Of a stretch of DNA of 64,000 nucleotides, positions 1-64,000 are shown one piece after another (the stretch's first letter is position 1; each line of letters begins with the position of its first letter). The notes beneath the pieces were generated by a model, which had not been told where the DNA came from, made no database searches, and saw nothing but the letters and a program-made list of their open reading frames with translations. The stretch is from a virus. Position numbers and translations under genes: made by a program. The stretch spans positions 1-64,000 of the IMG/VR virus record IMGVR_UViG_3300044611_002115. One strand, 5' to 3'.

Positions 1-48
1 ACGTCCAGAGGGGGGCTGGGAGTGCACAGCCAGCGGAAACAGCCCCCA
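1..48 (+). repeat. Dispersed ~40-bp element, partial copy R0
   Basis: The first bases of the window (ACGTCCAG, then GTGCACAGCCAGCGG and ACAGCCCCCA) match the right half of the copy at 22251-22350. The left half lies outside the window. It falls inside an open reading frame. Confidence 0.5.
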
Positions 49-755
49 CACGCAGGGGCGCGCGGGCAACTGCGCAGGCACCCGTGGGCGAGGCACCCGC
101 ACGGGCACGGGGCAGGCGGGGGCAGGCGGGGGCGGACGCCCCGCCGCACGGGGGCATCGCGGCGCTCAACGTGCAGCGCATGAAGCTCACGGAGCTGGAG
201 CCTCATCCGCGCAACACGGAAATCCGCAAGCACCCCGCAGAGGGGGACGCGAAGTGGGAAGTGCTCAAGGAGTCGCTGCGCCACGACTACTTCGACCCGC
301 TCGTGTGGAACGTGCGCAACGGCTTCCTCGTCTCGGGACACCTGCGGTTGAAGATTATGCAGAGCCTCGGCTACACGCAGGCGGACGTGGTGAAGGTGAG
401 CTACGACGAGGCGACGCACCTTGCGAGGATGCTCGCCGCCAACCGCCTGTTAGGGGACGACGACACGGAGGGGCAAAAGAGCTTCCTGTTGGACTTGGGG
501 GCGACGAAGGGTTTTAACTTCGCGCTCGCTGGCTTTACGCTGGGAGAGGTGCGCGGCCTCGCCCCCGCCATTAACCTCGCCACCCCGTCCGCGTGGGACG
601 ACGGGACGGGAGTGAACGATATTGTGGAGAACAGCACGGGGGGCGTGTGCTCGCTCGTGCTGCGCTACCCGCAGAGCGCAGACCCAGACGTGCGGCGCAT
701 TGTGGCGGGGGTGGAGATGGCGGAGCTGGGAGTGGAGATAGCAGACAATGACTAA
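3..755 (+). CDS. ParB/sulfiredoxin-like domain protein, 5' end uncertain or outside the window
   Basis: The frame is open from the window edge to 755, so the gene may begin upstream. In-window start options are GTG 84 and ATG 181, neither with a clear ribosome binding site. From about base 172 the protein carries a ParB-like fold: LEPHPRNTEI, then GFLVSGHLRLK (compare the GHxR motif of ParB CTPase/nuclease domains), then LAANRLLGDDD. Phage proteins of this kind often sit beside DNA-modification enzymes. Here the stop overlaps the start of the DpdA-like gene. The N-terminal part (bases 3-171) is a low-complexity Ala/Gly/Arg linker that includes dispersed element R0. The function in modification (target choice or nuclease) is inferred. 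Confidence 0.65.
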   Translation, partial: VQRGAGSAQPAETAPTRRGARATAQAPVGEAPARARGRRGQAGADAPPHGGIAALNVQRMKLTELEPHPRNTEIRKHPAEGDAKWEVLKESLRHDYFDPLVWNVRNGFLVSGHLRLKIMQSLGYTQADVVKVSYDEATHLARMLAANRLLGDDDTEGQKSFLLDLGATKGFNFALAGFTLGEVRGLAPAINLATPSAWDDGTGVNDIVENSTGGVCSLVLRYPQSADPDVRRIVAGVEMAELGVEIADND

Positions 756-1611
756 GCGCACGCGAAGCAAGCTCCCGAAGCTCCACCTCCTCGTCGCCTA
801 TCCCTACTGCACAGCGTCAATGGTGCGTGTCATTAAGCGGTTGCAGGAGGTGGCGGACGTGGAGCTTATGCTGGACAGCGGGGCGTTCACGGCATGGAAC
901 AGCGGCAAGACGATTGCGCTGGCGGATTACTGCAACTTCGTGCGCACTCCCCCGCTCCACTTCCACAACGTCGTTCAGCTTGACTGCATTGGCAACGTGG
1001 AGGGCACGCGGGAGAACTACCTGCACATGAGGAGCGAGGGGCTGCGCTGCATCCCCGTCTTTACACGGGGCAACACGCGGGAGGCGCTGGATGAGATGTA
1101 TGAGGACAGCGACTACGTGCTCTTGGGCGGCATAGCGACGGGAGAGAACGTGAAGGGCTACGTCAAGTGGTTCCAGACCCTTAGCGGCAAGAGGAAGGTG
1201 CACTGGCTGGGGTTCACCAACAGGGAGTTCCTCGCACACTACAGACCTTTCAGCGCGGACGCATCATCGTGGCACTTAGCGTCACGAATGGGGGCGGCGG
1301 ACGTTTACGTGGGCAAGGGCGTATGCCGGAAGCTCACGTGGGCGGATTGCAGGCACCCCAGCGCCGCGCTACTTCCCCTCCTGCACTCCCACGGGTTCTG
1401 CGGCGACATGGTGAAGGAGCTGGGGACGAGGCAGCGGTGGAGGGGTGCGGGCAGCATAAGCCTCGACCTCGCCGCCAGCGCCAACGTGCTCCGCGCGCGA
1501 GACATTAAGGCGCGCTTCGGAACCAAGCTCTACTTCTGCGTCAGCACCCCGTTCCAAGTGGAGTCGCTCACTAAGATGATTCCGCGCATCCCCGCACAGG
1601 GCAAGCCATGA
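748..1611 (+). CDS. dpdA: DpdA-like 7-deazaguanine DNA transglycosylase (TGT superfamily)
   Basis: 287 residues. The protein has the tRNA-guanine transglycosylase/DpdA pattern: DSGAFTAWNSG at residues 42-52 with the likely catalytic Asp, QLDCIGN near 90, VHWLGFT near 151 and FSADASSW near 168. In phages DpdA exchanges guanine in DNA for a 7-deazaguanine such as preQ0, which blocks host restriction enzymes. The downstream genes supply the full precursor pathway, supporting a DNA rather than tRNA role. The start overlaps the preceding stop by 8 bp and the stop overlaps the next ATG by 4 bp, so translation is probably coupled. A tRNA TGT is less likely because the protein is short and lacks the usual C-terminal zinc motif. 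Confidence 0.85.
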   Translation: MTKRTRSKLPKLHLLVAYPYCTASMVRVIKRLQEVADVELMLDSGAFTAWNSGKTIALADYCNFVRTPPLHFHNVVQLDCIGNVEGTRENYLHMRSEGLRCIPVFTRGNTREALDEMYEDSDYVLLGGIATGENVKGYVKWFQTLSGKRKVHWLGFTNREFLAHYRPFSADASSWHLASRMGAADVYVGKGVCRKLTWADCRHPSAALLPLLHSHGFCGDMVKELGTRQRWRGAGSISLDLAASANVLRARDIKARFGTKLYFCVSTPFQVESLTKMIPRIPAQGKP

Positions 1612-1859
1612 GAGTCATAGCCATAGACATTGACAGGACGGCGCTGGCGGAGCCGGAGCGCGTGCGTGCGCTGTATGAGTGCAGGGACAACTTCATAGTG
1701 CTGCACACGGCAAGGAGCGAGGCGATACGGGAGGAGACGGTGCAACAGTTGCAGCTCGCGGGCGTGCCCTACCACGCCCTCGTCATGGGAAAGCTGCGGG
1801 CGGACGTTTACGTGGACGACAAGAACCAAGGAGGACTACAATGGCCGACAGAATCTTAG
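1608..1859 (+). CDS. Small HAD-like phosphatase/kinase-domain protein
   Basis: 83 residues. It begins MRVIAIDIDRT, the DxD motif of HAD-superfamily phosphohydrolases, followed by LHTARSE (motif II-like) and a C-terminal VYVDDKN resembling the acidic motif IV. This is the compact layout seen in phage HAD proteins and in the phosphatase half of polynucleotide kinases. It lies between DpdA and the first QueC with overlapping ends, so it may dephosphorylate a pathway intermediate or nucleotide; that role is inferred. It contains a copy of the 13-bp palindrome at 1741. Confidence 0.6.
   Translation: MRVIAIDIDRTALAEPERVRALYECRDNFIVLHTARSEAIREETVQQLQLAGVPYHALVMGKLRADVYVDDKNQGGLQWPTES
1741..1753. 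repeat. 13-bp palindrome TGCAACWGTTGCA, copy 1
   Basis: Exact copy with central A, inside the HAD-like gene. Confidence 0.9.
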
Positions 1860-2539
1860 CCTTTAGCGGCGGGATGGATAGCTACATGCTCAAGCGCATG
1901 CACAAGTTCAGCGACGCGGAGTGCGTGTTTGTGGAGATGGGGACGAGGGAGAACCGGAGGGAGGCGGGGCTGCTGGACAAGCTGTTCCCCGACGTGCAGC
2001 GCGTGCAGCTTCCCCTCGTGCAGTGGGAGCTTCCCAATAAGATCATCCCGTTCCGCAACACCTTCCTCGCCCTAACCTTAGCGCAGCTCGCCCCGTCGCT
2101 CTACTTCGCCTTCACCGCTGGGGACACGACGCGGGACAAGGACTACGTGTTCAAGGCGGAGGTGGAGGGGATGCTGAACTACTTTGCAGGGGTGCCGGAG
2201 AAAGCGCCCTTTGGCGACGCGCGCTACGAAGTGCACATGCCCTTCAAGCCCTACACCAAGCGCGAGCTTGTGCGGCAGTTTATTGACGCTGGGTTTAGCG
2301 TGGAGGAGCTGCGCACGCGGACGGTGAGCTGCTACGAGGGGACGCCAGTGCCGTGCGGGGAGTGCCGCTCCTGCGTGCGCAAGTATGTCGCCCTCGCCGC
2401 TAATGGCATCAAGTGCGAGGGGTGGTTCTACAGCGACCCGCGCAAGCAACTTTCCGCGCTCCTAGACGAGAGCATAAGGAAAAACAGGAAACACGAAACG
2501 GAGGATATACTACTATGCACAAGCCAAAAACAGCAGTGA
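1841..2539 (+). CDS. queC: QueC-like 7-cyano-7-deazaguanine synthase (first copy)
   Basis: 232 residues from ATG 1841, chosen because AAGGAGGA lies 5 bp upstream. An open frame reaches back to 1679 but overlaps the HAD-like gene. PP-loop ATPase motif FSGGMDS sits at residues 6-12, IPFRNTFL near 69, and a zinc cluster SCYEG..PCGECRSC near 162-177. QueC converts 7-carboxy-7-deazaguanine to preQ0 using ATP and ammonia. Its last 25 bp overlap the second QueC-like gene. Of the two copies, this one fits the canonical zinc site better, so it is the more likely preQ0 synthase. Confidence 0.85.
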   Translation: MADRILAFSGGMDSYMLKRMHKFSDAECVFVEMGTRENRREAGLLDKLFPDVQRVQLPLVQWELPNKIIPFRNTFLALTLAQLAPSLYFAFTAGDTTRDKDYVFKAEVEGMLNYFAGVPEKAPFGDARYEVHMPFKPYTKRELVRQFIDAGFSVEELRTRTVSCYEGTPVPCGECRSCVRKYVALAANGIKCEGWFYSDPRKQLSALLDESIRKNRKHETEDILLCTSQKQQ

Positions 2540-3183
2540 TGGTGACGGGCGGGATTGATTCAACCACGCTCCTTCACATGACCGCGCACCTCAACCCTAC
2601 ACCCGTGACAGTGGATTACGGGCACGACGCTTTTGGGCGTCAGGTGGAGATGCTGCAACCCCACATTGACAAGCTGGGACTCCCGCCGCTGGAGATTCTC
2701 AAGGTGGAGTTTCCCAAGTGGCAGCGCCGTGAGGGGCTGTTCACGCCGGGTTATGAGAGCCATGAGGTTGACCCGCTCAACGAGTGGGACAAGCTCCGCT
2801 ACGAGGAGTTCTTCATCGAAGGCCGCAACGCCACTATGGTTCTCGCCGCGCTCGCGTGGTGCAGCGCGCATAAGGTGGACGAGCTGCTCGCGGGCTACCT
2901 CTACGCTCCCGTCGAGTGGGAGAAGCGCCGCACCTACAAGCTAATGACGGGTGACAACTCGCCGCAGTTTGTGGACACGATGAACATGCTCACTAACGTC
3001 GGGTTCTCGCATCAGGTTCGCTTCCGCGCCCCGTTCTACGAGCTGCGCTGGGGCAAGGACGACGTGATTGCGGAGGGCAAGCGCCTCGGCGTTGACTTCT
3101 CCTCCACTCACTCCTGCTACTTCGTCCCCGCGTGCGGCAAGTGCGACAACTGCCTGCTCCGCGCTGAGTTTCTCGGAGCCTAA
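2515..3183 (+). CDS. QueC-like PP-loop ATPase (second, divergent copy)
   Basis: 222 residues. ATG 2515 is preceded by GGAGG 10 bp upstream. MVTGGIDSTTLL (residues 8-19) is a PP-loop, FIEGRNATMV matches the internal QueC motif, and CYFVPACGKCDNC near the C-terminus is a four-Cys zinc site. It overlaps the first QueC-like gene by 25 bp. Possible roles are a second preQ0 synthase, an enzyme that further alters the cyano or carboxy group (as archaeosine-type QueC relatives do), or one subunit of a heteromer. The sequence alone does not decide. Confidence 0.8.
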   Translation: MHKPKTAVMVTGGIDSTTLLHMTAHLNPTPVTVDYGHDAFGRQVEMLQPHIDKLGLPPLEILKVEFPKWQRREGLFTPGYESHEVDPLNEWDKLRYEEFFIEGRNATMVLAALAWCSAHKVDELLAGYLYAPVEWEKRRTYKLMTGDNSPQFVDTMNMLTNVGFSHQVRFRAPFYELRWGKDDVIAEGKRLGVDFSSTHSCYFVPACGKCDNCLLRAEFLGA

Positions 3184-3226
3184 ACCTTAGCAACCAAAAA
3201 ACCACGTTCTCCCCAGAACCCAATTT

Positions 3227-3661
3227 ATGAAACAGACCATCCGCAAGACCTACACCAACTTGAAAGCCGCGCACCGCCAATGGCGTCACGCGGGGCACTG
3301 CCACTTCGCGCACGGCGAGAACTGGACGCTGCACATCACTATGGCGTGCGAGAAGCTGGACGAGCAGAACTTCGTCATTGACTACGGCGCACTCAGGCCG
3401 CTGCGTGCGGAGATTGAGCAGCTCTTTGACCACACGCTGCTCATCGACCACGACGACCCAGCGCGTGCGCAGTTTGAGGCGCTGCACGAGCAGGGGTTGT
3501 GCGACCTGCGCATTGTGGAGAGCGCGAGCGCGGAGGGGCTGTGCAAGATCGTCATGGGGATGGCGGACAAGTGCGTGCGCGGACTCACGGGCGGGCGCGC
3601 GTGGGTTGAGGAAGTCACCGTTGAGGAGGACACTAAGAACACGGCGACGCTAAGGCTATGA
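3227..3661 (+). CDS. queD: QueD-like 6-carboxytetrahydropterin synthase
   Basis: 144 residues. The 6-pyruvoyltetrahydropterin synthase fold is indicated by KAAHRQW near the N-terminus (first metal His), then GHCHFAHGENWTLHI with further metal-binding histidines and the HGxxW/H pattern, then FVIDYGALR, FDHTLL and the C-terminal VEEVTVEED. QueD turns the FolE product dihydroneopterin triphosphate into 6-carboxytetrahydropterin, the substrate of QueE. The stop overlaps the queE start by 4 bp. The canonical Cys-xxx-HGH order is slightly altered (the Cys lies inside GHCH). Confidence 0.85.
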   Translation: MKQTIRKTYTNLKAAHRQWRHAGHCHFAHGENWTLHITMACEKLDEQNFVIDYGALRPLRAEIEQLFDHTLLIDHDDPARAQFEALHEQGLCDLRIVESASAEGLCKIVMGMADKCVRGLTGGRAWVEEVTVEEDTKNTATLRL

Positions 3662-4368
3662 ACAAGCCCCTTCCAACCACAGAGCGCTTCCTAACCTTCC
3701 AAGGCGAAGGGGAGCACATGGGGCGCGCCGCGTTCTTCGTGCGCCTTTACGGGTGCCCGCTGCACTGCCCGTGGTGCGACAGCGCCGCGACGTGGCATAA
3801 AGATTATGTGCCCAAGCACATCAACAGGCTGCTGGTGGAGGACATTGTGGAGGAGGTGGTGAACTCCCATGCCCCCATCTGCGTCATTACAGGGGGCGAG
3901 CCTATGGTGCATGACTTAGGGCCGCTGGTGCAACAGTTGCAGCGCAACAGCATCGGCGTGCACTTGGAGACAAGCGGGGCTATGGACGGGGACTACTACC
4001 AGTTCGATTGGGTCACGCTCTCGCCCAAGTGGAGCAAGCTGCCCGTGCTGGACGCCTATGAAGCCGCTGACGAGGTTAAGATCATCGTGGAGGACGACAG
4101 CAGCATCAACAAGTGGATGGATCAACTGCGCCCCGCCTACAATGCTCACGGCTTCGTGTTCCCGACCATCTGGCTGCACCCAGAGTGGAGCAAGCGCAAT
4201 GACCCGCTCGTGCTCAACAGCATCACGGAGAGCGTGAAGCATAACCCCAACCTATTCCGCGCCGGATGGCAGCTTCACAAGTGCTACCGCGCCGACCTGC
4301 TGGACGCACGTGCAGACAAGCGCGTTGTGCCCCTTGGTGGAAACCCAGACCTATTGCCACTCACATGA
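3658..4368 (+). CDS. queE: QueE-like 7-carboxy-7-deazaguanine synthase (radical SAM)
   Basis: 236 residues. The start TERFLTFQGEGEHMGR is the standard QueE N-terminus. GCPLHCPWCD at residues 32-41 is the Cx3Cx2C radical-SAM iron-sulfur motif and VITGGEP near 80 the SAM-binding GGE motif. LETSG and SPKWSK are also QueE-like. It converts 6-carboxytetrahydropterin to 7-carboxy-7-deazaguanine for QueC. The ends overlap both neighbours by 4 bp. Palindrome copy 2 lies in the gene at 3929. Confidence 0.9.
   Translation: MNKPLPTTERFLTFQGEGEHMGRAAFFVRLYGCPLHCPWCDSAATWHKDYVPKHINRLLVEDIVEEVVNSHAPICVITGGEPMVHDLGPLVQQLQRNSIGVHLETSGAMDGDYYQFDWVTLSPKWSKLPVLDAYEAADEVKIIVEDDSSINKWMDQLRPAYNAHGFVFPTIWLHPEWSKRNDPLVLNSITESVKHNPNLFRAGWQLHKCYRADLLDARADKRVVPLGGNPDLLPLT
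3929..3941. repeat. 13-bp palindrome, copy 2
   Basis: Exact copy with central A, inside queE, coding for Gln-Gln-Leu-Gln. Confidence 0.9.
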
Positions 4369-5312
4369 AACCTAATACCTACAACGTCACCCTCCGAGAA
4401 TGCAGGCAGCTCGCGCACGAAATCAACCAACGCCTGTGCCACGCGCTGCCTAATGCCTATGACGGGCGCAAGCTCCGCGTCTATGCCGTGCCGCGCGGGG
4501 GAGTCTATGCCGCGCTGCTGTGCGCGGATTGGGAGCTGGTCAACAGCCCGCTGGAAGCGGACATCATACTGGACGACATCCTCGACAGCGGGGCGACGCG
4601 GAACAAGATGCGCAGCTACGGCATCCCCTTCGTCGCCTTAGTGAGCAAGCAGCTAATGGAGGACACGCCTTGGCGCGCTGCGCTGCACGTGGCACAAGAC
4701 TGCTGGGTGACGTTCCCTTGGGAGCTTGTGCAGGACGAGGAGCAGGGCGCGGAGGACAACGTGCGGCGCATGCTGCAAGCCATAGGTGAAGACCCGCAGC
4801 GCGATGGGCTGCTGGACACGCCCAAGCGTTTCATCAAGGCGCTCAAGGAAATGACGCAGGGCTACCACAGCGACCCCAAGGCGCACTTGGGGAAGGACTT
4901 CGACATCACGGACGCGGGAGGCCGCGCCTACGACCAAATCATCATCAGCAAGGACTTGCCCTTTGTTAGCCTCTGCGAGCACCACCTGCTCGCCTTTGAG
5001 GGCAGGGCGCACATCGCCTATCTCCCCTCGCCGGAGAGCAAGCGCGTCGTGGGCCTTAGCAAGCTCGCCCGCGTGCTGGACGGCTACGCCAAGCGCCTGC
5101 AAGTGCAGGAGCGCCTAACCATGCAGATTGCGGACGCCATTGAGGAAGTGCTGCAACCCGCAGGGGTGGCGGTGATACTAAAGGCCAAGCACTCGTGCCA
5201 GTGCCACAGGGGGGTGGGCAAGGCGGGAGAGATGGTGACAAGCGCGCTGCATGGCGTGTTCCGCGACAACGGGGCATCGCGCATGGAGCTGTTCCACCTC
5301 CTCAAGCTCTAA
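4365..5312 (+). CDS. folE: Phosphoribosyltransferase-FolE (GTP cyclohydrolase I) fusion
   Basis: 315 residues from ATG 4365, which overlaps the queE stop. Residues 30-125 look like a type I phosphoribosyltransferase: YAVPRGGVYAA, then the PRPP loop DIILDDILDSGAT at 66-78. From about residue 128 the protein is GTP cyclohydrolase I: DPQRDGLLDTPKR, FVSLCEHHLLAFEG with the zinc Cys and His near 204-207, VVGLSKLARVLD, then HSCQCHRGVGK carrying the third zinc ligand. FolE makes dihydroneopterin triphosphate, the first step toward preQ0. I know of no standard enzyme with this fusion. The phosphoribosyltransferase half may handle a purine or a 7-deazaguanine base; this is inferred. Confidence 0.85.
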   Translation: MKPNTYNVTLRECRQLAHEINQRLCHALPNAYDGRKLRVYAVPRGGVYAALLCADWELVNSPLEADIILDDILDSGATRNKMRSYGIPFVALVSKQLMEDTPWRAALHVAQDCWVTFPWELVQDEEQGAEDNVRRMLQAIGEDPQRDGLLDTPKRFIKALKEMTQGYHSDPKAHLGKDFDITDAGGRAYDQIIISKDLPFVSLCEHHLLAFEGRAHIAYLPSPESKRVVGLSKLARVLDGYAKRLQVQERLTMQIADAIEEVLQPAGVAVILKAKHSCQCHRGVGKAGEMVTSALHGVFRDNGASRMELFHLLKL

Positions 5313-5317
5313 CCAGC

Positions 5318-5953
5318 ATGCACGGGTTCACGCATGGTGTGTCCTACTTCGGGTTCCGCGTCGCTACGTGGAACCTTCCCAGCGGGTTCTCCTGCCCCGC
5401 TGCCTTGCAGTGCCTAACCTTTGCCAACAGGCGCACGGGGAAGCTCACGCATGGGAAGCACCAGACGTTCCGCTGCTACTCCGCGTCAATGGAGCGCTAC
5501 CCTGCGCCGAGGGAAAAGGCGTGGGACAATTATGAGGCGGTGAAGGGGAAGTCGCCGGAGGACGTGTTCTACACGCTGCTCAAGGTGTGGGACGACTCCA
5601 CGCGGCACGTGCGCATCCACGCGGGCGGGGACTTCTTTTCGCAGGACTACTTCGACGGCTGGCTAATGGTTTGCAGGGCGCGGCCCAATGACACGTTCTG
5701 GGCGTTCACAAAATCCCTCCCCTTCTGGGTCAAGCGGCTGGGGAGCATCCCGCCCAACCTCTGTCTGCAAGCGTCATGCGGCGGGAAGCACGACGCGCTC
5801 ATCGCACAGCACGGGCTAAAGTATGCGAGGGTGGTGTGGAGCAAGCGGGAGGCGGAGGAGCTGGGACTTGCAATAGACACGGACGATAGGTTAGCAATGA
5901 CAGGGCGTGACTCCTTCGCCCTGCTGGAAAACTTTACAAGGAGAAAACACTAA
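5318..5953 (+). CDS. Phage gene-product-88-like protein of unknown function
   Basis: 211 residues from ATG 5318, just after the FolE stop; an in-frame extension to 5195 would overlap FolE deeply. Features include NLPSGFSCPAALQCL, FRCYSASMERYP, VRIHAGGDFFSQDYFDGW and ASCGGKHD. The Cys-rich start and the HAGGDFFS segment resemble the phage GP88 family. That family is often annotated in actinophage genomes, and its biochemical role is not known to me. As the last gene of the modification operon it may act on DNA or a deazaguanine, which is inferred from position only. Confidence 0.55.
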   Translation: MHGFTHGVSYFGFRVATWNLPSGFSCPAALQCLTFANRRTGKLTHGKHQTFRCYSASMERYPAPREKAWDNYEAVKGKSPEDVFYTLLKVWDDSTRHVRIHAGGDFFSQDYFDGWLMVCRARPNDTFWAFTKSLPFWVKRLGSIPPNLCLQASCGGKHDALIAQHGLKYARVVWSKREAEELGLAIDTDDRLAMTGRDSFALLENFTRRKH

Positions 5954-5960
5954 TATCCCA

Positions 5961-6494
5961 ATGGCTAAGCGAGTAAAAAACACGGTGAAGTTCCGCGACA
6001 GGCGGAAGATCAAGGGCAAAGCGCCCAAGGACGAGACGCTCAAGGACAAGCCGCACGTGGAGGGCAAGCTGGACGACGCAGTGACGACGCGGCACCGCAA
6101 GCAGCGCATGGTGGCGGCGCTCAAGGAGCACTTAGGCATCGTCGCCTATGCGTGCGAGAGCGTGGGCATAGGGACGACGACGCATTACAGGTGGCTCAAG
6201 GAGGACGCGAACTATGCGGAGAAGGTGCTGGAGGCGGAGGACAGAATGATTGGGTTTACGGAGCGCAAGCTGTTTGAGCTTGTGGAGGCGCGTGACCGCG
6301 AGGCGTGCAAGTTCGTCCTAGACCGCAGGGGCAGGAGGCAGGGCTGGGGGCAAGCGCCGCTGGAGCTTAGCTCGCCGCAGGGGGCACCGCTGCGCGTGGA
6401 GCACGGCGTTGACCCGCTGTTCTTAGAGGAGGAAGCACCCGTGTCCGCCCTCGTCTCCATTGTAGCCAAGCTCACGGGGCTGGGGAGGAAGTAG
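5961..6494 (+). CDS. Terminase small subunit (putative)
   Basis: 177 residues from ATG 5961. AAGGAGA lies about 17 bp upstream, a long spacing. Residues 45-85 form a likely helix-turn-helix, with IVAYACESVGIGTTTHYRWL then AEKVLEAEDR, as in small terminases that recognise the packaging site. The C-terminal half ends with a Pro/Glu-rich tail. It lies 4 bp upstream of the large terminase. The N-terminus is Lys/Arg-rich. Confidence 0.75.
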   Translation: MAKRVKNTVKFRDRRKIKGKAPKDETLKDKPHVEGKLDDAVTTRHRKQRMVAALKEHLGIVAYACESVGIGTTTHYRWLKEDANYAEKVLEAEDRMIGFTERKLFELVEARDREACKFVLDRRGRRQGWGQAPLELSSPQGAPLRVEHGVDPLFLEEEAPVSALVSIVAKLTGLGRK

Positions 6495-6498
6495 CGCT

Positions 6499-7980
6499 GT
6501 GGCAACCGCTGCAACAGTTGCACCTGACGCGGAGAAGGAAGCGGCGCAGCAGCTACACGCCGACCTTTTCATTAGGCTCGTCGCCCGCGCCCGCAAGGAC
6601 TTCCTCTCCTACCTCCTCCTCTTTAACCCGCCGGAGCGCGCGGAGTATGTGGTGGGGCAACTGCACGTGTTCCTCTCCGACATGCTGCAAGCGGTGGCGG
6701 TGGGCAAAGCGTGCAAGCGCCAAATCATCAACGTCCCTCCGCAACACGGCAAGTCAACGCTGGTGAGCAAGGAGTTTGTGTCGTGGATCATAAGCTACCA
6801 ACCGGGCATCCAAGTCGCCCTCACCTCCTTCTCGCACGAGCTGGTGACGGACTTTAGCAAGTGGGTGCGCTCCCGCGTGCAGTCCCCGCTCTACCAAAAA
6901 GTGTTTCCCAACTCCCAAGTGGACGAGGGCAACAACAAGGCGGCGCTGTGGCACTTGACCAACGGGAGCAGCGTGTGCGCAAAGAGCACGGGGAAGAAGC
7001 TCATCGGGCGGCGCGTGGACTTGCTCATCATCGACGATGCGCACAGCGGGAGGCAGGACGCGGAGAGCGTGCTCATGCGCAAGCGCATCCGCGAGTGGTA
7101 TTTTGGCGACTGCCTGACGCGCATGAGTCCCGAGGGCTACGTGTTCATCATCGGCACGCGCTGGCACCCAGAGGACTTGAGCGGGCATTTGACGAGCGAG
7201 GAGTATGAGGAGGGCATGCGCGCGTCGGGGCTTGTGCGGGAGATGTTCAACAAGATCAACCTGCCCGCGTTCAGCGAAGGGGACGGCGACCCGCTGGGGA
7301 GGAGCAGGGACGAGCCGCTGTTCCCAGAGATGCGAGGCAAGGAGTTCCTCGAAAACATGCGCGCAGCCCAAGCCCCCTACGAGTGGGAGTCACAGTTCCA
7401 AGGGCACCCGCAGACGAGCGGCAGCGGACAGGTGGACACGAAGAAAATTCACCGCATCACGCTCGCGGACGTGCCAAAGGATTTGGAGCGGACGAGGGGC
7501 TGGGATTTAGCGCTCAAGGAAAAGCAGACGAGCGACTTCACTGCTGGCGCGCTGTGCGCCTACGACCGCGCCGCCGACCACTTCTACATCATGGACATGG
7601 TGCATGAGAAAATGGTGTGGGCGAGGGCGAAGCCCGCCATCATCAAAATGTCCATGATCGACAAGGAGGAGCACGGCGTCGTTCGCATCGGCATGGAGGC
7701 GGTGAGCGGGTTCAGCATCGGGCGCGACGAGATGGCGCAGTCACTCCTCGGAGAGCTGCGCGTGGAGGAGCGGAACCCCAAGACGGACAAGCTGCTGAGA
7801 GCGCAGCCGTGGCTGAACAAAATTGAGGCGGGGAAGGTGAGCATGGTGGTGGGCGAGTGGAACAGGCGTTTCCTGCGCGAGCTGGCTGTGTTCCCAGACG
7901 GCGACCACGACGATCAAGTGGACGCAGTTTCCGTCGCGTGGGAAATGCTGTTCACCAAGCGCACGTTCCAGTTCGCCTGA
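6499..7980 (+). CDS. terL: Terminase large subunit (packaging ATPase/nuclease)
   Basis: 493 residues from GTG 6499. The Walker A-like motif is NVPPQHGKST near residues 78-87 and Walker B is LLIIDDAHSG near 175. Motif III is IIGTRWHPEDLSGH. The RNase H-like nuclease begins RGWDLALKEKQTSD near 333 and ends HDDQVDAVSVAWEM near 469. It cuts concatemers and pumps DNA into proheads together with the small subunit and portal. Palindrome copy 3 covers codons 4-8. The portal gene is over 10 kb away, which is unusual for HK97-like phages. Confidence 0.93.
   Translation: MATAATVAPDAEKEAAQQLHADLFIRLVARARKDFLSYLLLFNPPERAEYVVGQLHVFLSDMLQAVAVGKACKRQIINVPPQHGKSTLVSKEFVSWIISYQPGIQVALTSFSHELVTDFSKWVRSRVQSPLYQKVFPNSQVDEGNNKAALWHLTNGSSVCAKSTGKKLIGRRVDLLIIDDAHSGRQDAESVLMRKRIREWYFGDCLTRMSPEGYVFIIGTRWHPEDLSGHLTSEEYEEGMRASGLVREMFNKINLPAFSEGDGDPLGRSRDEPLFPEMRGKEFLENMRAAQAPYEWESQFQGHPQTSGSGQVDTKKIHRITLADVPKDLERTRGWDLALKEKQTSDFTAGALCAYDRAADHFYIMDMVHEKMVWARAKPAIIKMSMIDKEEHGVVRIGMEAVSGFSIGRDEMAQSLLGELRVEERNPKTDKLLRAQPWLNKIEAGKVSMVVGEWNRRFLRELAVFPDGDHDDQVDAVSVAWEMLFTKRTFQFA
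6510..6522. repeat. 13-bp palindrome, copy 3
   Basis: Exact copy with central A, at the 5' end of terL, 11 bp after its start codon begins. Confidence 0.9.
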
Positions 7981-8104
7981 CGCGCCGCGCAGCGCTGCAC
8001 ACTGCGCTCCCAGCGACGCTCCCTGCCCCCTGCACACGCCCTCGCGGAATTGCGCCCGCGTAGTGTGCACGCCTGCGCGCGCGGGGCACGTCGCTTCCGT
8101 AAGT

Positions 8105-8119
8105 GCTTCCAGCGGAAGC
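8105..8119 (+). terminator. Hairpin downstream of terL (weak terminator candidate)
   Basis: A 6-bp stem GCTTCC/GGAAGC with an AGC loop lies in the 199-bp gap between terL and the next gene. It has no immediate T run, so termination is uncertain. The rest of 7981-8142 shows no gene. Confidence 0.35.
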
Positions 8120-8142
8120 CGGTTGCGCGGGCAGATATTTTG

Positions 8143-8170
8143 TTGACAATGAATCTGCAACAGCTATTAT
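8143..8170 (+). promoter_or_regulatory. Family-1 promoter P1
   Basis: TTGACA at 8143-8148, a 16-bp spacer containing ATGAATCTGCAACAG, then TATTAT at 8165-8170. This is the best -10 of the ten-member family. It drives the accessory block starting at 8180. Confidence 0.85.
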
Positions 8171-8179
8171 GATGGACGT

Positions 8180-8419
8180 ATGAAACACAACACCACACGC
8201 AGCAGCAGCACAATGGAGCAGCGCCTCGCGGAAGCGATGAAGCTCCCCACCGCAGGGAATCCCACACGCATCAAAACGGACAGCACGCACACAGCGCGCT
8301 TCCTCGCACAGAAGCTCAACGACAGCTTCCCCGACGTTCGCGCCGAGGGCGAGTTTGTCGTGTCCCCCACGATGTCCAAGCAGGAGCTTGGAAAGTGGAT
8401 GTGCGCCGCCGATGAATAA
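8180..8419 (+). CDS. Hypothetical small protein behind promoter P1
   Basis: 79 residues, first gene after promoter P1, with ATG only about 10 bases beyond the -10. The sequence is hydrophilic (MKHNTTRSSSTMEQRL, then HTARFLAQKLNDSFPD and MSKQELGKWM) and predicted soluble and mostly helical. No family is recognised. Its position makes it an early or middle gene. Confidence 0.6.
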   Translation: MKHNTTRSSSTMEQRLAEAMKLPTAGNPTRIKTDSTHTARFLAQKLNDSFPDVRAEGEFVVSPTMSKQELGKWMCAADE

Positions 8420-8443
8420 TTCAGCAACACTACACACCACACC

Positions 8444-9277
8444 ATGAACACCAAACGCACCAACAACAAGTCAACTCACCAAGGCACGTGCCAGTTGTGC
8501 GGGAGCATGCAGATGCTCCCCAGCGGCAGGATCGCGCGCCACGGATACACGCTCAACTTCGGTTGGCAGAACGGCACGTGCAGCGGCAGCGGGGCGCTCC
8601 CCTTTGAGCAGTCCAACGAGCTGCTCGCCAGAGCCATCGCAGACACCACAGCGGCGTTCGCACACGCGGACAAGGAGCTGGAGGATGCACGCACTGCACA
8701 CCGCGCAGCAGTTGCAGCACTGCCGCACAGCGCTCCGCGCTACGAGGGGGACGCGGGAGCCTACACGCCGACGCAGGAAACCAAATACCTGTTCAACGTG
8801 CTAAGTGGGGCAAAGCGCCGCTCGGAGGGGATGCGCGCGTTTGTGCGCTTGCAGACGCCGCGCTGCGCAGCGTGGAAGCCAGCGGCGCTCCGCCCCGTCG
8901 TGCAAGTGGAGACGGCGAAGCGGGAGAAGCACACGGCGCGCAAGCAGCTCACGGAACTGCGCCGCGCACGGGAGGCCGCGAGCAGCAAGCTCAGCAAGCT
9001 GCAAGACCGCTGGACGGACGCGTATCTCGCCGCAGCGGACTTGGAGTGCGGGGGCCGCGCTAACCGCCCGAACTGGACGGGAGACAGGCAGGGGGTGATG
9101 GGTTGGTATTACGGCACCACCGCAGCGGGACTCGCCAAGTGGATTGCATCCTTCCGCAAGGATGCCCCGCTGGGGATGGCGCGCCGCCTGTGCGCACTCG
9201 TGGACGAGCTGGAAGCAGCGGGCAAGGAACTCGCCACGGCAAGCGCAGCGCTCAAGGCGGGGAAGGAGGGCCGCTAA
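8444..9277 (+). CDS. Zinc-finger and coiled-coil protein of unknown function
   Basis: 277 residues. A CQLCG motif near residue 17 followed by RHGYTLNFGWQNGTCSGSG suggests a small zinc- or nucleic-acid-binding module also seen in other phage and plasmid proteins. It is followed by a long Ala/Glu/Arg-rich helix (residues 65-95 and 150-190) and a C-terminal helical segment. The start ATG 8444 follows an A/C-rich leader like that of many genes here. Function unknown. Confidence 0.65.
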   Translation: MNTKRTNNKSTHQGTCQLCGSMQMLPSGRIARHGYTLNFGWQNGTCSGSGALPFEQSNELLARAIADTTAAFAHADKELEDARTAHRAAVAALPHSAPRYEGDAGAYTPTQETKYLFNVLSGAKRRSEGMRAFVRLQTPRCAAWKPAALRPVVQVETAKREKHTARKQLTELRRAREAASSKLSKLQDRWTDAYLAAADLECGGRANRPNWTGDRQGVMGWYYGTTAAGLAKWIASFRKDAPLGMARRLCALVDELEAAGKELATASAALKAGKEGR

Positions 9278-9278
9278 C

Positions 9279-9503
9279 ATGAGCGCCCCGCACAGATACG
9301 CCTTTTGGAAGGACGGCGCGCTGCACCTCATCGGGGTGCAGTGCAGCGGGTGCCAGCACTTCAACACCATCCCCGACATGCACGCAGCAGCCGCACGCGT
9401 GCGCGAGCTTGTGCGGATGGGTATAGTGACGCACGGGAGGCTCCAAGACAAGCACGGGCAGACGTGGGACGAGGCGCTGCACTTGCAGGAGGAGGGGAAG
9501 TGA
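9279..9503 (+). CDS. Hypothetical protein with CxxC
   Basis: 74 residues from ATG 9279, right after the previous stop. GVQCSGCQHFNTIPD near residue 18 contains CxxC and may bind zinc. The rest is helical. The end overlaps the GTG start of the SprT-like gene. No family recognised. Confidence 0.6.
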   Translation: MSAPHRYAFWKDGALHLIGVQCSGCQHFNTIPDMHAAAARVRELVRMGIVTHGRLQDKHGQTWDEALHLQEEGK

Positions 9504-9901
9504 GCGCACCATTGCAACAGTTGCAGCGCCCGCCAGTGCTGCACCCCGACGACACACAAACCCTCTACCGCTGCCAAGCGCTCGCCGCGCACCTCTGCGC
9601 ACTCATAGGCGTGCCCGACGCAGTGCTGGAGCCAAAGCGCAGGCCGCTCGCGCTGTCAGCCGTGGGGCTGTGCTACGTGCAGGAGCGCCGCATGTCCGTC
9701 ACGCTGCGCTACAGGCAGCACGCGGAGGACGGGGGGCGCTGGTGGAGCAAGCCCCTGCCGTGGGAGGAAGTGCGGGACACGGTGGCGCACGAGTGCGCTC
9801 ACCTCCGCTACAGGGGGCACGGGGCGGAGTTCAAAGCGCTGCACGCGCGGCTGGCAGAAGCGGCGGAGCGCTGGGACGCAGCGCAGGGGAGGGCAGCGTG
9901 A
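9500..9901 (+). CDS. SprT-like zinc metallopeptidase
   Basis: 133 residues from GTG 9500, a GTGA overlap with the preceding stop. VAHECAHLRYRGHGAEFKAL near residue 94 has the HExxH zinc motif followed by GHGxxF, the signature of SprT/WLM-type proteases. The cellular relatives, SPRTN and Wss1, cut DNA-protein crosslinks. A phage version might clear proteins bound to DNA or process a host target. The length is about that of the protease core. Palindrome copy 4 lies at codons 5-9. Confidence 0.75.
   Translation: MSAPLQQLQRPPVLHPDDTQTLYRCQALAAHLCALIGVPDAVLEPKRRPLALSAVGLCYVQERRMSVTLRYRQHAEDGGRWWSKPLPWEEVRDTVAHECAHLRYRGHGAEFKALHARLAEAAERWDAAQGRAA
9513..9525. repeat. 13-bp palindrome, copy 4
   Basis: Exact copy with central A, near the start of the SprT-like gene. 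Confidence 0.9.
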
Positions 9902-10341
9902 GCAGGGCACAGCACAGCGTCGCGGACTTCCAAGCGCACGTGGACACCATTGCGCGCGAAGCTGGGGTCTGCGTGGACTACAGGGAGCGCACGGCGGGGA
10001 GGAGCTGGAGGCGAACGCGCCGCATCCGCATCTGCCGCGTCCGCAGCGCCGTCACCTACGCCATCGCGCTGCACGAGCTGGGGCACGTGCTCGGGCGCAA
10101 CAGCGGGCGCAGGCTCGACAAGGAGGTGCAGGCGTGGGAGTGGGCGAAGCGGCACGCGCTCACGTGGACGAAGCCCATGCGCACGTGTGCCGCGCGCTGC
10201 GTCGCGTCCTACCTGCGCTGGTGCGTGCGCAAGCGGGGGGCGTGGGTGCCCCCGCACACGCACGGGGCGTGGAGCTGGGGGCAGATGGCCCCTCCCGCCC
10301 CTGCGCAGCGGGGGGCAAAATCTCCTCAAATCTCCTGTTGA
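9898..10341 (+). CDS. Second zinc-peptidase-like protein (HELGH)
   Basis: 147 residues from GTG 9898, overlapping the previous stop by 4 bp. AIALHELGHVLG near residue 57 is a classical HExxH zinc site, with a downstream EVQAWEWAKRHAL that may give the third ligand, as in ImmA/IrrE-like peptidases. The C-terminus is Pro/Ala-rich and its stop codon overlaps promoter P2. It forms a pair with the SprT-like gene. The substrate is unknown. ImmA-like enzymes cleave repressors, which would be a reasonable guess. Confidence 0.6.
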   Translation: MSRAQHSVADFQAHVDTIAREAGVCVDYRERTAGRSWRRTRRIRICRVRSAVTYAIALHELGHVLGRNSGRRLDKEVQAWEWAKRHALTWTKPMRTCAARCVASYLRWCVRKRGAWVPPHTHGAWSWGQMAPPAPAQRGAKSPQISC

Positions 10342-10366
10342 CAATGAATCTGCAACAGTGCATTCT
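10338..10366 (+). promoter_or_regulatory. Family-1 promoter P2
   Basis: TTGACA at 10338-10343, a 17-bp spacer with ATGAATCTGCAACAG, then CATTCT at 10361-10366. The spacer reads TGCAACAGTGCA, the 13-bp palindrome with one T missing. It serves the HNH gene. Confidence 0.8.
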
Positions 10367-10372
10367 GCCCAC

Positions 10373-10801
10373 ATGAAGCACAGCACCAAGCGGACACAGG
10401 ACGACGCACGCAGCGGCGGGGATTGGCAGGGAATGAACTGGATACGGCAGGAGAAACGGCTCGCCATTTACATGCGCGACGGCCTCTCCTGCGCCTACTG
10501 CGGCGACAGCGTGGAGCGGGGCGCACAGCTCGGCCTCGATCACATCAAGCCGCACAGCAAGGGCGGGAGCAATCACGCCACGAACCTCGTCACGTGCTGC
10601 ACGCGCTGCAACAGCAGCCGCTCCAACCGCCCCCTCGCAACTTTCTGCCGCACAGTCGCCGCCTACATCAACCACGGCACGACGGGAGACAGCATCCTCG
10701 CACACGTGCGCAAGTGCTCCCAGCGCGTGCTCCCCACGGCGGAGGCCAAGGCGCTCATCGCACGCAGGGGCAGCGCCGCCAAAGCTCTCGCCAGACTGTA
10801 A
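10373..10801 (+). CDS. HNH endonuclease
   Basis: 142 residues from ATG 10373, directly behind promoter P2. It has the compact HNH arrangement: CAYCGD, then LDHIKPHSKGGSNHATNLVTCCTRCN, with two CxxC zinc pairs around the DHI catalytic core. Such phage proteins may aid packaging, act as free-standing homing nucleases or degrade host DNA. Its own promoter and distance from the terminase argue against a packaging-only role. Confidence 0.85.
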   Translation: MKHSTKRTQDDARSGGDWQGMNWIRQEKRLAIYMRDGLSCAYCGDSVERGAQLGLDHIKPHSKGGSNHATNLVTCCTRCNSSRSNRPLATFCRTVAAYINHGTTGDSILAHVRKCSQRVLPTAEAKALIARRGSAAKALARL

Positions 10802-10820
10802 CCCCAGCGCGCTCCACTTT

Positions 10821-11129
10821 ATGCCAACACCACACAACACCACCACGGCGCTCAGCCTCCCGCTGCGCGACACCCCTCCCGACTTCCGCTCCTTCGACGT
10901 GCTGCTGCACGTGGAAACGGACGTGCGGGCCATTGAGTCTCACTGCATCTGGCGCGGGGAGCGCTTGGGCGCAGGCACCCGCGACGTGCTGGGCGTGCGC
11001 TGCGAAGCGCTGCACAGCGTAGAGGTGGACGCAGGGGGCGAGACATTTTCCAGCGCACAGCTTGCGGAGCTGATGCGCGCCGCGTCACACTACGCGCTCA
11101 ACGAGTCCGCAGATCAGCTCAACAACTAA
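10821..11129 (+). CDS. Hypothetical protein
   Basis: 102 residues. A mixed strand/helix protein with FRSFDVLLHVETDVRAIESH and a helical C-terminus (LAELMRAASHYALNESA). No family recognised. It lies between the HNH gene and a run of small unknown genes transcribed together. Confidence 0.55.
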   Translation: MPTPHNTTTALSLPLRDTPPDFRSFDVLLHVETDVRAIESHCIWRGERLGAGTRDVLGVRCEALHSVEVDAGGETFSSAQLAELMRAASHYALNESADQLNN

Positions 11130-11143
11130 ACACCACACACACC

Positions 11144-11662
11144 ATGCCAAACTACTTCACACTCCAGCAAGCAGTGGAGTTCACGCACAAGGGCACGCTC
11201 TACAAGGGCGTCGTCGTCGGCCTCCCAGCGCGCGGCAAAGGCCGCTACAAAGTGCAATGCGAGCGCGGGTGCTTCAACGCCCCCGCCGCCATGCTGCGCC
11301 CCAGCCGCATCGCCCCCACCGCCGCAGCAGCGCTCGCGCAGCGGGGGAGCGCACACTTGCAGCGCCGCGCGGAGCACAAGGACGCGCGGAGCGACAGCAT
11401 GCGCAGCGCGTGCCAGCGCTGGATTCGCACGGAGGGGCTTCACGCGGGGATGCCCGTCAAGAACAAGTATGCGATGGGCCACCCCACCGTCATCATCCTC
11501 GACGTGCTGCACGAGGAGGGCAAGTGCATTGTCACCAACCCCAAGCGCGAGCTGGCGGGCATGCTGACCCGCGCGGGCATCCCCTCGCACGAGCTGGGAC
11601 GCCTCGCACGCACACGCGGCAGCATCACCGTCTGGGCCAACCGCCTCTACCCCATCACGTGA
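11144..11662 (+). CDS. Hypothetical basic protein
   Basis: 172 residues. ATG 11144 follows an A/C-rich leader. YKGVVVGLPARGKGRYKVQC near residue 25 resembles a small beta-barrel of the kind that binds nucleic acid; the middle is Arg/Ala-rich. The stop overlaps the next GTG start. Function unknown. Confidence 0.6.
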   Translation: MPNYFTLQQAVEFTHKGTLYKGVVVGLPARGKGRYKVQCERGCFNAPAAMLRPSRIAPTAAAALAQRGSAHLQRRAEHKDARSDSMRSACQRWIRTEGLHAGMPVKNKYAMGHPTVIILDVLHEEGKCIVTNPKRELAGMLTRAGIPSHELGRLARTRGSITVWANRLYPIT

Positions 11663-11877
11663 GCAGCGCCATCATCTTTGCGCTGTGCCTCGCGCTCCTC
11701 GTCACCCTGACGATGGAGCGCTTGCGCTGTAAGGCACTTGTCGCCCGCGCGCTGCGCGAGGGGCGGGTGCAGGGCTACCGCCGCGCCGTGCTGCACAGCC
11801 CCGCCATTCACAAGTCGCTGCAACTGTTGCAGCACAACCCATGCCCCGCACGGGGCGCAACCAAAGGAGAAGCATGA
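11659..11877 (+). CDS. Small membrane protein
   Basis: 72 residues from GTG 11659. One N-terminal transmembrane segment, AIIFALCLALLVTLTM, is followed by a basic cytoplasmic region. The end overlaps the next start by 4 bp. Palindrome copy 5 lies at 11819. Phage single-pass proteins of this size may be exclusion or lysis-control proteins, but nothing specific is seen. Confidence 0.55.
   Translation: MSSAIIFALCLALLVTLTMERLRCKALVARALREGRVQGYRRAVLHSPAIHKSLQLLQHNPCPARGATKGEA
11819..11831. repeat. 13-bp palindrome, copy 5
   Basis: Exact copy with central T, inside the small membrane protein gene. Confidence 0.9.
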
Positions 11878-12245
11878 GGAAGAAATACGACATCGACGTG
11901 CTGTGGAAGCACACGGGGAACAAGCAGTGCAGCATCAAGCGCACGCTGCAAGCGCAGCAGATTGGAAACTTCAACCCCGTGTTCTGCCGCTACCAAGGCG
12001 GGCAGCACTTAGTCAAAAGCAAGGAGGGAGACTTGAGCGATCCGTTCCGCAGGAACGCAAGTTATGAGGGGTCGCTCTACATCGAAATCGTGCCGCAGGT
12101 GGAGGCGCGGGACGGGCTGCTGTATTGGGCAAACGGCGGGGAGCTTGTGCGCTTGCCCTTCGCGGACACCGTGGCGCGTGCGCACGGCTTCCAATACGCG
12201 GAGCAGCTTGTGCAGCACTTGCAGGAGAAGGGGGAGGGCAAGTGA
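11874..12245 (+). CDS. Hypothetical protein
   Basis: 123 residues from ATG 11874, with AAAGGAGA 4 bp upstream, one of the clearer ribosome binding sites. Beta-rich middle (GSLYIEIVPQVEARDGLLYW) and a helical end. No family recognised. Overlaps the next GTG by 4 bp. Confidence 0.6.
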   Translation: MRKKYDIDVLWKHTGNKQCSIKRTLQAQQIGNFNPVFCRYQGGQHLVKSKEGDLSDPFRRNASYEGSLYIEIVPQVEARDGLLYWANGGELVRLPFADTVARAHGFQYAEQLVQHLQEKGEGK

Positions 12246-12472
12246 CGCTACTCATCCGCAAGGGCGCGCACATCCGCACGGGGGGCGGCGCGTTCACGCT
12301 CATTGTGGCGCGCGTCACCGTGTCCATCACGGACGCGGGCAGCACTGCGCTCGTCAAGCTGCGCGTGACGGAGAGCGACATGGAGGCGGTGCCAGCGGGG
12401 GCCACCTACACGCTCACGCACGAGGAGCTGGCGGACAAGTTCCTCCACCACCGCTGGACGCTGCTGCAATGA
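12242..12472 (+). CDS. Hypothetical small beta-rich protein
   Basis: 76 residues from GTG 12242. Alternating hydrophobic strands (FTLIVARVTVSITDAG, ALVKLRVTESDM) suggest a beta-barrel or sandwich. No family recognised. Both ends overlap neighbours by 4 bp. Confidence 0.55.
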   Translation: MTLLIRKGAHIRTGGGAFTLIVARVTVSITDAGSTALVKLRVTESDMEAVPAGATYTLTHEELADKFLHHRWTLLQ

Positions 12473-13242
12473 GCGGGCACCACAACCCGTTCAGCTTGCA
12501 GGGGCTTGGGGCCATAGGGCGCAGGCGCACGGACAGGCGGCTCCTGCGGCTGCGCAGGGCGCACCTCCTGCGCACGTGCAAGCGCCTCACGTTCACGGGC
12601 ACGCTCTACCACGGCTCCCCGCTCTACGGCATGGAGGAAATTTTCAACGACGGGCACTTCTGCGCGCCGGAGCACGGGGAGCTGAGCATGCCGCTTTTCA
12701 GCACGAGCTTGAACTCGGAGATGCTGCGCTACTTTGGCGAGGAGGGCGTGCACGGGTTCCAGTTCGCAGTGGATGGGATGGAGGTGCTGGAGCTGTCCGC
12801 GTTCTACCAATCGCTGCTGTGCGCGCATGAGTCCAATACGGAGATGTGGCACGAGCTTGTGGAGCTGCACCCGCAGGCGGAAGCGGAGGCGCGGTTTCTT
12901 GGCTACGAGGAAGCGGAGCGGCAGCGCTGGGGAACGTGCGGCGCGGAGAGCGTGTTCAGCATGTCCCCGCATGACATGGACGAGCTGCTCCCCGTGGGCG
13001 TGGAGGGCTTCGCGCTGCTTGGCTGGAACAACGTGACGCAGCACAACCACGAGGCGGAAATCGCTGTGAACGAAAATGGGTGCGCGCGCTTGTGGCGCAG
13101 CGTGGAGCGCGTGTGGGTGGACGGGGACGAGTATGAGCGGGAGGAGGGGGAGCAAGTGCTGCGCCAGCATGTGCAGTGGCAGCGGGAGACGCGCAAGCTG
13201 CGCGAGCAGGAGCGGGCGGAGCGGGACGCAGTTTGCAGTTGA
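12469..13242 (+). CDS. Possible ADP-ribosyltransferase-fold protein
   Basis: 257 residues from ATG 12469, an ATGA overlap; an open frame extends to 12064 but would overlap two genes. Residues 40-110 contain LYHGSPLYGMEEIFNDGHF, then MPLFSTSLNSEMLRYFG, then FAVDGMEVLEL. The HG(S/T) turn, the STS segment and the following strands resemble ADP-ribosyltransferases of the kind found in phage polyvalent proteins. The C-terminus is a charged helix. A catalytic Glu cannot be assigned with confidence. If real, it may modify host transcription or translation. Confidence 0.45.
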   Translation: MSGHHNPFSLQGLGAIGRRRTDRRLLRLRRAHLLRTCKRLTFTGTLYHGSPLYGMEEIFNDGHFCAPEHGELSMPLFSTSLNSEMLRYFGEEGVHGFQFAVDGMEVLELSAFYQSLLCAHESNTEMWHELVELHPQAEAEARFLGYEEAERQRWGTCGAESVFSMSPHDMDELLPVGVEGFALLGWNNVTQHNHEAEIAVNENGCARLWRSVERVWVDGDEYEREEGEQVLRQHVQWQRETRKLREQERAERDAVCS

Positions 13243-13320
13243 CACTCCGCAGCGCACGTGATGGAGTGCGCTCGTTCTGGGGGGAATACCGAGAACGGTG
13301 ATATGGTGTCACTGGTGTCC

Positions 13321-13355
13321 GAGGGAGCTGCTGGCAATGCGCTGGCAGCTCCCTC
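13321..13355 (+). terminator. Probable terminator after the accessory block
   Basis: An 11-bp perfect stem GAGGGAGCTGC/GCAGCTCCCTC with a 13-base loop, followed by CTCATTT. It ends the operon from 10373. Confidence 0.7.
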
Positions 13356-13386
13356 CTCATTTACACAGCGGCGCACGCTTCGCGCT

Positions 13387-13412
13387 ACAGGGCGTCCAGC
13401 AGCGTCCGCACC
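13387..13412 (+). repeat. Dispersed ~40-bp element, partial copy R1
   Basis: GGCGTCCAGCAGCGTCCGCA matches the right half of the copies at 15431 and 22251. Intergenic. Confidence 0.5.
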
Positions 13413-13550
13413 CCCGCCAGCAGCCCCAGCGCTGCGCCCCCGCACAAGCGCACGCACTGCGCACGCAGGGGGCAGATATTTTTCGGCGCACGCAGGGAAA
13501 AAGGCATACGCCCTCGGGCGCTTCAACGACTTACAGAGCGAAAGAAAAAG

Positions 13551-13563
13551 TGCAACGGTTGCA
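13551..13563. repeat. 13-bp palindrome, near-exact copy (central G)
   Basis: TGCAACGGTTGCA, differing from the other copies only at the central base, ends 8 bp before the -35 of promoter P3. Confidence 0.7.
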
Positions 13564-13571
13564 ATTTGCTG

Positions 13572-13599
13572 TTGACAATGAATCTGCAACAGCTACCTT
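13572..13599 (+). promoter_or_regulatory. Family-1 promoter P3
   Basis: TTGACA at 13572-13577, a 16-bp spacer with ATGAATCTGCAACAG, then TACCTT at 13594-13599. The palindrome and its downstream flank (GTTGCAATTT.CTGTTGAC) match those of P9 almost base for base. Confidence 0.8.
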
Positions 13600-13605
13600 G
13601 GAGTC

Positions 13606-14436
13606 GTGAGCAACAACACCACATCAACGGCACTCGCAGCCACAAGCGAGCACAGCACACAAGTCGAAGTCGTCAACCACAGCAGCAAGCAGGTCGCGGA
13701 ATATAACGCGCTGCACGCCACGCTCATCAACACGGGACTCATGTTCCCCCGCGTGCAGTCCGAGAAGGCCAAGCAGCAGGAGGCCGCAGAGGACGCAGCG
13801 CGCGCCAAGCAGCAGCGCGAGGACGCGAAGCTCGCCGCCCTGTTCGCTCCCGTGCGCGAAATCAACCTCCGCCTCAAGTCCGAGTTCCCCACCGTCGGGG
13901 AGCGCGATGCCGTCAGCTACAGCATCAGCGAGACGCGCCGCAACACGGGGACATGGAGCCGCCATCGCGGGGAAATCATCGGCGTCACGATCCGCATGCA
14001 CGGGGCGCACGGCGTCACGCGCAACTTCCCGTTCAACAAGTCGGGGAGCATCAACTACGTGAAGATCGAAGCGCTGCTGCGCAATGCGTGGGAAGCCGCT
14101 GCCTCCCGCGTCGAGGAAGCCAAGCGCGTTGCCAACGCACGTGCAGCCGCCAAGGATGCGCTGCCCGAGGGCACGCTGGAGCGCGTCAAAGCGATCACCA
14201 AGACCACCTACGAGAGCGTCACTATGCAGGTCGTGGACGGCAAGGTGACGTTCTCGCACATGCACTATCCCGGCCAAGGGCGCAGCCCCTACGAGCGCGT
14301 CGTGTTCCCCGTCGCCAGCCCCGCCGCAGTGCTGCGCATCCTCGACATCCGCGAGGCCGCGAAGGCGCAGGAGAAGGCCGTGCTCGTGCAGGACGAAGCG
14401 CGCGGCATCAGCAGCGCTACACTCGCCGCCATCTAA
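13606..14436 (+). CDS. Hypothetical helical protein behind promoter P3
   Basis: 276 residues from GTG 13606, only 7 bp after the -10, so the leader is very short or the true start is ATG 13741. A Ser/Thr-rich start is followed by a charged coiled coil (residues 50-85: EKAKQQEAAEDAARAKQQR), a basic central domain and a helical C-terminus. No family recognised. Confidence 0.6.
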   Translation: MSNNTTSTALAATSEHSTQVEVVNHSSKQVAEYNALHATLINTGLMFPRVQSEKAKQQEAAEDAARAKQQREDAKLAALFAPVREINLRLKSEFPTVGERDAVSYSISETRRNTGTWSRHRGEIIGVTIRMHGAHGVTRNFPFNKSGSINYVKIEALLRNAWEAAASRVEEAKRVANARAAAKDALPEGTLERVKAITKTTYESVTMQVVDGKVTFSHMHYPGQGRSPYERVVFPVASPAAVLRILDIREAAKAQEKAVLVQDEARGISSATLAAI

Positions 14437-14476
14437 CGCACACGTCAACCGCAACCATCAACACCACACACGCACA

Positions 14477-15157
14477 ATGAAACTCGCAACCACAGCCACA
14501 GCTCCCGCCGCTAAGCGCGGGCACAGCAGCGCCCCGAAAGTCACCAAGAAAGCCACGCTCGCGTTTGTGCGGGAGAAGCTCGGCAGCGACACGCGCTGGG
14601 CGACCCGCGCGCTGCACCTCGTTTTCCAAGCGCAGACGGCGCAGGAGCAGGCCAGCGCAACAACGCACGACGACAACGGCGTGGGCTTCTCCGGCGTGGA
14701 CGCGGAGTTCCTCACCTCCCTCGCCAACCAGATCAACGGCGGGCGGACGCTCTCCTACAAGCAGAACACGTGGCTGCTGCGCAAGATGCCCAAGTATGCG
14801 GGGCAGGTCATTGCACGCAGCGACGCGCAGAAGCTCGCCGCGCAAGTGCTCGCGCATCTCAACGGCACAGCGCCCGCAGCGCCCGCCGCCCCCAGCGCTC
14901 CCGCCTACGGGTGCGCTGTGCAGTGGGACGCCAAGGAGCTGCTCAAGGGCGAGAGCGTTCAGAGCAGCTACTACGACAGCAGCTTCTACAGCGTCCCCTT
15001 CACGGGCAGCTACAGCCACTCGGACATCTACGAGCAGCTCAGCCCCCGCTACCGCAGCACGGGCAACGTGTTCGGCGGATACAGCACGCTGGGCACCATC
15101 ACGCAGCTCGACGACACGCACGCGCGGGTCGAAGTCGTTTACCACATCGGGGAATGA
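14477..15157 (+). CDS. Hypothetical protein with LSxKQ-type helical domain
   Basis: 226 residues. Residues 70-110 (VDAEFLTSLANQINGG, then LSYKQNTWLLRKMPKYAGQV) match a helical motif found in many phage and plasmid proteins of unknown role. The C-terminus is Tyr/Ser-rich (SSYYDSSFYSVPFTGSYSH). The start follows an A/C-rich leader. Function unknown. Confidence 0.6.
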   Translation: MKLATTATAPAAKRGHSSAPKVTKKATLAFVREKLGSDTRWATRALHLVFQAQTAQEQASATTHDDNGVGFSGVDAEFLTSLANQINGGRTLSYKQNTWLLRKMPKYAGQVIARSDAQKLAAQVLAHLNGTAPAAPAAPSAPAYGCAVQWDAKELLKGESVQSSYYDSSFYSVPFTGSYSHSDIYEQLSPRYRSTGNVFGGYSTLGTITQLDDTHARVEVVYHIGE

Positions 15158-15522
15158 ACGCAGCGCACGCACTACACGCCATGAACACCATCACCAGAAT
15201 CAACAGCACGGGCGGAGCGCAGCACGTGTGGCACATCGACACCATCTCCCGCACGCAGCGCAGCACGGGGCGCAGCTACTACGTGGAAGCGGACACGCTG
15301 CGCGAAGCAGTGCGCTCCATCCGCACGCGCGTTCCCCGCACGCAGTTCGCGCTCGCAGTGGGGGCGCAGGGGTGCTGGCACAGCAGCACGGACGCAGCGC
15401 TTTCGTGGGTCGAGGCGCAGGAGGCCGCGCAATCGCACAAAAAGGCGTCCAGCTCCCTCCGCAGCGGGCGGAGCGCACGGCTGGGACGCGGCACGCAGGG
15501 AGCGCAGGGGGACGGGGAATGA
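15154..15522 (+). CDS. Hypothetical protein carrying dispersed element R3
   Basis: 122 residues from ATG 15154, an ATGA overlap; ATG 15181 is an equally good in-frame start. A compact alpha/beta start (TRINSTGGAQHVWHIDTISR, YYVEADTLREAVRSIR) is followed by a Ser/Arg/Gly-rich tail. The tail is encoded largely by a copy of the 40-bp dispersed element. No family recognised. Confidence 0.55.
   Translation: MNAAHALHAMNTITRINSTGGAQHVWHIDTISRTQRSTGRSYYVEADTLREAVRSIRTRVPRTQFALAVGAQGCWHSSTDAALSWVEAQEAAQSHKKASSSLRSGRSARLGRGTQGAQGDGE
15431..15470 (+). repeat. Dispersed ~40-bp element, copy R3
   Basis: About 33 of 40 positions match the copy at 22251-22290. It begins AATCGCACAAAAAGGCGTCC and is read in a frame giving QSHKKASSSLRSGR. 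Confidence 0.75.
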
Positions 15523-15641
15523 GCGCGCAAGCTCAAATTCTCCTGCACTTGGGCGCACTGCTGCGCGAGTGCCTGCGGGGCACCCCGAAGGTCACGTGGC
15601 ACGTGCAGGGGATAGGGCGCGCCCTGCGCATCAGCCGGTGA
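15519..15641 (+). CDS. Very small protein, end of operon
   Basis: 40 residues from ATG 15519, overlapping the previous stop. It begins MSAQAQILLHLGALLREC and is probably one amphipathic helix plus a basic tail. It is below usual gene-finding length. The overlapping start and its place just before the terminator support it. Confidence 0.45.
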   Translation: MSAQAQILLHLGALLRECLRGTPKVTWHVQGIGRALRISR

Positions 15642-15668
15642 AGCACAGCAGCGCTCACACGCAGCACG

Positions 15669-15692
15669 GGAGGGGAGCCAGCGCTCCCCTCC
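15669..15692 (+). terminator. Terminator hairpin
   Basis: A 10-bp perfect stem GGAGGGGAGC/GCTCCCCTCC with a 4-base loop, followed by TTCATTTTG. It closes the P3 operon before the ligase gene. Confidence 0.8.
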
Positions 15693-15702
15693 TTCATTTT
15701 GT

Positions 15703-15738
15703 GCTGCGGAGCTTTTTACGGGCCATTCTGTGCAAACT
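15703..15738 (-). repeat. Dispersed ~40-bp element, copy R2 (reverse)
   Basis: Reverse orientation. GCGGAGCTTTTTACGGGCC and CATTCTGTGC match the reverse copy at 52785-52816 closely. Intergenic, just after the terminator. Confidence 0.6.
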
Positions 15739-15807
15739 TGCCGCCTTGCCGCCCATCCCTCCAACCCCTACACTTTCCAACGCAGTAAACACCAACACCA
15801 AAACACC

Positions 15808-16821
15808 ATGAACACTACACCAAGAAAACCCATGCTCGCGGAGACGTGCGACGACATCAACGCGCTGCGCTTCCCGCTACTAGCGACCGCAAAATTGGAC
15901 GGCATCCGCTGCCTCACGCTTCCCCACACGGGAGGCTTGTTCCGCTGCAACGCCGTGTCGCGCAAGTTCAAGCCCATCCCGAACGCGCACATCCGCGATT
16001 GGGTGGAGACGCACCTCCCAGCGGGACTCGACGGGGAGCTAATGATTGTGGCGGAGGACGGCAGCGCGCTGCCCTTCCAAGCCACCACGAGCGGCGTGAT
16101 GAAACACACGGGCACGCCCTGCTTCCAGTATCACGTTTTCGACTACTGCGGGCGCGGGCTGGACACGCCCTACACGGAGCGGCTGCAACAGTTGCAATTC
16201 CTGCGCCTCCCGCGCGGCACGTGCAAGCTCGTGCTCCCCGTGCTCATCAACAACGTGGAGGAGCTGCTGGCGTTCGAGGCCAAGTGCCTCGCGGAAGGCT
16301 ACGAGGGCGTCATGGTGCGCACGCCGGATGGCCCCTACAAGGAAGGCCGCAGCACAGTGCGCGAGCAGTGGCTACTAAAGGTCAAGCGCTTCAAGGACGA
16401 CGAGGGCTACGTGTGCGGGGCGGAGGAAGCGAGGGAGAACACCAATGAGGCGGGGAAGGACGAGCTGGGGCACACGAAGCGCAGCACGGCAAAGGCGGGC
16501 ATGCGGGGGAAGGGGCACGCGGGGTCGTTTATCGTTAAGCCCTGCACGCAGGGAGCGCCCACAGCAGCGGACTTCGCCTACATCAAAGAGAACGAGCATA
16601 GGCTGGACGCTGCACTCGCCGCCCACCCCTACCTGTTCAGCGCCAGCACGAGCGTCATTACAAAGGGCAAGCGGTTCATCCCCATGAGCAGCGTGCCCGC
16701 GCTGCTGCACAGGATGGTGGTTTACAAGCACCAGCCCACGGGCGTCCTAGTCAAGCCCCGCTTCCCCGTCATTAAGGGCTACAGGGACGCCATTGACATC
16801 GGGGAGCCGGAGCAGGATTAG
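15808..16821 (+). CDS. ATP-dependent DNA ligase
   Basis: 337 residues from ATG 15808; the frame extends to 15730 but the AACACC leader and the alignment favour 15808. It has nucleotidyltransferase motifs in order: I AKLDGIRC (Lys near residue 29 takes AMP), III DGELMIV, IIIa YHVFDY, IV YEGVMVR and V WLLKVKRF, followed by an OB-like C-terminus. The size fits T7-like phage ligases. It seals nicks during replication and repair. Palindrome copy 6 is at 16184. No family-1 promoter is seen immediately upstream. Confidence 0.93.
   Translation: MNTTPRKPMLAETCDDINALRFPLLATAKLDGIRCLTLPHTGGLFRCNAVSRKFKPIPNAHIRDWVETHLPAGLDGELMIVAEDGSALPFQATTSGVMKHTGTPCFQYHVFDYCGRGLDTPYTERLQQLQFLRLPRGTCKLVLPVLINNVEELLAFEAKCLAEGYEGVMVRTPDGPYKEGRSTVREQWLLKVKRFKDDEGYVCGAEEARENTNEAGKDELGHTKRSTAKAGMRGKGHAGSFIVKPCTQGAPTAADFAYIKENEHRLDAALAAHPYLFSASTSVITKGKRFIPMSSVPALLHRMVVYKHQPTGVLVKPRFPVIKGYRDAIDIGEPEQD
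16184..16196. repeat. 13-bp palindrome, copy 6
   Basis: Exact copy with central A, inside the ligase gene. Confidence 0.9.
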
Positions 16822-16825
16822 TCCG

Positions 16826-16857
16826 TTGACAACTGATCTGCAACTGTGCAGCATAGT
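16826..16857 (+). promoter_or_regulatory. Family-1 promoter P4
   Basis: TTGACA at 16826-16831 followed by ACTGATCTGCAACTG. The best -10 is CATAGT at 16852, giving a 20-bp spacing, so this member is atypical. The spacer reads TGCAACTGTGCA, the palindrome with one T missing. Confidence 0.65.
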
Positions 16858-16869
16858 CAGCAGACACCA

Positions 16870-17232
16870 ATGCCCGTAATCCAAATCACCAAGTTCGACA
16901 ACATCGTGCAGCGCTTCATCCGCTTTAGCTCTCCCGTGCTGCCCTGCCGCGTCTATCGCATTCAGTGCGTCGTGGGGCACTTCGGGGAGGCTGACCCAGA
17001 GCGCGTGCTTGCGCTGTGTGACGTGTGCATAGTGGAGGGGACGCCCTACTACCGCATCGGGGACGTGGGGCGCGTGCGCGAGCGAGTGTGCATAAGCGCG
17101 GAGGAGTTCGCCTACGTGCGCTCCTGCTACGTGCGGAGCGAGGATTTACCAACAGTGAGGACGCTGTTACCGCTTGCGCGGCTGCGCCCCTCCAACATAA
17201 CCAAGCGCAAGCACAGGAGGATAGAAGTATGA
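16870..17232 (+). CDS. Hypothetical protein before groES
   Basis: 120 residues from ATG 16870; an upstream ATG at 16846 lies inside the promoter. Beta-rich with VYRIQCVVGHFGEADPER and YYRIGDVGRVRERVC, and several Cys. The stop overlaps the groES start by 4 bp. No family recognised. Confidence 0.6.
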   Translation: MPVIQITKFDNIVQRFIRFSSPVLPCRVYRIQCVVGHFGEADPERVLALCDVCIVEGTPYYRIGDVGRVRERVCISAEEFAYVRSCYVRSEDLPTVRTLLPLARLRPSNITKRKHRRIEV

Positions 17233-17501
17233 CAGGATTCACGCCAATCAAAGACCGCGTTCTCGTCCGCATGGACGCGCGCAAGGAACAGACCGCAGGG
17301 GGCATCGTGCTGCCCGAGTTCTCGCAGACCACGGAGACGTGGGGCGAGGTGTGCGCAGTGGGAAACAAGGTGGAGGACTTGCGCACGGGCGACCGCGTGA
17401 TGGTGGAGTCCCACGTGGGCACGCACGTCGTTGTCAAAGGCGTGGACTACATCCTCATCGAGGAGTCCCGCGTGAAGGTCATGCAGCAGCAGGGGGCGTG
17501 A
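17229..17501 (+). CDS. groES: GroES-like co-chaperonin
   Basis: 90 residues from ATG 17229 with GGAGG 9 bp upstream. It begins FTPIKDRVLVRMD, then EQTAGGIVLPE (the mobile loop that docks on GroEL), then GEVCAVGNK, GDRVMVES and DYILIEESRV, the full GroES beta-barrel at normal length. Phage T4 gp31 replaces host GroES for capsid folding, and this protein probably works with host GroEL on phage structural proteins. No GroEL is encoded in the window. Confidence 0.92.
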   Translation: MTGFTPIKDRVLVRMDARKEQTAGGIVLPEFSQTTETWGEVCAVGNKVEDLRTGDRVMVESHVGTHVVVKGVDYILIEESRVKVMQQQGA

Positions 17502-17761
17502 TGCAAGCGCTGCAAGGTGCCCACGTGCTTCCGCTGCTGCTCGCGCTGGGGCTTGTGCTCTGGACGCTGCTGGGGTGGCTTGCGCTGCGGGCCTACATGC
17601 AGAGCTGGACGCTGGAAATCAAATGGCCGTGGGAGCTTGTGTTCCTGCTGCTGTGCGGCCCCGTCGCTTGGGCGGGGCTGCTGGTGTTAATGTTTACAAC
17701 ACGAAAGGACACGGAAGATGAAAAAAGGAATACTGCAAGAGACGAGCGGGATGACGACTAG
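17501..17761 (+). CDS. Two-pass membrane protein
   Basis: 86 residues from ATG 17501, touching the groES stop (GTG 17498 is an alternative). There are two hydrophobic segments: LPLLLALGLVLWTLLGWLAL, and WELVFLLLCGPVAWAGLLVL. A charged C-terminus follows (RKDTEDEKRN). A holin-like topology is possible, but the lysis genes cluster at 26-28 kb, so its role is open. Confidence 0.55.
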   Translation: MQALQGAHVLPLLLALGLVLWTLLGWLALRAYMQSWTLEIKWPWELVFLLLCGPVAWAGLLVLMFTTRKDTEDEKRNTARDERDDD

Positions 17762-18359
17762 GGGCGGGACGCACTTTGTTGACCACGACACGGATATGGT
17801 GGTGGCAGTGACGGACGCCTCCTTCTCCATGCGCTTCGTCACGGGAATGCTGGGGCTGCTGGAGGAGGGAAGCAGCGAGCGGCGCGTGCTGCAAGTGGGG
17901 ACGCAGGAGCTTGCCCTCTACCGCAGCAGCACGTTCTTTCGCTGGGCGCTGCTCCTCGACCCCTTCGTGCGCCTCGCCTACGCTTGGGCGGCATACCAGC
18001 AGGAGGACGCGGAGGGGGCGGGGCTGCTGACCTACGGGGACTTTGTGGCGAGCCGTTTGGAGCACGGGGCACCCACCCCCAGCGGGGGCGCTGCCCACGA
18101 GTTTCTCCTCGTGCGCCAAGTGGACTACCTAACGGTCGGGAAGGATTATGAGGTGGACGCGCTGTTCCGCTTCGACGCCGCAGCGGAGTGGCTCCCAATG
18201 ATGCAGCGCCGCTTCCTGCTGCCGGAGTTCAACTTCATCTACGACCCTCCCCAAGTGCCGGAGCTGCCGCGCAGCACTCGGCTCCTAGTCCATAAGGCTT
18301 ATGGCGAGGACTTGGAGTTGTTCAAGCAGATAGGCGACGCCCCGTTCCTCGTGCTGTAG
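17718..18359 (+). CDS. Hypothetical protein
   Basis: 213 residues from ATG 17718, overlapping the membrane-protein gene by 44 bp in another frame. Soluble alpha/beta protein with HFVDHDTDMVVAVTDASFSM, VRQVDYLTVGKDYEVDALF and a C-terminal helix. No family recognised. Last gene before the structural region. Confidence 0.6.
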   Translation: MKKGILQETSGMTTRGGTHFVDHDTDMVVAVTDASFSMRFVTGMLGLLEEGSSERRVLQVGTQELALYRSSTFFRWALLLDPFVRLAYAWAAYQQEDAEGAGLLTYGDFVASRLEHGAPTPSGGAAHEFLLVRQVDYLTVGKDYEVDALFRFDAAAEWLPMMQRRFLLPEFNFIYDPPQVPELPRSTRLLVHKAYGEDLELFKQIGDAPFLVL

Positions 18360-18383
18360 CGGGGGCGGGTTTATTCTGCGCGC

Positions 18384-18396
18384 TGCAACAGTTGCA
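18384..18396. repeat. 13-bp palindrome, copy 7
   Basis: Exact copy with central A, intergenic, ending 17 bp before the -35 of the portal-operon promoter candidate. Confidence 0.9.
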
Positions 18397-18413
18397 GTGT
18401 CAAGGATATTTTC

Positions 18414-18442
18414 TTGCCAACGCGGGGCGCATGTTTCACAGT
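18414..18442 (+). promoter_or_regulatory. Family-2 (structural) promoter candidate L1
   Basis: TTGCCA at 18414-18419 lies within TTTTCTTGCCAA, a 12-base string shared exactly with the site at 32903. A 17-bp spacer leads to CACAGT. The -10 is poor, so an activator or alternative sigma factor may be needed. It lies upstream of the portal gene. Confidence 0.5.
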
Positions 18443-18459
18443 CCAAGCAACCTTTCGCC

Positions 18460-19767
18460 ATGAGCATACTACGCCGCCGACTAGACCTCACCTCCTCCAA
18501 GCGCCAGCTTGCCGTGGAGTCCCGCATCCCCAGCACCAAGGAGCGCAGGTTTATTGAGAACAGGCTGAGCTTCCCGCTGCACAGGTTCACGGACTTTGAA
18601 TCCTACATCAGCGCGGGCAGCAAGCAGGTCTGGGCCACGTTCCGCGCGTGCCACCTTGTAGCCTCCGTCATTATGGGGACGGACTTTAAGGTGGTGAAGC
18701 CCGACCAGCCCCTATGGACTCCCAACCCTGCCAAGGACGACGAGATGTTTCTCCTCGGCAGGCCAAACCCTTTGGACTCGTGGAAGGAGCTGCTGTATAT
18801 GTGGGTCTATCACATCAAGCTCACGGGCTGCGCGTTCTGGCTAAAGGACGAGATTAACGCGCTGGGGCAACCCACCGCCGTCTATCCCCTGCTGCCGCAA
18901 TACATGCGCATCGTGCCCGACGAGAAGAAGAACATTGCGGGGTTCATCTACCACGTGAACGGGCGGGAGGTTAAGTTCACGCCGGAGGAAATTATTTACT
19001 TCCGCCGCCCGCACCCCGCGTCAACCGTGTGGGGCATGGGGGACATTGAGCCAAGCGAGCCTCTGTTCAACGCGTTCATCAACCGCTCCACCTACGAGGA
19101 AAAGTTTATGGAGAACGGGGCGCAGCCGAGCGGAGTTATGACGCTCAAGGAAAAGGTGGACGACCCTGCGGAGTGGGCAAAGCTCAAGAGCTGGTGGAAT
19201 ACGGAGTATGGTGGAAAGAAGAACGCGGGCAAAACGGCGTTCCTCCAAGGCGAGTGGGAATACCACAAGCTCGGCTTAGACCAGCAGGCCATGCAGTCGC
19301 TTGAGCGGGAGAAGCTCACCGTGGAGCAAATCTTCATCAACCACGGCGTTCCCCTATCCATCGCGGGCATCCTTGGCGCTGCCAACTACGCCACCGCCAA
19401 GCAGGACGAGCTGAACTTCCGCAAGTATGAAATCGTCCCGCTGCTGGAAATGTTTTGCGGCAAGCTAAACCGCGAGGGCGCGCTCTTTCCGCTGTTCAAA
19501 AACAACACGCAGCTCGCCTATGAGTTGAGCGGGCTTGTGGACGTGGAGCAGGTGACGAAGGAATACGGGCCGCTCCTGCGCCTCGGCGCTATCACGCCAA
19601 ACGAGATTCGCAAGCTCGCGGGGCTTAACCCCGTCAACGACCCCTACCTCGACCAATACTTCATCGACAGCATGCTGTCCCCTATGGAGATGGCGGGGCT
19701 TGCCACCGTCCCGCCCGCTCCCGCGCCAAGCAAGAGCGCGGACTACCGCAAACTCAAGCTCAGCTAA
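18460..19767 (+). CDS. Portal protein (HK97 family)
   Basis: 435 residues from ATG 18460. Typical portal features are: WATFRACHLVASVIMG near 55, LLYMWVYHIKLTGCAFWLKDE near 105, PEEIIYFRRPHPASTVWGMGDIEP, GVPLSIAGI, and a C-terminal GAITPNEIRKLAGLNPV. Twelve copies form the DNA entry channel and bind terminase. The Pro/Ala/Ser tail ends 4 bp before the next gene. Confidence 0.9.
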   Translation: MSILRRRLDLTSSKRQLAVESRIPSTKERRFIENRLSFPLHRFTDFESYISAGSKQVWATFRACHLVASVIMGTDFKVVKPDQPLWTPNPAKDDEMFLLGRPNPLDSWKELLYMWVYHIKLTGCAFWLKDEINALGQPTAVYPLLPQYMRIVPDEKKNIAGFIYHVNGREVKFTPEEIIYFRRPHPASTVWGMGDIEPSEPLFNAFINRSTYEEKFMENGAQPSGVMTLKEKVDDPAEWAKLKSWWNTEYGGKKNAGKTAFLQGEWEYHKLGLDQQAMQSLEREKLTVEQIFINHGVPLSIAGILGAANYATAKQDELNFRKYEIVPLLEMFCGKLNREGALFPLFKNNTQLAYELSGLVDVEQVTKEYGPLLRLGAITPNEIRKLAGLNPVNDPYLDQYFIDSMLSPMEMAGLATVPPAPAPSKSADYRKLKLS

Positions 19768-19771
19768 GACC

Positions 19772-21691
19772 ATGCCATGCGCGTGCCACAAGCACAGGCT
19801 TTCATCCGGCGCGGTGTTCACCCTGTCCACTAAGTCCCACGTCCCAGAGGGCGGATGGACGAATGCGCACCTGCGCACCCCAAACGGGCAAGCGCTCAAC
19901 GCCGACCTTGTTCGCGTGCACAGGGCGGCGGTGGCGCGGGGGATGCGGGAGTATGGCGTGTGGCTGCGTGAAAAGTTTGACCTTCTGCTGGACAAGGTTA
20001 TCACGCAGGTCACGCTCGCCAAGCGCAGCCACCACTCGGGCAGGAGCGCAAGCGTGGGGGCTAAGGCGCAGGAGGAAATCTTCCTGTTCGACCTCATGGG
20101 CGACGAGCGCCTATGGATGAACGCGCTCAACAGGGAGCTGCAAGAGTTTCAAGGCGAGCTGCTGGTGGATTGGGTGCCCCGCGTGCAAAGCGTGGCGAGC
20201 GAGAGCTTCGCCAAGACGAGCGTGCTGCTGGGGAGGGAGACGCAGAAGGGGGACTCCAACTTGGTGCTCTCGCGCATCCGCGAGATAGGCTCGCTCATAA
20301 CCAACATTACGGAGACGACACGCACGCGCTTTTCCGACATCATCGGGCAGGGGCTAGACAGCGGGCTTCCCGTGAACGGAGTGGCGCAGCTCCTACGCGA
20401 CAGCATGCCCTTCATCGCCTACAACCGCATCGCCACCATCGCGCGGACGGAGATGGGGCGCAGCAGCGACGCGGGGAAAGTCTTAGCCATGCAGCGCAGC
20501 GGGGTGATCGACTTGATGGAGGTTATTGGCTGCGAAGCGGAGGAGGCTAACAGCCCGCAGTATAACGGGCGCTCGACCTGCAACATCACCAACGTCCCTG
20601 CGGCGGAGGCGGACTCCTTAGAGTTCCACATCAACCACACGGGGACTTGGGTGGTGCAGGAGTTTATTGACAAGGACGACCCCAATCCACCGGACGACCC
20701 ACCACCGCCACCCCCACCACTGCCGCCGCCTCCCGTGGTTCCAATCCCACCCGCAGTCCTTCCGCCCGCCCCACCCGTGCCAGCACCCGCGCCCGTGCCC
20801 GTGCTTCCACCCGTGCCCCCGCCCGTGCCCCCTCCGCCCACCATTGCGGAGATTGAGGCGTCCGTGCAGTCGCGCTTCGCCACGCTCCCCGTGTTTGCGA
20901 AGGAGGCGGACGACTCCCTCTTAGCAATCTCAAACACTAGGGACAGGGCGAGCGTCGCCTATCAGTTATTCTCCGACGCACAGCGCGCGGGAGCAGCCAA
21001 GGAGGAAGTGACTGCGCGATACAATGAGTGGGTGGCATTAACGGCGGAGGTGAAGCGGATGCACGACCACAGAAAAACACTCGTGTCCCGTGTGCACGCT
21101 GCGCTGGCGCTGCCGGAGGCTAGGCGCATTGACGCGGCCAGCGCCTTTATTGCCCCCGCCACAACATCAGCGACAGCAACGGCAAAGACTATTGCGGGGA
21201 ACGTGCAGCGCACGGTGGGCTGGCTGCGCCAATTTGTTGACAAGGACATATTCCCGACAGCCGCTAAGTGGAAAACCACAGCCAAGAGCCGCGCCTTCCA
21301 CTACGTCGGGAAGGTCTATATCAAATCAACCACCCCAGACAAAACCATCGCCCATGAGCTGATGCACGCTCTGGAGTTCTTCAACCTCACAACAGGCAAA
21401 GCGTCCACGGACTACAGGGACTCGCGCAATGGGGTTGGGGAGGTGCTCAAGAAACTTAGCGCGCTCACAGGCCACAGCGGATACAAAGCCAACGAGGTCG
21501 CCTACGAGGACAAGTGGGTTAAGACAGGGAACGCGGCATATTGCGGAAAGCACTACGGCACGGCCTATGCCAGCGAGGTGCTGAGCATGGGCATTGAGCG
21601 CCTTATGACAGACCCAATGAACTTTTTCAAGCAAGACCCAGAGTATATGAAATTCGTCCTCATGGCGCTGAGCGGGAGGTTTAGGAAGTGA
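19772..21691 (+). CDS. Mu F-like head morphogenesis protein fused to a metallopeptidase-like domain
   Basis: 639 residues from ATG 19772. Residues 1-290 look like the phage Mu F/SPP1 gp7 minor head protein, with AYNRIATIARTEMGRSSDAG near 210 and YNGRSTCNITN near 265. Residues 305-360 are a proline-rich linker with long runs of Pro, Ala and Val. After a helical segment the C-terminus holds IAHELMHALEFFNL near 527, an HExxH zinc motif, then YASEVLSMG. Mu F-like proteins enter or border the capsid and can carry enzyme tails, so this domain may be injected with DNA. The substrate is unknown. Confidence 0.8.
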   Translation: MPCACHKHRLSSGAVFTLSTKSHVPEGGWTNAHLRTPNGQALNADLVRVHRAAVARGMREYGVWLREKFDLLLDKVITQVTLAKRSHHSGRSASVGAKAQEEIFLFDLMGDERLWMNALNRELQEFQGELLVDWVPRVQSVASESFAKTSVLLGRETQKGDSNLVLSRIREIGSLITNITETTRTRFSDIIGQGLDSGLPVNGVAQLLRDSMPFIAYNRIATIARTEMGRSSDAGKVLAMQRSGVIDLMEVIGCEAEEANSPQYNGRSTCNITNVPAAEADSLEFHINHTGTWVVQEFIDKDDPNPPDDPPPPPPPLPPPPVVPIPPAVLPPAPPVPAPAPVPVLPPVPPPVPPPPTIAEIEASVQSRFATLPVFAKEADDSLLAISNTRDRASVAYQLFSDAQRAGAAKEEVTARYNEWVALTAEVKRMHDHRKTLVSRVHAALALPEARRIDAASAFIAPATTSATATAKTIAGNVQRTVGWLRQFVDKDIFPTAAKWKTTAKSRAFHYVGKVYIKSTTPDKTIAHELMHALEFFNLTTGKASTDYRDSRNGVGEVLKKLSALTGHSGYKANEVAYEDKWVKTGNAAYCGKHYGTAYASEVLSMGIERLMTDPMNFFKQDPEYMKFVLMALSGRFRK

Positions 21692-21942
21692 AGGCTAAAA
21701 TCACACAGGCCGGAATGGTGTACTTTTACGACGGGCACAAGTGGGAGGGCGAGGAGCCTCTGCGCACCCACTGCGAAATGCTGGAGAGCCTGCTCCCGCT
21801 GGACTACTACCCCGATCCCATGCGGGGCATTTCCGCGCGCGTGAAGGAGCTGCTGCCAGCGCCCGTGGCGTGCGAGATTGTGGGCGTCGCGGAACCCGAA
21901 CTGGAGGACGACACCCTAGACCCCAATGATGTTCAGTATTGA
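21688..21942 (+). CDS. Hypothetical small protein in head gene cluster
   Basis: 84 residues from GTG 21688, overlapping the previous stop. It begins MKAKITQAGMVYFYDGHKW and is acidic toward the end (PELEDDTLDPNDVQY). No family recognised. Confidence 0.55.
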   Translation: MKAKITQAGMVYFYDGHKWEGEEPLRTHCEMLESLLPLDYYPDPMRGISARVKELLPAPVACEIVGVAEPELEDDTLDPNDVQY

Positions 21943-21990
21943 CACGCGCCGCGAGCGGGCGCAGAGTTGCGCTTTCAACTCCAACATCCC

Positions 21991-22368
21991 ATGAGCACTC
22001 CCTCGCAATACCTCGCCACATACAACGGCCCCACGGCAACAGTCGGGAGGCACGGGGAACTTCGCGCAGGGGACAAGGTGGTGCTGAAACGCAGGGAGTG
22101 GCTCTACGTGCAGCAGCACAGCGCAGGGGAGTTCACAGTGGACTCCGACGTTGACCCCTCCACGCCCGCAGTGGAAGCAGCGGGGGAATCCCCAGAAACC
22201 CCCGTGGAATCCGCAGAGGGGGGTGCTGAACCCACGCAAAAAGGCTCGGCAATCGCACAAAATGACGTCCAGCAGCGTCCGCAGCGGGAAAACAGTGCAC
22301 AGCCAGCGGCTTCCCCAAGCAAGCGCACAGCCCCCAAAAAGACCGTCGCCCCCGTGCGCAAGCGCTGA
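21991..22368 (+). CDS. Head-region protein with GRHGE domain and element-derived tail
   Basis: 125 residues from ATG 21991; a TTG at 21967 is an alternative. Residues 7-40 (YNGPTATVGRHGELRAGDKV) match the start of the gene at 30585 (YTGQPTSLGRHGEIQAG), so the two share a small domain. The C-terminal 70 residues are a Pro/Glu/Ala then Lys-rich disordered tail, part of it written by dispersed element R4. Function unknown. Confidence 0.6.
   Translation: MSTPSQYLATYNGPTATVGRHGELRAGDKVVLKRREWLYVQQHSAGEFTVDSDVDPSTPAVEAAGESPETPVESAEGGAEPTQKGSAIAQNDVQQRPQRENSAQPAASPSKRTAPKKTVAPVRKR
22251..22290 (+). repeat. Dispersed ~40-bp element, copy R4
   Basis: AATCGCACAAAATGACGTCC then AGCAGCGTCCGCAGCGGG. Similarity to R0 continues to about 22350 and to R6 on the left side (AAAAAGGCTC). 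Read in a frame giving IAQNDVQQRPQRE. Confidence 0.75.
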
Positions 22369-22373
22369 CGGAG

Positions 22374-22386
22374 TGCAACTGTTGCA
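22374..22386. repeat. 13-bp palindrome, copy 8
   Basis: Exact copy with central T, intergenic, 18 bp before the -35 of the protease-gene promoter candidate. Confidence 0.9.
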
Positions 22387-22404
22387 GCGCTTCCGCAGTT
22401 TTTC

Positions 22405-22433
22405 TTGACAGCGGGGGCACGGGGAATCACGGT
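22405..22433 (+). promoter_or_regulatory. Family-2 promoter candidate L4
   Basis: TTGACA at 22405-22410 preceded by TTTTTC, a 17-bp GC-rich spacer, then a weak CACGGT. The T-rich lead matches L1 and L2. It lies upstream of the prohead protease. Confidence 0.5.
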
Positions 22434-22453
22434 GGCGGCAACACGACGCACCC

Positions 22454-23350
22454 ATGAAACTTCTCCATGCCCGCAAGCACGCCCCCGCCGCCACCAAACA
22501 CTTTCCAGCAGGAGCACTCCTGCGAGTGGCGTCCAAGTCCTTCGTCCCCGCCCCGCGCGTGCCCGCACCCGCACCCGACGCGCTGCTGGAAAAGATGGTG
22601 AGCTTTGAAGTGGACGGCGTGCTGTGTGCGGGGCTGGTGAGCAAGCGCCTGTCCGCCGACTCCCTCACCGTGCGCCTCGCCATTCCCGACAAGCGCGGCA
22701 TCCTCATCGTCACGGACTCCGAAATTGTCCACCCCGCCGCAGGGCTGGAGGTTGTCGGCTCCGTGGTGCGCGAGGAGCATAAGGTGCGGGAGTTCGCGGA
22801 GTCCTTCGCCTTTGAAATTGACAAGAAGATGGTCACGGTCATGGACGTGGAGAACCCGTCCATCGTGGAGGACTACCTGAACGTGAGCGTGGAGGGCTTA
22901 GCGTCCACGTTCCAAACCACCACCCCCGCTGACAGGGATGGCGACTACGTGGTGCCCACCGCGTTCAAGGACACGCTGGTTGAGTTCCGCAAGAACCCCG
23001 TGATGCTTGCAGACCACACGAACCGCATTGACAACCTGATTGGCTCCTACTCCAAAATCAGCACGACGCCCGCTGGCCTCGTCGTGCGGGGCGACCTTAG
23101 CAACGCCAAGGAGGTGCGCCGCGTGCGCTTCCTCGTCGCGGAGGGACACCTCAAGGCGTTCAGCATCGGCGGGCTGTTCTACTACGGCGCGGACGGCAGG
23201 GCGATTGAGCGCGTCAACCTTTATGAAATCTCCATGACTCCCGTGCCCGCCAACCCCGACGCGCTCTTTCAAGTGCGCTCGCTGGGGGCGTCGGATGTGG
23301 CGAAGCTCTGGAGCAGCGAATCCAAATCCCTGCGCCGCTGGTTGTCGTAA
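22454..23350 (+). CDS. Prohead protease (HK97 family) with N-terminal extension
   Basis: 298 residues. Residues 135-285 match the HK97 prohead protease: TTPADRDGDYV, LADHTNRIDNLIGSYSK with the catalytic His near 186, LKAFSIGG with the catalytic Ser near 238, and YEISMTPVPANPDA. The first 130 residues are an extra domain that includes a small beta-barrel (MVSFEVDGVLCAGLV). It cleaves scaffold and delta domains during head maturation. The major capsid gene is unusually 5.5 kb downstream. Confidence 0.88.
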   Translation: MKLLHARKHAPAATKHFPAGALLRVASKSFVPAPRVPAPAPDALLEKMVSFEVDGVLCAGLVSKRLSADSLTVRLAIPDKRGILIVTDSEIVHPAAGLEVVGSVVREEHKVREFAESFAFEIDKKMVTVMDVENPSIVEDYLNVSVEGLASTFQTTTPADRDGDYVVPTAFKDTLVEFRKNPVMLADHTNRIDNLIGSYSKISTTPAGLVVRGDLSNAKEVRRVRFLVAEGHLKAFSIGGLFYYGADGRAIERVNLYEISMTPVPANPDALFQVRSLGASDVAKLWSSESKSLRRWLS

Positions 23351-23371
23351 CCACCCCACCCACACAATCTA

Positions 23372-24073
23372 ATGATCGCGGAAGAAGCCAATCTCAACCT
23401 CGTTGATTTTTTCATCTCCTTAGATGAAAGCCCGCAGCAAGCGCTCCGCGCCGCGCTCAACATCAACAGCCCCGCGCCCAAGACGCAGATCGTCGCCAAC
23501 GACAAGCTGCGGGTGAGGCTGCACTTCTGCCGCGCAAGCGGGGGCGTGCTGTCCGAAGTCTCCTACCCCGTGGGCACGGTGGTTTCCATAGGGGCGATTC
23601 CCGCCAGCAGCACCTACGGGACGAGCGAGTTGTTTATTGCGGGGGCGTGCTCCCTAGTGGAGACGGAGACGAGCGCCTACTACGAGCTTGAGGTTAATGC
23701 GGCCACGTCAACGATGGCGACGCTGCTGAGCGCGGCCTCCTCCCGCGACATCATTGTGAACGTGCAGGTGTCCGACGCGCTGGGAGGGCTTGCCACGCAG
23801 CGCAGGACAGTCGCCTACTTCACCGCCGCAGCGCTCAAGGACGCGCTCAACGACGGCGGCGCAGCGCCAACCCCGTCGCCCGAATACTTGGGAATAGACG
23901 GGACGATTAACTGCGGCGGAGCGGCGGGGGATGCCACTTCATTTTCCAGCGCGGGCAGCACGTCCACGACGGGCAGCTCCAGCAGCTCCAACACGTCGGC
24001 ATCAACCAGCGTGAGCGGCACGTTCACGACCACTGCCGCCACCAACACCTACTCAACGACATACCCAGCATGA
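23372..24073 (+). CDS. Putative structural protein
   Basis: 233 residues. Beta-rich first 170 residues (IVANDKLRVRLHFCRASGG, DIIVNVQVSDALGG) followed by a Ser/Thr/Gly tail (SSAGSTSTTGSSSSSN). This composition is common in phage head decoration or fibre-linked proteins. The stop overlaps the next start. No family recognised. Confidence 0.55.
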   Translation: MIAEEANLNLVDFFISLDESPQQALRAALNINSPAPKTQIVANDKLRVRLHFCRASGGVLSEVSYPVGTVVSIGAIPASSTYGTSELFIAGACSLVETETSAYYELEVNAATSTMATLLSAASSRDIIVNVQVSDALGGLATQRRTVAYFTAAALKDALNDGGAAPTPSPEYLGIDGTINCGGAAGDATSFSSAGSTSTTGSSSSSNTSASTSVSGTFTTTAATNTYSTTYPA

Positions 24074-24258
24074 GCGCAGACCCAATCCTTCTACGCAAAC
24101 AAGACGAGCTGCCCTCTAACCCGCCCGACGCGGGAACCATTGAGCTTTACGTGGGGGCTGACGGCAAGCCCAAGCAGCGCGGCGTGGACGGCGTGGAAAA
24201 AGATTTAGGCGGGACAACCCTCACAGAGATTGACGGAGGGGACGCCTACAGCGTATAG
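24070..24258 (+). CDS. Small hypothetical protein
   Basis: 62 residues from ATG 24070, overlapping the previous stop. The sequence TIELYVGADGKPKQRGVDG resembles short modules that precede tail-fibre genes. The end marks the edge of a composition change to lower GC. Confidence 0.5.
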   Translation: MSADPILLRKQDELPSNPPDAGTIELYVGADGKPKQRGVDGVEKDLGGTTLTEIDGGDAYSV

Positions 24259-24274
24259 AGAGGAAACCAATACC

Positions 24275-25156
24275 ATGAAAGTAAGACTTCGCAGATCAAC
24301 CTTGGCAGAATGGACAGAAGTGAATCCCGTGCTCTTGCTGGGCGAAGCGGGATATGAAAGCGACACCCGCCTCATGCGGGTGGGTGATGGCACAACGGCC
24401 TTCCTTTCACTGCCTCATGTGAAGGCGGCAGCGGAGTCCATCATCGCAAAAGTAACGGTGGCGGATCAGGCGGCTCGTTACGCCCTGACTTTGCAACAGG
24501 TGCAAAATGGCGACTACGTTTTCCAGACTGACACCTCCGTTCTCTACGAGGTGACGGATCAGACCGCCCTCAACGGTGCGGGAGGCTATACCGCCCTTGC
24601 CACGGTCACGGCTGCGGCGATTTCCGACTCCACAGCCGCAGGCCGCGCATTGCTCACGGCGGCGGATGCGGCGGAGCAGCGCACACTGATCGGCGCGGTG
24701 TATCCAACGATGCTGTTTCCTTCTGGGCAGAACATTATTGGGGATATTCCTACTGATTGGGGAAATGGAACCCATGACACAACACTGATTTTTGGAAATG
24801 CCGTAACTGCGATTGGAGGTGCAGTGTTCAACTACTGCGCTAGTCTCACCGGAACCCTAATTATTCCAAGCACAGTAATCACGGTTGGCCCTAGTGCCTT
24901 TGGAGGTTGCGCATTCACTGAGCTTACCATCCCCAACTCAGTAGCCATTCTCGGTGATGGGGCATTTAACAGTATGGGGTATTTGACTAGGGTTAATTGC
25001 TATGTCACCAAAACCATTATTGATTCCGGTTATGGTATGTTTGAAAGCATCGGTTCTCTTACCCTCCATGCGAGAGCTTCAGACGCAACATGGACGGCAG
25101 GCACCGGACTCACAGTTGGTGAGTGTTACAATGTAACCGTTATCAAAGACCTATGA
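24275..25156 (+). CDS. Tail-fibre/receptor protein with Mtd-like N-terminus and BspA-type leucine-rich repeats
   Basis: 293 residues from ATG 24275 with GAGAGGAAAC upstream. Residues 1-50 (RRSTLAEWTEVNPVLLLGEA, then RVGDGTTAFLSLP) resemble the N-terminal attachment domain common in phage fibres (Mtd_N-like). Residues 160-260 are BspA/LRR_5 repeats (IGGAVFNYCASLTGTLIIPS, AFGGCAFTELTIPNSV). Base and codon use is visibly less GC-rich than neighbours, especially 24700-25150, suggesting recent transfer. It probably binds a surface receptor. Confidence 0.75.
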   Translation: MKVRLRRSTLAEWTEVNPVLLLGEAGYESDTRLMRVGDGTTAFLSLPHVKAAAESIIAKVTVADQAARYALTLQQVQNGDYVFQTDTSVLYEVTDQTALNGAGGYTALATVTAAAISDSTAAGRALLTAADAAEQRTLIGAVYPTMLFPSGQNIIGDIPTDWGNGTHDTTLIFGNAVTAIGGAVFNYCASLTGTLIIPSTVITVGPSAFGGCAFTELTIPNSVAILGDGAFNSMGYLTRVNCYVTKTIIDSGYGMFESIGSLTLHARASDATWTAGTGLTVGECYNVTVIKDL

Positions 25157-25635
25157 AATACGCACTTCTAAGCTCCCACAAATTCATCAACCGAATCTCC
25201 GACACTGAACCGCAGTCCATTGCGGAACGAGCAACCGTTGAGCAGATCACCGATGACCAAGCCGCACAGGTTGAGGCTGGTCGCACCAGCACTCCTCCTG
25301 TCCGCTATTTCCTGATCGGCGGAACACTTCTGACCATGCAGCAGAAGATGGAGGCCGACCGCGCTGCCCGTCTCGCGGAACGTGCCGCCAGCATGACACC
25401 GGAGCAGAAGATCGCGGCAGGGGAGCAGTATGTCATCAACTCAGGAATCACCGGATTTCGCCTCGGTGCATTGCAAGACCGTTTGCTGACAGCGAAGGAG
25501 GCGGGAACTCTCGCCAGCAAACCGAAACTGGTAGCTCTCTACACATGGCTCCAGACGGTGAAGGCTATGGCGATTGCCGGAAGCGTTTCCTTCCCTCCCG
25601 CACCGCACACATTTGAAGAAGTCGTCAGCGAATGA
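25153..25635 (+). CDS. Probable fibre-associated or chaperone-like protein
   Basis: 160 residues from ATG 25153, an overlapping start. Hydrophilic, helical (KMEADRAARLAERAASMTPE) with a C-terminal YTWLQTVKAMAIAGSVSFP. It shares the lower GC of the fibre gene and was probably acquired with it. Phage fibre genes are often followed by assembly chaperones, which is inferred here from position. Confidence 0.5.
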   Translation: MKYALLSSHKFINRISDTEPQSIAERATVEQITDDQAAQVEAGRTSTPPVRYFLIGGTLLTMQQKMEADRAARLAERAASMTPEQKIAAGEQYVINSGITGFRLGALQDRLLTAKEAGTLASKPKLVALYTWLQTVKAMAIAGSVSFPPAPHTFEEVVSE

Positions 25636-26015
25636 GCGAGCCCGACACTGTTAATCTCCGGCTTGATAACTTGGAGGATTTCCGGGCCGAGCAATTGTCC
25701 CTGAACAAGTCCATCTTGGAGGCGCTGCACCGGATCGAGCTTGGCCTGCAAAGCGCCCGCGACAAGGCGTGTCCGTTGCCGGGGCATTGCGTGGTGCTCG
25801 AAAGCACGATGAAGGAGAAATACAGCGCGGACGTGCTCCGGTTTTCCCGGCTCGAAACCCGCATCGCTGAAAACGACGCGTGGCGAAAGGAGATCGAGGG
25901 AAAAATCGACTCGCTGAAAACCACCTTGAATCGCGGCCTTGGCGCGGTCGGGTTGCTCACTGTCGCGATGCCGCTGCTGACGTGGTTCATCATTAACCAC
26001 CTCGTAAACCGATGA
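25632..26015 (+). CDS. Coiled-coil protein with C-terminal membrane anchor
   Basis: 127 residues. Heptad-like helices (residues 5-45 and 60-100) end in a single transmembrane segment LGAVGLLTVAMPLLTWFII. The topology resembles XhlA-like hemolysin/holin-accessory proteins. It begins a cassette of membrane and lysis genes with 4-bp overlaps. Confidence 0.6.
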   Translation: MSEPDTVNLRLDNLEDFRAEQLSLNKSILEALHRIELGLQSARDKACPLPGHCVVLESTMKEKYSADVLRFSRLETRIAENDAWRKEIEGKIDSLKTTLNRGLGAVGLLTVAMPLLTWFIINHLVNR

Positions 26016-26308
26016 AATGCCATCTCCTGATTTCTGTCCTCACTGCCCTCAGTTTGTCTGTGGGTTGCACGGCACCGCGCCATGCTGTTTCGCACCCCCT
26101 AGCGGGAGTGCGGGGTCAGGCGGCGGGCATCACGGAGACAATCACCTTAGCCAAGAGCGACGGGAAGGAAGTGCGCAAGAGCCTGACAGCGGCGCAGGAC
26201 GCCGCCCAGCGCGCGTGGCAGGACAGCAAGACGGTGAAGGGCTACCATGACGGCTTCCGCAGCCACCTTGACCGCGCGGACTACAAAATCCAACGCCTGC
26301 TCGAATGA
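26012..26308 (+). CDS. Small lipoprotein (outer spanin candidate)
   Basis: 98 residues. The lipoprotein signal is MKCHLLISVLTALSLSVGC, with lipobox LSVGC and lipidated Cys19, followed by a helical domain. Size, lipid anchor and place within the lysis cassette suggest an outer-membrane spanin subunit that disrupts the envelope of a Gram-negative-type host. Direct proof is lacking. Confidence 0.6.
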   Translation: MKCHLLISVLTALSLSVGCTAPRHAVSHPLAGVRGQAAGITETITLAKSDGKEVRKSLTAAQDAAQRAWQDSKTVKGYHDGFRSHLDRADYKIQRLLE

Positions 26309-26841
26309 AAATCCTCGTCGCCTTAGTCCTCGCTGCAACTGTTGCAACTTCCATCGCCCTGACCCCAGCGGAGCAGCGGGAGTATGTGAAGGGGTTGCAG
26401 GTTGAGCTGAACGCGCTGCGTGCAAACCTTGAGGGCGCGGAGAACGCCAATGCCGCGCTGCAAGTAAACCTCGACACAACCAAGTCCGCGCTGCTCGCAT
26501 CCTACCAAAAGAACGAGACGGCGCTTGCTGTGCAAACCGCCGCGCTCACGCAGCTCATGCGCATGGAGGCAGACCTCAAGGTTAAGGACGAGGCATACGG
26601 CAAGCTCATTGCGGACAACGAGCAGCTCAAGCTCGACAAGGCGGCGGAGCATGCCAAATACATCCGCGCCAAATTTTTCATTGGCGGAGTGGCGGGCGTG
26701 ATTGCTGCCATGCTCTGCGTCCTGCTGCTGCTAAAGTATGCGGGACTCGCGCTCAACACGCTGCCCGGTTTAGGCGTCGTTGCGGGTGCTCCCATCGTTG
26801 TTGGTGGGCTGGTGTTTGGTGCCGCCCAGCTTTTCTTCTAA
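26305..26841 (+). CDS. Secreted/anchored coiled-coil membrane protein of lysis cassette
   Basis: 178 residues. An N-terminal hydrophobic signal (MKILVALVLAATVATSIAL) is followed by a long periplasmic-type coiled coil (residues 25-115). Two C-terminal hydrophobic stretches follow (GGVAGVIAAMLCVLLLLKYA, APIVVGGLVFGAAQ). It could be the inner spanin partner of the preceding lipoprotein, though the C-terminal segments are unusual for that. Palindrome copy 9 encodes part of the signal peptide. Confidence 0.5.
   Translation: MKILVALVLAATVATSIALTPAEQREYVKGLQVELNALRANLEGAENANAALQVNLDTTKSALLASYQKNETALAVQTAALTQLMRMEADLKVKDEAYGKLIADNEQLKLDKAAEHAKYIRAKFFIGGVAGVIAAMLCVLLLLKYAGLALNTLPGLGVVAGAPIVVGGLVFGAAQLFF
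26334..26346. repeat. 13-bp palindrome, copy 9
   Basis: Exact copy with central T, 29 bp into the preceding gene, encoding Ala-Thr-Val-Ala in the signal region. Confidence 0.9.
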
Positions 26842-26860
26842 CCCATCCACCTCGCCCCTT

Positions 26861-27265
26861 ATGATCCACCGCGTCCTCACCCTCATCTACAAAGTGCTGC
26901 GCAGGCTAGTCTCCTCTTGGGCCGTGCTGCTGCTTGCATCCGTTGCCACTTGGCTGTTCCTGTGCCTCCCTCCCATCGTGCGCAGCTACGACCCCACGGC
27001 GGGGAACTACGACGGGGGCTTCGTGCTGTGGATTGGGCTGGGGCTTGCGCTTGCGTGCATCGTGCTCGCCGCGTCTTGGATCGTGTGGCAGCTTGGCTTC
27101 GGCAGCATTGACCGCGCCACGGCAAGCAAGGAAGCGGAGTTTGGGCACTTGGAGGATTGGTTCCACGCGTGCACGCCGCTCCAAAAGGTGCTGCTCACGC
27201 AGGGGACGTTCATCTTCGTCATTTGCTTCGTCCTCTACTGCCTCACCTTAGTCCAGACCAAATGA
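26861..27265 (+). CDS. Holin candidate (three membrane segments)
   Basis: 134 residues from ATG 26861. There are three hydrophobic segments: AVLLLASVATWLFLCLPPI, FVLWIGLGLALACIVLAASW, and FIFVICFVLYCLTL. It sits directly before the CHAP endolysin with a 4-bp overlap. This fits a class I-type holin releasing or timing the enzyme. No family signature is seen, so the call rests on topology and position. Confidence 0.6.
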   Translation: MIHRVLTLIYKVLRRLVSSWAVLLLASVATWLFLCLPPIVRSYDPTAGNYDGGFVLWIGLGLALACIVLAASWIVWQLGFGSIDRATASKEAEFGHLEDWFHACTPLQKVLLTQGTFIFVICFVLYCLTLVQTK

Positions 27266-27828
27266 CCCGTGCGTTTTTACTTGCCGCCATTCTTGCTCCG
27301 CTGGTTTGCCACGGTCAGCTTGTCGTGGGAGTTGAAGCGCCGCGCGCGGGAGCGCGAGATAGAATTCTCAGTGCCGCCAAGAGCCTCGTCGGAACCACAG
27401 AGGCCACGGGGAACAACGACGGCGCAGCCATTGACCGCATCCTCGCCAGCGTCGGACTTGAAGGCACAGGCGCTCCCTACTGCGCCGCCTACAACCGATG
27501 GGTGTATGATGCGGCAGACCTGCGAGCTTTTGGCCCACGTTCAGCCCTCGCTGCCTCATGGGTGCAAGCTGCGACATGGACGCGCGCGGGCGGAGGGAGA
27601 ACTCCGCTGTCCGGTGACACATGGGGCATCTACTTCCCCAGCAAAAAACGTGTCGCCCACACGGGCATCGTCTGGGTGTGGGGAAGCACAACAGTCAGAA
27701 CCTTAGAGGCGAACACGTCGCCGGAGGCTGTAGCGGGCAGCGCTGCGGACAGGAATGGCGACGGGGTGTGGAGCAAGTATCGGCTCAAGAACCAAATCTA
27801 TGCCTCTCGCAACTGGCTCGGAGATTAG
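27262..27828 (+). CDS. CHAP-domain endolysin with signal peptide
   Basis: 188 residues from ATG 27262. An N-terminal hydrophobic signal (MTRAFLLAAILAPLVCHG) precedes a CHAP-like amidase: GAPYCAAYNRWVYDAA with catalytic Cys near 73, and KRVAHTGIVWVW with His near 130. It likely cuts peptide bonds in peptidoglycan. A signal peptide means export may be Sec-dependent, with the holin triggering rather than passing it. A short overlap with the next gene is seen. Confidence 0.75.
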   Translation: MTRAFLLAAILAPLVCHGQLVVGVEAPRAGARDRILSAAKSLVGTTEATGNNDGAAIDRILASVGLEGTGAPYCAAYNRWVYDAADLRAFGPRSALAASWVQAATWTRAGGGRTPLSGDTWGIYFPSKKRVAHTGIVWVWGSTTVRTLEANTSPEAVAGSAADRNGDGVWSKYRLKNQIYASRNWLGD

Positions 27829-28666
27829 GGCGCTCGCCTTTGTTGGCGCGGAGCGTGACTACTACTCCATCCTCGCCCAATCCTTCTTTCACGGCGCACG
27901 CGCAAAAGGCGTCACCGTGCTTCCCTACGGCGTCCAGCGGGGGGCGGGCGCGTGCGTGACGTGTGGGATGCGCCCAGAGCACGCCAAAGCGCGTGCAGCA
28001 GCACGCCGCAGGGGATTGCCCCTCGTCGTGCTGGAGCTTGGCTACATGCGCCGCGCCACCAGCAAGTATCTCCCGACAGGCTACTACCAAGTCGGCATAG
28101 GAGGCATCGGGTGGGTTCCCCGAGAGCAGACGCCCCCAGACAGGTTCGACGCCCTTAACCTTCCCGTCTATAACGACCACGCGGACGCCAGCGGGTGCTG
28201 GTTGATTGTGGGGCAGGTGCCCAACGACGCACAGCACCGCTTGGACGCGGACAAGCTGCTGCGCTGGTATGAGCGGGCGGCGGATGGCATACGCGCCAAG
28301 CACGCGGGCGCTCACATTATTTTTCGATCCCACCCCAAAGGCCCGCTCGTGCTCAACGGCGTGGAGCAGCAGAACGGGATGGACAACCCCATCAACTTCC
28401 ATGCCGTGCGCTGCGTTGTCACCTACAACTCCACGTTCTTCTACGAGTCCACACTGGCGGGCGTGCCCGTGCAGTGCGCGCCCTGCGCACACTACGCGTC
28501 CGAGTGCGCACCCGTGGGGGCCGCGCCCGCGTGCAGAACGGCCTCTAAAAAGCTCCCGTTCCTGCGCCGTATGGCCTACGCGCAATGGACAGCGGAGGAG
28601 CTTGCAGCGGGAGAGGCTTGGGGGTTCCTCAAAAATAAACTGCAACAGTTGCACTTTTCTCATTGA
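27800..28666 (+). CDS. Glycosyltransferase-like protein (capsule-synthesis type fold)
   Basis: 288 residues from ATG 27800, overlapping the lysin by 29 bp. LRALAFVGAERDYYSILAQS-like start (the residues are EIRALAFVGAERDYYSIL), GCWLIVGQVPND, HIIFRSHPKGP and CVVTYNSTFFYESTLAGVPV match a GT-B-like layout seen in capsular polysaccharide and phage glycosyltransferases, where the NST..ES segment binds the sugar nucleotide. It may glycosylate a capsid or tail protein, or alter the host surface. Palindrome copy 10 overlaps its last codons. Confidence 0.5.
   Translation: MPLATGSEIRALAFVGAERDYYSILAQSFFHGARAKGVTVLPYGVQRGAGACVTCGMRPEHAKARAAARRRGLPLVVLELGYMRRATSKYLPTGYYQVGIGGIGWVPREQTPPDRFDALNLPVYNDHADASGCWLIVGQVPNDAQHRLDADKLLRWYERAADGIRAKHAGAHIIFRSHPKGPLVLNGVEQQNGMDNPINFHAVRCVVTYNSTFFYESTLAGVPVQCAPCAHYASECAPVGAAPACRTASKKLPFLRRMAYAQWTAEELAAGEAWGFLKNKLQQLHFSH
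28641..28653. repeat. 13-bp palindrome, copy 10
   Basis: Exact copy with central A at the 3' end of the glycosyltransferase gene, 9 bp before the -35 candidate of the major capsid gene. Confidence 0.9.
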
Positions 28667-28691
28667 CTCACCGCGCGCGTTGTGGTGATTT
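28663..28691 (+). promoter_or_regulatory. Promoter candidate L5 for major capsid gene
   Basis: TTGACT at 28663-28668, preceded by CTTTTCTCA, a 17-bp spacer and TGATTT. A leader of about 110 bases without a gene follows before the capsid start. Confidence 0.45.
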
Positions 28692-28809
28692 CCTCCCAAC
28701 GGCTCTAATGCCACCAACGCGAAACGAAAAATCTTGAGGAGAGTATCGGGAGGCGGAAAGGGTTAGGAGCCACACAAACCAAACTCAGCATCCAAAGGAA
28801 AACATTCTT

Positions 28810-30468
28810 ATGAACAAGACCCAGAAACTCCGCCTCAAGGCTCTCCTCGCGCTCGACGCGTCGAAGCTCTCCGACACGGAAAAGCAGGAGTTGGCAACTT
28901 TGCAGTCCACTGCGAAAGCCGCCAACTGGAACCCCGAAACCGACGCCATCGAAGACGAGGGCTTGCTCTCGGAAGATGATGTCAAAGGCGTCGTTGTTGA
29001 CGCGCTCAAAGCCATCGGCCTCGACGCCGACAGCGTGAAGGCCATCCGCGAGTCCCTCAAGGGCGACGGAACCGCACCGCTCAAAGTCGAGGACATTACG
29101 AAGGCCATCGAGCAGCACATCGGCGGCAAGGGCATCGACCAAGCCGCGCTTCTCGCGGAAATCAAAAAGGCGATCCCCGCGTCCAAAGGCATCACCGCCG
29201 ACGAGCTTGACGCCAAGCTCACGGAGTTCGCCAAAGGACTCAAGGCTCCGTCCCGCATGGAGTTCAACACGGAGGACGCCTCGTTCCCGATTGAGCACCG
29301 CATGGGCAACCTCACCGTCGCCCAGAAGCAGCTCGCCAACATCTGCCTCATGCACGTGACCGACGAGGCCATCGCCAACAGCGGCATCAAGCGCCCTGTC
29401 AGCATGGACGACGGCATCACACCGGAGCAGCTCAAAGCCGCTGCACGCAATGGCGACCGCCACTGCAAGTCCGTCCGCATGGAAGCCGTGTATGGCCGCA
29501 AAGCCATCACCGCTGGTGGAGCCGGAAGCGGCGCGGAGCTGGTCAACCATGACCTCTCCAGCGACCTGCTTGCGCGCCTCTACTTGGAGTCCGCACTCGC
29601 TGCGGAGTTCACCGCGCAGGAAATCAACATGCCCAGCAATCCGTTCACGCTGCCGCTCACCACAACCCGCCCCGTCTTCAAAGTCGGTTCGGAAGGTGCC
29701 GCTGGAACAAACAGCGATCCGGGCACTGCTGCTCCTGTGTTGACTGCGGGCAAGCTCATCGGCCAGTCGTCCTACAGCTACGAAGCGGAGGAAGATGCCA
29801 TCATCGCCATCCTGCCCATGTTGCAGGAGAGCCTTGGCGCTGCCGCTGCTGACGCGCTGGAAGGCGCGCTGCTCAACGGCGACACGACTGCGACCCACAT
29901 GGACAGCGACATCCACGCTGTTTCCCTGCACTCGTCCAAACTGTTCAAGGGCTTCCGCAAGCTCGCACTCGCAGGGGGCATCACCTCCTCGTTTGCCACT
30001 GGCGGCATCAGCGCTGACAACATTGGGGCGCTGCGCAAGAAGATGGGCAAGTATGGCGTCAAGCCCCGCGACCTCATCATCGTGGCTGGCGTGAAGGGTT
30101 ACAACGACCTCGTGCAGCTCGACGAGACGCTGACCGCTGAAAAAGTGGGCAGCAACATTGCCCGCATCATCACCGGCGAAGCTCCCGTCCTGTTCGGCAT
30201 GCGCATCATCACCTCGGCACAGGTTCGTGAGGACTTGAACGCCTCGGGTGTGTATGACGGCAGCACGACCACCAAAGGCAGCTTGCTCATCGTCCACAAA
30301 CCCAGCTTCCTGTTGGGCGTGCGCCGTGGGTTCACTGTCGAAGTGGAAACCGTCAAGCGCGAACAACTCAACTATGTCGTGGCCTCGTTCCGCCGCGCGT
30401 TTGCTCCGAAGGAAACCCCGTCGGCTACGGAGTCGATGGTGGCCCTCGGCTACAATTTTACCGCTTGA
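28810..30468 (+). CDS. Major capsid protein (HK97 fold) with N-terminal delta/scaffold domain
   Basis: 552 residues. The first 160 residues are helical and charged, acting as the delta or scaffolding domain removed by the prohead protease. From about 200 onward the HK97 fold is recognisable: AELVNHDLSSDLLARLYLES, INMPSNPFTLPLTTTRP, EEDAIIAILPMLQESLG, ALLNGDTTATHMDSD, GVKPRDLIIVAGVKGYNDL, and VETVKREQLNYVVASFRRAF. It forms the icosahedral shell. A strong terminator follows directly. Confidence 0.92.
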   Translation: MNKTQKLRLKALLALDASKLSDTEKQELATLQSTAKAANWNPETDAIEDEGLLSEDDVKGVVVDALKAIGLDADSVKAIRESLKGDGTAPLKVEDITKAIEQHIGGKGIDQAALLAEIKKAIPASKGITADELDAKLTEFAKGLKAPSRMEFNTEDASFPIEHRMGNLTVAQKQLANICLMHVTDEAIANSGIKRPVSMDDGITPEQLKAAARNGDRHCKSVRMEAVYGRKAITAGGAGSGAELVNHDLSSDLLARLYLESALAAEFTAQEINMPSNPFTLPLTTTRPVFKVGSEGAAGTNSDPGTAAPVLTAGKLIGQSSYSYEAEEDAIIAILPMLQESLGAAAADALEGALLNGDTTATHMDSDIHAVSLHSSKLFKGFRKLALAGGITSSFATGGISADNIGALRKKMGKYGVKPRDLIIVAGVKGYNDLVQLDETLTAEKVGSNIARIITGEAPVLFGMRIITSAQVREDLNASGVYDGSTTTKGSLLIVHKPSFLLGVRRGFTVEVETVKREQLNYVVASFRRAFAPKETPSATESMVALGYNFTA

Positions 30469-30495
30469 GCGATCTTGAGGTAAGATAAATTCAAC

Positions 30496-30527
30496 AAGGC
30501 CCGCTCCAGCAATGGGGCGGGCCTTTT
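30496..30527 (+). terminator. Strong intrinsic terminator after the major capsid gene
   Basis: Stem AAGGCCCGC/GCGGGCCTT (9 bp) with a 12-base loop followed by TTTTCATTTT. Confidence 0.92.
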
Positions 30528-30545
30528 CATTTTCACCTTTTTCCC

Positions 30546-30574
30546 TTGCCAGCTTAGCATTTGCAGTTCTATTG
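30546..30574 (+). promoter_or_regulatory. Family-2 promoter candidate L3
   Basis: TTGCCA at 30546-30551 preceded by TTTTTCCC, a 17-bp spacer and CTATTG at 30569-30574. It restarts transcription after the capsid terminator. Confidence 0.55.
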
Positions 30575-30584
30575 TGAGCACGCC

Positions 30585-31061
30585 ATGAGACGAGTAAAAT
30601 ACACAGGCCAGCCAACATCGCTGGGGCGTCACGGGGAAATTCAAGCGGGAGCAGTGCTCCAGCTAAGGGAAAGTGAATATGCCTCCATCCGCAACAACCC
30701 GCTGTTCAAGTTGGAGGGCGACATTAACCCCGCACCCAAACACAAGAACTCCCGCCTAATGCCTTGGGCAATGCCGGAGTTCGACCTTCGCACCGTGCGC
30801 TGGAAGGGGAACTTGGAGCGGCAGCTTTTCCGCATGACCAAGACGCGGCTGTGCAAGGTGGGGCAAGCCATGCGGCGCATGGGCATCCCCGCCCTCTACT
30901 CCCGCGAGGAGGAGCGCCTCAACCTCATCGACTCCATCCACTACTACGCCGCGTTCTACGGGTGGGACAAGATGGACAGGAACACCATTATGAACTGCGG
31001 CGAGTTCGACCCCCGCACATTCAAGCGGGCGCTGGCAGAGCCGCTGCAACAGTTGCAATGA
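30585..31061 (+). CDS. Head-region protein with GRHGE domain
   Basis: 158 residues from ATG 30585. Residues 5-35 (YTGQPTSLGRHGEIQAGAVL) are related to the gene at 21991. The rest is basic, with NLERQLFRMTKTRLCKVGQ and YYAAFYGWDKMDRNT, and may be a head-tail joining factor. The end overlaps the next gene and carries palindrome copy 11. Confidence 0.6.
   Translation: MRRVKYTGQPTSLGRHGEIQAGAVLQLRESEYASIRNNPLFKLEGDINPAPKHKNSRLMPWAMPEFDLRTVRWKGNLERQLFRMTKTRLCKVGQAMRRMGIPALYSREEERLNLIDSIHYYAAFYGWDKMDRNTIMNCGEFDPRTFKRALAEPLQQLQ
31045..31057. repeat. 13-bp palindrome, copy 11
   Basis: Exact copy with central A at the end of the preceding gene, immediately before the next ATG at 31058. Confidence 0.9.
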
Positions 31062-31258
31062 GCACTCCCGTCAACAAGGCCACCGTGGAGCGCATGCTCG
31101 CACGTGTTAAGGGTTCGCGGCACACGGAGCTTCTCGCGGAGCTACAGGCGGCGGACGACAGCCAAGAAAAGTTGACCGCCCTGCATTTGAAGCTGGTCAG
31201 GGAGGCGGGGACGGCATCATACTCCCACAAGCGCGCCGACGTGCGCGACACACGCTAA
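31058..31258 (+). CDS. Small helical protein in neck-gene cluster
   Basis: 66 residues from ATG 31058, overlapping the previous stop. Helical (KATVERMLARVKGSRHTELL, KLTALHLKLVREAG). Located between the capsid and connector genes. No family recognised. Confidence 0.55.
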   Translation: MSTPVNKATVERMLARVKGSRHTELLAELQAADDSQEKLTALHLKLVREAGTASYSHKRADVRDTR

Positions 31259-31270
31259 CCCATCACTCCT

Positions 31271-31867
31271 ATGTCCGTCACACTCGACCGCCCATACTGC
31301 ACGCTGGAGGAAGTCCAGAAAGAGTGCCGCAACAAAGACTCCGTGCAGAACGATTGGTTTAGCACGTGCATCAACAACGCGTCGCGGGCCGTGGACGACT
31401 TCCTGCGCAGGGACTACCTGCTGCACGACCACCGCAGCACCCCGCTCAAGGTCAAGCGCGACTGGCTTGCGGAACCCAACAGGCTCGTCCTGCCGTGGCC
31501 TATCCTAACCCTCACCGCCATCACGCAGAGCGGCGCGGGGCTAAGCGCTGCGGACTACGACTTCACGGCTGGGGAAAACAGCATCACCTACATCAAGCAG
31601 TGGCCGGAGTTCCTGTTCCCCTCTCCCGCCCTCTACCTCACGGGAACCTTTGGCTACGCGCAGGAAGCCACGGACGGGGCGACGAAGCCACCCGTGGGCA
31701 TACCCGCGCCCGTGCGCCACGCCACCGTCCTCATCGCCTCCGCGTGGAGCGTGCAGAACCGCACGGAAAAGCTAAGCCTTGAGGGGCAGACCCAAAGCCT
31801 GCTCGACACCAAAATTCCCGACGAGGCTCGCAAGCTGCTGGAGCCGAAAATCTACAGGTTCTTATGA
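31271..31867 (+). CDS. Head-tail connector (HK97 gp6-like adaptor)
   Basis: 198 residues. It begins with a helical CTLEEVQ then INNASRAVDDFLRRDYLLHD, followed by RLVLPWPILTLTAITQSG, the beta strand of adaptor proteins, then ALYLTGTFGYA and VRHATVLIASAWSV. These match the phage head-tail connector family that docks below the portal. The stop overlaps the next gene by 4 bp. Confidence 0.8.
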   Translation: MSVTLDRPYCTLEEVQKECRNKDSVQNDWFSTCINNASRAVDDFLRRDYLLHDHRSTPLKVKRDWLAEPNRLVLPWPILTLTAITQSGAGLSAADYDFTAGENSITYIKQWPEFLFPSPALYLTGTFGYAQEATDGATKPPVGIPAPVRHATVLIASAWSVQNRTEKLSLEGQTQSLLDTKIPDEARKLLEPKIYRFL

Positions 31868-32343
31868 TCCGAGTTGTTACGCGCACGGAAAGGGCGCGGG
31901 CGTTTGTTGCCAAGCTCAAAGTTGGCATGGCCGCCATAGAGGTGTCCAATGTCATACAGCGCGTGGCGTGGGACACACACAGGCGGCTGGTCAGGGCCAC
32001 GCCTAAGAAGTGGACGGGACAGACACGCAGGGGATGGACGGTTAAGCGCAGCACGGGGGCGGGCTGGGCAGTCACCAACGAGTATCAGGTGATGGGCTTT
32101 CTTGAGTCGGGCACAAAGGCGCACGGCCCCAAGACGAAGAAGGCTCTGTTCATCCCGCTCAAGTCTAAGGCTCTCGCTGGCTGGGACGCGTCTCTTGTTT
32201 ACGGCAAGGACTACGTGCTCGCCAAGCGTGTGAAGGGGATAAAGGCGCTGCACATTGTAGAGAAGGAGCGCCCGCAGGCACAGCGCCGCCTAAAGGCTGC
32301 AATTGATAAGTTTACCAGAAAAGCTATACAAAGGAGCAAATGA
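31864..32343 (+). CDS. HK97 gp10-like head-tail/tail completion protein
   Basis: 159 residues. VIQRVAWDTHRRLVRATPKK, then TGQTRRGWTVKR, then YQVMGFLESGTKAHGPKTKK is the typical core of HK97 gp10-like proteins (helix, RGW strand, ExGT..HxPK loop). It closes the tail or neck during assembly. Gene order after the adaptor supports this. Confidence 0.85.
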   Translation: MIRVVTRTERARAFVAKLKVGMAAIEVSNVIQRVAWDTHRRLVRATPKKWTGQTRRGWTVKRSTGAGWAVTNEYQVMGFLESGTKAHGPKTKKALFIPLKSKALAGWDASLVYGKDYVLAKRVKGIKALHIVEKERPQAQRRLKAAIDKFTRKAIQRSK

Positions 32344-32894
32344 ATATCAACGACTACCCTATCCCCGCACGCCCGTTCGCTGTCATGGAGTCCCGCATCA
32401 TTGCGGCCACTGCGGCGGGCAAGAAGCTCGCTGATGTCACTTATGACAGGGAGTGCCATGTTCACCACATGGGCGCGGACGACCTGCCTATGATACAGCC
32501 CACAGAGTTCACATTCTTTGAGCGCGTGTTTGGCGGGCGCTCGCAGACACCCGCGCTGCAAGGCAACACGCAGCTCGTGAGCGAGGCAAAGGTCGGGTTC
32601 TTTGTCATAGGGCGCAGGGAGTATGGGTTTACACGCGCGGAGACGGCAGACGGAAAGGGAGTAATGGAGTGGGCCAGCATACTGATGGACGTTATTGAAA
32701 CCAACGTGGGCGGCGGGGTGGCTGTCCCTCCCAGCCTAGTCAAGCCCGACATCCAAGACGCGTTCCTGCTGGGCACGCTCGCCAAGCCCGTCACCTTTGA
32801 TATTAAGGAAAACTTCGTTGCCGAGCTGTCCCTCATTGTGCTTGTGGAGTGCACGCTGTTTTCCGTTCCCTACTGGCGGGCGGGGCGGAGTTAA
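32340..32894 (+). CDS. Putative tail terminator/completion protein
   Basis: 184 residues from ATG 32340, overlapping the gp10-like gene. Alpha/beta, with EFTFFERVFGGRSQTPALQG and a C-terminal LSLIVLVECTLFSVPYW. In this gene order the next product is usually the tail terminator. The sequence itself gives no clear family. Confidence 0.55.
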   Translation: MNINDYPIPARPFAVMESRIIAATAAGKKLADVTYDRECHVHHMGADDLPMIQPTEFTFFERVFGGRSQTPALQGNTQLVSEAKVGFFVIGRREYGFTRAETADGKGVMEWASILMDVIETNVGGGVAVPPSLVKPDIQDAFLLGTLAKPVTFDIKENFVAELSLIVLVECTLFSVPYWRAGRS

Positions 32895-32902
32895 TTTTTT
32901 TC

Positions 32903-32932
32903 TTGCCAAACCCCGCGCCCTGAGTTCAGATG
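32903..32932 (+). promoter_or_regulatory. Family-2 promoter candidate L2
   Basis: TTGCCA at 32903-32908 inside TTTTCTTGCCAA (identical to L1), an 18-bp spacer and a weak CAGATG. It lies just upstream of the small abundant-type tail gene at 32969. Confidence 0.5.
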
Positions 32933-32968
32933 CGCTCGTAAGTCAACCTAAAAAAGGAGAACAAAATT

Positions 32969-33304
32969 ATGGTCGTCGGAGATGCACTAGCTTTCGGAAT
33001 CGCCTCGGATGAGGCTTCACTCGTCACCCAAAAGGTCGGCGTCACAAACAAGTCGGAAAAGAAAGAGGCCAAGGACAAGAGCGGCATTGTCGTCGCGGTG
33101 TCCTACTACAACAAGACCTCCGACATTTCCATTGAGGGACTCGGCACCTCTGCCCTCACCCCCGGCTCCGCGCTGAGCGTCGCAGGGGACTTTGACCTCG
33201 CGGGCGCGGCATTCGTTGACGAGTGCGGCGTGGAGCAGGCCAACGAGGACTTTGTGAAGTCCACCATCAAGGGCACTGCCTACGAAGGCATCACAGGCTC
33301 CTAA
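32969..33304 (+). CDS. Small structural protein (tail tube or decoration candidate)
   Basis: 111 residues from ATG 32969 with AAAAAGGAG upstream, a strong binding site. Small and beta-rich (SGIVVAVSYYNKTSDISIEG, LSVAGDFDLAGAAFVDE). A dedicated promoter, a strong ribosome site and a following hairpin fit an abundant virion protein. Its place before the tail chaperone suggests the tail tube, though 111 residues is short for one. Confidence 0.55.
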   Translation: MVVGDALAFGIASDEASLVTQKVGVTNKSEKKEAKDKSGIVVAVSYYNKTSDISIEGLGTSALTPGSALSVAGDFDLAGAAFVDECGVEQANEDFVKSTIKGTAYEGITGS

Positions 33305-33326
33305 CCCTTTTCCTGACCGCCTCCTT

Positions 33327-33353
33327 GGGGCGGGAGCGCCATACTCCCGCCCC
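33327..33353 (+). terminator. GC-rich hairpin after the small structural gene
   Basis: A 10-bp perfect stem GGGGCGGGAG/CTCCCGCCCC with a 7-base loop. There is no T run, so it may attenuate, or protect the upstream mRNA, rather than terminate fully. Confidence 0.6.
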
Positions 33354-33402
33354 GATTGGCAGTCCCCCACTGATATGACCCTTGCAACACAGCAAGTCCA
33401 AA

Positions 33403-33852
33403 ATGAGCGAGCCACAAGAACCTAAGAACAAGGTCGTCTCCGGCACGATCATCATTCACGTCCGCAACACGCAGCTCGCGGCATGCCTCATCTCCATCGG
33501 CGTCGCACTGCGCAATGACCCGCCCTACACCGTCAAGGAGCTGCCCAACGGCGAGCGCGTGACCACTTGGAACTTTGAGCCTAAGTCGCGCGACGGCATT
33601 CACCTCACGCAGGAGCTTATCAAGGCGTGGGTGCATGAACCCAAGTGGAGCGAGGAGCATCCCACGCACCCGTTCACCTTCGCGCTGCACGCGCTCAAGA
33701 ATTACAGGCAAATGGTGGAGCACATCCACAGCCAAAAGCCGTGGGTCGCCTACCTCTCGGAAACGGGGGTGCACACCATCTGGGTTATCAAGGGCAGCGA
33801 GCGCGAGCAAACGTGCATCGACCTCGGGCTGGAGCGCATCGCTGGGGGCTGA
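33403..33852 (+). CDS. Hypothetical protein in tail gene cluster
   Basis: 149 residues from ATG 33403. Mixed fold with VSGTIIIHVRNTQLAACLIS, then NGERVTTWNFEPKSRDG, and helical middle HALKNYRQMVEHIHS. The last strand is TGVHTIWVIKGSEREQTC. It lies between the tube-like gene and the tail chaperone. No family recognised. Confidence 0.55.
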   Translation: MSEPQEPKNKVVSGTIIIHVRNTQLAACLISIGVALRNDPPYTVKELPNGERVTTWNFEPKSRDGIHLTQELIKAWVHEPKWSEEHPTHPFTFALHALKNYRQMVEHIHSQKPWVAYLSETGVHTIWVIKGSEREQTCIDLGLERIAGG

Positions 33853-33860
33853 GAGCATTT

Positions 33861-34454
33861 ATGAAAAAGGACAAGGACATATTGGACATGGATAAGGACG
33901 GGGTAAAACCCGCTGGCAATCGCACAGAACGGCCCCCAGCGCCCTCCGCAGGGGATTCCCCCTCGCCTGACGCAGCCCCCACCCCCGCGCCTCCTACAGG
34001 AGCGGAGCTTGTGGAGAAGATAGGGAAGGCGGGGAGCGAGTCCCTGCTGGACTCCAAGCGCGCTGTCCGCGTGCGGGAGTTCAAGCTGCGCCCCGTGAAC
34101 CTCGCATCCATTGAGCTGATGCGCACAATCAACAGCCCGCTCATCCTTGGGGTGAAGGTTGCTGACCCGCGCTCCCTACTTGGCGACGTGCTGGAGTTCA
34201 TCATGCTGCACACGCTCACGGAGGAGGACGCCATCGACCACGTGTTCCTCACGGCAGAGCAGCGCAGGCGGGCGGTGCTCAAGTGGAGCATGAACATTGA
34301 AATTGGCGACACGGAAGCGCTCGTCAACGACACCATCGGCGTGCTGGCTGGGGCAACGTCAACGCAGGTTAAGGGCCAGCCTCCCGCCTATGCTAAGGGC
34401 GGCGCGGACAGCAGCGTGGATGCGGTGATGGGAAAAAAGTCGGGAAACGAGTAA
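33861..34454 (+). CDS. Tail assembly chaperone (upstream, G-like product)
   Basis: 197 residues. A Pro/Ala-rich start, partly made by dispersed element R5, precedes a helical domain (KRAVRVREFKLRPVNLASIE, LLGDVLEFIMLHTLTEEDAI). It lies upstream of the tape measure gene and ends just past a canonical slippery sequence. This matches phage tail assembly chaperones (lambda G/GT). Ribosomes that slip -1 would add the 34440-34672 frame. Confidence 0.75.
   Translation: MKKDKDILDMDKDGVKPAGNRTERPPAPSAGDSPSPDAAPTPAPPTGAELVEKIGKAGSESLLDSKRAVRVREFKLRPVNLASIELMRTINSPLILGVKVADPRSLLGDVLEFIMLHTLTEEDAIDHVFLTAEQRRRAVLKWSMNIEIGDTEALVNDTIGVLAGATSTQVKGQPPAYAKGGADSSVDAVMGKKSGNE
33918..33957 (+). repeat. Dispersed ~40-bp element, copy R5
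   Basis: AATCGCACAGAACGGCCCCC then AGCGCCCTCCGCAGGGG, in the N-terminal linker of the tail chaperone. It is read in a third frame (NRTERPPAPSAG), different from R3 and R4. Confidence 0.7.
34433..34439 (+). promoter_or_regulatory. -1 ribosomal frameshift site A_AAA_AAG
   Basis: In the chaperone frame the codons read GGA AAA AAG, so A AAA AAG is in the correct phase for -1 slippage; GGGAAAA overlaps it. The -1 frame has no stop from here to 34672. The zero-frame stop is 34452-34454. Confidence 0.8.
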
Positions 34455-34672
34455 GGCCACCTTGGCTGCAACGCCTAGTTGCATCTGTGGTGGCCGTTAC
34501 AGGCCACGACGCGGACTACATCATTTGGAAGATGCCGCTGCGGCAGGTGTTCGTTTGGGAGCACGTGCATTTTGAGCAGAACGGCTGGACGTGCTACCCG
34601 CCGCAAGTGCGGGTGACACTGGAGGATGTGTGGGACGCGCTGGGCAAACCCAAGCGCACCAAAAAGGCTTGA
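34440..34672 (+). CDS. Tail assembly chaperone frameshift extension (GT-like)
   Basis: The -1 frame is open from the slip site and continues through VVAVTGHDADYIIWKMPLRQ, then VRVTLEDVWDALGKPKRTKK. Expressed as a fusion to the 33861 product, it would add about 77 residues. Read alone, GTG 34487 could give a 61-residue protein but lacks a ribosome site. The T-like part normally binds the tail tube subunit. Confidence 0.72.
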
Positions 34673-34709
34673 TTCCAAAGGGTGAACCAATCACAGTGAA
34701 CCCACTGAT

Positions 34710-34952
34710 ATGACGCCCGCTAAATTTCCACAGCAGAACATCGTCTTTGCCAAAGACCAGCCGGAGTATAACCAGCTCCCCGCCTACAGGAATGAGAATG
34801 GTGAAGTGCTTGTGTGCTGGAAGCTCACGCTGCGCGAGCGCTTGCGCGTGCTGCTGGGCGGGCGCATCTGGCACCGCATGCTCACCTTCAACCAGCCCCT
34901 CCAACCGCAATACCTAACCACCATCAAAGAGGAGGTTCTGCCCCGTGTCTAA
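34710..34952 (+). CDS. Hypothetical protein before the tape measure gene
   Basis: 80 residues. Contains QNIVFAKDQPEYNQLPAYRN and a basic helix LRERLRVLLGGRIWHRML. The end overlaps the tape measure start by 8 bp. Small proteins of this type are common here in siphoviruses. Role unknown. Confidence 0.6.
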   Translation: MTPAKFPQQNIVFAKDQPEYNQLPAYRNENGEVLVCWKLTLRERLRVLLGGRIWHRMLTFNQPLQPQYLTTIKEEVLPRV

Positions 34953-36930
34953 TCCAGCCGTCACAATCGACTTCCTTGCTAACATGGAGAACTTTAGCAA
35001 GGGGCTTTCCCAAGTCACGGGGAAGCTGGAGCAAATGGCTATTACAGGGGCGAGCGGTGCGGGGGGCATTGGTGCGCTTGGCGGAGCCTTGGGCGGCATT
35101 ATGATGGCAGCAGCTCCGCTCATTGCAACTGTTGCAGGCGTTGCCGCAGCCATTGGCACAGTTGGCTTGGCTATGGACAAGGCGGCGCAGAAGCAGACGC
35201 TCTTGAAACAGTTTGAGCTAATCATGGGGAGCGCGGAGGAAGCAAAAAAGCGCGTCAACGAAATTGAGGACTTGGCACCCAACACAGTTTTCAGCGAGGA
35301 TCAATTAGTCGCCGCGTCCGCAGCCATGACCAAGCTGGGCGGCAACGCGGCGGGCAGTGCGGAGAACGTCATGCTGGTGGGCGACGCTGCCGCCGCATTA
35401 GGCCCAGAAAAATTTAATGAGCTGACGGAGAGCGTGGCGCGTGTAAAGGCGGGGCTTTCGGGCGGGCTACCTTTGGGGCGCTCCCTTATCTCCCTCGCCA
35501 TGATGGGCGCGCTTTCTGGGGACACGGTTAAGAAGCTGAATGACATGAAGAAGGCGGGGGCGTCTGGGGACAGCATGTGGGCGGTGGCGCAAAAGGACTT
35601 GGCACGCTTCGACGGGTCTATGAAGAAGATGGCGGAGGGCACGTTTGCCGGAGCCATGCAATCTCTCGGCACAGCCATTGGCGGCGCATTTGAGGACATA
35701 CTCGAAAGCGTAGGCATGCCCATCATTGAGGCGCTAACCCCAGCCATTGTCGCCGTTAAGAATTGGGTGATGGAGGTGAAGCCTATGGTGCTCGGATTCA
35801 TTGACGGCATAAAGGACGGCGTTTCCACAGTCATAAACCTTTTCACCAGCGGGGGCATCACAGAGGCGTTCTGGCTCGCGCTGCAAGTGGGCGCAGCGGG
35901 AGCGGTGGAGTGGCTGCTGGGCGCGCTCATTACTGTGTTCCAAACAGCCGTTGAGGTGCTGACCATGCGCATCATGCGGCTGGGCGACCCCTCCTACTGG
36001 ACTTCCATGCTGCAAATCTTTGGCTCCATCCCCACCATGATTCTCGGCGCGCTGGGCATGCTTGGGAGCGTGCTGCTGCAAACGCTGTCCGGCCCGCTGG
36101 ACTTCCTCGCCGCCAGCATGCAGTGGATTGGCGGCATACTCACGGACGCTCTCTACAGCGCGGGCATGGGACTCAAGGGCATCCTGCTGGACGCCGCGCT
36201 TCTCATAATGAACAAAATGGCGGACATCAGCGCTAAGGTCGGCATCGACCTCACGGGCGCAGTCACGTCACTGGAGAACGCTAAGAAGGAGCACCAGCAG
36301 CAGACGAGCCTTGGGGTTGGCGGCACGGCGGAGTCCTTTGCGGAAAAGATGCAGGGCGTAAAGGACAAGGGCGGCGTGTTGGGCATGGCGGGTGTTGACC
36401 CAGAGAAGTCTTTCCAAGCAAGCGAGCAGGTCGTCAAGGCGGGCTGGGACATGGGCGCTGCTGGGCTTAGCACGCAGGCCAAGCAGCTTGGGGAGGATGT
36501 GGTTGCACCCATCAAGGACAATTTCGACAACATGAAGCCCGTGGAAATTTATGACACGGACGCACAAGCCACACGGCTCAAAAGCATGTGGGAGGAGGCT
36601 AAGCCCAAGGACAAGGATCAGGCGGGAGGCAAAGAAAAGAAGCCTGATGCTGCAACTGTTGCAGCGGAGGCGGCAGTGGTTGCCGACAGCCTAACGTCCA
36701 TTGGCGGGGGCGGGGGCATAGCGGGCATGGGCGCGGGCGTAGGCATGACGCCCGTGGAGGAGCAGACCGCTGCCGTAACCACGCAGACCGCACTCGTGCA
36801 GGAACAGACAAGCGTGCAGGGGCAAATCCTCGGCGTCCTGACGGCGAGCAAGGCGCTGCTGGAAGCTATTGTGCAAAACACCAAACAAGGCGGCGGGGGC
36901 GGGGGCGGCTTAACTGTGGAGGCAACTTAA
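34945..36930 (+). CDS. Tape measure protein
   Basis: 661 residues from GTG 34945. Ala/Gly/Met-rich helical protein with hydrophobic stretches (residues 35-75, 240-380), FELIMGSAEEAKKRVNEIED and LPLGRSLISLAMMGALSGD near 170, typical of phage tape measures. The C-terminus is Gly-rich (QGGGGGGGL). At about 1.5 angstrom per residue it predicts a tail near 100 nm. Palindrome copies 12 and 13 lie in the gene. Confidence 0.9.
   Translation: MSNPAVTIDFLANMENFSKGLSQVTGKLEQMAITGASGAGGIGALGGALGGIMMAAAPLIATVAGVAAAIGTVGLAMDKAAQKQTLLKQFELIMGSAEEAKKRVNEIEDLAPNTVFSEDQLVAASAAMTKLGGNAAGSAENVMLVGDAAAALGPEKFNELTESVARVKAGLSGGLPLGRSLISLAMMGALSGDTVKKLNDMKKAGASGDSMWAVAQKDLARFDGSMKKMAEGTFAGAMQSLGTAIGGAFEDILESVGMPIIEALTPAIVAVKNWVMEVKPMVLGFIDGIKDGVSTVINLFTSGGITEAFWLALQVGAAGAVEWLLGALITVFQTAVEVLTMRIMRLGDPSYWTSMLQIFGSIPTMILGALGMLGSVLLQTLSGPLDFLAASMQWIGGILTDALYSAGMGLKGILLDAALLIMNKMADISAKVGIDLTGAVTSLENAKKEHQQQTSLGVGGTAESFAEKMQGVKDKGGVLGMAGVDPEKSFQASEQVVKAGWDMGAAGLSTQAKQLGEDVVAPIKDNFDNMKPVEIYDTDAQATRLKSMWEEAKPKDKDQAGGKEKKPDAATVAAEAAVVADSLTSIGGGGGIAGMGAGVGMTPVEEQTAAVTTQTALVQEQTSVQGQILGVLTASKALLEAIVQNTKQGGGGGGGLTVEAT
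35124..35136. repeat. 13-bp palindrome, copy 12
   Basis: Exact copy with central T, inside the tape measure gene, encoding Ala-Thr-Val-Ala. Confidence 0.9.
36651..36663. repeat. 13-bp palindrome, copy 13
   Basis: Exact copy with central T, inside the tape measure gene, encoding Ala-Thr-Val-Ala. Confidence 0.9.
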
Positions 36931-36931
36931 T

Positions 36932-37651
36932 ATGGCATCGGAACCTATCTGGAACGGCGCGGACTTGGCAGGCTATCTGCTTGAGGGCGTAGAGTCGGAG
37001 ATTAACATAGACGTGAAGGGCGTAGCGACAGGCTCGTGCGCCTATAGCTGCAAATGGGCAAACGCAATCGCGCTGGCGGGCGCAGTAACCTGCCACCCAG
37101 ACTTCAACTTCCTCCCCACCAAGAGCATTAAAATAACCCGCGAGGAGGCGGGGATGGCTAAGGTGACTGTTACTTTTGAGGGCATTGACCCAGACAAGGT
37201 GGACAACGAAAGTGTGCCCAAGGTTTACTCCTTGCAGGCCACGGTGTCCACGGAGCCTATTGAGACGCACCCAGATTTTGTGGAGAAGATTGGTGGAACC
37301 CCAGACGCGCCTTTGTTCAACGCGGAGTTTGACGAGGCGGGCAAGTTCAAAGGGTTTCCCGCTGTGCTTGCGGACGGCACGACGCAGAATCCAAAGGCTG
37401 GGATTAAGAGCTACCAATGCCCCTCGGTTGTTTACTCCTTGGAATACACGACCAACTCCACAGCGGACGCCCTTAACGACGTGGGCAAAATCAGCTCCCC
37501 TCCATCCAGCGCCATGCTCCCATCAGCAGCGGGGAGGAACTGGCTTTTCCTTGGCGGCACAGCTACCAAGAAGGGCAACGCAATTTCCGTGAAAAAGAGC
37601 TGGAAGCTGAGCGGGCCTCGGCAGTGGGACAGCGACATCTACGGGGACTGA
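36932..37651 (+). CDS. Tail protein (putative)
   Basis: 239 residues from ATG 36932, 1 bp after the tape measure stop. Beta-rich with KSIKITREEAGMAKVTVTFE and C-terminal FLGGTATKKGNAISVKKSWK. Position after the tape measure suggests a distal tail or tail-tip component. No family recognised. Confidence 0.6.
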   Translation: MASEPIWNGADLAGYLLEGVESEINIDVKGVATGSCAYSCKWANAIALAGAVTCHPDFNFLPTKSIKITREEAGMAKVTVTFEGIDPDKVDNESVPKVYSLQATVSTEPIETHPDFVEKIGGTPDAPLFNAEFDEAGKFKGFPAVLADGTTQNPKAGIKSYQCPSVVYSLEYTTNSTADALNDVGKISSPPSSAMLPSAAGRNWLFLGGTATKKGNAISVKKSWKLSGPRQWDSDIYGD

Positions 37652-37659
37652 TAAACCTT

Positions 37660-38307
37660 ATGAAGCTCCCAACCTTTAAGAGCAGCCACGAGGGCATAGG
37701 GAGCGCCCTAAACACTTTGGCACGCGCCATTGAGGAGTGCTACCATCGGGGCACAGTCAACTTGGGCGGAAACCTAATGGGGACGCAGGGGCCGGATGGA
37801 ATAACCATTGAGGGCTGGGGCGGGGAGAGCGGATCAACAGCGTCAGTCCATGCGCCTTGGGATATTTTCTCATTGGTTGGAGTAGGGACACCGAACCCAG
37901 AAACAGGGAAGTATTCTAATTACAAAGCGAAGGTGTGGCCGGGAACCCTGAACGGCTACCTCCCAACGAACGCCACTTCCGAAACGGGGCTTACGGAGTT
38001 CACGATCAGCGGAAGCGCCACGACCATATTTAAGGTTCGGGCTGCGACTGACGGCAAAGAAATACAAACCCTGCTCATCGTCGCGGACGAAGCGCAGCCT
38101 GCCCCCCAAGTTCCTGCCGCAAACGCCATGCCCTCAGCGTTTGAGGCAGTGTTTGCTATAGTTGACGACGGGGTGGTATATCGCACGATAGGGGGAGGGA
38201 ACCTTACAGCCACCGCGAACAAGTTGTTTGTGACAGATAAAACTACGACACCCACCTTCGGGCAGCTTGCTTATACTGCCTACTACATCTGGACGGTGGA
38301 GGGCTAG
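37660..38307 (+). CDS. Tail protein (putative)
   Basis: 215 residues from ATG 37660. GSALNTLARAIEECYHRGTV then beta-rich strands, including FTISGSATTIFKVRAATDGK. It belongs to the tail-tip gene series. No family recognised. Confidence 0.55.
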   Translation: MKLPTFKSSHEGIGSALNTLARAIEECYHRGTVNLGGNLMGTQGPDGITIEGWGGESGSTASVHAPWDIFSLVGVGTPNPETGKYSNYKAKVWPGTLNGYLPTNATSETGLTEFTISGSATTIFKVRAATDGKEIQTLLIVADEAQPAPQVPAANAMPSAFEAVFAIVDDGVVYRTIGGGNLTATANKLFVTDKTTTPTFGQLAYTAYYIWTVEG

Positions 38308-38311
38308 GCAG

Positions 38312-40405
38312 ATGAACGTCTTTGAATACACGATCCCCGCGACAGTCCAACAGCCTGCGGGTAACGCCTCCAGCATCACCTACGAGTTCAAAAGCACCAA
38401 GACGAATTCTGACAGTTGGAGGTGGGCGGATTCCAATGCCGACTCTGGGTGGACGACAAGCTCTGAGAGGGGGGGGACGTGGGGAGGAACCACCCATTCG
38501 ACAGAATGGACAGACTGCTACGGCAACAAGGGAACGTCTTGCATAGTCGCGGAAACCGAAAGCAGCAGTTCTTCTATTGGGCGCTCTTACGCCGGTTCCC
38601 CGTCCAACTCTAATGGCTCTCAGCACAATCGGAACTACGGGGCAACAGACGTTTCGTATATCAGCTACACAAAACAGGGAGGGAACAGCAGCACCTCAGA
38701 GGCAGGGGCCGATGCTGTAGATGGGGTAAACACTCCTTTCAACAACGGGGACGGCGATGCTTGGGAGTCCACCGTTTCCTTTTCCTACCACAAGGCAGAG
38801 AAAGCCAACTCTGCATACATACATGGGGTGGTGGGTCTTTCCACGAAGACTTACAGGTCCTCGAACAGTGGGGAGGAAGGATGGCCGACTGCTATTCCCC
38901 CATCCTATGTTTGCGGTTCTTCCTACACTCGCACCGCGCTCACGTTCACTAACGGGTGGTTGCAGGAGACCGTATCTTCGTTCACGTTCACCAAATCAAC
39001 CACCACATCCACGGCGAGTGGCAGTGGAACAAACACATGGACGACGACCAAGGAAACAACCACAACCAGAAATAGTTCTTGGAGCTATTATCCAGATGGC
39101 GCGACTTACTGCACGAGCGGGGGTGGGACAAAGAGCAGGACGGACAACGTGAATTACATAGGGGAAGCCGCAGGGACATCTTCGGCATTAGGGAGCAGCA
39201 ATCAAACAGTGAAGGTGGTTAGCGGAGATGGAGGCTCCTCTTTTTTGGTGGCAGCGGAACATGAGCCGCAGACCCTTGCAGAGTTAAAAGACCCCAGAAC
39301 GTTCCTTAATCTGACAGATCAACTGACCTATGGGGTCACAAGCTCGACAAAGCTGGGGACGATCTATACCGTGGCTGACAATGATGCCTTCGCCCTCCTC
39401 AGTTATGAAGTCCCGGCATGGACGTATGAGAGCACCTCATCTTCGGGAGGCACAAGGGAAAGCTCCTACACTCTTGGCGGGTGGGGTCGGGTGCCTGCCT
39501 CGACAGCAGCCTATACCCGCGCAGAGCACACACGGTCCACTTGGCTGACCACCCTCACCTCAGAGGCTTCGTATTCCGGCATCGGAGCCACTACAGCAAC
39601 AAGGGAAGCAACCTCTATGGCTTGGTCGGACAATATAAATCCAGTTACCTATTCACAGACTGACGTGCTGCCTGTTTCCACCACCAGCAACATACTCACG
39701 GCTACAGAATCGAATGAGGGACGAGGAAGCACAACAAGCAGGGGGTTCTCTGTCACGGACTGCACCACCTTCCTGCCGAACGCATTTTCGAGGGATCTTG
39801 ACAGAGACTTGTCGATTGTGGTGAGCGAACAACTTGACCATGGGGCCAATGCTCCCGCCTCTTCGATAAACACTGCGCGTATGTATATTTCGGGTAACAT
39901 CGGGACCACGCTTACGGTTGAGACTATGGCCTCTATCTCGAATGGAATCCTTGCACTCATCCCATGGCCGACAACATCATGGACATCAGGCAGCAGTTCG
40001 TGGGGTATGTCCATCAATGGCAGATCACTAAGCTGGGGGAAAACGGAGGCGTTCACTAAATCATCCAACCCCTCCGATCCTTCGACGCTATCCACAACGA
40101 GCGCCAGCAGCAGCGGATTGCTTTCTGATGCAGGGACGAACGGCGGCACGAAGACGGGCAATGTTTTCAGCAGCGTGATTAATGGAAAGATGACCGCCAC
40201 TTTCGGGTTCGGCTTGTGGGCGGCACTAAAAACGAATTCTACGGGCGGAACAGTAGAGGCGTTGTCCTTTTCAAACAAAAGCCAAGGAGTCACGACCACC
40301 TTGGCTTCCCCAGAATACTTTTCCTTCGCAGGCGCGGTTCAAGATACAGGGCTTGCGTGGGAGGAAACACCCAACTACATCTCAGTAGAAGTAGAAGAAC
40401 TATGA
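38312..40405 (+). CDS. Large Ser/Thr-rich tail surface protein
   Basis: 697 residues from ATG 38312. Very rich in Ser, Thr and Gly (for example STTSTASGSGTNTWTTTKET) with repeating beta-like strands and few charged helices, as in tail fibres or tip proteins exposed outside. Codon use is somewhat less GC-biased than replication genes. The stop overlaps the next ATG. It is a candidate host-contact protein together with the 24275 fibre. Confidence 0.6.
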   Translation: MNVFEYTIPATVQQPAGNASSITYEFKSTKTNSDSWRWADSNADSGWTTSSERGGTWGGTTHSTEWTDCYGNKGTSCIVAETESSSSSIGRSYAGSPSNSNGSQHNRNYGATDVSYISYTKQGGNSSTSEAGADAVDGVNTPFNNGDGDAWESTVSFSYHKAEKANSAYIHGVVGLSTKTYRSSNSGEEGWPTAIPPSYVCGSSYTRTALTFTNGWLQETVSSFTFTKSTTTSTASGSGTNTWTTTKETTTTRNSSWSYYPDGATYCTSGGGTKSRTDNVNYIGEAAGTSSALGSSNQTVKVVSGDGGSSFLVAAEHEPQTLAELKDPRTFLNLTDQLTYGVTSSTKLGTIYTVADNDAFALLSYEVPAWTYESTSSSGGTRESSYTLGGWGRVPASTAAYTRAEHTRSTWLTTLTSEASYSGIGATTATREATSMAWSDNINPVTYSQTDVLPVSTTSNILTATESNEGRGSTTSRGFSVTDCTTFLPNAFSRDLDRDLSIVVSEQLDHGANAPASSINTARMYISGNIGTTLTVETMASISNGILALIPWPTTSWTSGSSSWGMSINGRSLSWGKTEAFTKSSNPSDPSTLSTTSASSSGLLSDAGTNGGTKTGNVFSSVINGKMTATFGFGLWAALKTNSTGGTVEALSFSNKSQGVTTTLASPEYFSFAGAVQDTGLAWEETPNYISVEVEEL

Positions 40406-41496
40406 TTGCTATCACTACCGCCGCTACTAAGTCCTATCTCCACGCTTTCCCGCAGTGCATTCGTTCGATTGCTGCCGCTGCTGCGCACCACGAAAAAGCT
40501 CACTTCATTTTTGCCACGGATGACAGCAAGGAAACCAAGGGTGCGGAGGAGATGCTTCGTCAGGAGCTTCCTGCTGGGTGGGAAATCACCACAATCCGAA
40601 TGAAGGGGATGGACGACGACTCGAAGGATTACAAACATAATGCCCAGCTTCGGATAGCTGCCCTTCAAGGAACGGCCTTTCATTGCGCCCGCGCCAAGGT
40701 TAGGGCGGACATGCTGTGGAGCGTGGAGAGTGACAACATTGTTCCGGCCAACGCGCTGCGTGTGCTGGAGTGGACGCTGGGCATGCCGCAGGCGGACGGG
40801 ACGCCCTACTACGACATCGCTGCGGCGACGTATCCCAACGGCCTTTTCCTCGGCGGGTTTGGCACGCCGCAGAACCCCATCGCGGAGGACTTCCTGCCGC
40901 ACGAGCGGGCGCTCCCCGCGAGGCTGCGCCTTTGCTTGGAGGCGTGCCAGCGCAGGCTGGACGCACAGCAGGTCGAGCACAGCGCCAAGCGCCCCGTCCC
41001 TGTTAAGGGCATGGAGCGGGAGGCCAAGCGCCTACACCGCCTCAAGGAGCGCAGCAAGAAGCACAGCCCAGACGGGAACATTTGGCAGGTCACTGCAAAG
41101 CACGGCTGGCGCAGGCGCGGGTGGATGGACTACGCGTATCCGGGCATAGGCGAGGGCAGTGTTGTGCCGTCCGATTGGTGCGGGCTGGGGTGCACGCTAA
41201 TGAGCAAGCGCGCGCTCGCCCTCGCGGACTTCTCCGGCTACGACGGCGGCGGGACGCAAGACCTTTTCCTGTGCTGGCAGCGCTGGCATCCGGCAGGGCT
41301 GCGCCTTGCCTGCGTCCCTCACGTGGCGTGCGATCACGTGAAGCGCGAGAAGCGCAAGGTGAAGGAGAAGGACAAGGACGGGAAGGACGTGGAGGTGGAG
41401 CGGGACGTGGTGACGCACCACCGCGCCTACCACGAGCAAGACCCAGACTACAGGGGCCACCTGCGCGTGCGCTCCCAGCCGTGGGTTCCCGTGTAG
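40402..41496 (+). CDS. Glycosyltransferase-like (GT-A) protein
   Basis: 364 residues from ATG 40402. It starts with a beta strand and SYLHAFPQCIRSI, then FIFATDDSKETKGAEEML. ADMLWSVESDNIVPANAL near 113 is a DxD-like metal site, and GLGCTLMSKRALALADFSGY with GGGTQDLFLCWQRW near 270 is the acceptor part of family 2-type enzymes. It may glycosylate the tail protein encoded next to it. A Lys/Glu-rich insertion near 315-335 is notable. Confidence 0.6.
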   Translation: MIAITTAATKSYLHAFPQCIRSIAAAAAHHEKAHFIFATDDSKETKGAEEMLRQELPAGWEITTIRMKGMDDDSKDYKHNAQLRIAALQGTAFHCARAKVRADMLWSVESDNIVPANALRVLEWTLGMPQADGTPYYDIAAATYPNGLFLGGFGTPQNPIAEDFLPHERALPARLRLCLEACQRRLDAQQVEHSAKRPVPVKGMEREAKRLHRLKERSKKHSPDGNIWQVTAKHGWRRRGWMDYAYPGIGEGSVVPSDWCGLGCTLMSKRALALADFSGYDGGGTQDLFLCWQRWHPAGLRLACVPHVACDHVKREKRKVKEKDKDGKDVEVERDVVTHHRAYHEQDPDYRGHLRVRSQPWVPV

Positions 41497-41563
41497 CACG
41501 AACTCGCGCCCACACACGGGGCGGACTTCCCTGCGCAGCGCTGCACGAAGTTGCACTGCGCGA

Positions 41564-41628
41564 ATGTAGCTGAATGCCGCTGCGTGCATGTAGCCGATTC
41601 CCTGCGTGTGTATGTAGCTGATTTCCGC
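41564..41628 (+). repeat. Three tandem 24-bp repeats
   Basis: ATGTAGCYGA occurs at 41564, 41588 and 41612, spaced exactly 24 bp, with similar fillers (TTCC/ATGCC then GCTGCGTG). The last unit runs into palindrome copy 14. Confidence 0.8.
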
Positions 41629-41641
41629 TGCAACAGTTGCA
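41629..41641. repeat. 13-bp palindrome, copy 14
   Basis: Exact copy with central A, intergenic, 23 bp before the -35 of promoter P5. Confidence 0.9.
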
Positions 41642-41664
41642 GTCGTTCCCGTCAAAATTCAGTG

Positions 41665-41693
41665 TTGACAATGAATCTGCAAAACTGCACAAT
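41665..41693 (+). promoter_or_regulatory. Family-1 promoter P5
   Basis: TTGACA at 41665-41670, a 17-bp spacer with ATGAATCTGCAAAAC, then CACAAT. About 38 bp around it are identical to P7 at 51917, apart from one side of the -10. Confidence 0.8.
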
Positions 41694-41755
41694 CTGCCCC
41701 GCGTCGTGGAAACGCGGCGCAAGAAACAACACAACCAAGGAAGACCAAAAACACC

Positions 41756-43393
41756 ATGAAACAGACATCAGCCCGCGAACGCTTCATCTCAGACTTTGAG
41801 ATTTTGAGCCGCAGCGGAATCGGAGTAATACTGACACGCACGCGGGAGCCGCACAGGGCGGAGGACGCGCTGCGGATGTGGGCATTCGAGCACGACAGAA
41901 AGTTCCGCTCGTGGAACGCAGTGCGGGGGTGGCTCGAAACCGTGCCGGAGAGCACCAAGGGGCAGCGCCCCGTGGCGGACAAGCTCATCGACCCATACAT
42001 TGCGCTCAAGCGCATCAACGACGTGGACGGGGGCGGGACGAACGCGTGGCAGGACACTCTCTGCGCCATGCACTATCCTCATTGGGTGCTTCCCAAAATG
42101 CCCGCCTTCATCCAGTGCGTGAAGGAATACGCGCGGGACTTCACGGAGAGCAAGCAGCGCCTAGTCCTGCTCACGCCGGAAGGCTTCGTGCTTCCCGTGG
42201 AGCTGCAAAACGACATCGCCGTGCTGGACTTCGACCTGCCCTCTCGCGGGGAGCTGCGCGAAATCTACGGCAACGTGCTGGAGAGCGTGCAGGACAGCAA
42301 GGGCGCGCAGAGCGTGCACTACACGGACGCCCAAGTGGATGTCCTGCTGGGGAGCGGGAGCGGCATGACGGAGTTCGAGTTTGAAACTGCGCTGTCCAAG
42401 GCGTTCATCACGCACAAGGCGCTCATGCCTAACGTGCCGCTAGAGAAGGTGAACGAAGTCATGCTGGAAACCAAGACGGACGTGGTGAAGCGGAGCGAAG
42501 TGCTGGAGCTGATGGAGCCTGTCAACATGAAGGACGTGGCGGGGCTGGACTTGGCTAAGGAGTGGATCGGCAAGCGCAAGAAGTGCTTCTCAGACGCCGC
42601 GAAGGACTTTGGCGTGGACGTGCCCAAGGGCATCTGCGCCATTGGGCCTCCGGGCACGGGCAAGACGCTGTTCGCCAAGGCCATTGCCAGCGTGCTGCAA
42701 GTGCCCCTCATCCGCTTCGACGTGGGCAAAGTGTTTGGCGGCATCGTGGGGCAGAGCGAGGAGCGCAGCCGCAGCAGCCTTAAGCAGATTGACGCGATGG
42801 CTCCCTGCGTGGTGCTCATCGACGAAATCGACAAGGCGGGCATTGACCCACGGCAGGGGGGCGGGGACAGCGGCGTGAGCAAGCGCGTCATGGGTGCCAT
42901 CCTCACGCACATGCAGGAGACGAAGGCTCCCGTGTTTTGGGTGCTCACAGCAAACCGCGTGGACGGACTCCCGCCGGAGCTGCTGCGGAAGGGGCGCTTG
43001 GACGAAGTGTTCGCAGTGCTGCCGCCTAACGCCACGGAGCGCCTTGAGGTGGTCAAAATCCACCTGCGCAAGCGCAAGCAAGACCCCGCGAAGATTAAGG
43101 GGCTGGACGCAATCGTTACGCGCAGCGAGGGCTTCGTCAGCGCGGAGCTGGAGGCCGCAGTGAAGGAGGCGGTGGTGGAAGCCTACGACAGCAACAAGCC
43201 CGTCACGGCGGAACTCATCGTGCGCCAACTGGAGGGCATGAAGCCCATCAGCGAGGCGTTCGCGGAGGACTTCACACGGATGCGCGAGTGGGCGGAGAGC
43301 AATGCGCGCATGGCAAGCACGCCGGAGGAACAGCCGGAGCCGGAGCACGCGTTCCGCACCCGCACCCGCCGCCGCGCGCTGGACAACAACTAG
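41756..43393 (+). CDS. AAA+ ATPase, Ycf46-like
   Basis: 545 residues. The N-terminal domain (SRSGIGVILTRTREPHRAED, KQRLVLLTPEGFVLPVELQN) resembles the non-ATPase part of Ycf46 proteins of cyanobacteria and plastids. The AAA+ core follows: Walker A GPPGTGKTLFAKAIA near 298, Walker B CVVLIDEIDKAG near 353, sensor WVLTANRVDGLPPELLRKGR, and a helical lid. It is followed by Ycf35-like and DUF2997-like genes, which accompany Ycf46 in cyanobacteria, supporting this call over FtsH. Its role is unknown. Confidence 0.8.
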   Translation: MKQTSARERFISDFEILSRSGIGVILTRTREPHRAEDALRMWAFEHDRKFRSWNAVRGWLETVPESTKGQRPVADKLIDPYIALKRINDVDGGGTNAWQDTLCAMHYPHWVLPKMPAFIQCVKEYARDFTESKQRLVLLTPEGFVLPVELQNDIAVLDFDLPSRGELREIYGNVLESVQDSKGAQSVHYTDAQVDVLLGSGSGMTEFEFETALSKAFITHKALMPNVPLEKVNEVMLETKTDVVKRSEVLELMEPVNMKDVAGLDLAKEWIGKRKKCFSDAAKDFGVDVPKGICAIGPPGTGKTLFAKAIASVLQVPLIRFDVGKVFGGIVGQSEERSRSSLKQIDAMAPCVVLIDEIDKAGIDPRQGGGDSGVSKRVMGAILTHMQETKAPVFWVLTANRVDGLPPELLRKGRLDEVFAVLPPNATERLEVVKIHLRKRKQDPAKIKGLDAIVTRSEGFVSAELEAAVKEAVVEAYDSNKPVTAELIVRQLEGMKPISEAFAEDFTRMREWAESNARMASTPEEQPEPEHAFRTRTRRRALDNN

Positions 43394-43409
43394 GAGAGGA
43401 GCACACGAC

Positions 43410-44042
43410 ATGAAACAGTCAATCCAAACCATGACAGGGAACGAGACGGTGGCGGATGCGCTCGCTAAAGTGCATCTGTTCCACGTGCAGGAGAAGCGCG
43501 AGGACTTCCTTAGCGCGGCGGCAAAGATGCCCCACGGGCGCGTCCGCTCGCAGGGAAGCCCCGTGTTTGAGAGCGCGGTGGCGGGGGTGCGGCAGGAGAT
43601 AGGCGGGCGCTGGGTGCGTGCCGTCTATGACGTGGAGGAGGGGGAAATCCTCAAGCTCTACGTCAGCCGGAAAGGGGGCTGGGGCGAGCAGATGCGCGCG
43701 TGCGTGCTGTTCCTCCGCGTGCGCCAGCACGCCGCCCTCCGGCGCGTGTCCATCCCGCTGCTCAACGTGCCCAACAAGAGCCGCTTTGAGCGGGCGGACA
43801 TCACGGGGCGCTTCGACGTGCTCACGGCGCGGGAGGTGATGGGGGCGGGCTGCGCGGTGTCGCACAGCAGCGTGATGATGTCGGCACGGAGCGCAGTGGA
43901 CAACACGCTGAGCATCGCGGTGCTGGAGGAGGAAACCACAAGCTCGCCTAAGACCGTCGCTGCAACAGTTGCAGTCGAGGGCGGGGAAAGCAAAGTGATC
44001 CGCGTGCGCCGCCGCGTGCGCCGGATGGAATTCAACAGTTGA
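43410..44042 (+). CDS. Hypothetical protein between Ycf46- and Ycf35-like genes
   Basis: 210 residues from ATG 43410 with GGAGAGGAG upstream. Mixed fold with WVRAVYDVEEGEILKLYVSR and VSIPLLNVPNKSRFERADIT, and a basic C-terminus (VIRVRRRVRRMEF). The stop lies inside promoter P6. Palindrome copy 15 is at 43961. No family recognised; possibly a partner of the ATPase. Confidence 0.6.
   Translation: MKQSIQTMTGNETVADALAKVHLFHVQEKREDFLSAAAKMPHGRVRSQGSPVFESAVAGVRQEIGGRWVRAVYDVEEGEILKLYVSRKGGWGEQMRACVLFLRVRQHAALRRVSIPLLNVPNKSRFERADITGRFDVLTAREVMGAGCAVSHSSVMMSARSAVDNTLSIAVLEEETTSSPKTVAATVAVEGGESKVIRVRRRVRRMEFNS
43961..43973. repeat. 13-bp palindrome, copy 15
   Basis: Exact copy with central A, near the 3' end of the preceding gene. 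Confidence 0.9.
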
Positions 44043-44066
44043 CAACTAATCTGCAACAGCTAACTT
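44039..44066 (+). promoter_or_regulatory. Family-1 promoter P6
   Basis: TTGACA at 44039-44044, a 16-bp spacer with ACTAATCTGCAACAG, then TAACTT at 44061-44066. From CAGTTGAC through the spacer to GCTAA it is identical to P8 at 54311. Confidence 0.8.
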
Positions 44067-44070
44067 AATC

Positions 44071-44090
44071 CCGCCCCGTAACAGGGGCGG
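44071..44090 (+). promoter_or_regulatory. Leader hairpin in the P6 transcript
   Basis: A 7-bp stem CCGCCCC/GGGGCGG with a GTAACA loop begins a few bases after the predicted transcription start. It may stabilise the mRNA 5' end or act as a regulator site. Confidence 0.5.
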
Positions 44091-44124
44091 AAACACAACC
44101 AAAAACCAACAAGGAAAAAACACC

Positions 44125-44577
44125 ATGAGTCATACAACCAAAATCAATCGCGTCCCCATCAAGGACATCGCCGCCCTGCACAGCGCAGTGGCCGAGCTGC
44201 TCGCCAAGGGCGTGCAGTGCACACTCGCGCAGAACGTCGCGCCGCGCATGTTCTACGGCAACCAGCACGGGGTCTGCGACTACGTGCTGCAACTCCCCGC
44301 CAGCCGCTACGACGTGGGGTTCGCCAAGAACGCGGACGGCAGCTACACTCCCGTCTGCGACCTCTGGGGACAGGACATCAGCCGCAACTTGGGCGCACGC
44401 TGCCCGCTGCCCACCAGCACGGAGGGGCGCACGCAGCACGCCATTGGACAGCTTATGCAGGGCTACAGCAAGCACGCCGCCATCAACGCCGCCACCGCAG
44501 CGGGGCACATGGTCGAGTCCTGCACAGTCAACGAGGAGACGGGCGACGTGGAGCTGCTGCTCGCCACCACCTACTAA
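44125..44577 (+). CDS. Ycf35-like (DUF1257) protein
   Basis: 150 residues, starting MSHTTKINRVPIKDIAALHS, the typical DUF1257/Ycf35 start. YDVGFAKNADGSYTPVCDLW near 68 and C-terminal IGQLMQGYSKHAAINAATAA are also characteristic. In cyanobacteria and some plastids Ycf35 is conserved near a DUF2997 gene and the Ycf46 ATPase. All three are present here in order. The molecular role is not known. Confidence 0.78.
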   Translation: MSHTTKINRVPIKDIAALHSAVAELLAKGVQCTLAQNVAPRMFYGNQHGVCDYVLQLPASRYDVGFAKNADGSYTPVCDLWGQDISRNLGARCPLPTSTEGRTQHAIGQLMQGYSKHAAINAATAAGHMVESCTVNEETGDVELLLATTY

Positions 44578-44615
44578 TCCCACACCAACCAACGACACAC
44601 TAGGAGGACACGAAT

Positions 44616-44822
44616 ATGGGAAACAGATACAAAGTCACAATCGACCCGCTGGGCAACCCCAAGGTGGAGGGGCTGAACATGCAGGGGAGCATCTGCACGA
44701 GCGTCACGAAGCCCGTGGAGGATGCGCTGAGCGGGGGCGGGGCAAACTGCACGACGGAGTTCAAGCCGGAATACGCGATGCTGGAAAGCAGCGCGGAGGA
44801 GCAGGAGCAAATCCTCAACTGA
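44616..44822 (+). CDS. DUF2997-like small protein
   Basis: 68 residues from ATG 44616 with AGGAGG 11 bp upstream. KVTIDPLGNPKVEGLNMQG then ICTSVTKPVEDALSG matches the short DUF2997 pattern (ITI.P.G.v.ve..g..G..C...t..le..lG). It is the usual neighbour of Ycf35. Confidence 0.7.
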   Translation: MGNRYKVTIDPLGNPKVEGLNMQGSICTSVTKPVEDALSGGGANCTTEFKPEYAMLESSAEEQEQILN

Positions 44823-44823
44823 C

Positions 44824-45180
44824 ATGGCACAGCTCATCACAATAGCGGCGGACGGGAGCATGACCGCGCTGCAAGTCAAGCGGGGGAAGGGGCTGGACTT
44901 GCGGCAGTTCGGGCACGCGGACATCGTGCGCAGCTCGCTCATCGAGTGGGACGCGGAGGTGCAGGGGTGGAAGGTGCGCTTGCTGCACTGCACAGTCGAC
45001 CACGGGCTGCTCACGCCCGACCTCTGCCACAAGGCGGGAGTGGACGTGCCGGACACTGCGCAGCGCTACGGCGAGGGCGGGGAGTGCGCGCTCTACTTCG
45101 ACGAATACGAGGACGCGGTGACAGCGGAAGTGGACGTGATCCAAGGGCTGCGCCGCATATACGGGAGGGACGCAGCGTGA
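44824..45180 (+). CDS. Hypothetical protein in the Ycf module
   Basis: 118 residues from ATG 44824. VRSSLIEWDAEVQGWKVRLL and an acidic C-terminus (LYFDEYEDAVTAEVDVIQGL). It sits directly behind the DUF2997-like gene and overlaps the next GTG. No family recognised. Confidence 0.55.
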   Translation: MAQLITIAADGSMTALQVKRGKGLDLRQFGHADIVRSSLIEWDAEVQGWKVRLLHCTVDHGLLTPDLCHKAGVDVPDTAQRYGEGGECALYFDEYEDAVTAEVDVIQGLRRIYGRDAA

Positions 45181-45305
45181 AACGCAGTGCAACCAGCCCC
45201 CAAAAAGGCTCAAACTTCGCACAAAAAGGCACCCAGCAGCGCGTTTGGCGCTCTGGGAGGGTAAAGTCAGCGGGCGCAGGGGGAGGGCGCTACAGGGAGC
45301 CATGA
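45177..45305 (+). CDS. Possible small basic protein made from dispersed element R6
   Basis: 42 residues from GTG 45177, overlapping both neighbours by 4 bp. The sequence (KRSATSPQKGSNFAQKGTQQ) is largely the translated repeat R6. It may be a translated spacer rather than a functional protein. Confidence 0.35.
   Translation: MKRSATSPQKGSNFAQKGTQQRVWRSGRVKSAGAGGGRYREP
45197..45241 (+). repeat. Dispersed ~40-bp element, copy R6
   Basis: CCCCCAAAAAGGCTC then TTCGCACAAAAAGGCACCCA and GCAGCGC. The left part matches sequence left of R4. Confidence 0.65.
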
Positions 45306-45553
45306 GCCAGTATCGCTACATCCACAAGGACGGGAGGGCGTGCGAATGGCTCCCCAGCGGGCGGGGCAGCTACCACGCAATCTGCGCAGCGCTGGGAGAC
45401 GTGGAAGCCAACGACCTGCTGGGGCTTGACGCGGAGACGTGCGAGATGAAGTCGGACGGGGGATACAAGTTCGACGCGGAGCACAAGGCGGAGGTGCTGC
45501 TCATGCGCAGCACAAAGGACGGCAGCATACTTGGAAGGGTGCTGCGCAAGTGA
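45302..45553 (+). CDS. Hypothetical small protein
   Basis: 83 residues from ATG 45302, overlapping the previous stop. YRYIHKDGRACEWLPSGRGS and a C-terminal KAEVLLMRSTKDGSILGRVL. No family recognised. Last gene before the RNA locus. Confidence 0.55.
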   Translation: MSQYRYIHKDGRACEWLPSGRGSYHAICAALGDVEANDLLGLDAETCEMKSDGGYKFDAEHKAEVLLMRSTKDGSILGRVLRK

Positions 45554-45568
45554 CCAACAATTTTACGA

Positions 45569-45772
45569 GGGCAGGTAGCTCAATAGGTGTGGGTGAGTCT
45601 GCGCACAGTGGACGCATGGGAGTCGAGCGACGGCTTCTATCTCATGCGCGAGCGGTGCAGGGCAAGTCCCATATCCCGTCGAGGGATAGAGTAGGTGGTG
45701 AGTGCGGAGCCGCTGCGCACGGAAGGCCAAGCGAGCCACTGATGATTGGAGGTTCGACTCCTCCCCTGCCCA
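45569..45772 (+). ncRNA. tRNA-like structured RNA of ~204 nt
   Basis: Both tRNA ends are present. A perfect 7-bp acceptor stem joins GGGCAGG (45569-45575) to CCTGCCC (45765-45771), followed by discriminator A. A canonical T arm GGAGG-TTCGACT-CCTCC lies at 45748-45764, and a D-arm-like TAGCTCAATAGGT with GCTC/GAGT pairing follows the acceptor. Between them are about 150 extra bases with no normal anticodon arm. Internal pairings include CAGTGG (45607) with CCACTG (45736), CGCATG with CATGCG, GCGCGAGCGG with CCGCTGCGC (one bulge), and hairpin TATCCC-GTCGA-GGGATA. It could be an interrupted or decayed tRNA, or a new tRNA-capped RNA. I see no tmRNA-like tag frame. Confidence 0.7.
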
Positions 45773-45784
45773 CAATTTTCAGTT

Positions 45785-45853
45785 CCGTTGATCGTGGTGT
45801 TCAACGGTTGTGGCGGGGAGGGGTGACACGGGTTGCCCCTCCCTTGCCGCCAC
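45785..45853 (+). other. Two strong hairpins downstream of the tRNA-like RNA
   Basis: Hairpin 1 pairs CCGTTGA (45785) with TCAACGG (45801). Hairpin 2 pairs GTGGCGG (45810) with CCGCCAC (45847) and GGAGGGG with CCCCTCC. No T run follows. They may be a transcript end, processing sites, or part of the same RNA. Confidence 0.6.
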
Positions 45854-45860
45854 TACACGC

Positions 45861-45873
45861 TGCAACAGTTGCA
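45861..45873. repeat. 13-bp palindrome, copy 16
   Basis: Exact copy with central A, intergenic, between the hairpins and the initiator-like gene. Confidence 0.9.
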
Positions 45874-45894
45874 GCGCTTATCATTCAACAAAAG

Positions 45895-45924
45895 ACCCCG
45901 CCCAGCATTTCTGCCGAGCGGGGT
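45895..45924 (-). terminator. Hairpin with T run on the minus strand
   Basis: A 7-bp stem ACCCCGC/GCGGGGT. Read on the minus strand it is followed by CTTTTG, so it could stop antisense transcription. On the + strand it lacks a T run. Confidence 0.4.
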
Positions 45925-45994
45925 GACACATTAGGTTCCCAACGAATAGGAGCGGGGATCATCCCCTGTTTCCGCAACACTGTCAACACGCATT

Positions 45995-47218
45995 ATGGCA
46001 TCAGACTCTTTTTCCAACCCCGTGCACTTCCGCGATTGGTTCCGCGTAGTCATGCGAAACTGGGCGCAGCACTTATCCCCAGCGGAGGCCATGCTTGTGC
46101 TGTTCGTGCTGGACAGGACGATGGGGTGGGGGAAGGAGTGGGAAATTGTCACGTGCCAGCAGATGCAGGACGGCATCTACTACCAGCGGGACGACGGAGC
46201 TGTGGTGGAGGTGGCAGGGGGCATCGGGCTAAGCGCGGACAGGGCGCAGCGCTTGCTCACGGGGCTTGTGGAGCGGGGCGTGCTGCGGGCGCGGGGCACA
46301 GCGGGGCGGGCGCGGCAGCTTGCGCTCAACTACGAGTGGACGCCTGACACGGACATGAAAGTATCCCAGCGCCCAAAGCAGTTGCAGCGCGGGCTGAAAG
46401 TGCCCAAATCAACCCCCGTTAATATAACGGCCACCCCCGTTAATATAACGCCACCCCCCCGTTATATTAACGGACTAAGAGTAGCAAAGCAACAGGACGG
46501 AAACAAAAGAGAACGGACTGCCGCGCGAGAGCGCGGCGAGGGGAGGCTGGCGGAGGTAGCGGACACAGCAGCACAGCGCACGCGGGACAAGCACGCAGCC
46601 AAGCTCTCCCGCCTAGCCAATGCGGACACGCTCAGCCTAGCCTCCCTTTCCTCCGTGTGGGGCGCGGCATGCGCAGCAGCGCACAGCGGGGAGTCACTGC
46701 CCGACGTGAGGCAGAAGGACTTCCTCATCCTGCAAGCGTGCATGCGCAGGCACAGCGCAGGCGAGCATTCCGTGCGCTTCGTTCCCCTGCTGCAATGGAG
46801 CGTGGCGCAGTGGCGCAGCATAGTGAGCGCCTACTTCCGCTGGATGCCCGATGCCCCCGTGCTGCCGGAGCCTCGTTTCTTTGTGCGCTTCATAGACAGG
46901 TTCCTCAACGCGCACTCGCGCTTGGAGGAGCTGGAGCGCTTGCAGAACATGACGACGCGGGAGCAAATGGTCTATCACCTCACGGCGCGCAAGGGCATGT
47001 CACAGGAGGCGGCGGAGCGCGAGGTGGACGAGAAGCTGGGGCTGCTAAGGATCAAGCAGGACATAGAAGCGGAGCGGAAAAAACTGCAACAGTTGCAGTC
47101 GAGCAGCGTGGAAGCTGTGGAGTCAAAACAACGCCTTGCCTTAATGCAGCGGGAAGCTAAGCAAGTCGAGGCGCGGGCGGTAACATTAACCAAAGGAACA
47201 TTCGACACATGGGAATAG
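45995..47218 (+). CDS. Replication initiator-like protein with winged-helix N-terminus
   Basis: 407 residues. Residues 8-110 (FRDWFRVVMRNWAQHLSPAE, then ILS-type helices and GLSADRAQRLLTGLVERGVL) form a winged-helix module as in phage replication initiators. A Pro/Thr linker follows, whose DNA holds three AT-rich palindromic iterons. The C-terminal half is helical and ends in a coiled coil. It is followed by a loader-like gene and the DnaB-like helicase, the order of lambda O-P type systems. It may also relate to DnaD primosome proteins. Confidence 0.65.
   Translation: MASDSFSNPVHFRDWFRVVMRNWAQHLSPAEAMLVLFVLDRTMGWGKEWEIVTCQQMQDGIYYQRDDGAVVEVAGGIGLSADRAQRLLTGLVERGVLRARGTAGRARQLALNYEWTPDTDMKVSQRPKQLQRGLKVPKSTPVNITATPVNITPPPRYINGLRVAKQQDGNKRERTAARERGEGRLAEVADTAAQRTRDKHAAKLSRLANADTLSLASLSSVWGAACAAAHSGESLPDVRQKDFLILQACMRRHSAGEHSVRFVPLLQWSVAQWRSIVSAYFRWMPDAPVLPEPRFFVRFIDRFLNAHSRLEELERLQNMTTREQMVYHLTARKGMSQEAAEREVDEKLGLLRIKQDIEAERKKLQQLQSSSVEAVESKQRLALMQREAKQVEARAVTLTKGTFDTWE
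46416..46473. repeat. Candidate replication origin: three AT-rich iterons
   Basis: CCGTTAATATAACGG at 46416-46430 and, with the last base changed, at 46437-46451. The inverted form CCGTTATATTAACGG lies at 46459-46473. The units are palindromic except at the centre, 21-22 bp apart, and lie inside the initiator gene as lambda iterons lie in gene O. Confidence 0.7.
47085..47097. repeat. 13-bp palindrome, copy 17
   Basis: Exact copy with central A, inside the initiator-like gene, encoding Gln-Gln-Leu-Gln. Confidence 0.9.
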
Positions 47219-47802
47219 ATCAACAGCAGGAGAGGGAGCGGGCGGCGGTAGCCAGCTTCCGAGACGCGGGCATTGCCACGCGATATTTGAAAATGGAGGA
47301 GTCCCTCATGCACTACGGCGACGGGGGCATTAAGATTGCGGGGATGCACGCGAGCGGAGCGCTGCGCGAGTCCCTCTACAACGGGAGGGGCTTAGCCATA
47401 GTTGGCGACGGGGACAGGGCGGTGAGCGTGACGCAGCTTGCATGCCGCGCTTCCCTGCTGCTGGGCGTCCCGACGCGCCTCTACACGCTGCCGTGGCTGC
47501 GCCGCGTGCTGTGCGGGCAGGGGAGGGACGGGGACGAGCTGGGAGAGCTGCACAGGGCGCGCGTGGTGGGAGTGCTTGGGTTCTACGACCACAACTTCAA
47601 GCATCCCGTGCCGGAGGAGGATTTGTTTAGCATAGGCTGGTCGCTCAAGGAGCTGCTCATGGACAACAAGGCGTTCATCGTGCACACGACGCAACCGCTG
47701 GAGCAAAGTGCGGCGTGGTGGCATGAGGGGCTTGTGGACATGCTACAGCAGCGCGTTGTTCAAGTGCCTGTGGGCGCTGCAAGCAGGAAGGGGAAACACT
47801 AA
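47209..47802 (+). CDS. Helicase-loader-like protein lacking a Walker A motif
   Basis: 197 residues from ATG 47209, overlapping the initiator by 10 bp. Sequence order RGLAIVGDGDRAVSVTQLAC, then TRLYTLPWLRRVL, then ARVVGVLGFYDHN, and SLKELLMDNKAFIVHTTQPL follows DnaC/IstB-like loaders. However, the expected GxxGxGK(T/S) is GDGDRAV, with no Lys. It sits between initiator and helicase. It may be a nucleotide-independent loader or an inactive relative. The family assignment is by position and pattern only. Confidence 0.5.
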   Translation: MGIDQQQERERAAVASFRDAGIATRYLKMEESLMHYGDGGIKIAGMHASGALRESLYNGRGLAIVGDGDRAVSVTQLACRASLLLGVPTRLYTLPWLRRVLCGQGRDGDELGELHRARVVGVLGFYDHNFKHPVPEEDLFSIGWSLKELLMDNKAFIVHTTQPLEQSAAWWHEGLVDMLQQRVVQVPVGAASRKGKH

Positions 47803-47803
47803 G

Positions 47804-49051
47804 ATGAGCCTATACGGAAAACTGGTGGCAAGCGCGCTGGACACGGGTTCGTCCTCTATCCTGCTGCGCGACGTAGCGACGGCGCACTTGCTGGAGAACG
47901 AGCAGCCGCTTGCGGCGTTCCTGCGCTCCCACTTCAACCGCCACGGCGCGCTTCCCAGCGCAAGCACGCTAAGGTCGAACGGGTTTACGCTTCCCGCCTT
48001 TGAGGAGCCAGCGAGCTACTACGCGGAGCGCTTGCGAGCGCGCTACGCCTTCAACGTCATTAACGAGCGGCACCCGCAGTTCCTCGCCGCCCTTGAGGGG
48101 CGCAACATGCTGGAGGCCGTGCACGTGCTGCGCGACATGGTGGCGACGGTGGGGAGCAGCGTGGAGGAGCAAAGCGCCACAACCTTAGCGGCGGAAGTCG
48201 CGGGGGTGGTGGAGGAGTATAGGTCGCGCAAGCTGCAAGGCGGGCTGGCGGGGCTGACGTTTGGGTGGAGCACGCTCAACGCGCTAACTCTCGGAGCTAT
48301 GGGCGGCGACCTTGTGGTGATTGCGGGGCGACCCAGCATGGGGAAGTCGTGGCTGCTGTTTGAAAGCGCGTATCAGGCGTGGCAGTGCGGGCACAGCGTC
48401 GCCATCGTGAGCATGGAGATGAGCAAGCGGCAGGTCACGCGGCGCTGGATAGGCAGGCACTTGGGAATCAACCCAAACTTTATCAGGGCGGGGCAGGTGA
48501 GCGATTGGCAGGAGAGCACGCTAATCAACTACGCGGAGGGCATCAGCGCCATGCCTCGCGTGACGCTGCTCGCCGGAGACATGCGCAAGGGCATGGACGG
48601 GCTGGAGGCGATTATGCAGGAGCACCTCCCAGACGCGCTCTACGTGGACGCCGCCTACCTGCTAAGCCCAAGCGGGAGGCAGAAGGGTTACGTGAGCAAG
48701 TGGGAAACCATCAGCGCCGTGATTTTGGAGCTAAAGCAAATGAGCATCCGCTTCAACCGCCCCATCCTCATCACCGTGCAGTTCAACCGCAACCAAAAGA
48801 GCGACAGCCGCAAGGAGCTAGACCTTAGCGACATTGCAGGCAGCGACAGCATTCCGCAGGACGCGAGCATAGTGCTGGGCGCACGCAGGGGACTGCCGCC
48901 CTACGACAGCATCCGCAGGCAGGTGGTGATTATGAAGAACAGGGAAGGCGAGACGGGGGAGTTCACAACGAACTTCACCTTTACCCCGCCCAACTTGACG
49001 GAGATAATAGGGGCAGAGGCGGACGTGGCGGAAGTGGGCTGGATGGCTTAG
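47804..49051 (+). CDS. Replicative DNA helicase (DnaB-like)
   Basis: 415 residues from ATG 47804. The N-terminal helical domain is followed by a RecA-type core: GLTFGWSTLNALTLGAMGGD, Walker A VIAGRPSMGKSWLL near 172, IVSMEMSKRQVTRRW, DALYVDAAYLL (Walker B), ILITVQFNRNQ and an arginine-finger region near the end. It unwinds DNA 5' to 3' at the fork with the primase encoded at 53295. A stretch near 335 (SDIAGSDSIPQDASIVLG) is typical of DnaB. Confidence 0.9.
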   Translation: MSLYGKLVASALDTGSSSILLRDVATAHLLENEQPLAAFLRSHFNRHGALPSASTLRSNGFTLPAFEEPASYYAERLRARYAFNVINERHPQFLAALEGRNMLEAVHVLRDMVATVGSSVEEQSATTLAAEVAGVVEEYRSRKLQGGLAGLTFGWSTLNALTLGAMGGDLVVIAGRPSMGKSWLLFESAYQAWQCGHSVAIVSMEMSKRQVTRRWIGRHLGINPNFIRAGQVSDWQESTLINYAEGISAMPRVTLLAGDMRKGMDGLEAIMQEHLPDALYVDAAYLLSPSGRQKGYVSKWETISAVILELKQMSIRFNRPILITVQFNRNQKSDSRKELDLSDIAGSDSIPQDASIVLGARRGLPPYDSIRRQVVIMKNREGETGEFTTNFTFTPPNLTEIIGAEADVAEVGWMA

Positions 49052-49082
49052 CACCGCAAACCATTAGGACACCAAAAACATT

Positions 49083-51920
49083 ATGAACATTGACGAGCTT
49101 GAGACGGAGAACTTGAACGTGGGGGGAAACCCCGACGCGCAGATTGCAGTCGTGTGCGACAGCCCATCACAGAACGTGTGGGCGGCGGGGAACGTGATGA
49201 GCACGCACGCCATGAACGTGTTTGGGCAGCAGGCGAAGGACTGCGGCATGACTAAGGACGACTTCTTTTTCGTCACGTGCTCCCCGCCCATCCCAGAGGA
49301 GCATGCGGTGAGCGAGGGGCGCGTGAGCAAGTTCGTGCAGCCTTACGGGGAGGAGCTGATGCGCACGCTGCAACAGTTGCAGCACTGCAAGCTGGTGATC
49401 TACTTGGGCAAGACAGCGGGGCGGCAGGTGCACGGGCGCAGCATTAAGATCAACTCGCTGCGCGGGCGCTTCCAAAACCTACCCATCAACGGGAGGCAGG
49501 TTCCCGTGCTGCCCATGCTAAGCCCCGCCAACGTGCTGCGCAGGCCGGAAGTGGCGAGCATATTCAACGCGGACTTCCACCAAATCACAGCGTTCCGCGA
49601 GGCGGGCTGGAACGTCAAGCGCTACGAAGCGGCGCGGGTGACGACAAAGTATCAGTGGGTCACAGACCTTAGCGCCATCCTCGCCAACCCTCCCAAGGCG
49701 CTCGCGCTGGATACGGAGACGCGTGGCTTGTGGGGAAAGCCCCTGCTGGCAACAATGAGTTGGGGCAAGGGGCACGGCATCTGCATCCCCTTAGATCACA
49801 CCTATTACACGGACATGACGGAGGCGGACGAGCGCAAGCTGCACGCGCAACTCCGCAATCTGCTCGCCAACCCGCGCGTGGCGGTGGCGGGGCACAACTT
49901 AGGGTTCGACGTGGCGGCGCTGCGGCGCATTAACATTGAGGTGGCGAACTGGTATTGCGACACCATGCAGCTTGCCTTCGCGGCGGACGACAACATGCTG
50001 AGCAAGTCGCTCGCGGATTGCGTGAAGCGCTGGGTGCCGGAGCTTGCGGGCTACAGCGACAGCTTCGACGCCACAGTGGACAAGGAGCACATGGAGCTGG
50101 TGCCGCTGGAAAAGATGCTGCCCTATGCGGCGGGCGACGCGGAGGCCACGTTCCTGCTTGCGCAGCGCCTAGTGAAGCTGGTGAAGGAGGACAGCAGGCA
50201 ATGGACTTGCTTCGTCAAAGTGCAGATGCCCGTGCTGCGGATGTTTGTGGGGATGAAGGAGCAGGGGATACTCATTAACCAAGAGGCGCTGCGCACGCTG
50301 GAGGAGGAGATGGCGGTGAGCGAGCGGGAGCTATACCGCAAGCTCATCCGGCGCGTGCCAGCGGAGGTGAAGCGCAAGCACATTGACAAGGGGCTGGCGT
50401 TTAGCAGGGACGAGTTCGTGCGCGACATCCTGTTCAGCAAGGAGGGCTTCGGCCTAACTCCCGTCGTGTTCACTAAGACCACGAGCATGCTAAAGGGTGC
50501 GGCGCGCATACCCAGCACGAGCGCGAAGGATCACCTGCCGTTTTTTGCAGAGGACAACAGCTTCGTCGTGGACTTGATCCAATACCAGAAGCTCGCCAAG
50601 ATGCGCAGCACCTACGTCGGCAGGGAAAGCAAGCGGGTGGTGACGCGGGTGGTGATGAAGAAGGATGGGACGATGCCAGCGGCGCTGGGGAAGAAGCTGG
50701 AGCGCGCGGGGGTGGAGCTGGACTTAGCGACACGCTCCGCGCTGGTGCAGGGGGTGCGGGCACGCACGCGCAGGCGGGTGCTGGAGTTTGACGACAGGCA
50801 GCTCAACGTGGCGCTGAGCGTGCCTATCGGGGAGGGTGCGGACAACTTGCTGGTGACTGACCGCGACCAACTGTTCCTGTCCCAATACAGCGAGCCGACG
50901 GGGTTCTGGCAGCACATCATGGAGGACGGGCGCATCCATCCCAGCTTCCACCTTCACCGCGTAGTCACGGGGCGCAGCAGCAGCAGCGATCCGAATGCGC
51001 AGAACTTTCCCAAGCGCGGCGCGCTCGCCAAGCAGTATCGCAAAATCTTCATCCCCTCGGACGGATACAAAATTATTGAGGCCGACCTTAGCCAAGCGGA
51101 GCTGCGCATTGCGGCGTGGATGGCAGGGGAGACGACCATGCTGCGCATCTACCGCGAGGGCGGGGACATTCACGCAGCAACAGCGGCGGCGATTCTCGGC
51201 ATCACAATGGAGCGCTTCTCCGCACTCAAGGGCAGCAAGGAGGAGGTGCCCGCGAAGTATAAGGTGGGCGGGTTTGATGGAAAGACGTGGGGCGAGTATT
51301 ATGACTTCAAGCGCTTCCAAGCAAAGGCGGTCAACTTCGGGTTCCTCTACGGCATGGGGTGGAAGACGTTCCGCGTGTATGCGAAAACGGACTACGGCCT
51401 CAACTTGAGCGAGGAGCAGTCCATCGCCATGCGCCGCGCGTTCTTCGCCCTCTACCCCCGCCTCGAAGCGTGGCACAAGAGCATGAGGGCATTCGTGCAG
51501 CTTCACGGCTACGTGCGGGGGCTTCACGGCGCGCTGCGCAGGCTCCCCAGCATCGACAGCGACGACGAGGGCGTGCGGGGCGACTGCGAGCGGCAGGCAA
51601 TCAACAGCCCCGTGCAGCGCTTCGCGTCCGACTTGGGGCTGATTGGCATGTTCCGCTTCTGCGAGAACGCGCCCCGCGACGTTGTGCGCCCGCTCGCCTT
51701 CATTCACGACGCGGCAGTGCTGGAGGCGCGGGAGGACTGCGTGCGGGAGTGCGCAGGGGGAATCAAGTGGGCGATGCAGACGCCCCCGCTGGAGGAGTGG
51801 TTCGGCATCAAGTCTCCCATCCCCATCCTTGCGGACGTTTCCGTGGGGACTTCGCTGGGGGCGACGGAGGAGCTGGACGTGGCAGCAGCCGCGCCAAGCT
51901 GGATCAAAATTCAGTGTTGA
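49083..51920 (+). CDS. Family A DNA polymerase with N-terminal uracil-DNA-glycosylase-like domain
   Basis: 945 residues. Residues 20-165 (IAVVCDSPSQNVWAAGN, FFFVTCSPPIPEE, LVIYLGKTAGRQVHG) resemble the UDG fold. The 3'-5' exonuclease follows, with ALALDTETRG near 206 and VAGHNLGFDVAAL. The polymerase has motif A IIEADLSQAELRIAAW near 663, motif B RFQAKAVNFGFLYG near 743, and motif C FIHDAAVLEA near 872. It is the phage replicase. Palindrome copy 18 is at 49369 and the stop overlaps promoter P7. Confidence 0.93.
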   Translation: MNIDELETENLNVGGNPDAQIAVVCDSPSQNVWAAGNVMSTHAMNVFGQQAKDCGMTKDDFFFVTCSPPIPEEHAVSEGRVSKFVQPYGEELMRTLQQLQHCKLVIYLGKTAGRQVHGRSIKINSLRGRFQNLPINGRQVPVLPMLSPANVLRRPEVASIFNADFHQITAFREAGWNVKRYEAARVTTKYQWVTDLSAILANPPKALALDTETRGLWGKPLLATMSWGKGHGICIPLDHTYYTDMTEADERKLHAQLRNLLANPRVAVAGHNLGFDVAALRRINIEVANWYCDTMQLAFAADDNMLSKSLADCVKRWVPELAGYSDSFDATVDKEHMELVPLEKMLPYAAGDAEATFLLAQRLVKLVKEDSRQWTCFVKVQMPVLRMFVGMKEQGILINQEALRTLEEEMAVSERELYRKLIRRVPAEVKRKHIDKGLAFSRDEFVRDILFSKEGFGLTPVVFTKTTSMLKGAARIPSTSAKDHLPFFAEDNSFVVDLIQYQKLAKMRSTYVGRESKRVVTRVVMKKDGTMPAALGKKLERAGVELDLATRSALVQGVRARTRRRVLEFDDRQLNVALSVPIGEGADNLLVTDRDQLFLSQYSEPTGFWQHIMEDGRIHPSFHLHRVVTGRSSSSDPNAQNFPKRGALAKQYRKIFIPSDGYKIIEADLSQAELRIAAWMAGETTMLRIYREGGDIHAATAAAILGITMERFSALKGSKEEVPAKYKVGGFDGKTWGEYYDFKRFQAKAVNFGFLYGMGWKTFRVYAKTDYGLNLSEEQSIAMRRAFFALYPRLEAWHKSMRAFVQLHGYVRGLHGALRRLPSIDSDDEGVRGDCERQAINSPVQRFASDLGLIGMFRFCENAPRDVVRPLAFIHDAAVLEAREDCVRECAGGIKWAMQTPPLEEWFGIKSPIPILADVSVGTSLGATEELDVAAAAPSWIKIQC
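49369..49381. repeat. 13-bp palindrome, copy 18
   Basis: Exact copy with central A, inside the polymerase gene, encoding Gln-Gln-Leu-Gln. Confidence 0.9.
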
Positions 51921-51945
51921 CAATGAATCTGCAAAACTGCATCAT
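51917..51945 (+). promoter_or_regulatory. Family-1 promoter P7
   Basis: TTGACA at 51917-51922, a 17-bp spacer with ATGAATCTGCAAAAC, then CATCAT. Nearly identical to P5 over about 38 bp. Confidence 0.8.
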
Positions 51946-52000
51946 CAACCCCGTCGCAGCACAACCGCAGCGGCAACAAACCAACAACCGAAAGGACACC

Positions 52001-52441
52001 ATGCCAGCAACAAGCAAAACACCAGTCAGAACCCGCACACGCAAAATCGACGCGCACGAGGAGGAGAGCAAGCAGCAGAAGCTCGACAAGCTCGCCATCC
52101 TGCACTTCCGCGAGAACCGCGAAATGAACGCGCACAAGCGCACGAGCGACAAGGCCCGCAAGGAGCTGCTCGGCGGGATGAAGGACGCAGGGGTCGCCGC
52201 GTTCTCCGTCACCTACGAGGAGGACGGACGCCCCGTGGCGCTCGACGCCGAAATCCTCACGCCCCAGCGGCAGACCGTGGACGTGAGCAAGCTGCGCACG
52301 CTCTGCACGGAAGCGCAGTTCCTCGCCATCGTTTCCGCCAGCGCGGAAGCCGTGACGGAAGTGCTGGGCACCTCCCTGCTCGCGCAAGTGCTCGTCAGCA
52401 AGGCGGGGACGGAGAACGTCACAGTCAAGGCCGCGAAGTAG
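52001..52441 (+). CDS. Hypothetical protein behind promoter P7
   Basis: 146 residues from ATG 52001 with GAAAGGACACC upstream. A charged helical N-terminus (KQQKLDKLAILHFRENREMN, KARKELLGGMKDAG) is followed by a small alpha/beta part (VTYEEDGRPVALDAEILTPQ). No family recognised. Highly expressed early-type context. Confidence 0.6.
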   Translation: MPATSKTPVRTRTRKIDAHEEESKQQKLDKLAILHFRENREMNAHKRTSDKARKELLGGMKDAGVAAFSVTYEEDGRPVALDAEILTPQRQTVDVSKLRTLCTEAQFLAIVSASAEAVTEVLGTSLLAQVLVSKAGTENVTVKAAK

Positions 52442-52478
52442 CCAACCCGCAGCGGGCAGGGTTCCATCCCCTGCTCGC

Positions 52479-52491
52479 TGCAACTGTTGCA
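52479..52491. repeat. 13-bp palindrome, copy 19
   Basis: Exact copy with central T, intergenic, ending 5 bp before the next start codon at 52497. Confidence 0.9.
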
Positions 52492-52496
52492 ACACA

Positions 52497-53072
52497 ATGA
52501 TCCCCACAAACCCCGACAACTTTTCCGCCGACGATGCCCAGCGCTACTTCGGCGTCTCCCTCCCACAATTTCATGCCGTGCTCGCGCAGTGGCCGCTCAT
52601 CGGCACGGACAGCATCCACGGCCCCGACCATTGGGCGCGCGTGAGCTGCAATGCGCAGCACATCCTCCAGTTCGCCTACCCCGCCTATCGCACGCAGTTG
52701 CTCCCCGCCGTCCGCCTTTTTGCGCTGCTGCACGACAGCAGGAGACAGGACGAAGGCTGGGACACAACGCACGGGGAACGCGCTGCGGAGCTTTTACGGG
52801 GCCATTCCGCGCGATTGTGCCCTCACGTGGATGCGCAGCTTGTCGAGCATGTGGCAAGCGCGTGCAGCGTGCACACTGTCCTCCAGCCGTGGCAATACGG
52901 GTTCACGCACGCACCCAAGAGGCCGGAGAGCTGGCGCGTGCTTGTGGCGTGCTGCTTGGACGCGGACAGGCTCGACCTGACGCGCTTGGGGCGCACGCCC
53001 GACCCCCGCTTTCTGTTCACCCCTTGGACACGCGACGCTGTAGCACGGGGGGTTTATGGATTTTCCGACTGA
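52497..53072 (+). CDS. HD-domain phosphohydrolase
   Basis: 191 residues. DSIHGPDHWARVSCNA near 40 (first His), LFALLHDSRR near 76 (HD pair) and CLDADRLDLTRLG near 156 (last Asp) give the metal-binding HD pattern. Such phage enzymes may cleave nucleotides or signalling (p)ppGpp or cyclic nucleotides. Dispersed element R7 lies in reverse orientation at codons 97-107. The stop overlaps the next gene by 17 bp. Confidence 0.75.
   Translation: MIPTNPDNFSADDAQRYFGVSLPQFHAVLAQWPLIGTDSIHGPDHWARVSCNAQHILQFAYPAYRTQLLPAVRLFALLHDSRRQDEGWDTTHGERAAELLRGHSARLCPHVDAQLVEHVASACSVHTVLQPWQYGFTHAPKRPESWRVLVACCLDADRLDLTRLGRTPDPRFLFTPWTRDAVARGVYGFSD
52785..52816 (-). repeat. Dispersed ~40-bp element, copy R7 (reverse)
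   Basis: GCGGAGCTTTTACGGGGCCA then TTCCGCGCGATT is the reverse complement of the element, inside the HD-domain gene. Closest to R2. Confidence 0.6.
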
Positions 53073-53298
53073 CGCCTTTCCCCTGCTGCCCTCGCTGTGG
53101 ACTGTGCAGCCTTTTGTCCGCGCGAAGGGGCGCGCCGTGTTCGTGTCCGCCCCAATGGTGTTCATCGGCCCCGCAGACCCGCACGCGGCAGAGGAGCGCG
53201 CGCATGCCGTGCTTATCAAAAACTCCGTGCAGTGCGACGGCCTAGTGCTGCGCAAGCCTCCCGCGCCGGAGCAACCCAAACCCATTATGATTCTATGA
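53056..53298 (+). CDS. Hypothetical small protein before primase
   Basis: 80 residues from ATG 53056. Beta-rich start (LWTVQPFVRAKGRAVFVSAP) and a Pro-rich end. Overlaps both neighbours. No family recognised. Confidence 0.55.
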   Translation: MDFPTDAFPLLPSLWTVQPFVRAKGRAVFVSAPMVFIGPADPHAAEERAHAVLIKNSVQCDGLVLRKPPAPEQPKPIMIL

Positions 53299-54314
53299 CA
53301 CAGCCAGAACTTCTCAGCATACTAGACGAGGCCGCAGTGAGCGTGGTGAGCCGACGCCCAAACCACGCGGGGTGGCTTGCGTGCTTGTGCCCGCTTGCGG
53401 AGTGGCTGCACGAGCGGGGCAGGGACACCAACCCCAGTTTTTTCGTGAAGGTCAACCCCAAGGGCATATCCTCCTTCCACTGCTTCACGTGCAAGCAGCA
53501 CGGGCGCACAAGCTCGCTCATGCGCCTGTTGCAGCACTACAGGGAGGAGGACATGGACGACCTTATTATCCGCGCCGACCTAAACGACATGCGCGTGGCG
53601 CTGGGAGATTTTGAGCAGGAGGGCGAGGAGGTGCCGGAGCGGGAGGAGCTGGACATGGACGTGTTCGCCAATATGTATCCGCTCGCGTGGGAAGTGCCGG
53701 AGTGCCGCGAGTATCTCCAGCGCAGGGGAGTCACCAGCGCCGCCTCGCTCACGATGGGGCTAAAGTTTGACACCCGCGAGCAGCGCGTGCTCTTTCCCGT
53801 CATGGGGCGCAGCGGCAAGCTCTACGGGTTCAGCGGGCGCAGCATCCTGCACCCCAGCGCCTACCCCTTCCCCCGCTACAGCAAGCATCGGGACTATTCC
53901 TTCCGCAAGGAGCTGTGTCTGCTGGGAGAGCATTTGGTGCAGAAGGGGAAGCCCGTGCTGCTTGTGGAGGGGCTGTTTGCCTACGCCCACATGATAAGCA
54001 TTGGCGCGCGTGGGTGGTGCAACCCCGTGGCAAGCATGGGCAGCAGCTTGAGCGACTTCCAGCGCGACCTGCTTATTGAAATCGGGGAGCCTGTTGTGCT
54101 GTGCTACGACAACGACCATGCAGGGGACGAGGGGCTGTTCGGCCCGTGGGACAGGCACGTGGGCGCGCACAAGGGCGGGGGTGCAGTGGACACGCTCAAA
54201 AAGGAGCTGCCCACGAAGCTCGCCTTATACCCGCAGGGCGTGGACGACCCCGACGACCTTACGCTGCAACAGTTGCAGCGCATGCTAAGCGTTGACCACG
54301 AGCTTTGCAGTTGA
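53295..54314 (+). CDS. DnaG-type primase
   Basis: 339 residues from ATG 53295. The zinc-ribbon-like N-terminus has WLACLCPLAEW, NPSFFVKVNP and FHCFTCKQHG near 60-69. A central domain with RVLFPVMGRSGKLYGFSGRS follows. The TOPRIM core is PVLLVEGLFAYAHM near 222 and VVLCYDNDHAGDEG near 270. It makes RNA primers for the helicase-polymerase machinery. The first zinc Cys pair is spaced CLC rather than CxxC, a small oddity. Palindrome copy 20 is at 54265. Confidence 0.88.
   Translation: MTQPELLSILDEAAVSVVSRRPNHAGWLACLCPLAEWLHERGRDTNPSFFVKVNPKGISSFHCFTCKQHGRTSSLMRLLQHYREEDMDDLIIRADLNDMRVALGDFEQEGEEVPEREELDMDVFANMYPLAWEVPECREYLQRRGVTSAASLTMGLKFDTREQRVLFPVMGRSGKLYGFSGRSILHPSAYPFPRYSKHRDYSFRKELCLLGEHLVQKGKPVLLVEGLFAYAHMISIGARGWCNPVASMGSSLSDFQRDLLIEIGEPVVLCYDNDHAGDEGLFGPWDRHVGAHKGGGAVDTLKKELPTKLALYPQGVDDPDDLTLQQLQRMLSVDHELCS
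54265..54277. repeat. 13-bp palindrome, copy 20
   Basis: Exact copy with central A, near the end of the primase gene, 33 bp before promoter P8. Confidence 0.9.
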
Positions 54315-54338
54315 CAACTAATCTGCAACAGCTAAAGT
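54311..54338 (+). promoter_or_regulatory. Family-1 promoter P8
   Basis: TTGACA at 54311-54316 overlapping the primase stop, a 16-bp spacer with ACTAATCTGCAACAG, then TAAAGT at 54333-54338. Confidence 0.82.
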
Positions 54339-54345
54339 CTTAGGC

Positions 54346-54720
54346 ATGGACACACCGGACATCACCAGCTTCGCACGCCAGCGCCTCGCGCAAGGAATGG
54401 GCGTGGAGCTGCGCATCGTGCGCCGCACGGCGTCCCTGCGCTTGCTGCTGCTGCCCAGCGCGCTCTACTCGCTGGACGCACAGCGCTCCCTCGCCATCAC
54501 GTGCGAGGAATATGGACTTTATGTATGGGACGGATTGAACCCGCTGGACGTGTTTGATCTTGTCACCGCAGGATTTCCGCTCAGTATAGCGGAAGCCGTC
54601 GCGGAGCTTATCGGGGAAATTCTTCCCGTGCGCTTCCGGCGGAAACTAAACAGCCCGCAAGGGCAACAAAAGGGCGTCAGCCCACAACTAGGAGAAACAA
54701 ACCTATGCCAGAGCAAGTAA
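54346..54720 (+). CDS. Hypothetical protein behind promoter P8
   Basis: 124 residues, ATG 7 bp after the -10. Small alpha/beta protein (FARQRLAQGMGVELRIVRRT, LAITCEEYGLYVWDGLNPLD), with a C-terminal tail overlapping the next gene. No family recognised. Confidence 0.55.
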   Translation: MDTPDITSFARQRLAQGMGVELRIVRRTASLRLLLLPSALYSLDAQRSLAITCEEYGLYVWDGLNPLDVFDLVTAGFPLSIAEAVAELIGEILPVRFRRKLNSPQGQQKGVSPQLGETNLCQSK

Positions 54721-55763
54721 GACAACGGCGCAGAGGTGCAGCAGCACCCGCAGCGCCAGCAGCAGCAACCCCCACACGCACACGCAGCGCAGCCGCAGCG
54801 ACGGGCGGATGGGGACACACGGGCGCGGACATGCTGGAGACAGCGGCACGCGCTAAGAAGGAGCAGGAGCGGAAAGCCACGGGCACGTTTGCCCCGTTTC
54901 GCTACTACTTGAAAAAGGGCGAGGAGTGCGAAATCATTATCCTCGACGAGAGCGTGGAAAGCGGAATCGCGTTCTACGAGCACAACCTGCAAGACGGGGA
55001 CGGCATCTGGAGCATCCACGAGCCGTGCATCAAAGACTTGGGCACTCCCTGCCCGATCTGCGAGCGCTACAAGGACAGCTCCTACACGCTGTTCCTCACC
55101 TGCCTCGTCCTCAAGTCGTTCACGACTAAGAAGGGCGTCGTGATCCCTCACAGCAAGATGTTGCTGCCTGTGAAGCTGGGACAGTTCGACCTGTTCCGGC
55201 AGTTGGAGAAGGCCGCTAAGGATGGCGGCGGGAGCATGCGCGGCATGTATCTCATTATGAAGCGCGGAACGGAGAGCACCTCCGCACGCATTGGCGAGCC
55301 GGTGATCCAAGAAGGGGGCAAGGTGTTCGACCTTATCTCCGAGGAGGAGCTGGACGAGGAATACGGGCACGATGCAATCGTGGGGCAGGACGGCAAGACA
55401 GTGATCCGCCCTGAGAACTTCGACATCACGCCTTATGACTACAAGAAAATCTTCCCGCGCCCCGACGTGCAGGACATCCTCAACCGCTATGGCAGCGGCG
55501 GGGGTGCCCCTCGCGCAGCAGCAGCGGGGAGCGCAGCGGAAGTCATTGCGGAGTTTGAGGACGACGTGCCTATGGGCGACGACGCCCCTGCACCCGCAGC
55601 CGCAACACGCACGCGCCGCGCAGCCGCACCCGCGCCAGCGGAGCCGGAACCCGCAGCGCGCACACGCCGCCGCACAGCAGCAGCGCCGGAGCCGGAAGCA
55701 CCCGCCCGCACCCGCCGCCGCGCAGCAGCGCCCGCAGGGGGCGAACCGTTTGGTGAGGACTAA
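54705..55763 (+). CDS. Single-stranded-DNA-binding-like protein (T4 gp32 type)
   Basis: 352 residues from ATG 54705 with AGGAG 11 bp upstream. A low-complexity Ala/Arg start precedes a core with FAPFRYYLKKGEECEIIILD and KDLGTPCPICERYKDSSYTL (zinc-binding CxxC). The C-terminus is a long Ala/Arg/Glu-rich disordered tail ending in GEPFGED, the acidic tip by which SSBs recruit partners. It lies beside helicase and recombinase genes. gp32-like rather than OB-SSB. Confidence 0.72.
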   Translation: MPEQVRQRRRGAAAPAAPAAATPTRTRSAAAATGGWGHTGADMLETAARAKKEQERKATGTFAPFRYYLKKGEECEIIILDESVESGIAFYEHNLQDGDGIWSIHEPCIKDLGTPCPICERYKDSSYTLFLTCLVLKSFTTKKGVVIPHSKMLLPVKLGQFDLFRQLEKAAKDGGGSMRGMYLIMKRGTESTSARIGEPVIQEGGKVFDLISEEELDEEYGHDAIVGQDGKTVIRPENFDITPYDYKKIFPRPDVQDILNRYGSGGGAPRAAAAGSAAEVIAEFEDDVPMGDDAPAPAAATRTRRAAAPAPAEPEPAARTRRRTAAAPEPEAPARTRRRAAAPAGGEPFGED

Positions 55764-55780
55764 GCGGTAGTCACGGAAAC

Positions 55781-57199
55781 ATGAACACCCCGCACAGCAC
55801 AGCAGCACAGGCGCAGGCAGACGCGCTCCTATGGATACCCTTCGGGGCGTTCACACGGACAAGCGCGGACACGCTGCGCAGGCGCTTGACTTGTGTTGTG
55901 CGGGGCTTCCGCGACGACGCGGAGGATGTGGAGATTAGGAACTACGTGCTAGACAGAGACGCGCAGCGCGTGGGAGTTCCAATCCACTTCGGGCTGCAAC
56001 TGTTGCAGTCCTGCTCCCTGCGAGGGGCATACACACTTTCAAAAACATTAGGCGACGGGCGCGCCATAGCTGTCAGCAAGTTCCCAGACCCGCACCACCC
56101 AAAGGCATCCCCTAACCAAGCGGAGTTAATGTCCGCAGTGCTACAGCACGCGCGGGGCAGCATGGTGACGCTGGTGGAGTCGCCCACGGGCAGCGGCAAA
56201 ACAGTGGTGGCACTTAACACCATTGGGCGCTTGCAACGCGCCGCGCTCATCATTGTCACCAACAAGGTGCTCGCCGCGCAGTGGAGGCGGGAGGCCGCGC
56301 TGCACTTGGGGCTTGCTGATGGGGACATAGGTTTAGTGGAGGGGGCGAAGTGCGAATACTTGGGCAAGGCGATTGTGGTGGCTGTGATTCACAACCTAGT
56401 TATGAAGCCGCTGCCGGAGGACTTTGTGCAGCAGTTCGGAATCGTCGTGTGGGACGAGGCGCACAGGCTGGGGGCTGTGATGTTTTCGCAGTCCCTCAAG
56501 CTCTTTCCCTGCAAGCACCGCATCGCCCTAACAGCTACGCCCACGCGCAAGGACGGGGCGGAGTGCTTGTTCCTCGACTACTTCGGCCCGCCCGCAGTGC
56601 ACGGACTAAGCGACGCGCTGCCCTGCACGTGCCGAGTCGTAAACTTCGACACCTACATCAAGGACTCCACGGCTATGAGCAGCGGGGAGCTGATGAACAG
56701 GCTGGTGCATCACCCGCGCCGCAACGACGCGCTGGTGGCTATCATCCAATCGCTCTACCTAAAGGGGCGTCACGTGCTAGTGCTCTCCGACAGGGTTAAG
56801 CACCTGCAACTCCTCATGCGGCTGTGCGCTAAAGGCGCGCGCGCAATCCAAGCAGGGGACATGGGGCTGTTTTGCCGCTCCTACAAGGACGGGAAGAAAA
56901 AGAAGCAGCACAACGCCAAGCAGCTTGCGCTCGTCAGCGACAGCGCCCGCGTGGTGTTTAGCACCTACGGCATGGGCAAGGAGGGGCTGGACATAGCACG
57001 CTTGGACGCTGGGCTGGATGCAACGCCGAGGGCAGACGGGGTGCAGGCAATAGGCCGAATCCGCAGACCGTTGCCAAACAAGCCCCGCCCCGTGTGGTTC
57101 ACCATACGGGACAAGGGGGTTCCGCTGCTGTGCGCCTACACGGGCGCGAGGCTGAGGGAATACAGGGAAAACAATGTGGAAGTTATCGACCATGAATAA
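55781..57199 (+). CDS. SF2 DNA helicase (UvsW/RecG-like DEAH protein)
   Basis: 472 residues. Walker A SPTGSGKTVVALN near 133, DEAH box VVWDEAHRLG near 222, motif III RIALTATPTRKDG, motif V STYGMGKEGLDIARLD near 393 and motif VI QAIGRIRRP. The N-terminal DNA-binding region is short. Related phage proteins remodel forks and recombination intermediates. Palindrome copy 21 is at 55995. Confidence 0.9.
   Translation: MNTPHSTAAQAQADALLWIPFGAFTRTSADTLRRRLTCVVRGFRDDAEDVEIRNYVLDRDAQRVGVPIHFGLQLLQSCSLRGAYTLSKTLGDGRAIAVSKFPDPHHPKASPNQAELMSAVLQHARGSMVTLVESPTGSGKTVVALNTIGRLQRAALIIVTNKVLAAQWRREAALHLGLADGDIGLVEGAKCEYLGKAIVVAVIHNLVMKPLPEDFVQQFGIVVWDEAHRLGAVMFSQSLKLFPCKHRIALTATPTRKDGAECLFLDYFGPPAVHGLSDALPCTCRVVNFDTYIKDSTAMSSGELMNRLVHHPRRNDALVAIIQSLYLKGRHVLVLSDRVKHLQLLMRLCAKGARAIQAGDMGLFCRSYKDGKKKKQHNAKQLALVSDSARVVFSTYGMGKEGLDIARLDAGLDATPRADGVQAIGRIRRPLPNKPRPVWFTIRDKGVPLLCAYTGARLREYRENNVEVIDHE
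55995..56007. repeat. 13-bp palindrome, copy 21
   Basis: Exact copy with central T, inside the SF2 helicase gene. Confidence 0.9.
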
Positions 57200-57686
57200 A
57201 CCAACCGAAAAAAGAGTTTACGACCCCAAGTGGCTCGCCCGCTACAATAAGCAGCGCAAGCAGCGCTATCAATCCGACCCCACCTACAGGGCGCACGTGC
57301 GGGAGGCTAACAGGCGCAGCTACAGAAACCGCGCCATTGTCAGCAACCCCGTGGTGGTTACAGCCAGCGACGTGTCCGCACACGGGCAGACGCGCCCCAC
57401 GTTGACGGAGGCGGAGAGCTACTCGCCCGCGCTGTGCTTTACAGTGGAGGAGCTGGGAATGGTGCTTGGGGGCTTAGACCCGTCCACGCTCTACCGCTGG
57501 ATCACGCGCAATATCCTGCCCTACCCGCAGCGGACAGCCTTAGTGCACGGGCAACCCGTGGGGGTTTACACTTTGGCACAAGTTAAGTCGGTGGCCGTAA
57601 TTCTGCGTGACCACTACAGCAAAAAAGCCTACCTTAGAAAGTCGGATAGCGACACCATCACCAAACTGTTCGCGGCAGTCAAATAG
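57192..57686 (+). CDS. DNA-binding protein with MerR-like helix-turn-helix
   Basis: 164 residues from ATG 57192 (ATG 57174 is in frame and possible). The N-terminus is very basic (WLARYNKQRKQRYQSD, REANRRSYRN). Residues 75-130 (FTVEELGMVLGGLDPSTLYR, VYTLAQVKSVAVIL) match the excisionase/MerR-type winged helix. It is the only clear stand-alone helix-turn-helix protein in the window, so it is a candidate binder of the 13-bp palindrome, one copy of which lies right after its stop. Confidence 0.65.
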   Translation: MNKPTEKRVYDPKWLARYNKQRKQRYQSDPTYRAHVREANRRSYRNRAIVSNPVVVTASDVSAHGQTRPTLTEAESYSPALCFTVEELGMVLGGLDPSTLYRWITRNILPYPQRTALVHGQPVGVYTLAQVKSVAVILRDHYSKKAYLRKSDSDTITKLFAAVK

Positions 57687-57687
57687 C

Positions 57688-57700
57688 TGCAACAGTTGCA
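57688..57700. repeat. 13-bp palindrome, copy 22
   Basis: Exact copy with central A, intergenic, directly after the helix-turn-helix gene (stop at 57684-57686). Confidence 0.9.
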
Positions 57701-57724
57701 ACAAAAGAAAGACACCATAACACC

Positions 57725-58066
57725 ATGAGCACTCCAACACGAGTCAGGCAGCGCAGGGCGGTCAACGCCAAAGAGGGGCACGTCATTAAGAGCGTCGAGC
57801 ACAAGATGCAAGGCAAGCTAATTGACGAGGCCGACACCAACGAAACCTTTGTGGGCACGGACGAGGCGAACCCCGCCTACGTAGGCGTTTCGGGCAGCAC
57901 CACTAAGAACCTCGGGAACTACGAGTCACTCAAAGTCTCCGTCTCCGTCAACCTCCCGTGCGCCCCAACAGCGCCCGCAGTGCGCAAGACGTTTGACGCG
58001 GCGAGCGAAATGGTCGCGGAGTTCATCAAGCTGGAAATCGACAATGCGCTGGGGGTGCAGGGATAA
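57725..58066 (+). CDS. Conserved-type small protein before the recombinase
   Basis: 113 residues. GTDEANPAYVGVSGSTTKNL and ESLKVSVSVNLPCAPTAPAV then a helical end. The pattern resembles small phage proteins next to UvsX/RecA-like genes. No defined function. Confidence 0.6.
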   Translation: MSTPTRVRQRRAVNAKEGHVIKSVEHKMQGKLIDEADTNETFVGTDEANPAYVGVSGSTTKNLGNYESLKVSVSVNLPCAPTAPAVRKTFDAASEMVAEFIKLEIDNALGVQG

Positions 58067-58067
58067 C

Positions 58068-59240
58068 ATGGCTGCTCCCACACGCAAGCGCGGCAAGAAG
58101 GTTAAGGCGGAAGCAGCAGAGGCAGCACCAGCAAAGGCAGCACCCGCGCCCGCTAATGAGCTGGCGGCAGTGCTGGCGGATATTAGGAAGAACAAGGGAG
58201 AGAACAGCGTGCTGCCCGCGTCTCAAATCCCCATCGCCAACCACATTCCCACGGGTTCCTTCATTCTGGACTTCGCCCTGCTGGGCGGAATCCCAGAGGG
58301 CTTCCCGACTATGATCTACGGGCTGGAGAGCAGCGGCAAGACCACGATCCTAAAGAAAGTGGTGGGCTGCTTCCAGCGCAAGCATCCCGACAAGCAAGTG
58401 GTGTGGATTGACAGCGAGGGCATGTTTGACCCGCAGTGGGCAACGCAGCTCGGCGTTGACTTGGACAGGCTGCTGGTGCACAGGCCGGAGACGGGGCAGG
58501 AGGCCGTGGACGTTATGGAGGCAATGATGGGCGCGTGGGAAACGGGCATGGTCGTGCTGGACTCAATCCCCGGCTGCGTGCCGTTCAACATCATTCAAAA
58601 GAGCGCGGAGGATATGACTATGACGGAGCTGGCGCGCCTAATGGGCGTCATGTGCAGCAAGCTCACAGCCTCCTACCAAGCGGAGCGCAAGCGGGGGCAC
58701 TTCGTCACCAACCTGTTCGTCAACCAGTTCCGCTTCAAGGTGGGAGGGCTAGTGCTGGGCGACCCGCGCACGTTGCCCGGTGGTCGCCAAATCAACCACA
58801 TCCCCACGACGAAGATTGAGATTAAGAACAAGGAGGAGCACGGGAAAGACCGCTACGACAACGACGTGGTGGAGCACAATGCGCACGAGTTCAAAATCAC
58901 AAAGGCCAAGCACGGCAGCAGCATCCGCAGCGGAGAGTTCCGCATGATGATAAACCCAGACAACGCGGACGGAGTGCCGCAGGGAACCATCGACGACGCG
59001 GACACCGTTTGCGTGTATGCTAAGAAAATGGGCATGCTGACGGGTGGGGGCGCTGCGTGGCGCGTGGACGGGATAGACCGCAAGTTTGGCAACATCGCCA
59101 GCATCGTCACCCACTTGCGCGAGACGCCGGAGGAATACGTGCGGCTGTGCCAGCAGGTCATTGCAGCGCAGAGGCAAAGCAAAGGGCTTCCACTGCTACC
59201 GCCCGATGGGTATTTGCTTGATTGGGCAGAGGCGTCCTAA
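58068..59240 (+). CDS. RecA/UvsX-like recombinase
   Basis: 390 residues from ATG 58068. A Lys/Ala-rich leader is followed by the RecA core: HIPTGSFILDFALLGGIPEG, Walker A GLESSGKTTILKK near 85, VVWIDSEGMFDPQWATQLGV, Walker B GMVVLDSIPG near 162, and TNLFVNQFRFK (loop and motif). It forms filaments on single-stranded DNA for recombination-dependent replication and repair with the SSB-like protein. Confidence 0.92.
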   Translation: MAAPTRKRGKKVKAEAAEAAPAKAAPAPANELAAVLADIRKNKGENSVLPASQIPIANHIPTGSFILDFALLGGIPEGFPTMIYGLESSGKTTILKKVVGCFQRKHPDKQVVWIDSEGMFDPQWATQLGVDLDRLLVHRPETGQEAVDVMEAMMGAWETGMVVLDSIPGCVPFNIIQKSAEDMTMTELARLMGVMCSKLTASYQAERKRGHFVTNLFVNQFRFKVGGLVLGDPRTLPGGRQINHIPTTKIEIKNKEEHGKDRYDNDVVEHNAHEFKITKAKHGSSIRSGEFRMMINPDNADGVPQGTIDDADTVCVYAKKMGMLTGGGAAWRVDGIDRKFGNIASIVTHLRETPEEYVRLCQQVIAAQRQSKGLPLLPPDGYLLDWAEAS

Positions 59241-59260
59241 TAGACCTATGAACCCCAGCG

Positions 59261-59692
59261 ATGCCAAAGCACAAACAGCGCCCCAGAGGAAAGCAGCGAC
59301 ATCTGTGCGCGACCAAGTATTGCAGGAACGAGAAGGCAAAGGGGCGGAGCATCTGCCACAAGTGCTACCAGCGGCAGTGGAGGGCGAAGCACCCGCTTGT
59401 GGCTGCGTGGCATCACCTGCTGGATCACGCGCGGCAGCGGAAGATAGAAGTGACGCTCACGCGTGCGGAGTTCGAGGCGTGGGTTGTTGCGGAGGGGGTG
59501 TTTGTGGACGGGAAGCGCAACCCCAACCTGCACATGGACAGGCGGGAGGCGTGGCGGGGATACTCGCTGGACAACATCCAAGCGCTCCCGTGCGGCGAGA
59601 ACATAGCCAAGGGGAACAGGGAGAGGCACGCGCCGGAATACAAGAGCAAGCGCTGGGCGCAGCAGCCGCAGCAGGAGCCTGACCCGTTCTAA
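59261..59692 (+). CDS. HNH-like endonuclease with zinc finger
   Basis: 143 residues from ATG 59261. HLCATKYCRNEKAKGRSICH then CYQRQW is a four-Cys zinc module. PNLHMDRREAWRGYSLDNIQ near 92 followed by ALPCGENIAKGN matches the HNH active site (H-x-D-R ... Y-x-x-x-N-x-Q ... N-x-x-K-G). It may be a homing or recombination nuclease. Confidence 0.65.
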   Translation: MPKHKQRPRGKQRHLCATKYCRNEKAKGRSICHKCYQRQWRAKHPLVAAWHHLLDHARQRKIEVTLTRAEFEAWVVAEGVFVDGKRNPNLHMDRREAWRGYSLDNIQALPCGENIAKGNRERHAPEYKSKRWAQQPQQEPDPF

Positions 59693-59697
59693 GCATC

Positions 59698-60060
59698 ATG
59701 GCGCTAAAGATTCCCAAGAGGCAGCAGCAGCACCGCAGCATCGCCCGCTCACGCTTGCAGGAGAAGGAGCTGGCGAAGCGCGTGGGCGGACAGCGCACTG
59801 TTGCCAGCGGAGCGCTGGACGTGAAGGGCGATGTGCGGCTCAAGCGCGTGCTGCGCATTGAGGCCAAGACAACATCCAAGGAGAGCTTCCGCGTGACCAC
59901 GGAAATGCTGGGGAAGATTGAGACGGCGGCGCTGGCAAGCAACGAGCTTCCCGCCTTTGTTGTGGAGTTCACGGACGCGCGGGGGAAGGTGCGGGGCAGC
60001 GTGGCGGTGGTGCCGCTCTACGTGCTGGAAATGATGGGCGCGTGGAAGGAGGGGCAATGA
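59698..60060 (+). CDS. Holliday-junction-resolvase-like PD-(D/E)xK nuclease
   Basis: 120 residues. ELAKRVGGQRTVASGALDVK then GDV, RIEAKTTSKESFRVTTEML near 58-76 supplies the (D/E)xK pair, and PAFVVEFTDARGK follows. The length and order fit phage Hjc-like resolvases. It would cut branched DNA made by the recombinase. The overlap with the next gene is 4 bp. Confidence 0.68.
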   Translation: MALKIPKRQQQHRSIARSRLQEKELAKRVGGQRTVASGALDVKGDVRLKRVLRIEAKTTSKESFRVTTEMLGKIETAALASNELPAFVVEFTDARGKVRGSVAVVPLYVLEMMGAWKEGQ

Positions 60061-60365
60061 CAAGCGTGAGCGATGTGCACCGCCTTGTGAACCACGCCCT
60101 AGAGGGAGCGCCCAACAGGGACAGGAACGCGCTGCGCCTAGTGCTCAGCCCACAAGCATTCAGCGAGCTGATGCGCGACCCCAGCGTGCGCATGGTAAAC
60201 TCCAGACCCCCAGCGCAGCAGGTCGCCCAGATTTTTGGCATCAACCTTTCACAGCACCAGCAGAGCGCTCCCGCCCTCCTGTTCTTTACGGAGCGCCACG
60301 CGGACGACTACAAGGCGGGGCGCATCAGGGAGCGCGACCTGCTCAACGGGAGGCTGCGCCCGTGA
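60057..60365 (+). CDS. Hypothetical protein
   Basis: 102 residues from ATG 60057, overlapping both neighbours. Helical, with VHRLVNHALEGAPNRDRNAL and a C-terminal ERHADDYKAGRIRERDLLNG. No family recognised; sits between two nuclease genes. Confidence 0.55.
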   Translation: MTSVSDVHRLVNHALEGAPNRDRNALRLVLSPQAFSELMRDPSVRMVNSRPPAQQVAQIFGINLSQHQQSAPALLFFTERHADDYKAGRIRERDLLNGRLRP

Positions 60366-61243
60366 GCCTCCTGCGCAGCATGCAGGAGCATGTCCGCCCG
60401 CAGCGCGTCCGCAATCGCGCGCAAAGGCCCGCAGCAGCGCCCGCACTGAGCGAGGGCTACATAACGCGCATGGTGGAGGAAGCGGACGCACAGCCCGACA
60501 GCAGCCGCGTGCGGGAGGGCTACATCCACGTCTCCTCCCTGCTCTCCTTCTGCCCGCGCCTCTACAGGCTCGCAGCAGTGGACGACATCCCCATCGTCAA
60601 CCTCCCGCGCGCAGGCGACCGCATCGTGTGGGCGCTGGGGAGGGCGGCGGAAAAGCACGTGCGCGACGCAGTGCTGGCTCACGTGGGGCTGGGGAACGTG
60701 TATGGGGTGTGGCGCTGCAACTGCGGCATGGTGGCCTACGAGGGGCTTCACAGGGAGCTGCGTTGCACGCACTGCGCCACCCCCGCCAACAATTTTGGCG
60801 AGCTGCCCGTGTTCGACCACGAGCTGCGCATCAGCGGCTCCCCTGACATCCAACTGCACGACGCGGGGAGCAGGCGCATCGTGGAAATCAAGAGCATCAA
60901 CAAGCGGGAGTTTGAGGAGCTGGAGCGCCCCAAGCCCGACCACGTGTTTCAAGCCTCCTTCTACGTGGACTTGCTCCGCGTGATGGGCGAACCCGTGCAC
61001 GAGGAGCTGGCGATATTTTACGTCTGCAAGGACTACACGTTCCGCTCGCCCTACAGGGAGTTTCATGTGGGGGCGGGAGACATGGCAATGCAGATCGCAG
61101 CGGCGAAGGCGAGCGTGGCGCAGTTGCGGGCGTGCGAGATGGGAGGGGCGCTGCCGCCCAAGCTCCCCGTGTGCAGCAGCGCGGCGACGCCGACAGCGCG
61201 CAAGTGTGTGGCGTGCGCGAGCTGCTTTGGGCGAAGGAATTGA
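60362..61243 (+). CDS. Cas4/RecB-like PD-(D/E)xK exonuclease
   Basis: 293 residues from GTG 60362. RVREGYIHVSSLLSFCPRLY near 48 (first Cys and the RecB-family Q/R motif), GSPDIQLHDAGSRRIVEIKS near 158-178 with the Asp and ExK catalytic residues, FQASFYVDLLRV near 197, and C-terminal CVACASCF cysteines suggest an iron-sulfur Cas4-like nuclease. A zinc pair (CNCG, CTHC) lies near 118-140. It likely resects DNA ends for recombination. Element R8 codes part of the N-terminus. Confidence 0.78.
   Translation: MSLLRSMQEHVRPQRVRNRAQRPAAAPALSEGYITRMVEEADAQPDSSRVREGYIHVSSLLSFCPRLYRLAAVDDIPIVNLPRAGDRIVWALGRAAEKHVRDAVLAHVGLGNVYGVWRCNCGMVAYEGLHRELRCTHCATPANNFGELPVFDHELRISGSPDIQLHDAGSRRIVEIKSINKREFEELERPKPDHVFQASFYVDLLRVMGEPVHEELAIFYVCKDYTFRSPYREFHVGAGDMAMQIAAAKASVAQLRACEMGGALPPKLPVCSSAATPTARKCVACASCFGRRN
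60413..60444 (+). repeat. Dispersed ~40-bp element, copy R8
   Basis: AATCGCGCGCAAAGGCCCGC then AGCAGCGCCCGC, in the N-terminal linker of the Cas4-like gene. Confidence 0.5.
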
Positions 61244-61244
61244 C

Positions 61245-61796
61245 ATGAAAAAAACACAAGCACAAACAGCTCGCCCGTGGCTCTGGCAGGGCAGGGAGTT
61301 CACCACAGCGCCGGAGGAGTGGCTGGGGTTCGTTTACCTCATCACCTCTCCCAGCGGGAAGATGTATGTGGGGAAAAAATTGTTCTGGAGCCGCATCCGC
61401 CGCAAGCCGCTCAAGGGAACCCGCCGCGTGCGCATCGAGCGCAAGGAAAGCGACTGGAGAAAATACTTCGGCAGCAGCAACGAGCTGGTGGCGGAATTGG
61501 GGCGCACGGGGCGCTCTTTTTGGACGCGGGAAATCCTCCACTTGTGCGAGTCGAAATGGGAGTGCTCGTTTGCGGAGCTGAAAATTCAACTGGCGCTGAA
61601 CGCGCTTGTCCGCACAGATTTTTTCAACAGCATCATCCACGTGCGCCTCAACCAGCCACCTTCTAGCTTTACCCCGTCGCGCCTTGACGCTACAGTGGCA
61701 CGCGTTCAGCAGCAGTATGGAGGATCAACGACCACCAAAATCTCAACGTGTGCTCCGGTTCGGATTCGTTCGCGCGGACGGCAAGGTGTTTCGTGA
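61245..61796 (+). CDS. GIY-YIG/Seg-like homing endonuclease
   Basis: 183 residues from ATG 61245. GFVYLITSPSGKMYVGKKLF near 28 is the GIY-YIG-type core (VYLI ... YVGKK). SDWRKYFGSSNELVAEL near 70 resembles the SegE-like family. Residues 127-150 (FFNSIIHVRLNQPPSSF, TPSRLDA) recur in the next gene. It is probably a free-standing homing nuclease. Confidence 0.7.
   Translation: MKKTQAQTARPWLWQGREFTTAPEEWLGFVYLITSPSGKMYVGKKLFWSRIRRKPLKGTRRVRIERKESDWRKYFGSSNELVAELGRTGRSFWTREILHLCESKWECSFAELKIQLALNALVRTDFFNSIIHVRLNQPPSSFTPSRLDATVARVQQQYGGSTTTKISTCAPVRIRSRGRQGVS
61623..61669 (+). repeat. Shared C-terminal segment of two nuclease genes, copy a
   Basis: The DNA TTCAAC.GCATCAT.CACGTGC then CTCAACCAGCC recurs at 62341 with a few changes, and encodes FNSIIHVRLNQPP in both proteins. 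Confidence 0.75.
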
Positions 61797-62475
61797 ATAC
61801 AGCCCAACTTGTGCAAACGGGGAGCGCTGGATAATGCCTTGGGAGTTTGAGCTGCTAAAGAAAAGGCAGCAGGAATATCAAAAGCGGGAGCACGTGCGGG
61901 CCAAGAACAATGCGTGGAACAGGGAGAACAGAAAACAGCCCCACATCCGCAAGCGGGCGCGAGAGTATAAAAAGAAGCGCATGCAAAGCAACCCATCAGC
62001 CCGTGTTGCTGCCGCCCTACGTGGCAGGGTGCGGGAGGTGTTCCTTTCACAAGGACTGCGCAAGACGGACAAGACGTTCAAGTTGGTGGGGTGCAGCCAC
62101 GCGGAGCTGCGTGCGCATCTTGAGGCGCAGTTCACGGAGGGCATGACGTGGGAAAATTACGGCGCATGGGAAATCGACCATCGCATCCCGTGCAGGGCGT
62201 TCGACCTCACGCTGCCCGAGCACAGGAGCGCCTGTTTTCACTTCACAAATTTGCAGCCCCTCTGGCGCACGGACAACCGCAGGAAATCGGGAAAATTGAA
62301 GGAGCAGCTCGCCCGCGATGCACTTTTTTCAAAAAATTATTTCAACTCCATCCTGCACGTGCGGCTCAACCAGCCTCCCGCCTCCTTCCTGCTGCGGCAC
62401 CGCATAAACACAAGCGCAGCGAGCGGGGGCACCCCCAGCCGCTTCGACGCCCCCGTGCGCAGCAGGAGACGCTGA
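61717..62475 (+). CDS. HNH endonuclease with shared C-terminal tail
   Basis: 252 residues from ATG 61717, overlapping the GIY-YIG gene by 80 bp. A basic N-terminus (RENRKQPHIRKRAREYKKKR) precedes the HNH core: FKLVGCSHAELRAHLEAQF, WEIDHRIPCRAFDL near 160 and CFHFTNLQPLWRTDNRRKSG. This is the common phage HNH homing type. Residues 209-240 repeat the tail of the previous gene (FNSILHVRLNQPPASF, then TPSRFDA). Confidence 0.85.
   Translation: MEDQRPPKSQRVLRFGFVRADGKVFREYSPTCANGERWIMPWEFELLKKRQQEYQKREHVRAKNNAWNRENRKQPHIRKRAREYKKKRMQSNPSARVAAALRGRVREVFLSQGLRKTDKTFKLVGCSHAELRAHLEAQFTEGMTWENYGAWEIDHRIPCRAFDLTLPEHRSACFHFTNLQPLWRTDNRRKSGKLKEQLARDALFSKNYFNSILHVRLNQPPASFLLRHRINTSAASGGTPSRFDAPVRSRRR
62341..62387 (+). 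repeat. Shared C-terminal segment of two nuclease genes, copy b
   Basis: Second copy of the segment at 61623; encodes FNSILHVRLNQPP. Confidence 0.75.
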
Positions 62476-62479
62476 GCGC

Positions 62480-62492
62480 TGCAACTGTTGCA
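62480..62492. repeat. 13-bp palindrome, copy 23
   Basis: Exact copy with central T, intergenic, ending 8 bp before the -35 of promoter P9. Confidence 0.9.
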
Positions 62493-62500
62493 ATTTCCTG

Positions 62501-62529
62501 TTGACAACAAATCTGCAAGCACGCATATT
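62501..62529 (+). promoter_or_regulatory. Family-1 promoter P9
   Basis: TTGACA at 62501-62506, a 17-bp spacer with ACAAATCTGCAAGCA, then CATATT at 62524-62529. Same palindrome-promoter arrangement as P3. Confidence 0.82.
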
Positions 62530-62598
62530 CCCGTTCGTTGCTGCCGCCAGTGGGCAGCACAAGCAACACAAACCAAAAACCAAAAAGGAAAAAACACC

Positions 62599-63783
62599 AT
62601 GTCAAAAGCAGCATTCACAACCAACGAAATCGTCCGCTTCACGGGATACAGCGAGCCGCTCGAAAAGGGGCAGAAGCCCATCCTCACCAAGGGCGAGAAG
62701 GTGCGCATCACCGGACAAGTGGACGCGGAATCGTTCAACGTCGTCAGCGTCAACAACCCGAAGGCCAAGGACTCCGTGTTCAACACGGAAATCGAGGCGC
62801 TCAAAATCTCCGCCGCCCCTGCCGCCAAAGCGGACAAGGCCGCGAAGGTGAAAGCGCCCGCTGAGAAGCCCGCCGCTGCCGCCAAAGTGCCGCAGATCAA
62901 GAAGGGCAAAGCGCCCGCAGCCAAGCCCGCTCCCGCGAAGGCCGAGAAAGCCGCCAAGACCAAAAAGGTCAAAGCGGAGAAGCCCGCCAAAGCGCCCAAG
63001 GCCGTGAAGCCGGAAGCGGAGGAGCTGAAACCGCTCGCCATGTCCGCCTACAGCGAGGACGTGCAGAAGCAGGTCAAGTCCGACGCCAGCGCGCTCAAAG
63101 CCGCCAAGTCGCTCGCGCAGCGCATTCAGGAAACCTTCTGGACGCTGGGCGGCGTGCTGTCCTTCATTCAGCGCAACAAGTCGTTCGTCAAAGTGGAGAC
63201 GGAGGCGGGCGAGCACCCCTACGCGGGATCGCACGGCTTCAAGAACTACGTGGAGGTCGAGCTGGGGATGAAATACCGCCGCGCGATGTATTATGTCAGC
63301 ATCTACGAGACGTTCTCACCGCTGGGCGTGGAGCAGGAAACCGTCCTCGCGCTGGGCTGGGCCAAGGCGAAGGAACTCACGGGCGTCGTCAACAAGAAAA
63401 ACGTGCAGGGCTGGCTCAAGAAAGCGGACGAGCTGGGGCGCGAGGACTTGCAGGCGGAAATCAAGCAGAGCAAGGTCAAAGCGGGGGACGGGGATGTGAA
63501 CCCGCCCGCTGGCCCCACCGCCACCGCCACCACGTTCAAGTTCCGCTTGTTCGAGGATCAGGGCAAAGTCGTCGCCAGCGCCATCAAAGATGCGCAGGAG
63601 AAGCTCGGAGAGGGCGCGGATGAAAACGCCGCGTTCGCTCACATCGTCAGCGAGTGGGCAGTGCTCAACGGCACGGGGGCCAAGCCCGACATCGACACCG
63701 CGTTCGCTTCGCTGGAAAACAGCTACGGACTCGCGGACGTGAGCAGCTACGCCAAGAGCCACTACGGCAAGGGCGGCAAGTAG
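62599..63783 (+). CDS. Lys/Ala-rich protein with histone H1-like middle
   Basis: 394 residues from ATG 62599 with AAAAAGGAAAAA upstream. Residues 1-70 form a small beta-rich domain (RITGQVDAESFNVVSVNNPK). Residues 75-145 are repeats of Lys, Ala and Pro (KAAKVKAPAEKPAAAAKVPQ), like histone H1 tails. Residues 160-280 are helical (LAQRIQETFWTLGGVLSFIQ, YRRAMYYVSIYETFSPLGVE) as in phage proteins related to replication or host control. A dedicated promoter and terminator suggest strong single-gene expression. A DNA-compacting or DNA-binding role is inferred. Confidence 0.65.
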   Translation: MSKAAFTTNEIVRFTGYSEPLEKGQKPILTKGEKVRITGQVDAESFNVVSVNNPKAKDSVFNTEIEALKISAAPAAKADKAAKVKAPAEKPAAAAKVPQIKKGKAPAAKPAPAKAEKAAKTKKVKAEKPAKAPKAVKPEAEELKPLAMSAYSEDVQKQVKSDASALKAAKSLAQRIQETFWTLGGVLSFIQRNKSFVKVETEAGEHPYAGSHGFKNYVEVELGMKYRRAMYYVSIYETFSPLGVEQETVLALGWAKAKELTGVVNKKNVQGWLKKADELGREDLQAEIKQSKVKAGDGDVNPPAGPTATATTFKFRLFEDQGKVVASAIKDAQEKLGEGADENAAFAHIVSEWAVLNGTGAKPDIDTAFASLENSYGLADVSSYAKSHYGKGGK

Positions 63784-63812
63784 CAGCACGCGCACAAGCT
63801 GCGCACAACAAG

Positions 63813-63844
63813 AGGCGCGCTCCACACGGGGCGCGCCTTTTTTG
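63813..63844 (+). terminator. Intrinsic terminator
   Basis: An 8-bp stem AGGCGCGC/GCGCGCCT with a 10-base loop followed by TTTTTTG. Confidence 0.92.
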
Positions 63845-63929
63845 TTGATTATTTTTCGCGGGGCGCTCGCCCCATAGCTTTGCACCGCCGCAGTGTGCAG
63901 CGCAGCACGCGGGCAGCGCGCTTTCCCTG

Positions 63930-63957
63930 TTGACAATTAAACTGCAAGCGCTACTCT
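63930..63957 (+). promoter_or_regulatory. Family-1 promoter P10
   Basis: TTGACA at 63930-63935, a 16-bp spacer with ATTAAACTGCAAGCG, then TACTCT at 63952-63957. Confidence 0.75.
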
Positions 63958-63967
63958 CAGCACTGCC

Positions 63968-64000
63968 ATGAGCACACCACACACCACCACACCAACGCCC
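63968..64000 (+). CDS. Start of a gene cut by the window edge
   Basis: ATG 63968, 10 bp after the P10 -10 box, reads MSTPHTTTPTP to the edge. The start resembles other promoter-proximal genes here, with A/C-rich codons. Product unknown. Confidence 0.45.
   Translation, partial: MSTPHTTTPTP

Follow-up and report, generated by a model that had tools for sequence, protein, structure and literature searches.

A tRNA-like element with a large insert in place of the anticodon arm upstream of replication genes of a tailed phage

Modules shaped like tRNA and joined to other RNA domains occur in tmRNA, in Y RNAs and at plant-virus 3' ends. Such fusions are few, and each has revealed how cells handle the tRNA shape apart from decoding. 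YrlA and the other bacterial Y RNAs combine a tRNA-mimic module with another RNA domain. What RNase P and the 3' processing enzymes recognise in a tRNA is its acceptor/T-arm half; the anticodon arm is not needed. Here we describe an element of 204 nt (45569-45772, + strand) that has the ends and the elbow of a tRNA and about 150 unrelated bases at the position of the anticodon arm. It lies in a window of 64 kb, the whole stretch analysed, which is part of a 77.5-kb virus record. No description of such a tRNA-like phage RNA was found in the literature.

The element and its genomic setting

The window belongs to a tailed phage with 62% GC and almost every gene on the + strand. It carries a gene set of the preQ0/7-deazaguanine type (QueC, radical SAM, GTP cyclohydrolase and gp88) and a replication block of AAA+ ATPase, O-like initiator, DnaB helicase and family A DNA polymerase, the last (49083-51917) with an N-terminal uracil-DNA-glycosylase-like domain. 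The gene order matches that of Rhizobium phages L338C and RHph_I4 and Aeromonas phage HJ05, and the nearest IMG/VR polymerase is 57% identical to that of the window. The host is therefore probably a proteobacterium. The polymerase gene of phage HJ05 is split by about 700 nt (L008, 14083-14777), possibly by an intron or an inserted gene.

The element is intergenic, with an early gene on either side, and is co-oriented with the replication genes for the O-like protein, DnaB and Pol I. Upstream of it, an 83-aa orphan ORF (45302-45553, + strand; coding periodicity with GC3 0.85) has its stop at 45553, 15 nt before the element, and searches of phages, IMG/VR and Pfam turned up nothing related to it; the O-like gene follows downstream at 45995. 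A search for promoters on the + strand found none. Coding periodicity is absent across the element.

At its ends, GGGCAGG (45569-45575) pairs at 7 of 7 positions with CCTGCCC (45765-45771; bpp > 0.97) to form the acceptor stem, and A 45772 stands as the discriminator; CCA is not encoded, and CAA comes after the discriminator. The T arm GGAGG-TTCGACT-CCTCC occupies 45748-45764 (stem 45748-45752/45760-45764, loop TTCGACT). A D-arm-like hairpin spans 45578-45598 (GCTC 45578-45581 with GAGT 45595-45598, all on the + strand), with G18 and G19 in its loop AATAGGTGTGGGT, and U8 and A9 complete the elbow nucleotides. The element thus has the 7-bp acceptor, the T arm with a TTCRANN loop and the D arm with GG of the tRNA family RF00005. 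The 5-bp anticodon stem, 7-nt loop and U33 of that family were not found (110-nt loop, no U33), and the element scored 18.7 bits, below the threshold of 29, on an alternative 5' part.

Scanned for a perfect T arm together with U8 and a perfect acceptor, the window yielded a single match, whereas 60 random 64-kb sequences yielded none. In intron mode, ARAGORN called only the 45569-45772 locus in the window and nothing in 20 random sequences. When a slightly looser scan was run over about 90 phage loci (3.5 Mb of strands), every other match was a tRNA or borrowed the T arm of one, including one extra match paired to a real T arm, and the element was the sole match of about 200 nt standing on its own ends. 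Since neither the first scan nor ARAGORN gave matches in random sequence, the tRNA body of the element is not a product of chance. The first-pass annotation had described tRNA ends around a large insert at the anticodon-arm site, and the intact acceptor, T arm, D arm and chance controls confirm this description.

Folding of the insert and the intron question

Directly after nucleotide 26, TGCGC (45600-45604) can pair with GCGCA (45715-45719) as a possible stem at the anticodon position (45600-45719, + strand), enclosing the 110-nt insert that replaces the anticodon loop (45605-45714). Support for this stem is weak, as a partner for TGCGC turned up in 9.6% of shuffles, and it competes with the inner stems that the first-pass annotation had named. 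In the computed fold, the insert contains a hairpin at 45613-45648, a stem at 45651-45655/45710-45714 and a second hairpin at 45672-45688. An alternative, P2-like closing helix is offered by CAGTGG (45606-45611) and CCACTG (45736-45741), which spans 45606-45741 and adjoins the T arm; inside it lies the stem GCGCGAGCGG/CCGCTGCGC (45646-45655/45710-45718), and TATCCC (45672-45677) and GGGATA (45683-45688) form a further inner stem, all on the + strand. The cloverleaf with TGCGC/GCGCA reached -81.1 kcal/mol, the fold constrained to CAGTGG/CCACTG -83.5 kcal/mol and the MFE -87.4 kcal/mol, so the energies of mutually exclusive folds differ by only about 6 kcal/mol and at least two arrangements are available. 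The stability of the whole 204 nt was unexceptional for 62% GC (z -1.43 against shuffles, z -1.7 when compared with other parts of the genome). All three named inner stems are present in the sequence, but they are weakly supported because this overall stability is not above chance. With several near-equal incompatible folds and ordinary stability in the middle, the acceptor, T arm and D arm are the only well-supported parts of the element.

One proposal of the first-pass annotation was a tRNA gene with a mini-intron, here of 110-120 nt, neither group I nor group II and removed by an unfamiliar route. ARAGORN in intron mode models a tRNA-Arg(gcg) with a 111-nt intron at the locus, and another phage contig, L097, provides a precedent: among its approximately 27 tRNA genes are several whose anticodon region holds a structured insert, some 30-80 nt long. 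Three interrupted tRNAs of L097 (4795-4954, 6645-6791 and 3826-3958; - strand) lie above the tRNA threshold and have no group I match. We scored every possible excision with ARAGORN, with shuffled inserts as controls and tRNAs with inserts from L097 as positive controls, an assay of limited power. The best score of the element was 110.9 in the first run (12 shuffled inserts, 108.0-116.4) and 115.1 in the second (shuffled, 110.1-120.0). For the positive controls the scores were 123.4, 117.4 and 123.5, and their shuffles peaked at 116.3, 118.8 and 121.3; two of the three exceeded every shuffle. Hence, exhaustive excision restored no canonical tRNA beyond the shuffled controls. Nor do the best models agree in their anticodon or excision site; U33 is absent from the canonically placed stem, and no Rfam intron match was obtained even at E = 10. 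This included RF00028 with its P3-P8 core, in agreement with the doubt expressed earlier about a group I intron. A mini-intron is improbable on these results.

Surroundings and descent of the element

The element is flanked by an 8-bp direct repeat, ACAATTTT, at 45557-45564 on the left and 45772-45779 on the right (+ strand). Shared flanks of at least 8 nt have a probability of 0.005 (0.5%) for random 204-nt intervals, and because this repeat flanks the element, a recent insertion is suggested. The repeat could be the target-site duplication of an inserted unit, or could represent two AU-rich cleavage sites.

Two strong hairpins lie 3' of the element (45785-45856, + strand; about 45785-45807 and about 45810-45856). 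They had been noted in the first-pass annotation, and folding upheld them, with 45554-45994 more stable than chance (z -4.10). The palindrome GCTGCAACAGTTGCAGC at 45859-45875 is one of 21 dispersed copies of GCTGCAACWGTTGCAGC (core TGCAACWGTTGCA) in the window, where 0.07 were expected. The copies, also present in the rest of the contig, are 1-5 kb apart, often within genes, and resemble stoperators or partition sites; related phages carry TGCAACCCGTTGCA near the O-like gene. A 13-bp hairpin after an A-rich stretch follows at 45895-45924, and in many relatives the corresponding gap before the O-like gene holds an A-tract and then a strong hairpin (L008, L015, L016, L017, L019, L020, L022 and L025); candidate roles are an origin, an antisense terminator or a leader RNA. 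In the relative L021, a different structured stretch (6038-6160), closed by the long helix GAGTAGGTGTGCAC/GTGCATACCTACTC, takes the same operon position.

Such surroundings would suit a region that acts as DNA, namely a replication origin or a cluster of operators ahead of the O-like gene, in which the tRNA part is incidental. Hairpins and a dispersed palindrome accompany the site, which lies upstream of the initiator gene, and relatives have hairpins here too. However, the shared A-tract hairpin falls outside the element, and a complete tRNA acceptor, T arm and D arm would be left unexplained, which makes a role at the DNA level very improbable. A phage attP in a tRNA gene was considered separately and rejected, as no tyrosine or serine recombinase was present and no GTDB genome had the identical 28-nt 3' end.

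Over its last 28-34 nt, the element shares 91-93% identity with Vibrio tRNA-Tyr genes and with Squashvirus genes annotated as tRNA-Ser. Exact matches to the 3'-end pattern in IMG/VR include tRNA-Tyr genes in three contigs (L096, L098 and L100) and an interrupted one in L097, and the first 15 nt of the element agree at every position with the 5' end of the Squashvirus tRNA-Ser gene. This tRNA-Ser(gga)-like gene is conserved in Squashvirus (L002, L003 and L101, 541-628), has a 12-nt hairpin, CGCAGACATGCG, inserted in its D loop and a 6-nt anticodon loop, and is annotated in some records only.

Homologues were sought by blastn (phages and plasmids), exact patterns (IMG/VR and GTDB contigs), protein neighbours, Pol I relatives and covariance models. 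No homologue was found in the IMG/VR, GTDB, phage or plasmid collections, where all matches were to the tRNA 3' end, although these searches may omit the records nearest to the window's own and close relatives are possible. The identical 28-nt 3' end was found in no genome of the GTDB contig collection. Covariance models of the element run on 50 phage records returned only tRNA genes of unrelated phages, through the shared acceptor and T arm, and noise. Among about 17 related phages read directly, none had a tRNA-like element in the gap before the O-like gene; ordinary tRNA genes are present in 8 of 40 relatives. In the databases searched, the element is thus seen in one genome only.

These results bear on the main rival to a tRNA-derived RNA, a chimeric or decaying pseudogene, now functionless, formed when recombination or an insertion replaced the middle of a tRNA gene of the phage or its host. 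The element is conserved in none of the collections searched, has no functional anticodon arm, an ordinary inner fold and CAA in place of CCA, and the 8-bp repeat at its borders is a hint that it was inserted recently. Yet phage genomes are compact, and perfect acceptor and T stems with an intact elbow are unexpected after long neutral decay, though still compatible with a recent accident. We consider a pseudogene a serious possibility but doubtful; if correct, the element would be a mere curiosity.

A possible tRNA-derived RNA in the replication operon and its comparison with known RNAs

We tentatively prefer, at slightly less than even odds, the reading that the element specifies a structured RNA which descends from a tRNA, does not decode and was inserted into the replication operon. 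It would have kept the acceptor stem, the T arm and the D-T elbow, with a 3' end that most resembles tRNA-Tyr of bacteria and phages, and the anticodon arm and variable region would have been replaced by about 150 nt able to form a multi-branched domain. The element may be transcribed together with the co-directional replication operon. Since RNase P and the 3' end enzymes need only the acceptor/T-arm half, excision from the operon transcript would be the likeliest way for it to work. It is probably cut out by RNase P, which would recognise the tRNA half and cut the 5' side at 45568/45569, while the 3' end enzymes would process the other end. Cleavage would release a stable product of about 204 nt and also split the transcript, and the helicase and polymerase mRNA would thereby receive a new 5' end led by the strong hairpins (45785-45856). 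Transcription, processing and any function are inferred from the sequence; as long as the insert stays in, the RNA cannot serve in decoding.

Several observations favour a tRNA-derived RNA. The middle is not that of a tRNA while the acceptor, T arm and elbow are complete, random sequences gave no matches, coding periodicity is lacking, excision regained no anticodon arm relative to shuffles, and the site is intergenic and co-oriented with the O-like, DnaB and Pol I genes. The likeness of the 3' end to tRNA genes, together with absence at the syntenic gap, is also consistent with derivation from a tRNA. Against it count the single genome, the ordinary inner stability, the near-equal incompatible folds and a + strand with no detected promoter; a recently scrambled tRNA gene would look alike. 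If true, this would be a case in which viruses employ the tRNA-processing enzymes of the host for the production of a stable RNA or for the cleavage of an operon transcript, and the element would offer a natural scaffold to carry RNA domains in bacteria. The first-pass annotation had also offered a tRNA mimic or a new class of phage RNA, and either may apply. That the element represents a new class of phage non-coding RNA, in which a tRNA acceptor/T-arm/elbow module with a large structured domain is matured by host tRNA enzymes and acts as a decoy or as processing 'punctuation' of the replication operon, is unlikely.

No Rfam family reached threshold for the element or its insert, at gathering or permissive settings, so the comparison that the first-pass annotation had proposed gave no good match to a known family. 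A tmRNA, standard or permuted, was also considered. ARAGORN calls a permuted tmRNA at 45679-46017 with the tag DPAQHFCRAG, and the best match by E-value (0.067) was a weak one to beta_tmRNA. However, the Rfam tmRNA models gave 12.7 bits against a threshold of 84, and the call requires a mismatched acceptor (GGGGAGG) despite the perfect partner upstream. The predicted tag falls within a hairpin and belongs to no known type, and a comparable call arose in 2 of 50 random sequences with the same T arm planted. The earlier doubt about tmRNA, for want of a tag frame, is thereby borne out by the Rfam scores and the random-sequence control, and tmRNA identity, which we reject, is extremely unlikely.

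Compared with bacterial and phage tRNA genes (RF00005; tRNA-Tyr 3' end), the element shares the acceptor stem, T arm, D arm and elbow nucleotides but differs in its 204 nt, its unrecoverable anticodon arm and its sub-threshold score. The Squashvirus tRNA-Ser(gga)-like gene of Microbacterium phages resembles it in an identical 15-nt 5' end, 26 of 28 nt at the 3' end and an odd D loop bearing a hairpin of its own, whereas that gene is 87 nt long and has its own anticodon hairpin. Group I intron-containing tRNA genes also carry an insert at the anticodon position, but the insert here, about 110 nt, is under the known group I size, has no Rfam core match and does not restore a tRNA when excised. 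As in tmRNA, though only in how it may work, tRNA-like ends are joined by a long structured body in place of an anticodon arm; the element differs in having no tag frame, no pseudoknot series and no Rfam match at threshold. YrlA and the bacterial Y RNAs differ in that the phage has no Ro60/Rsr (TROVE) partner in the 77.5-kb record, which may be a fragment, and the element has no Rfam match, but the element shares with them a tRNA-like module joined to another RNA domain.
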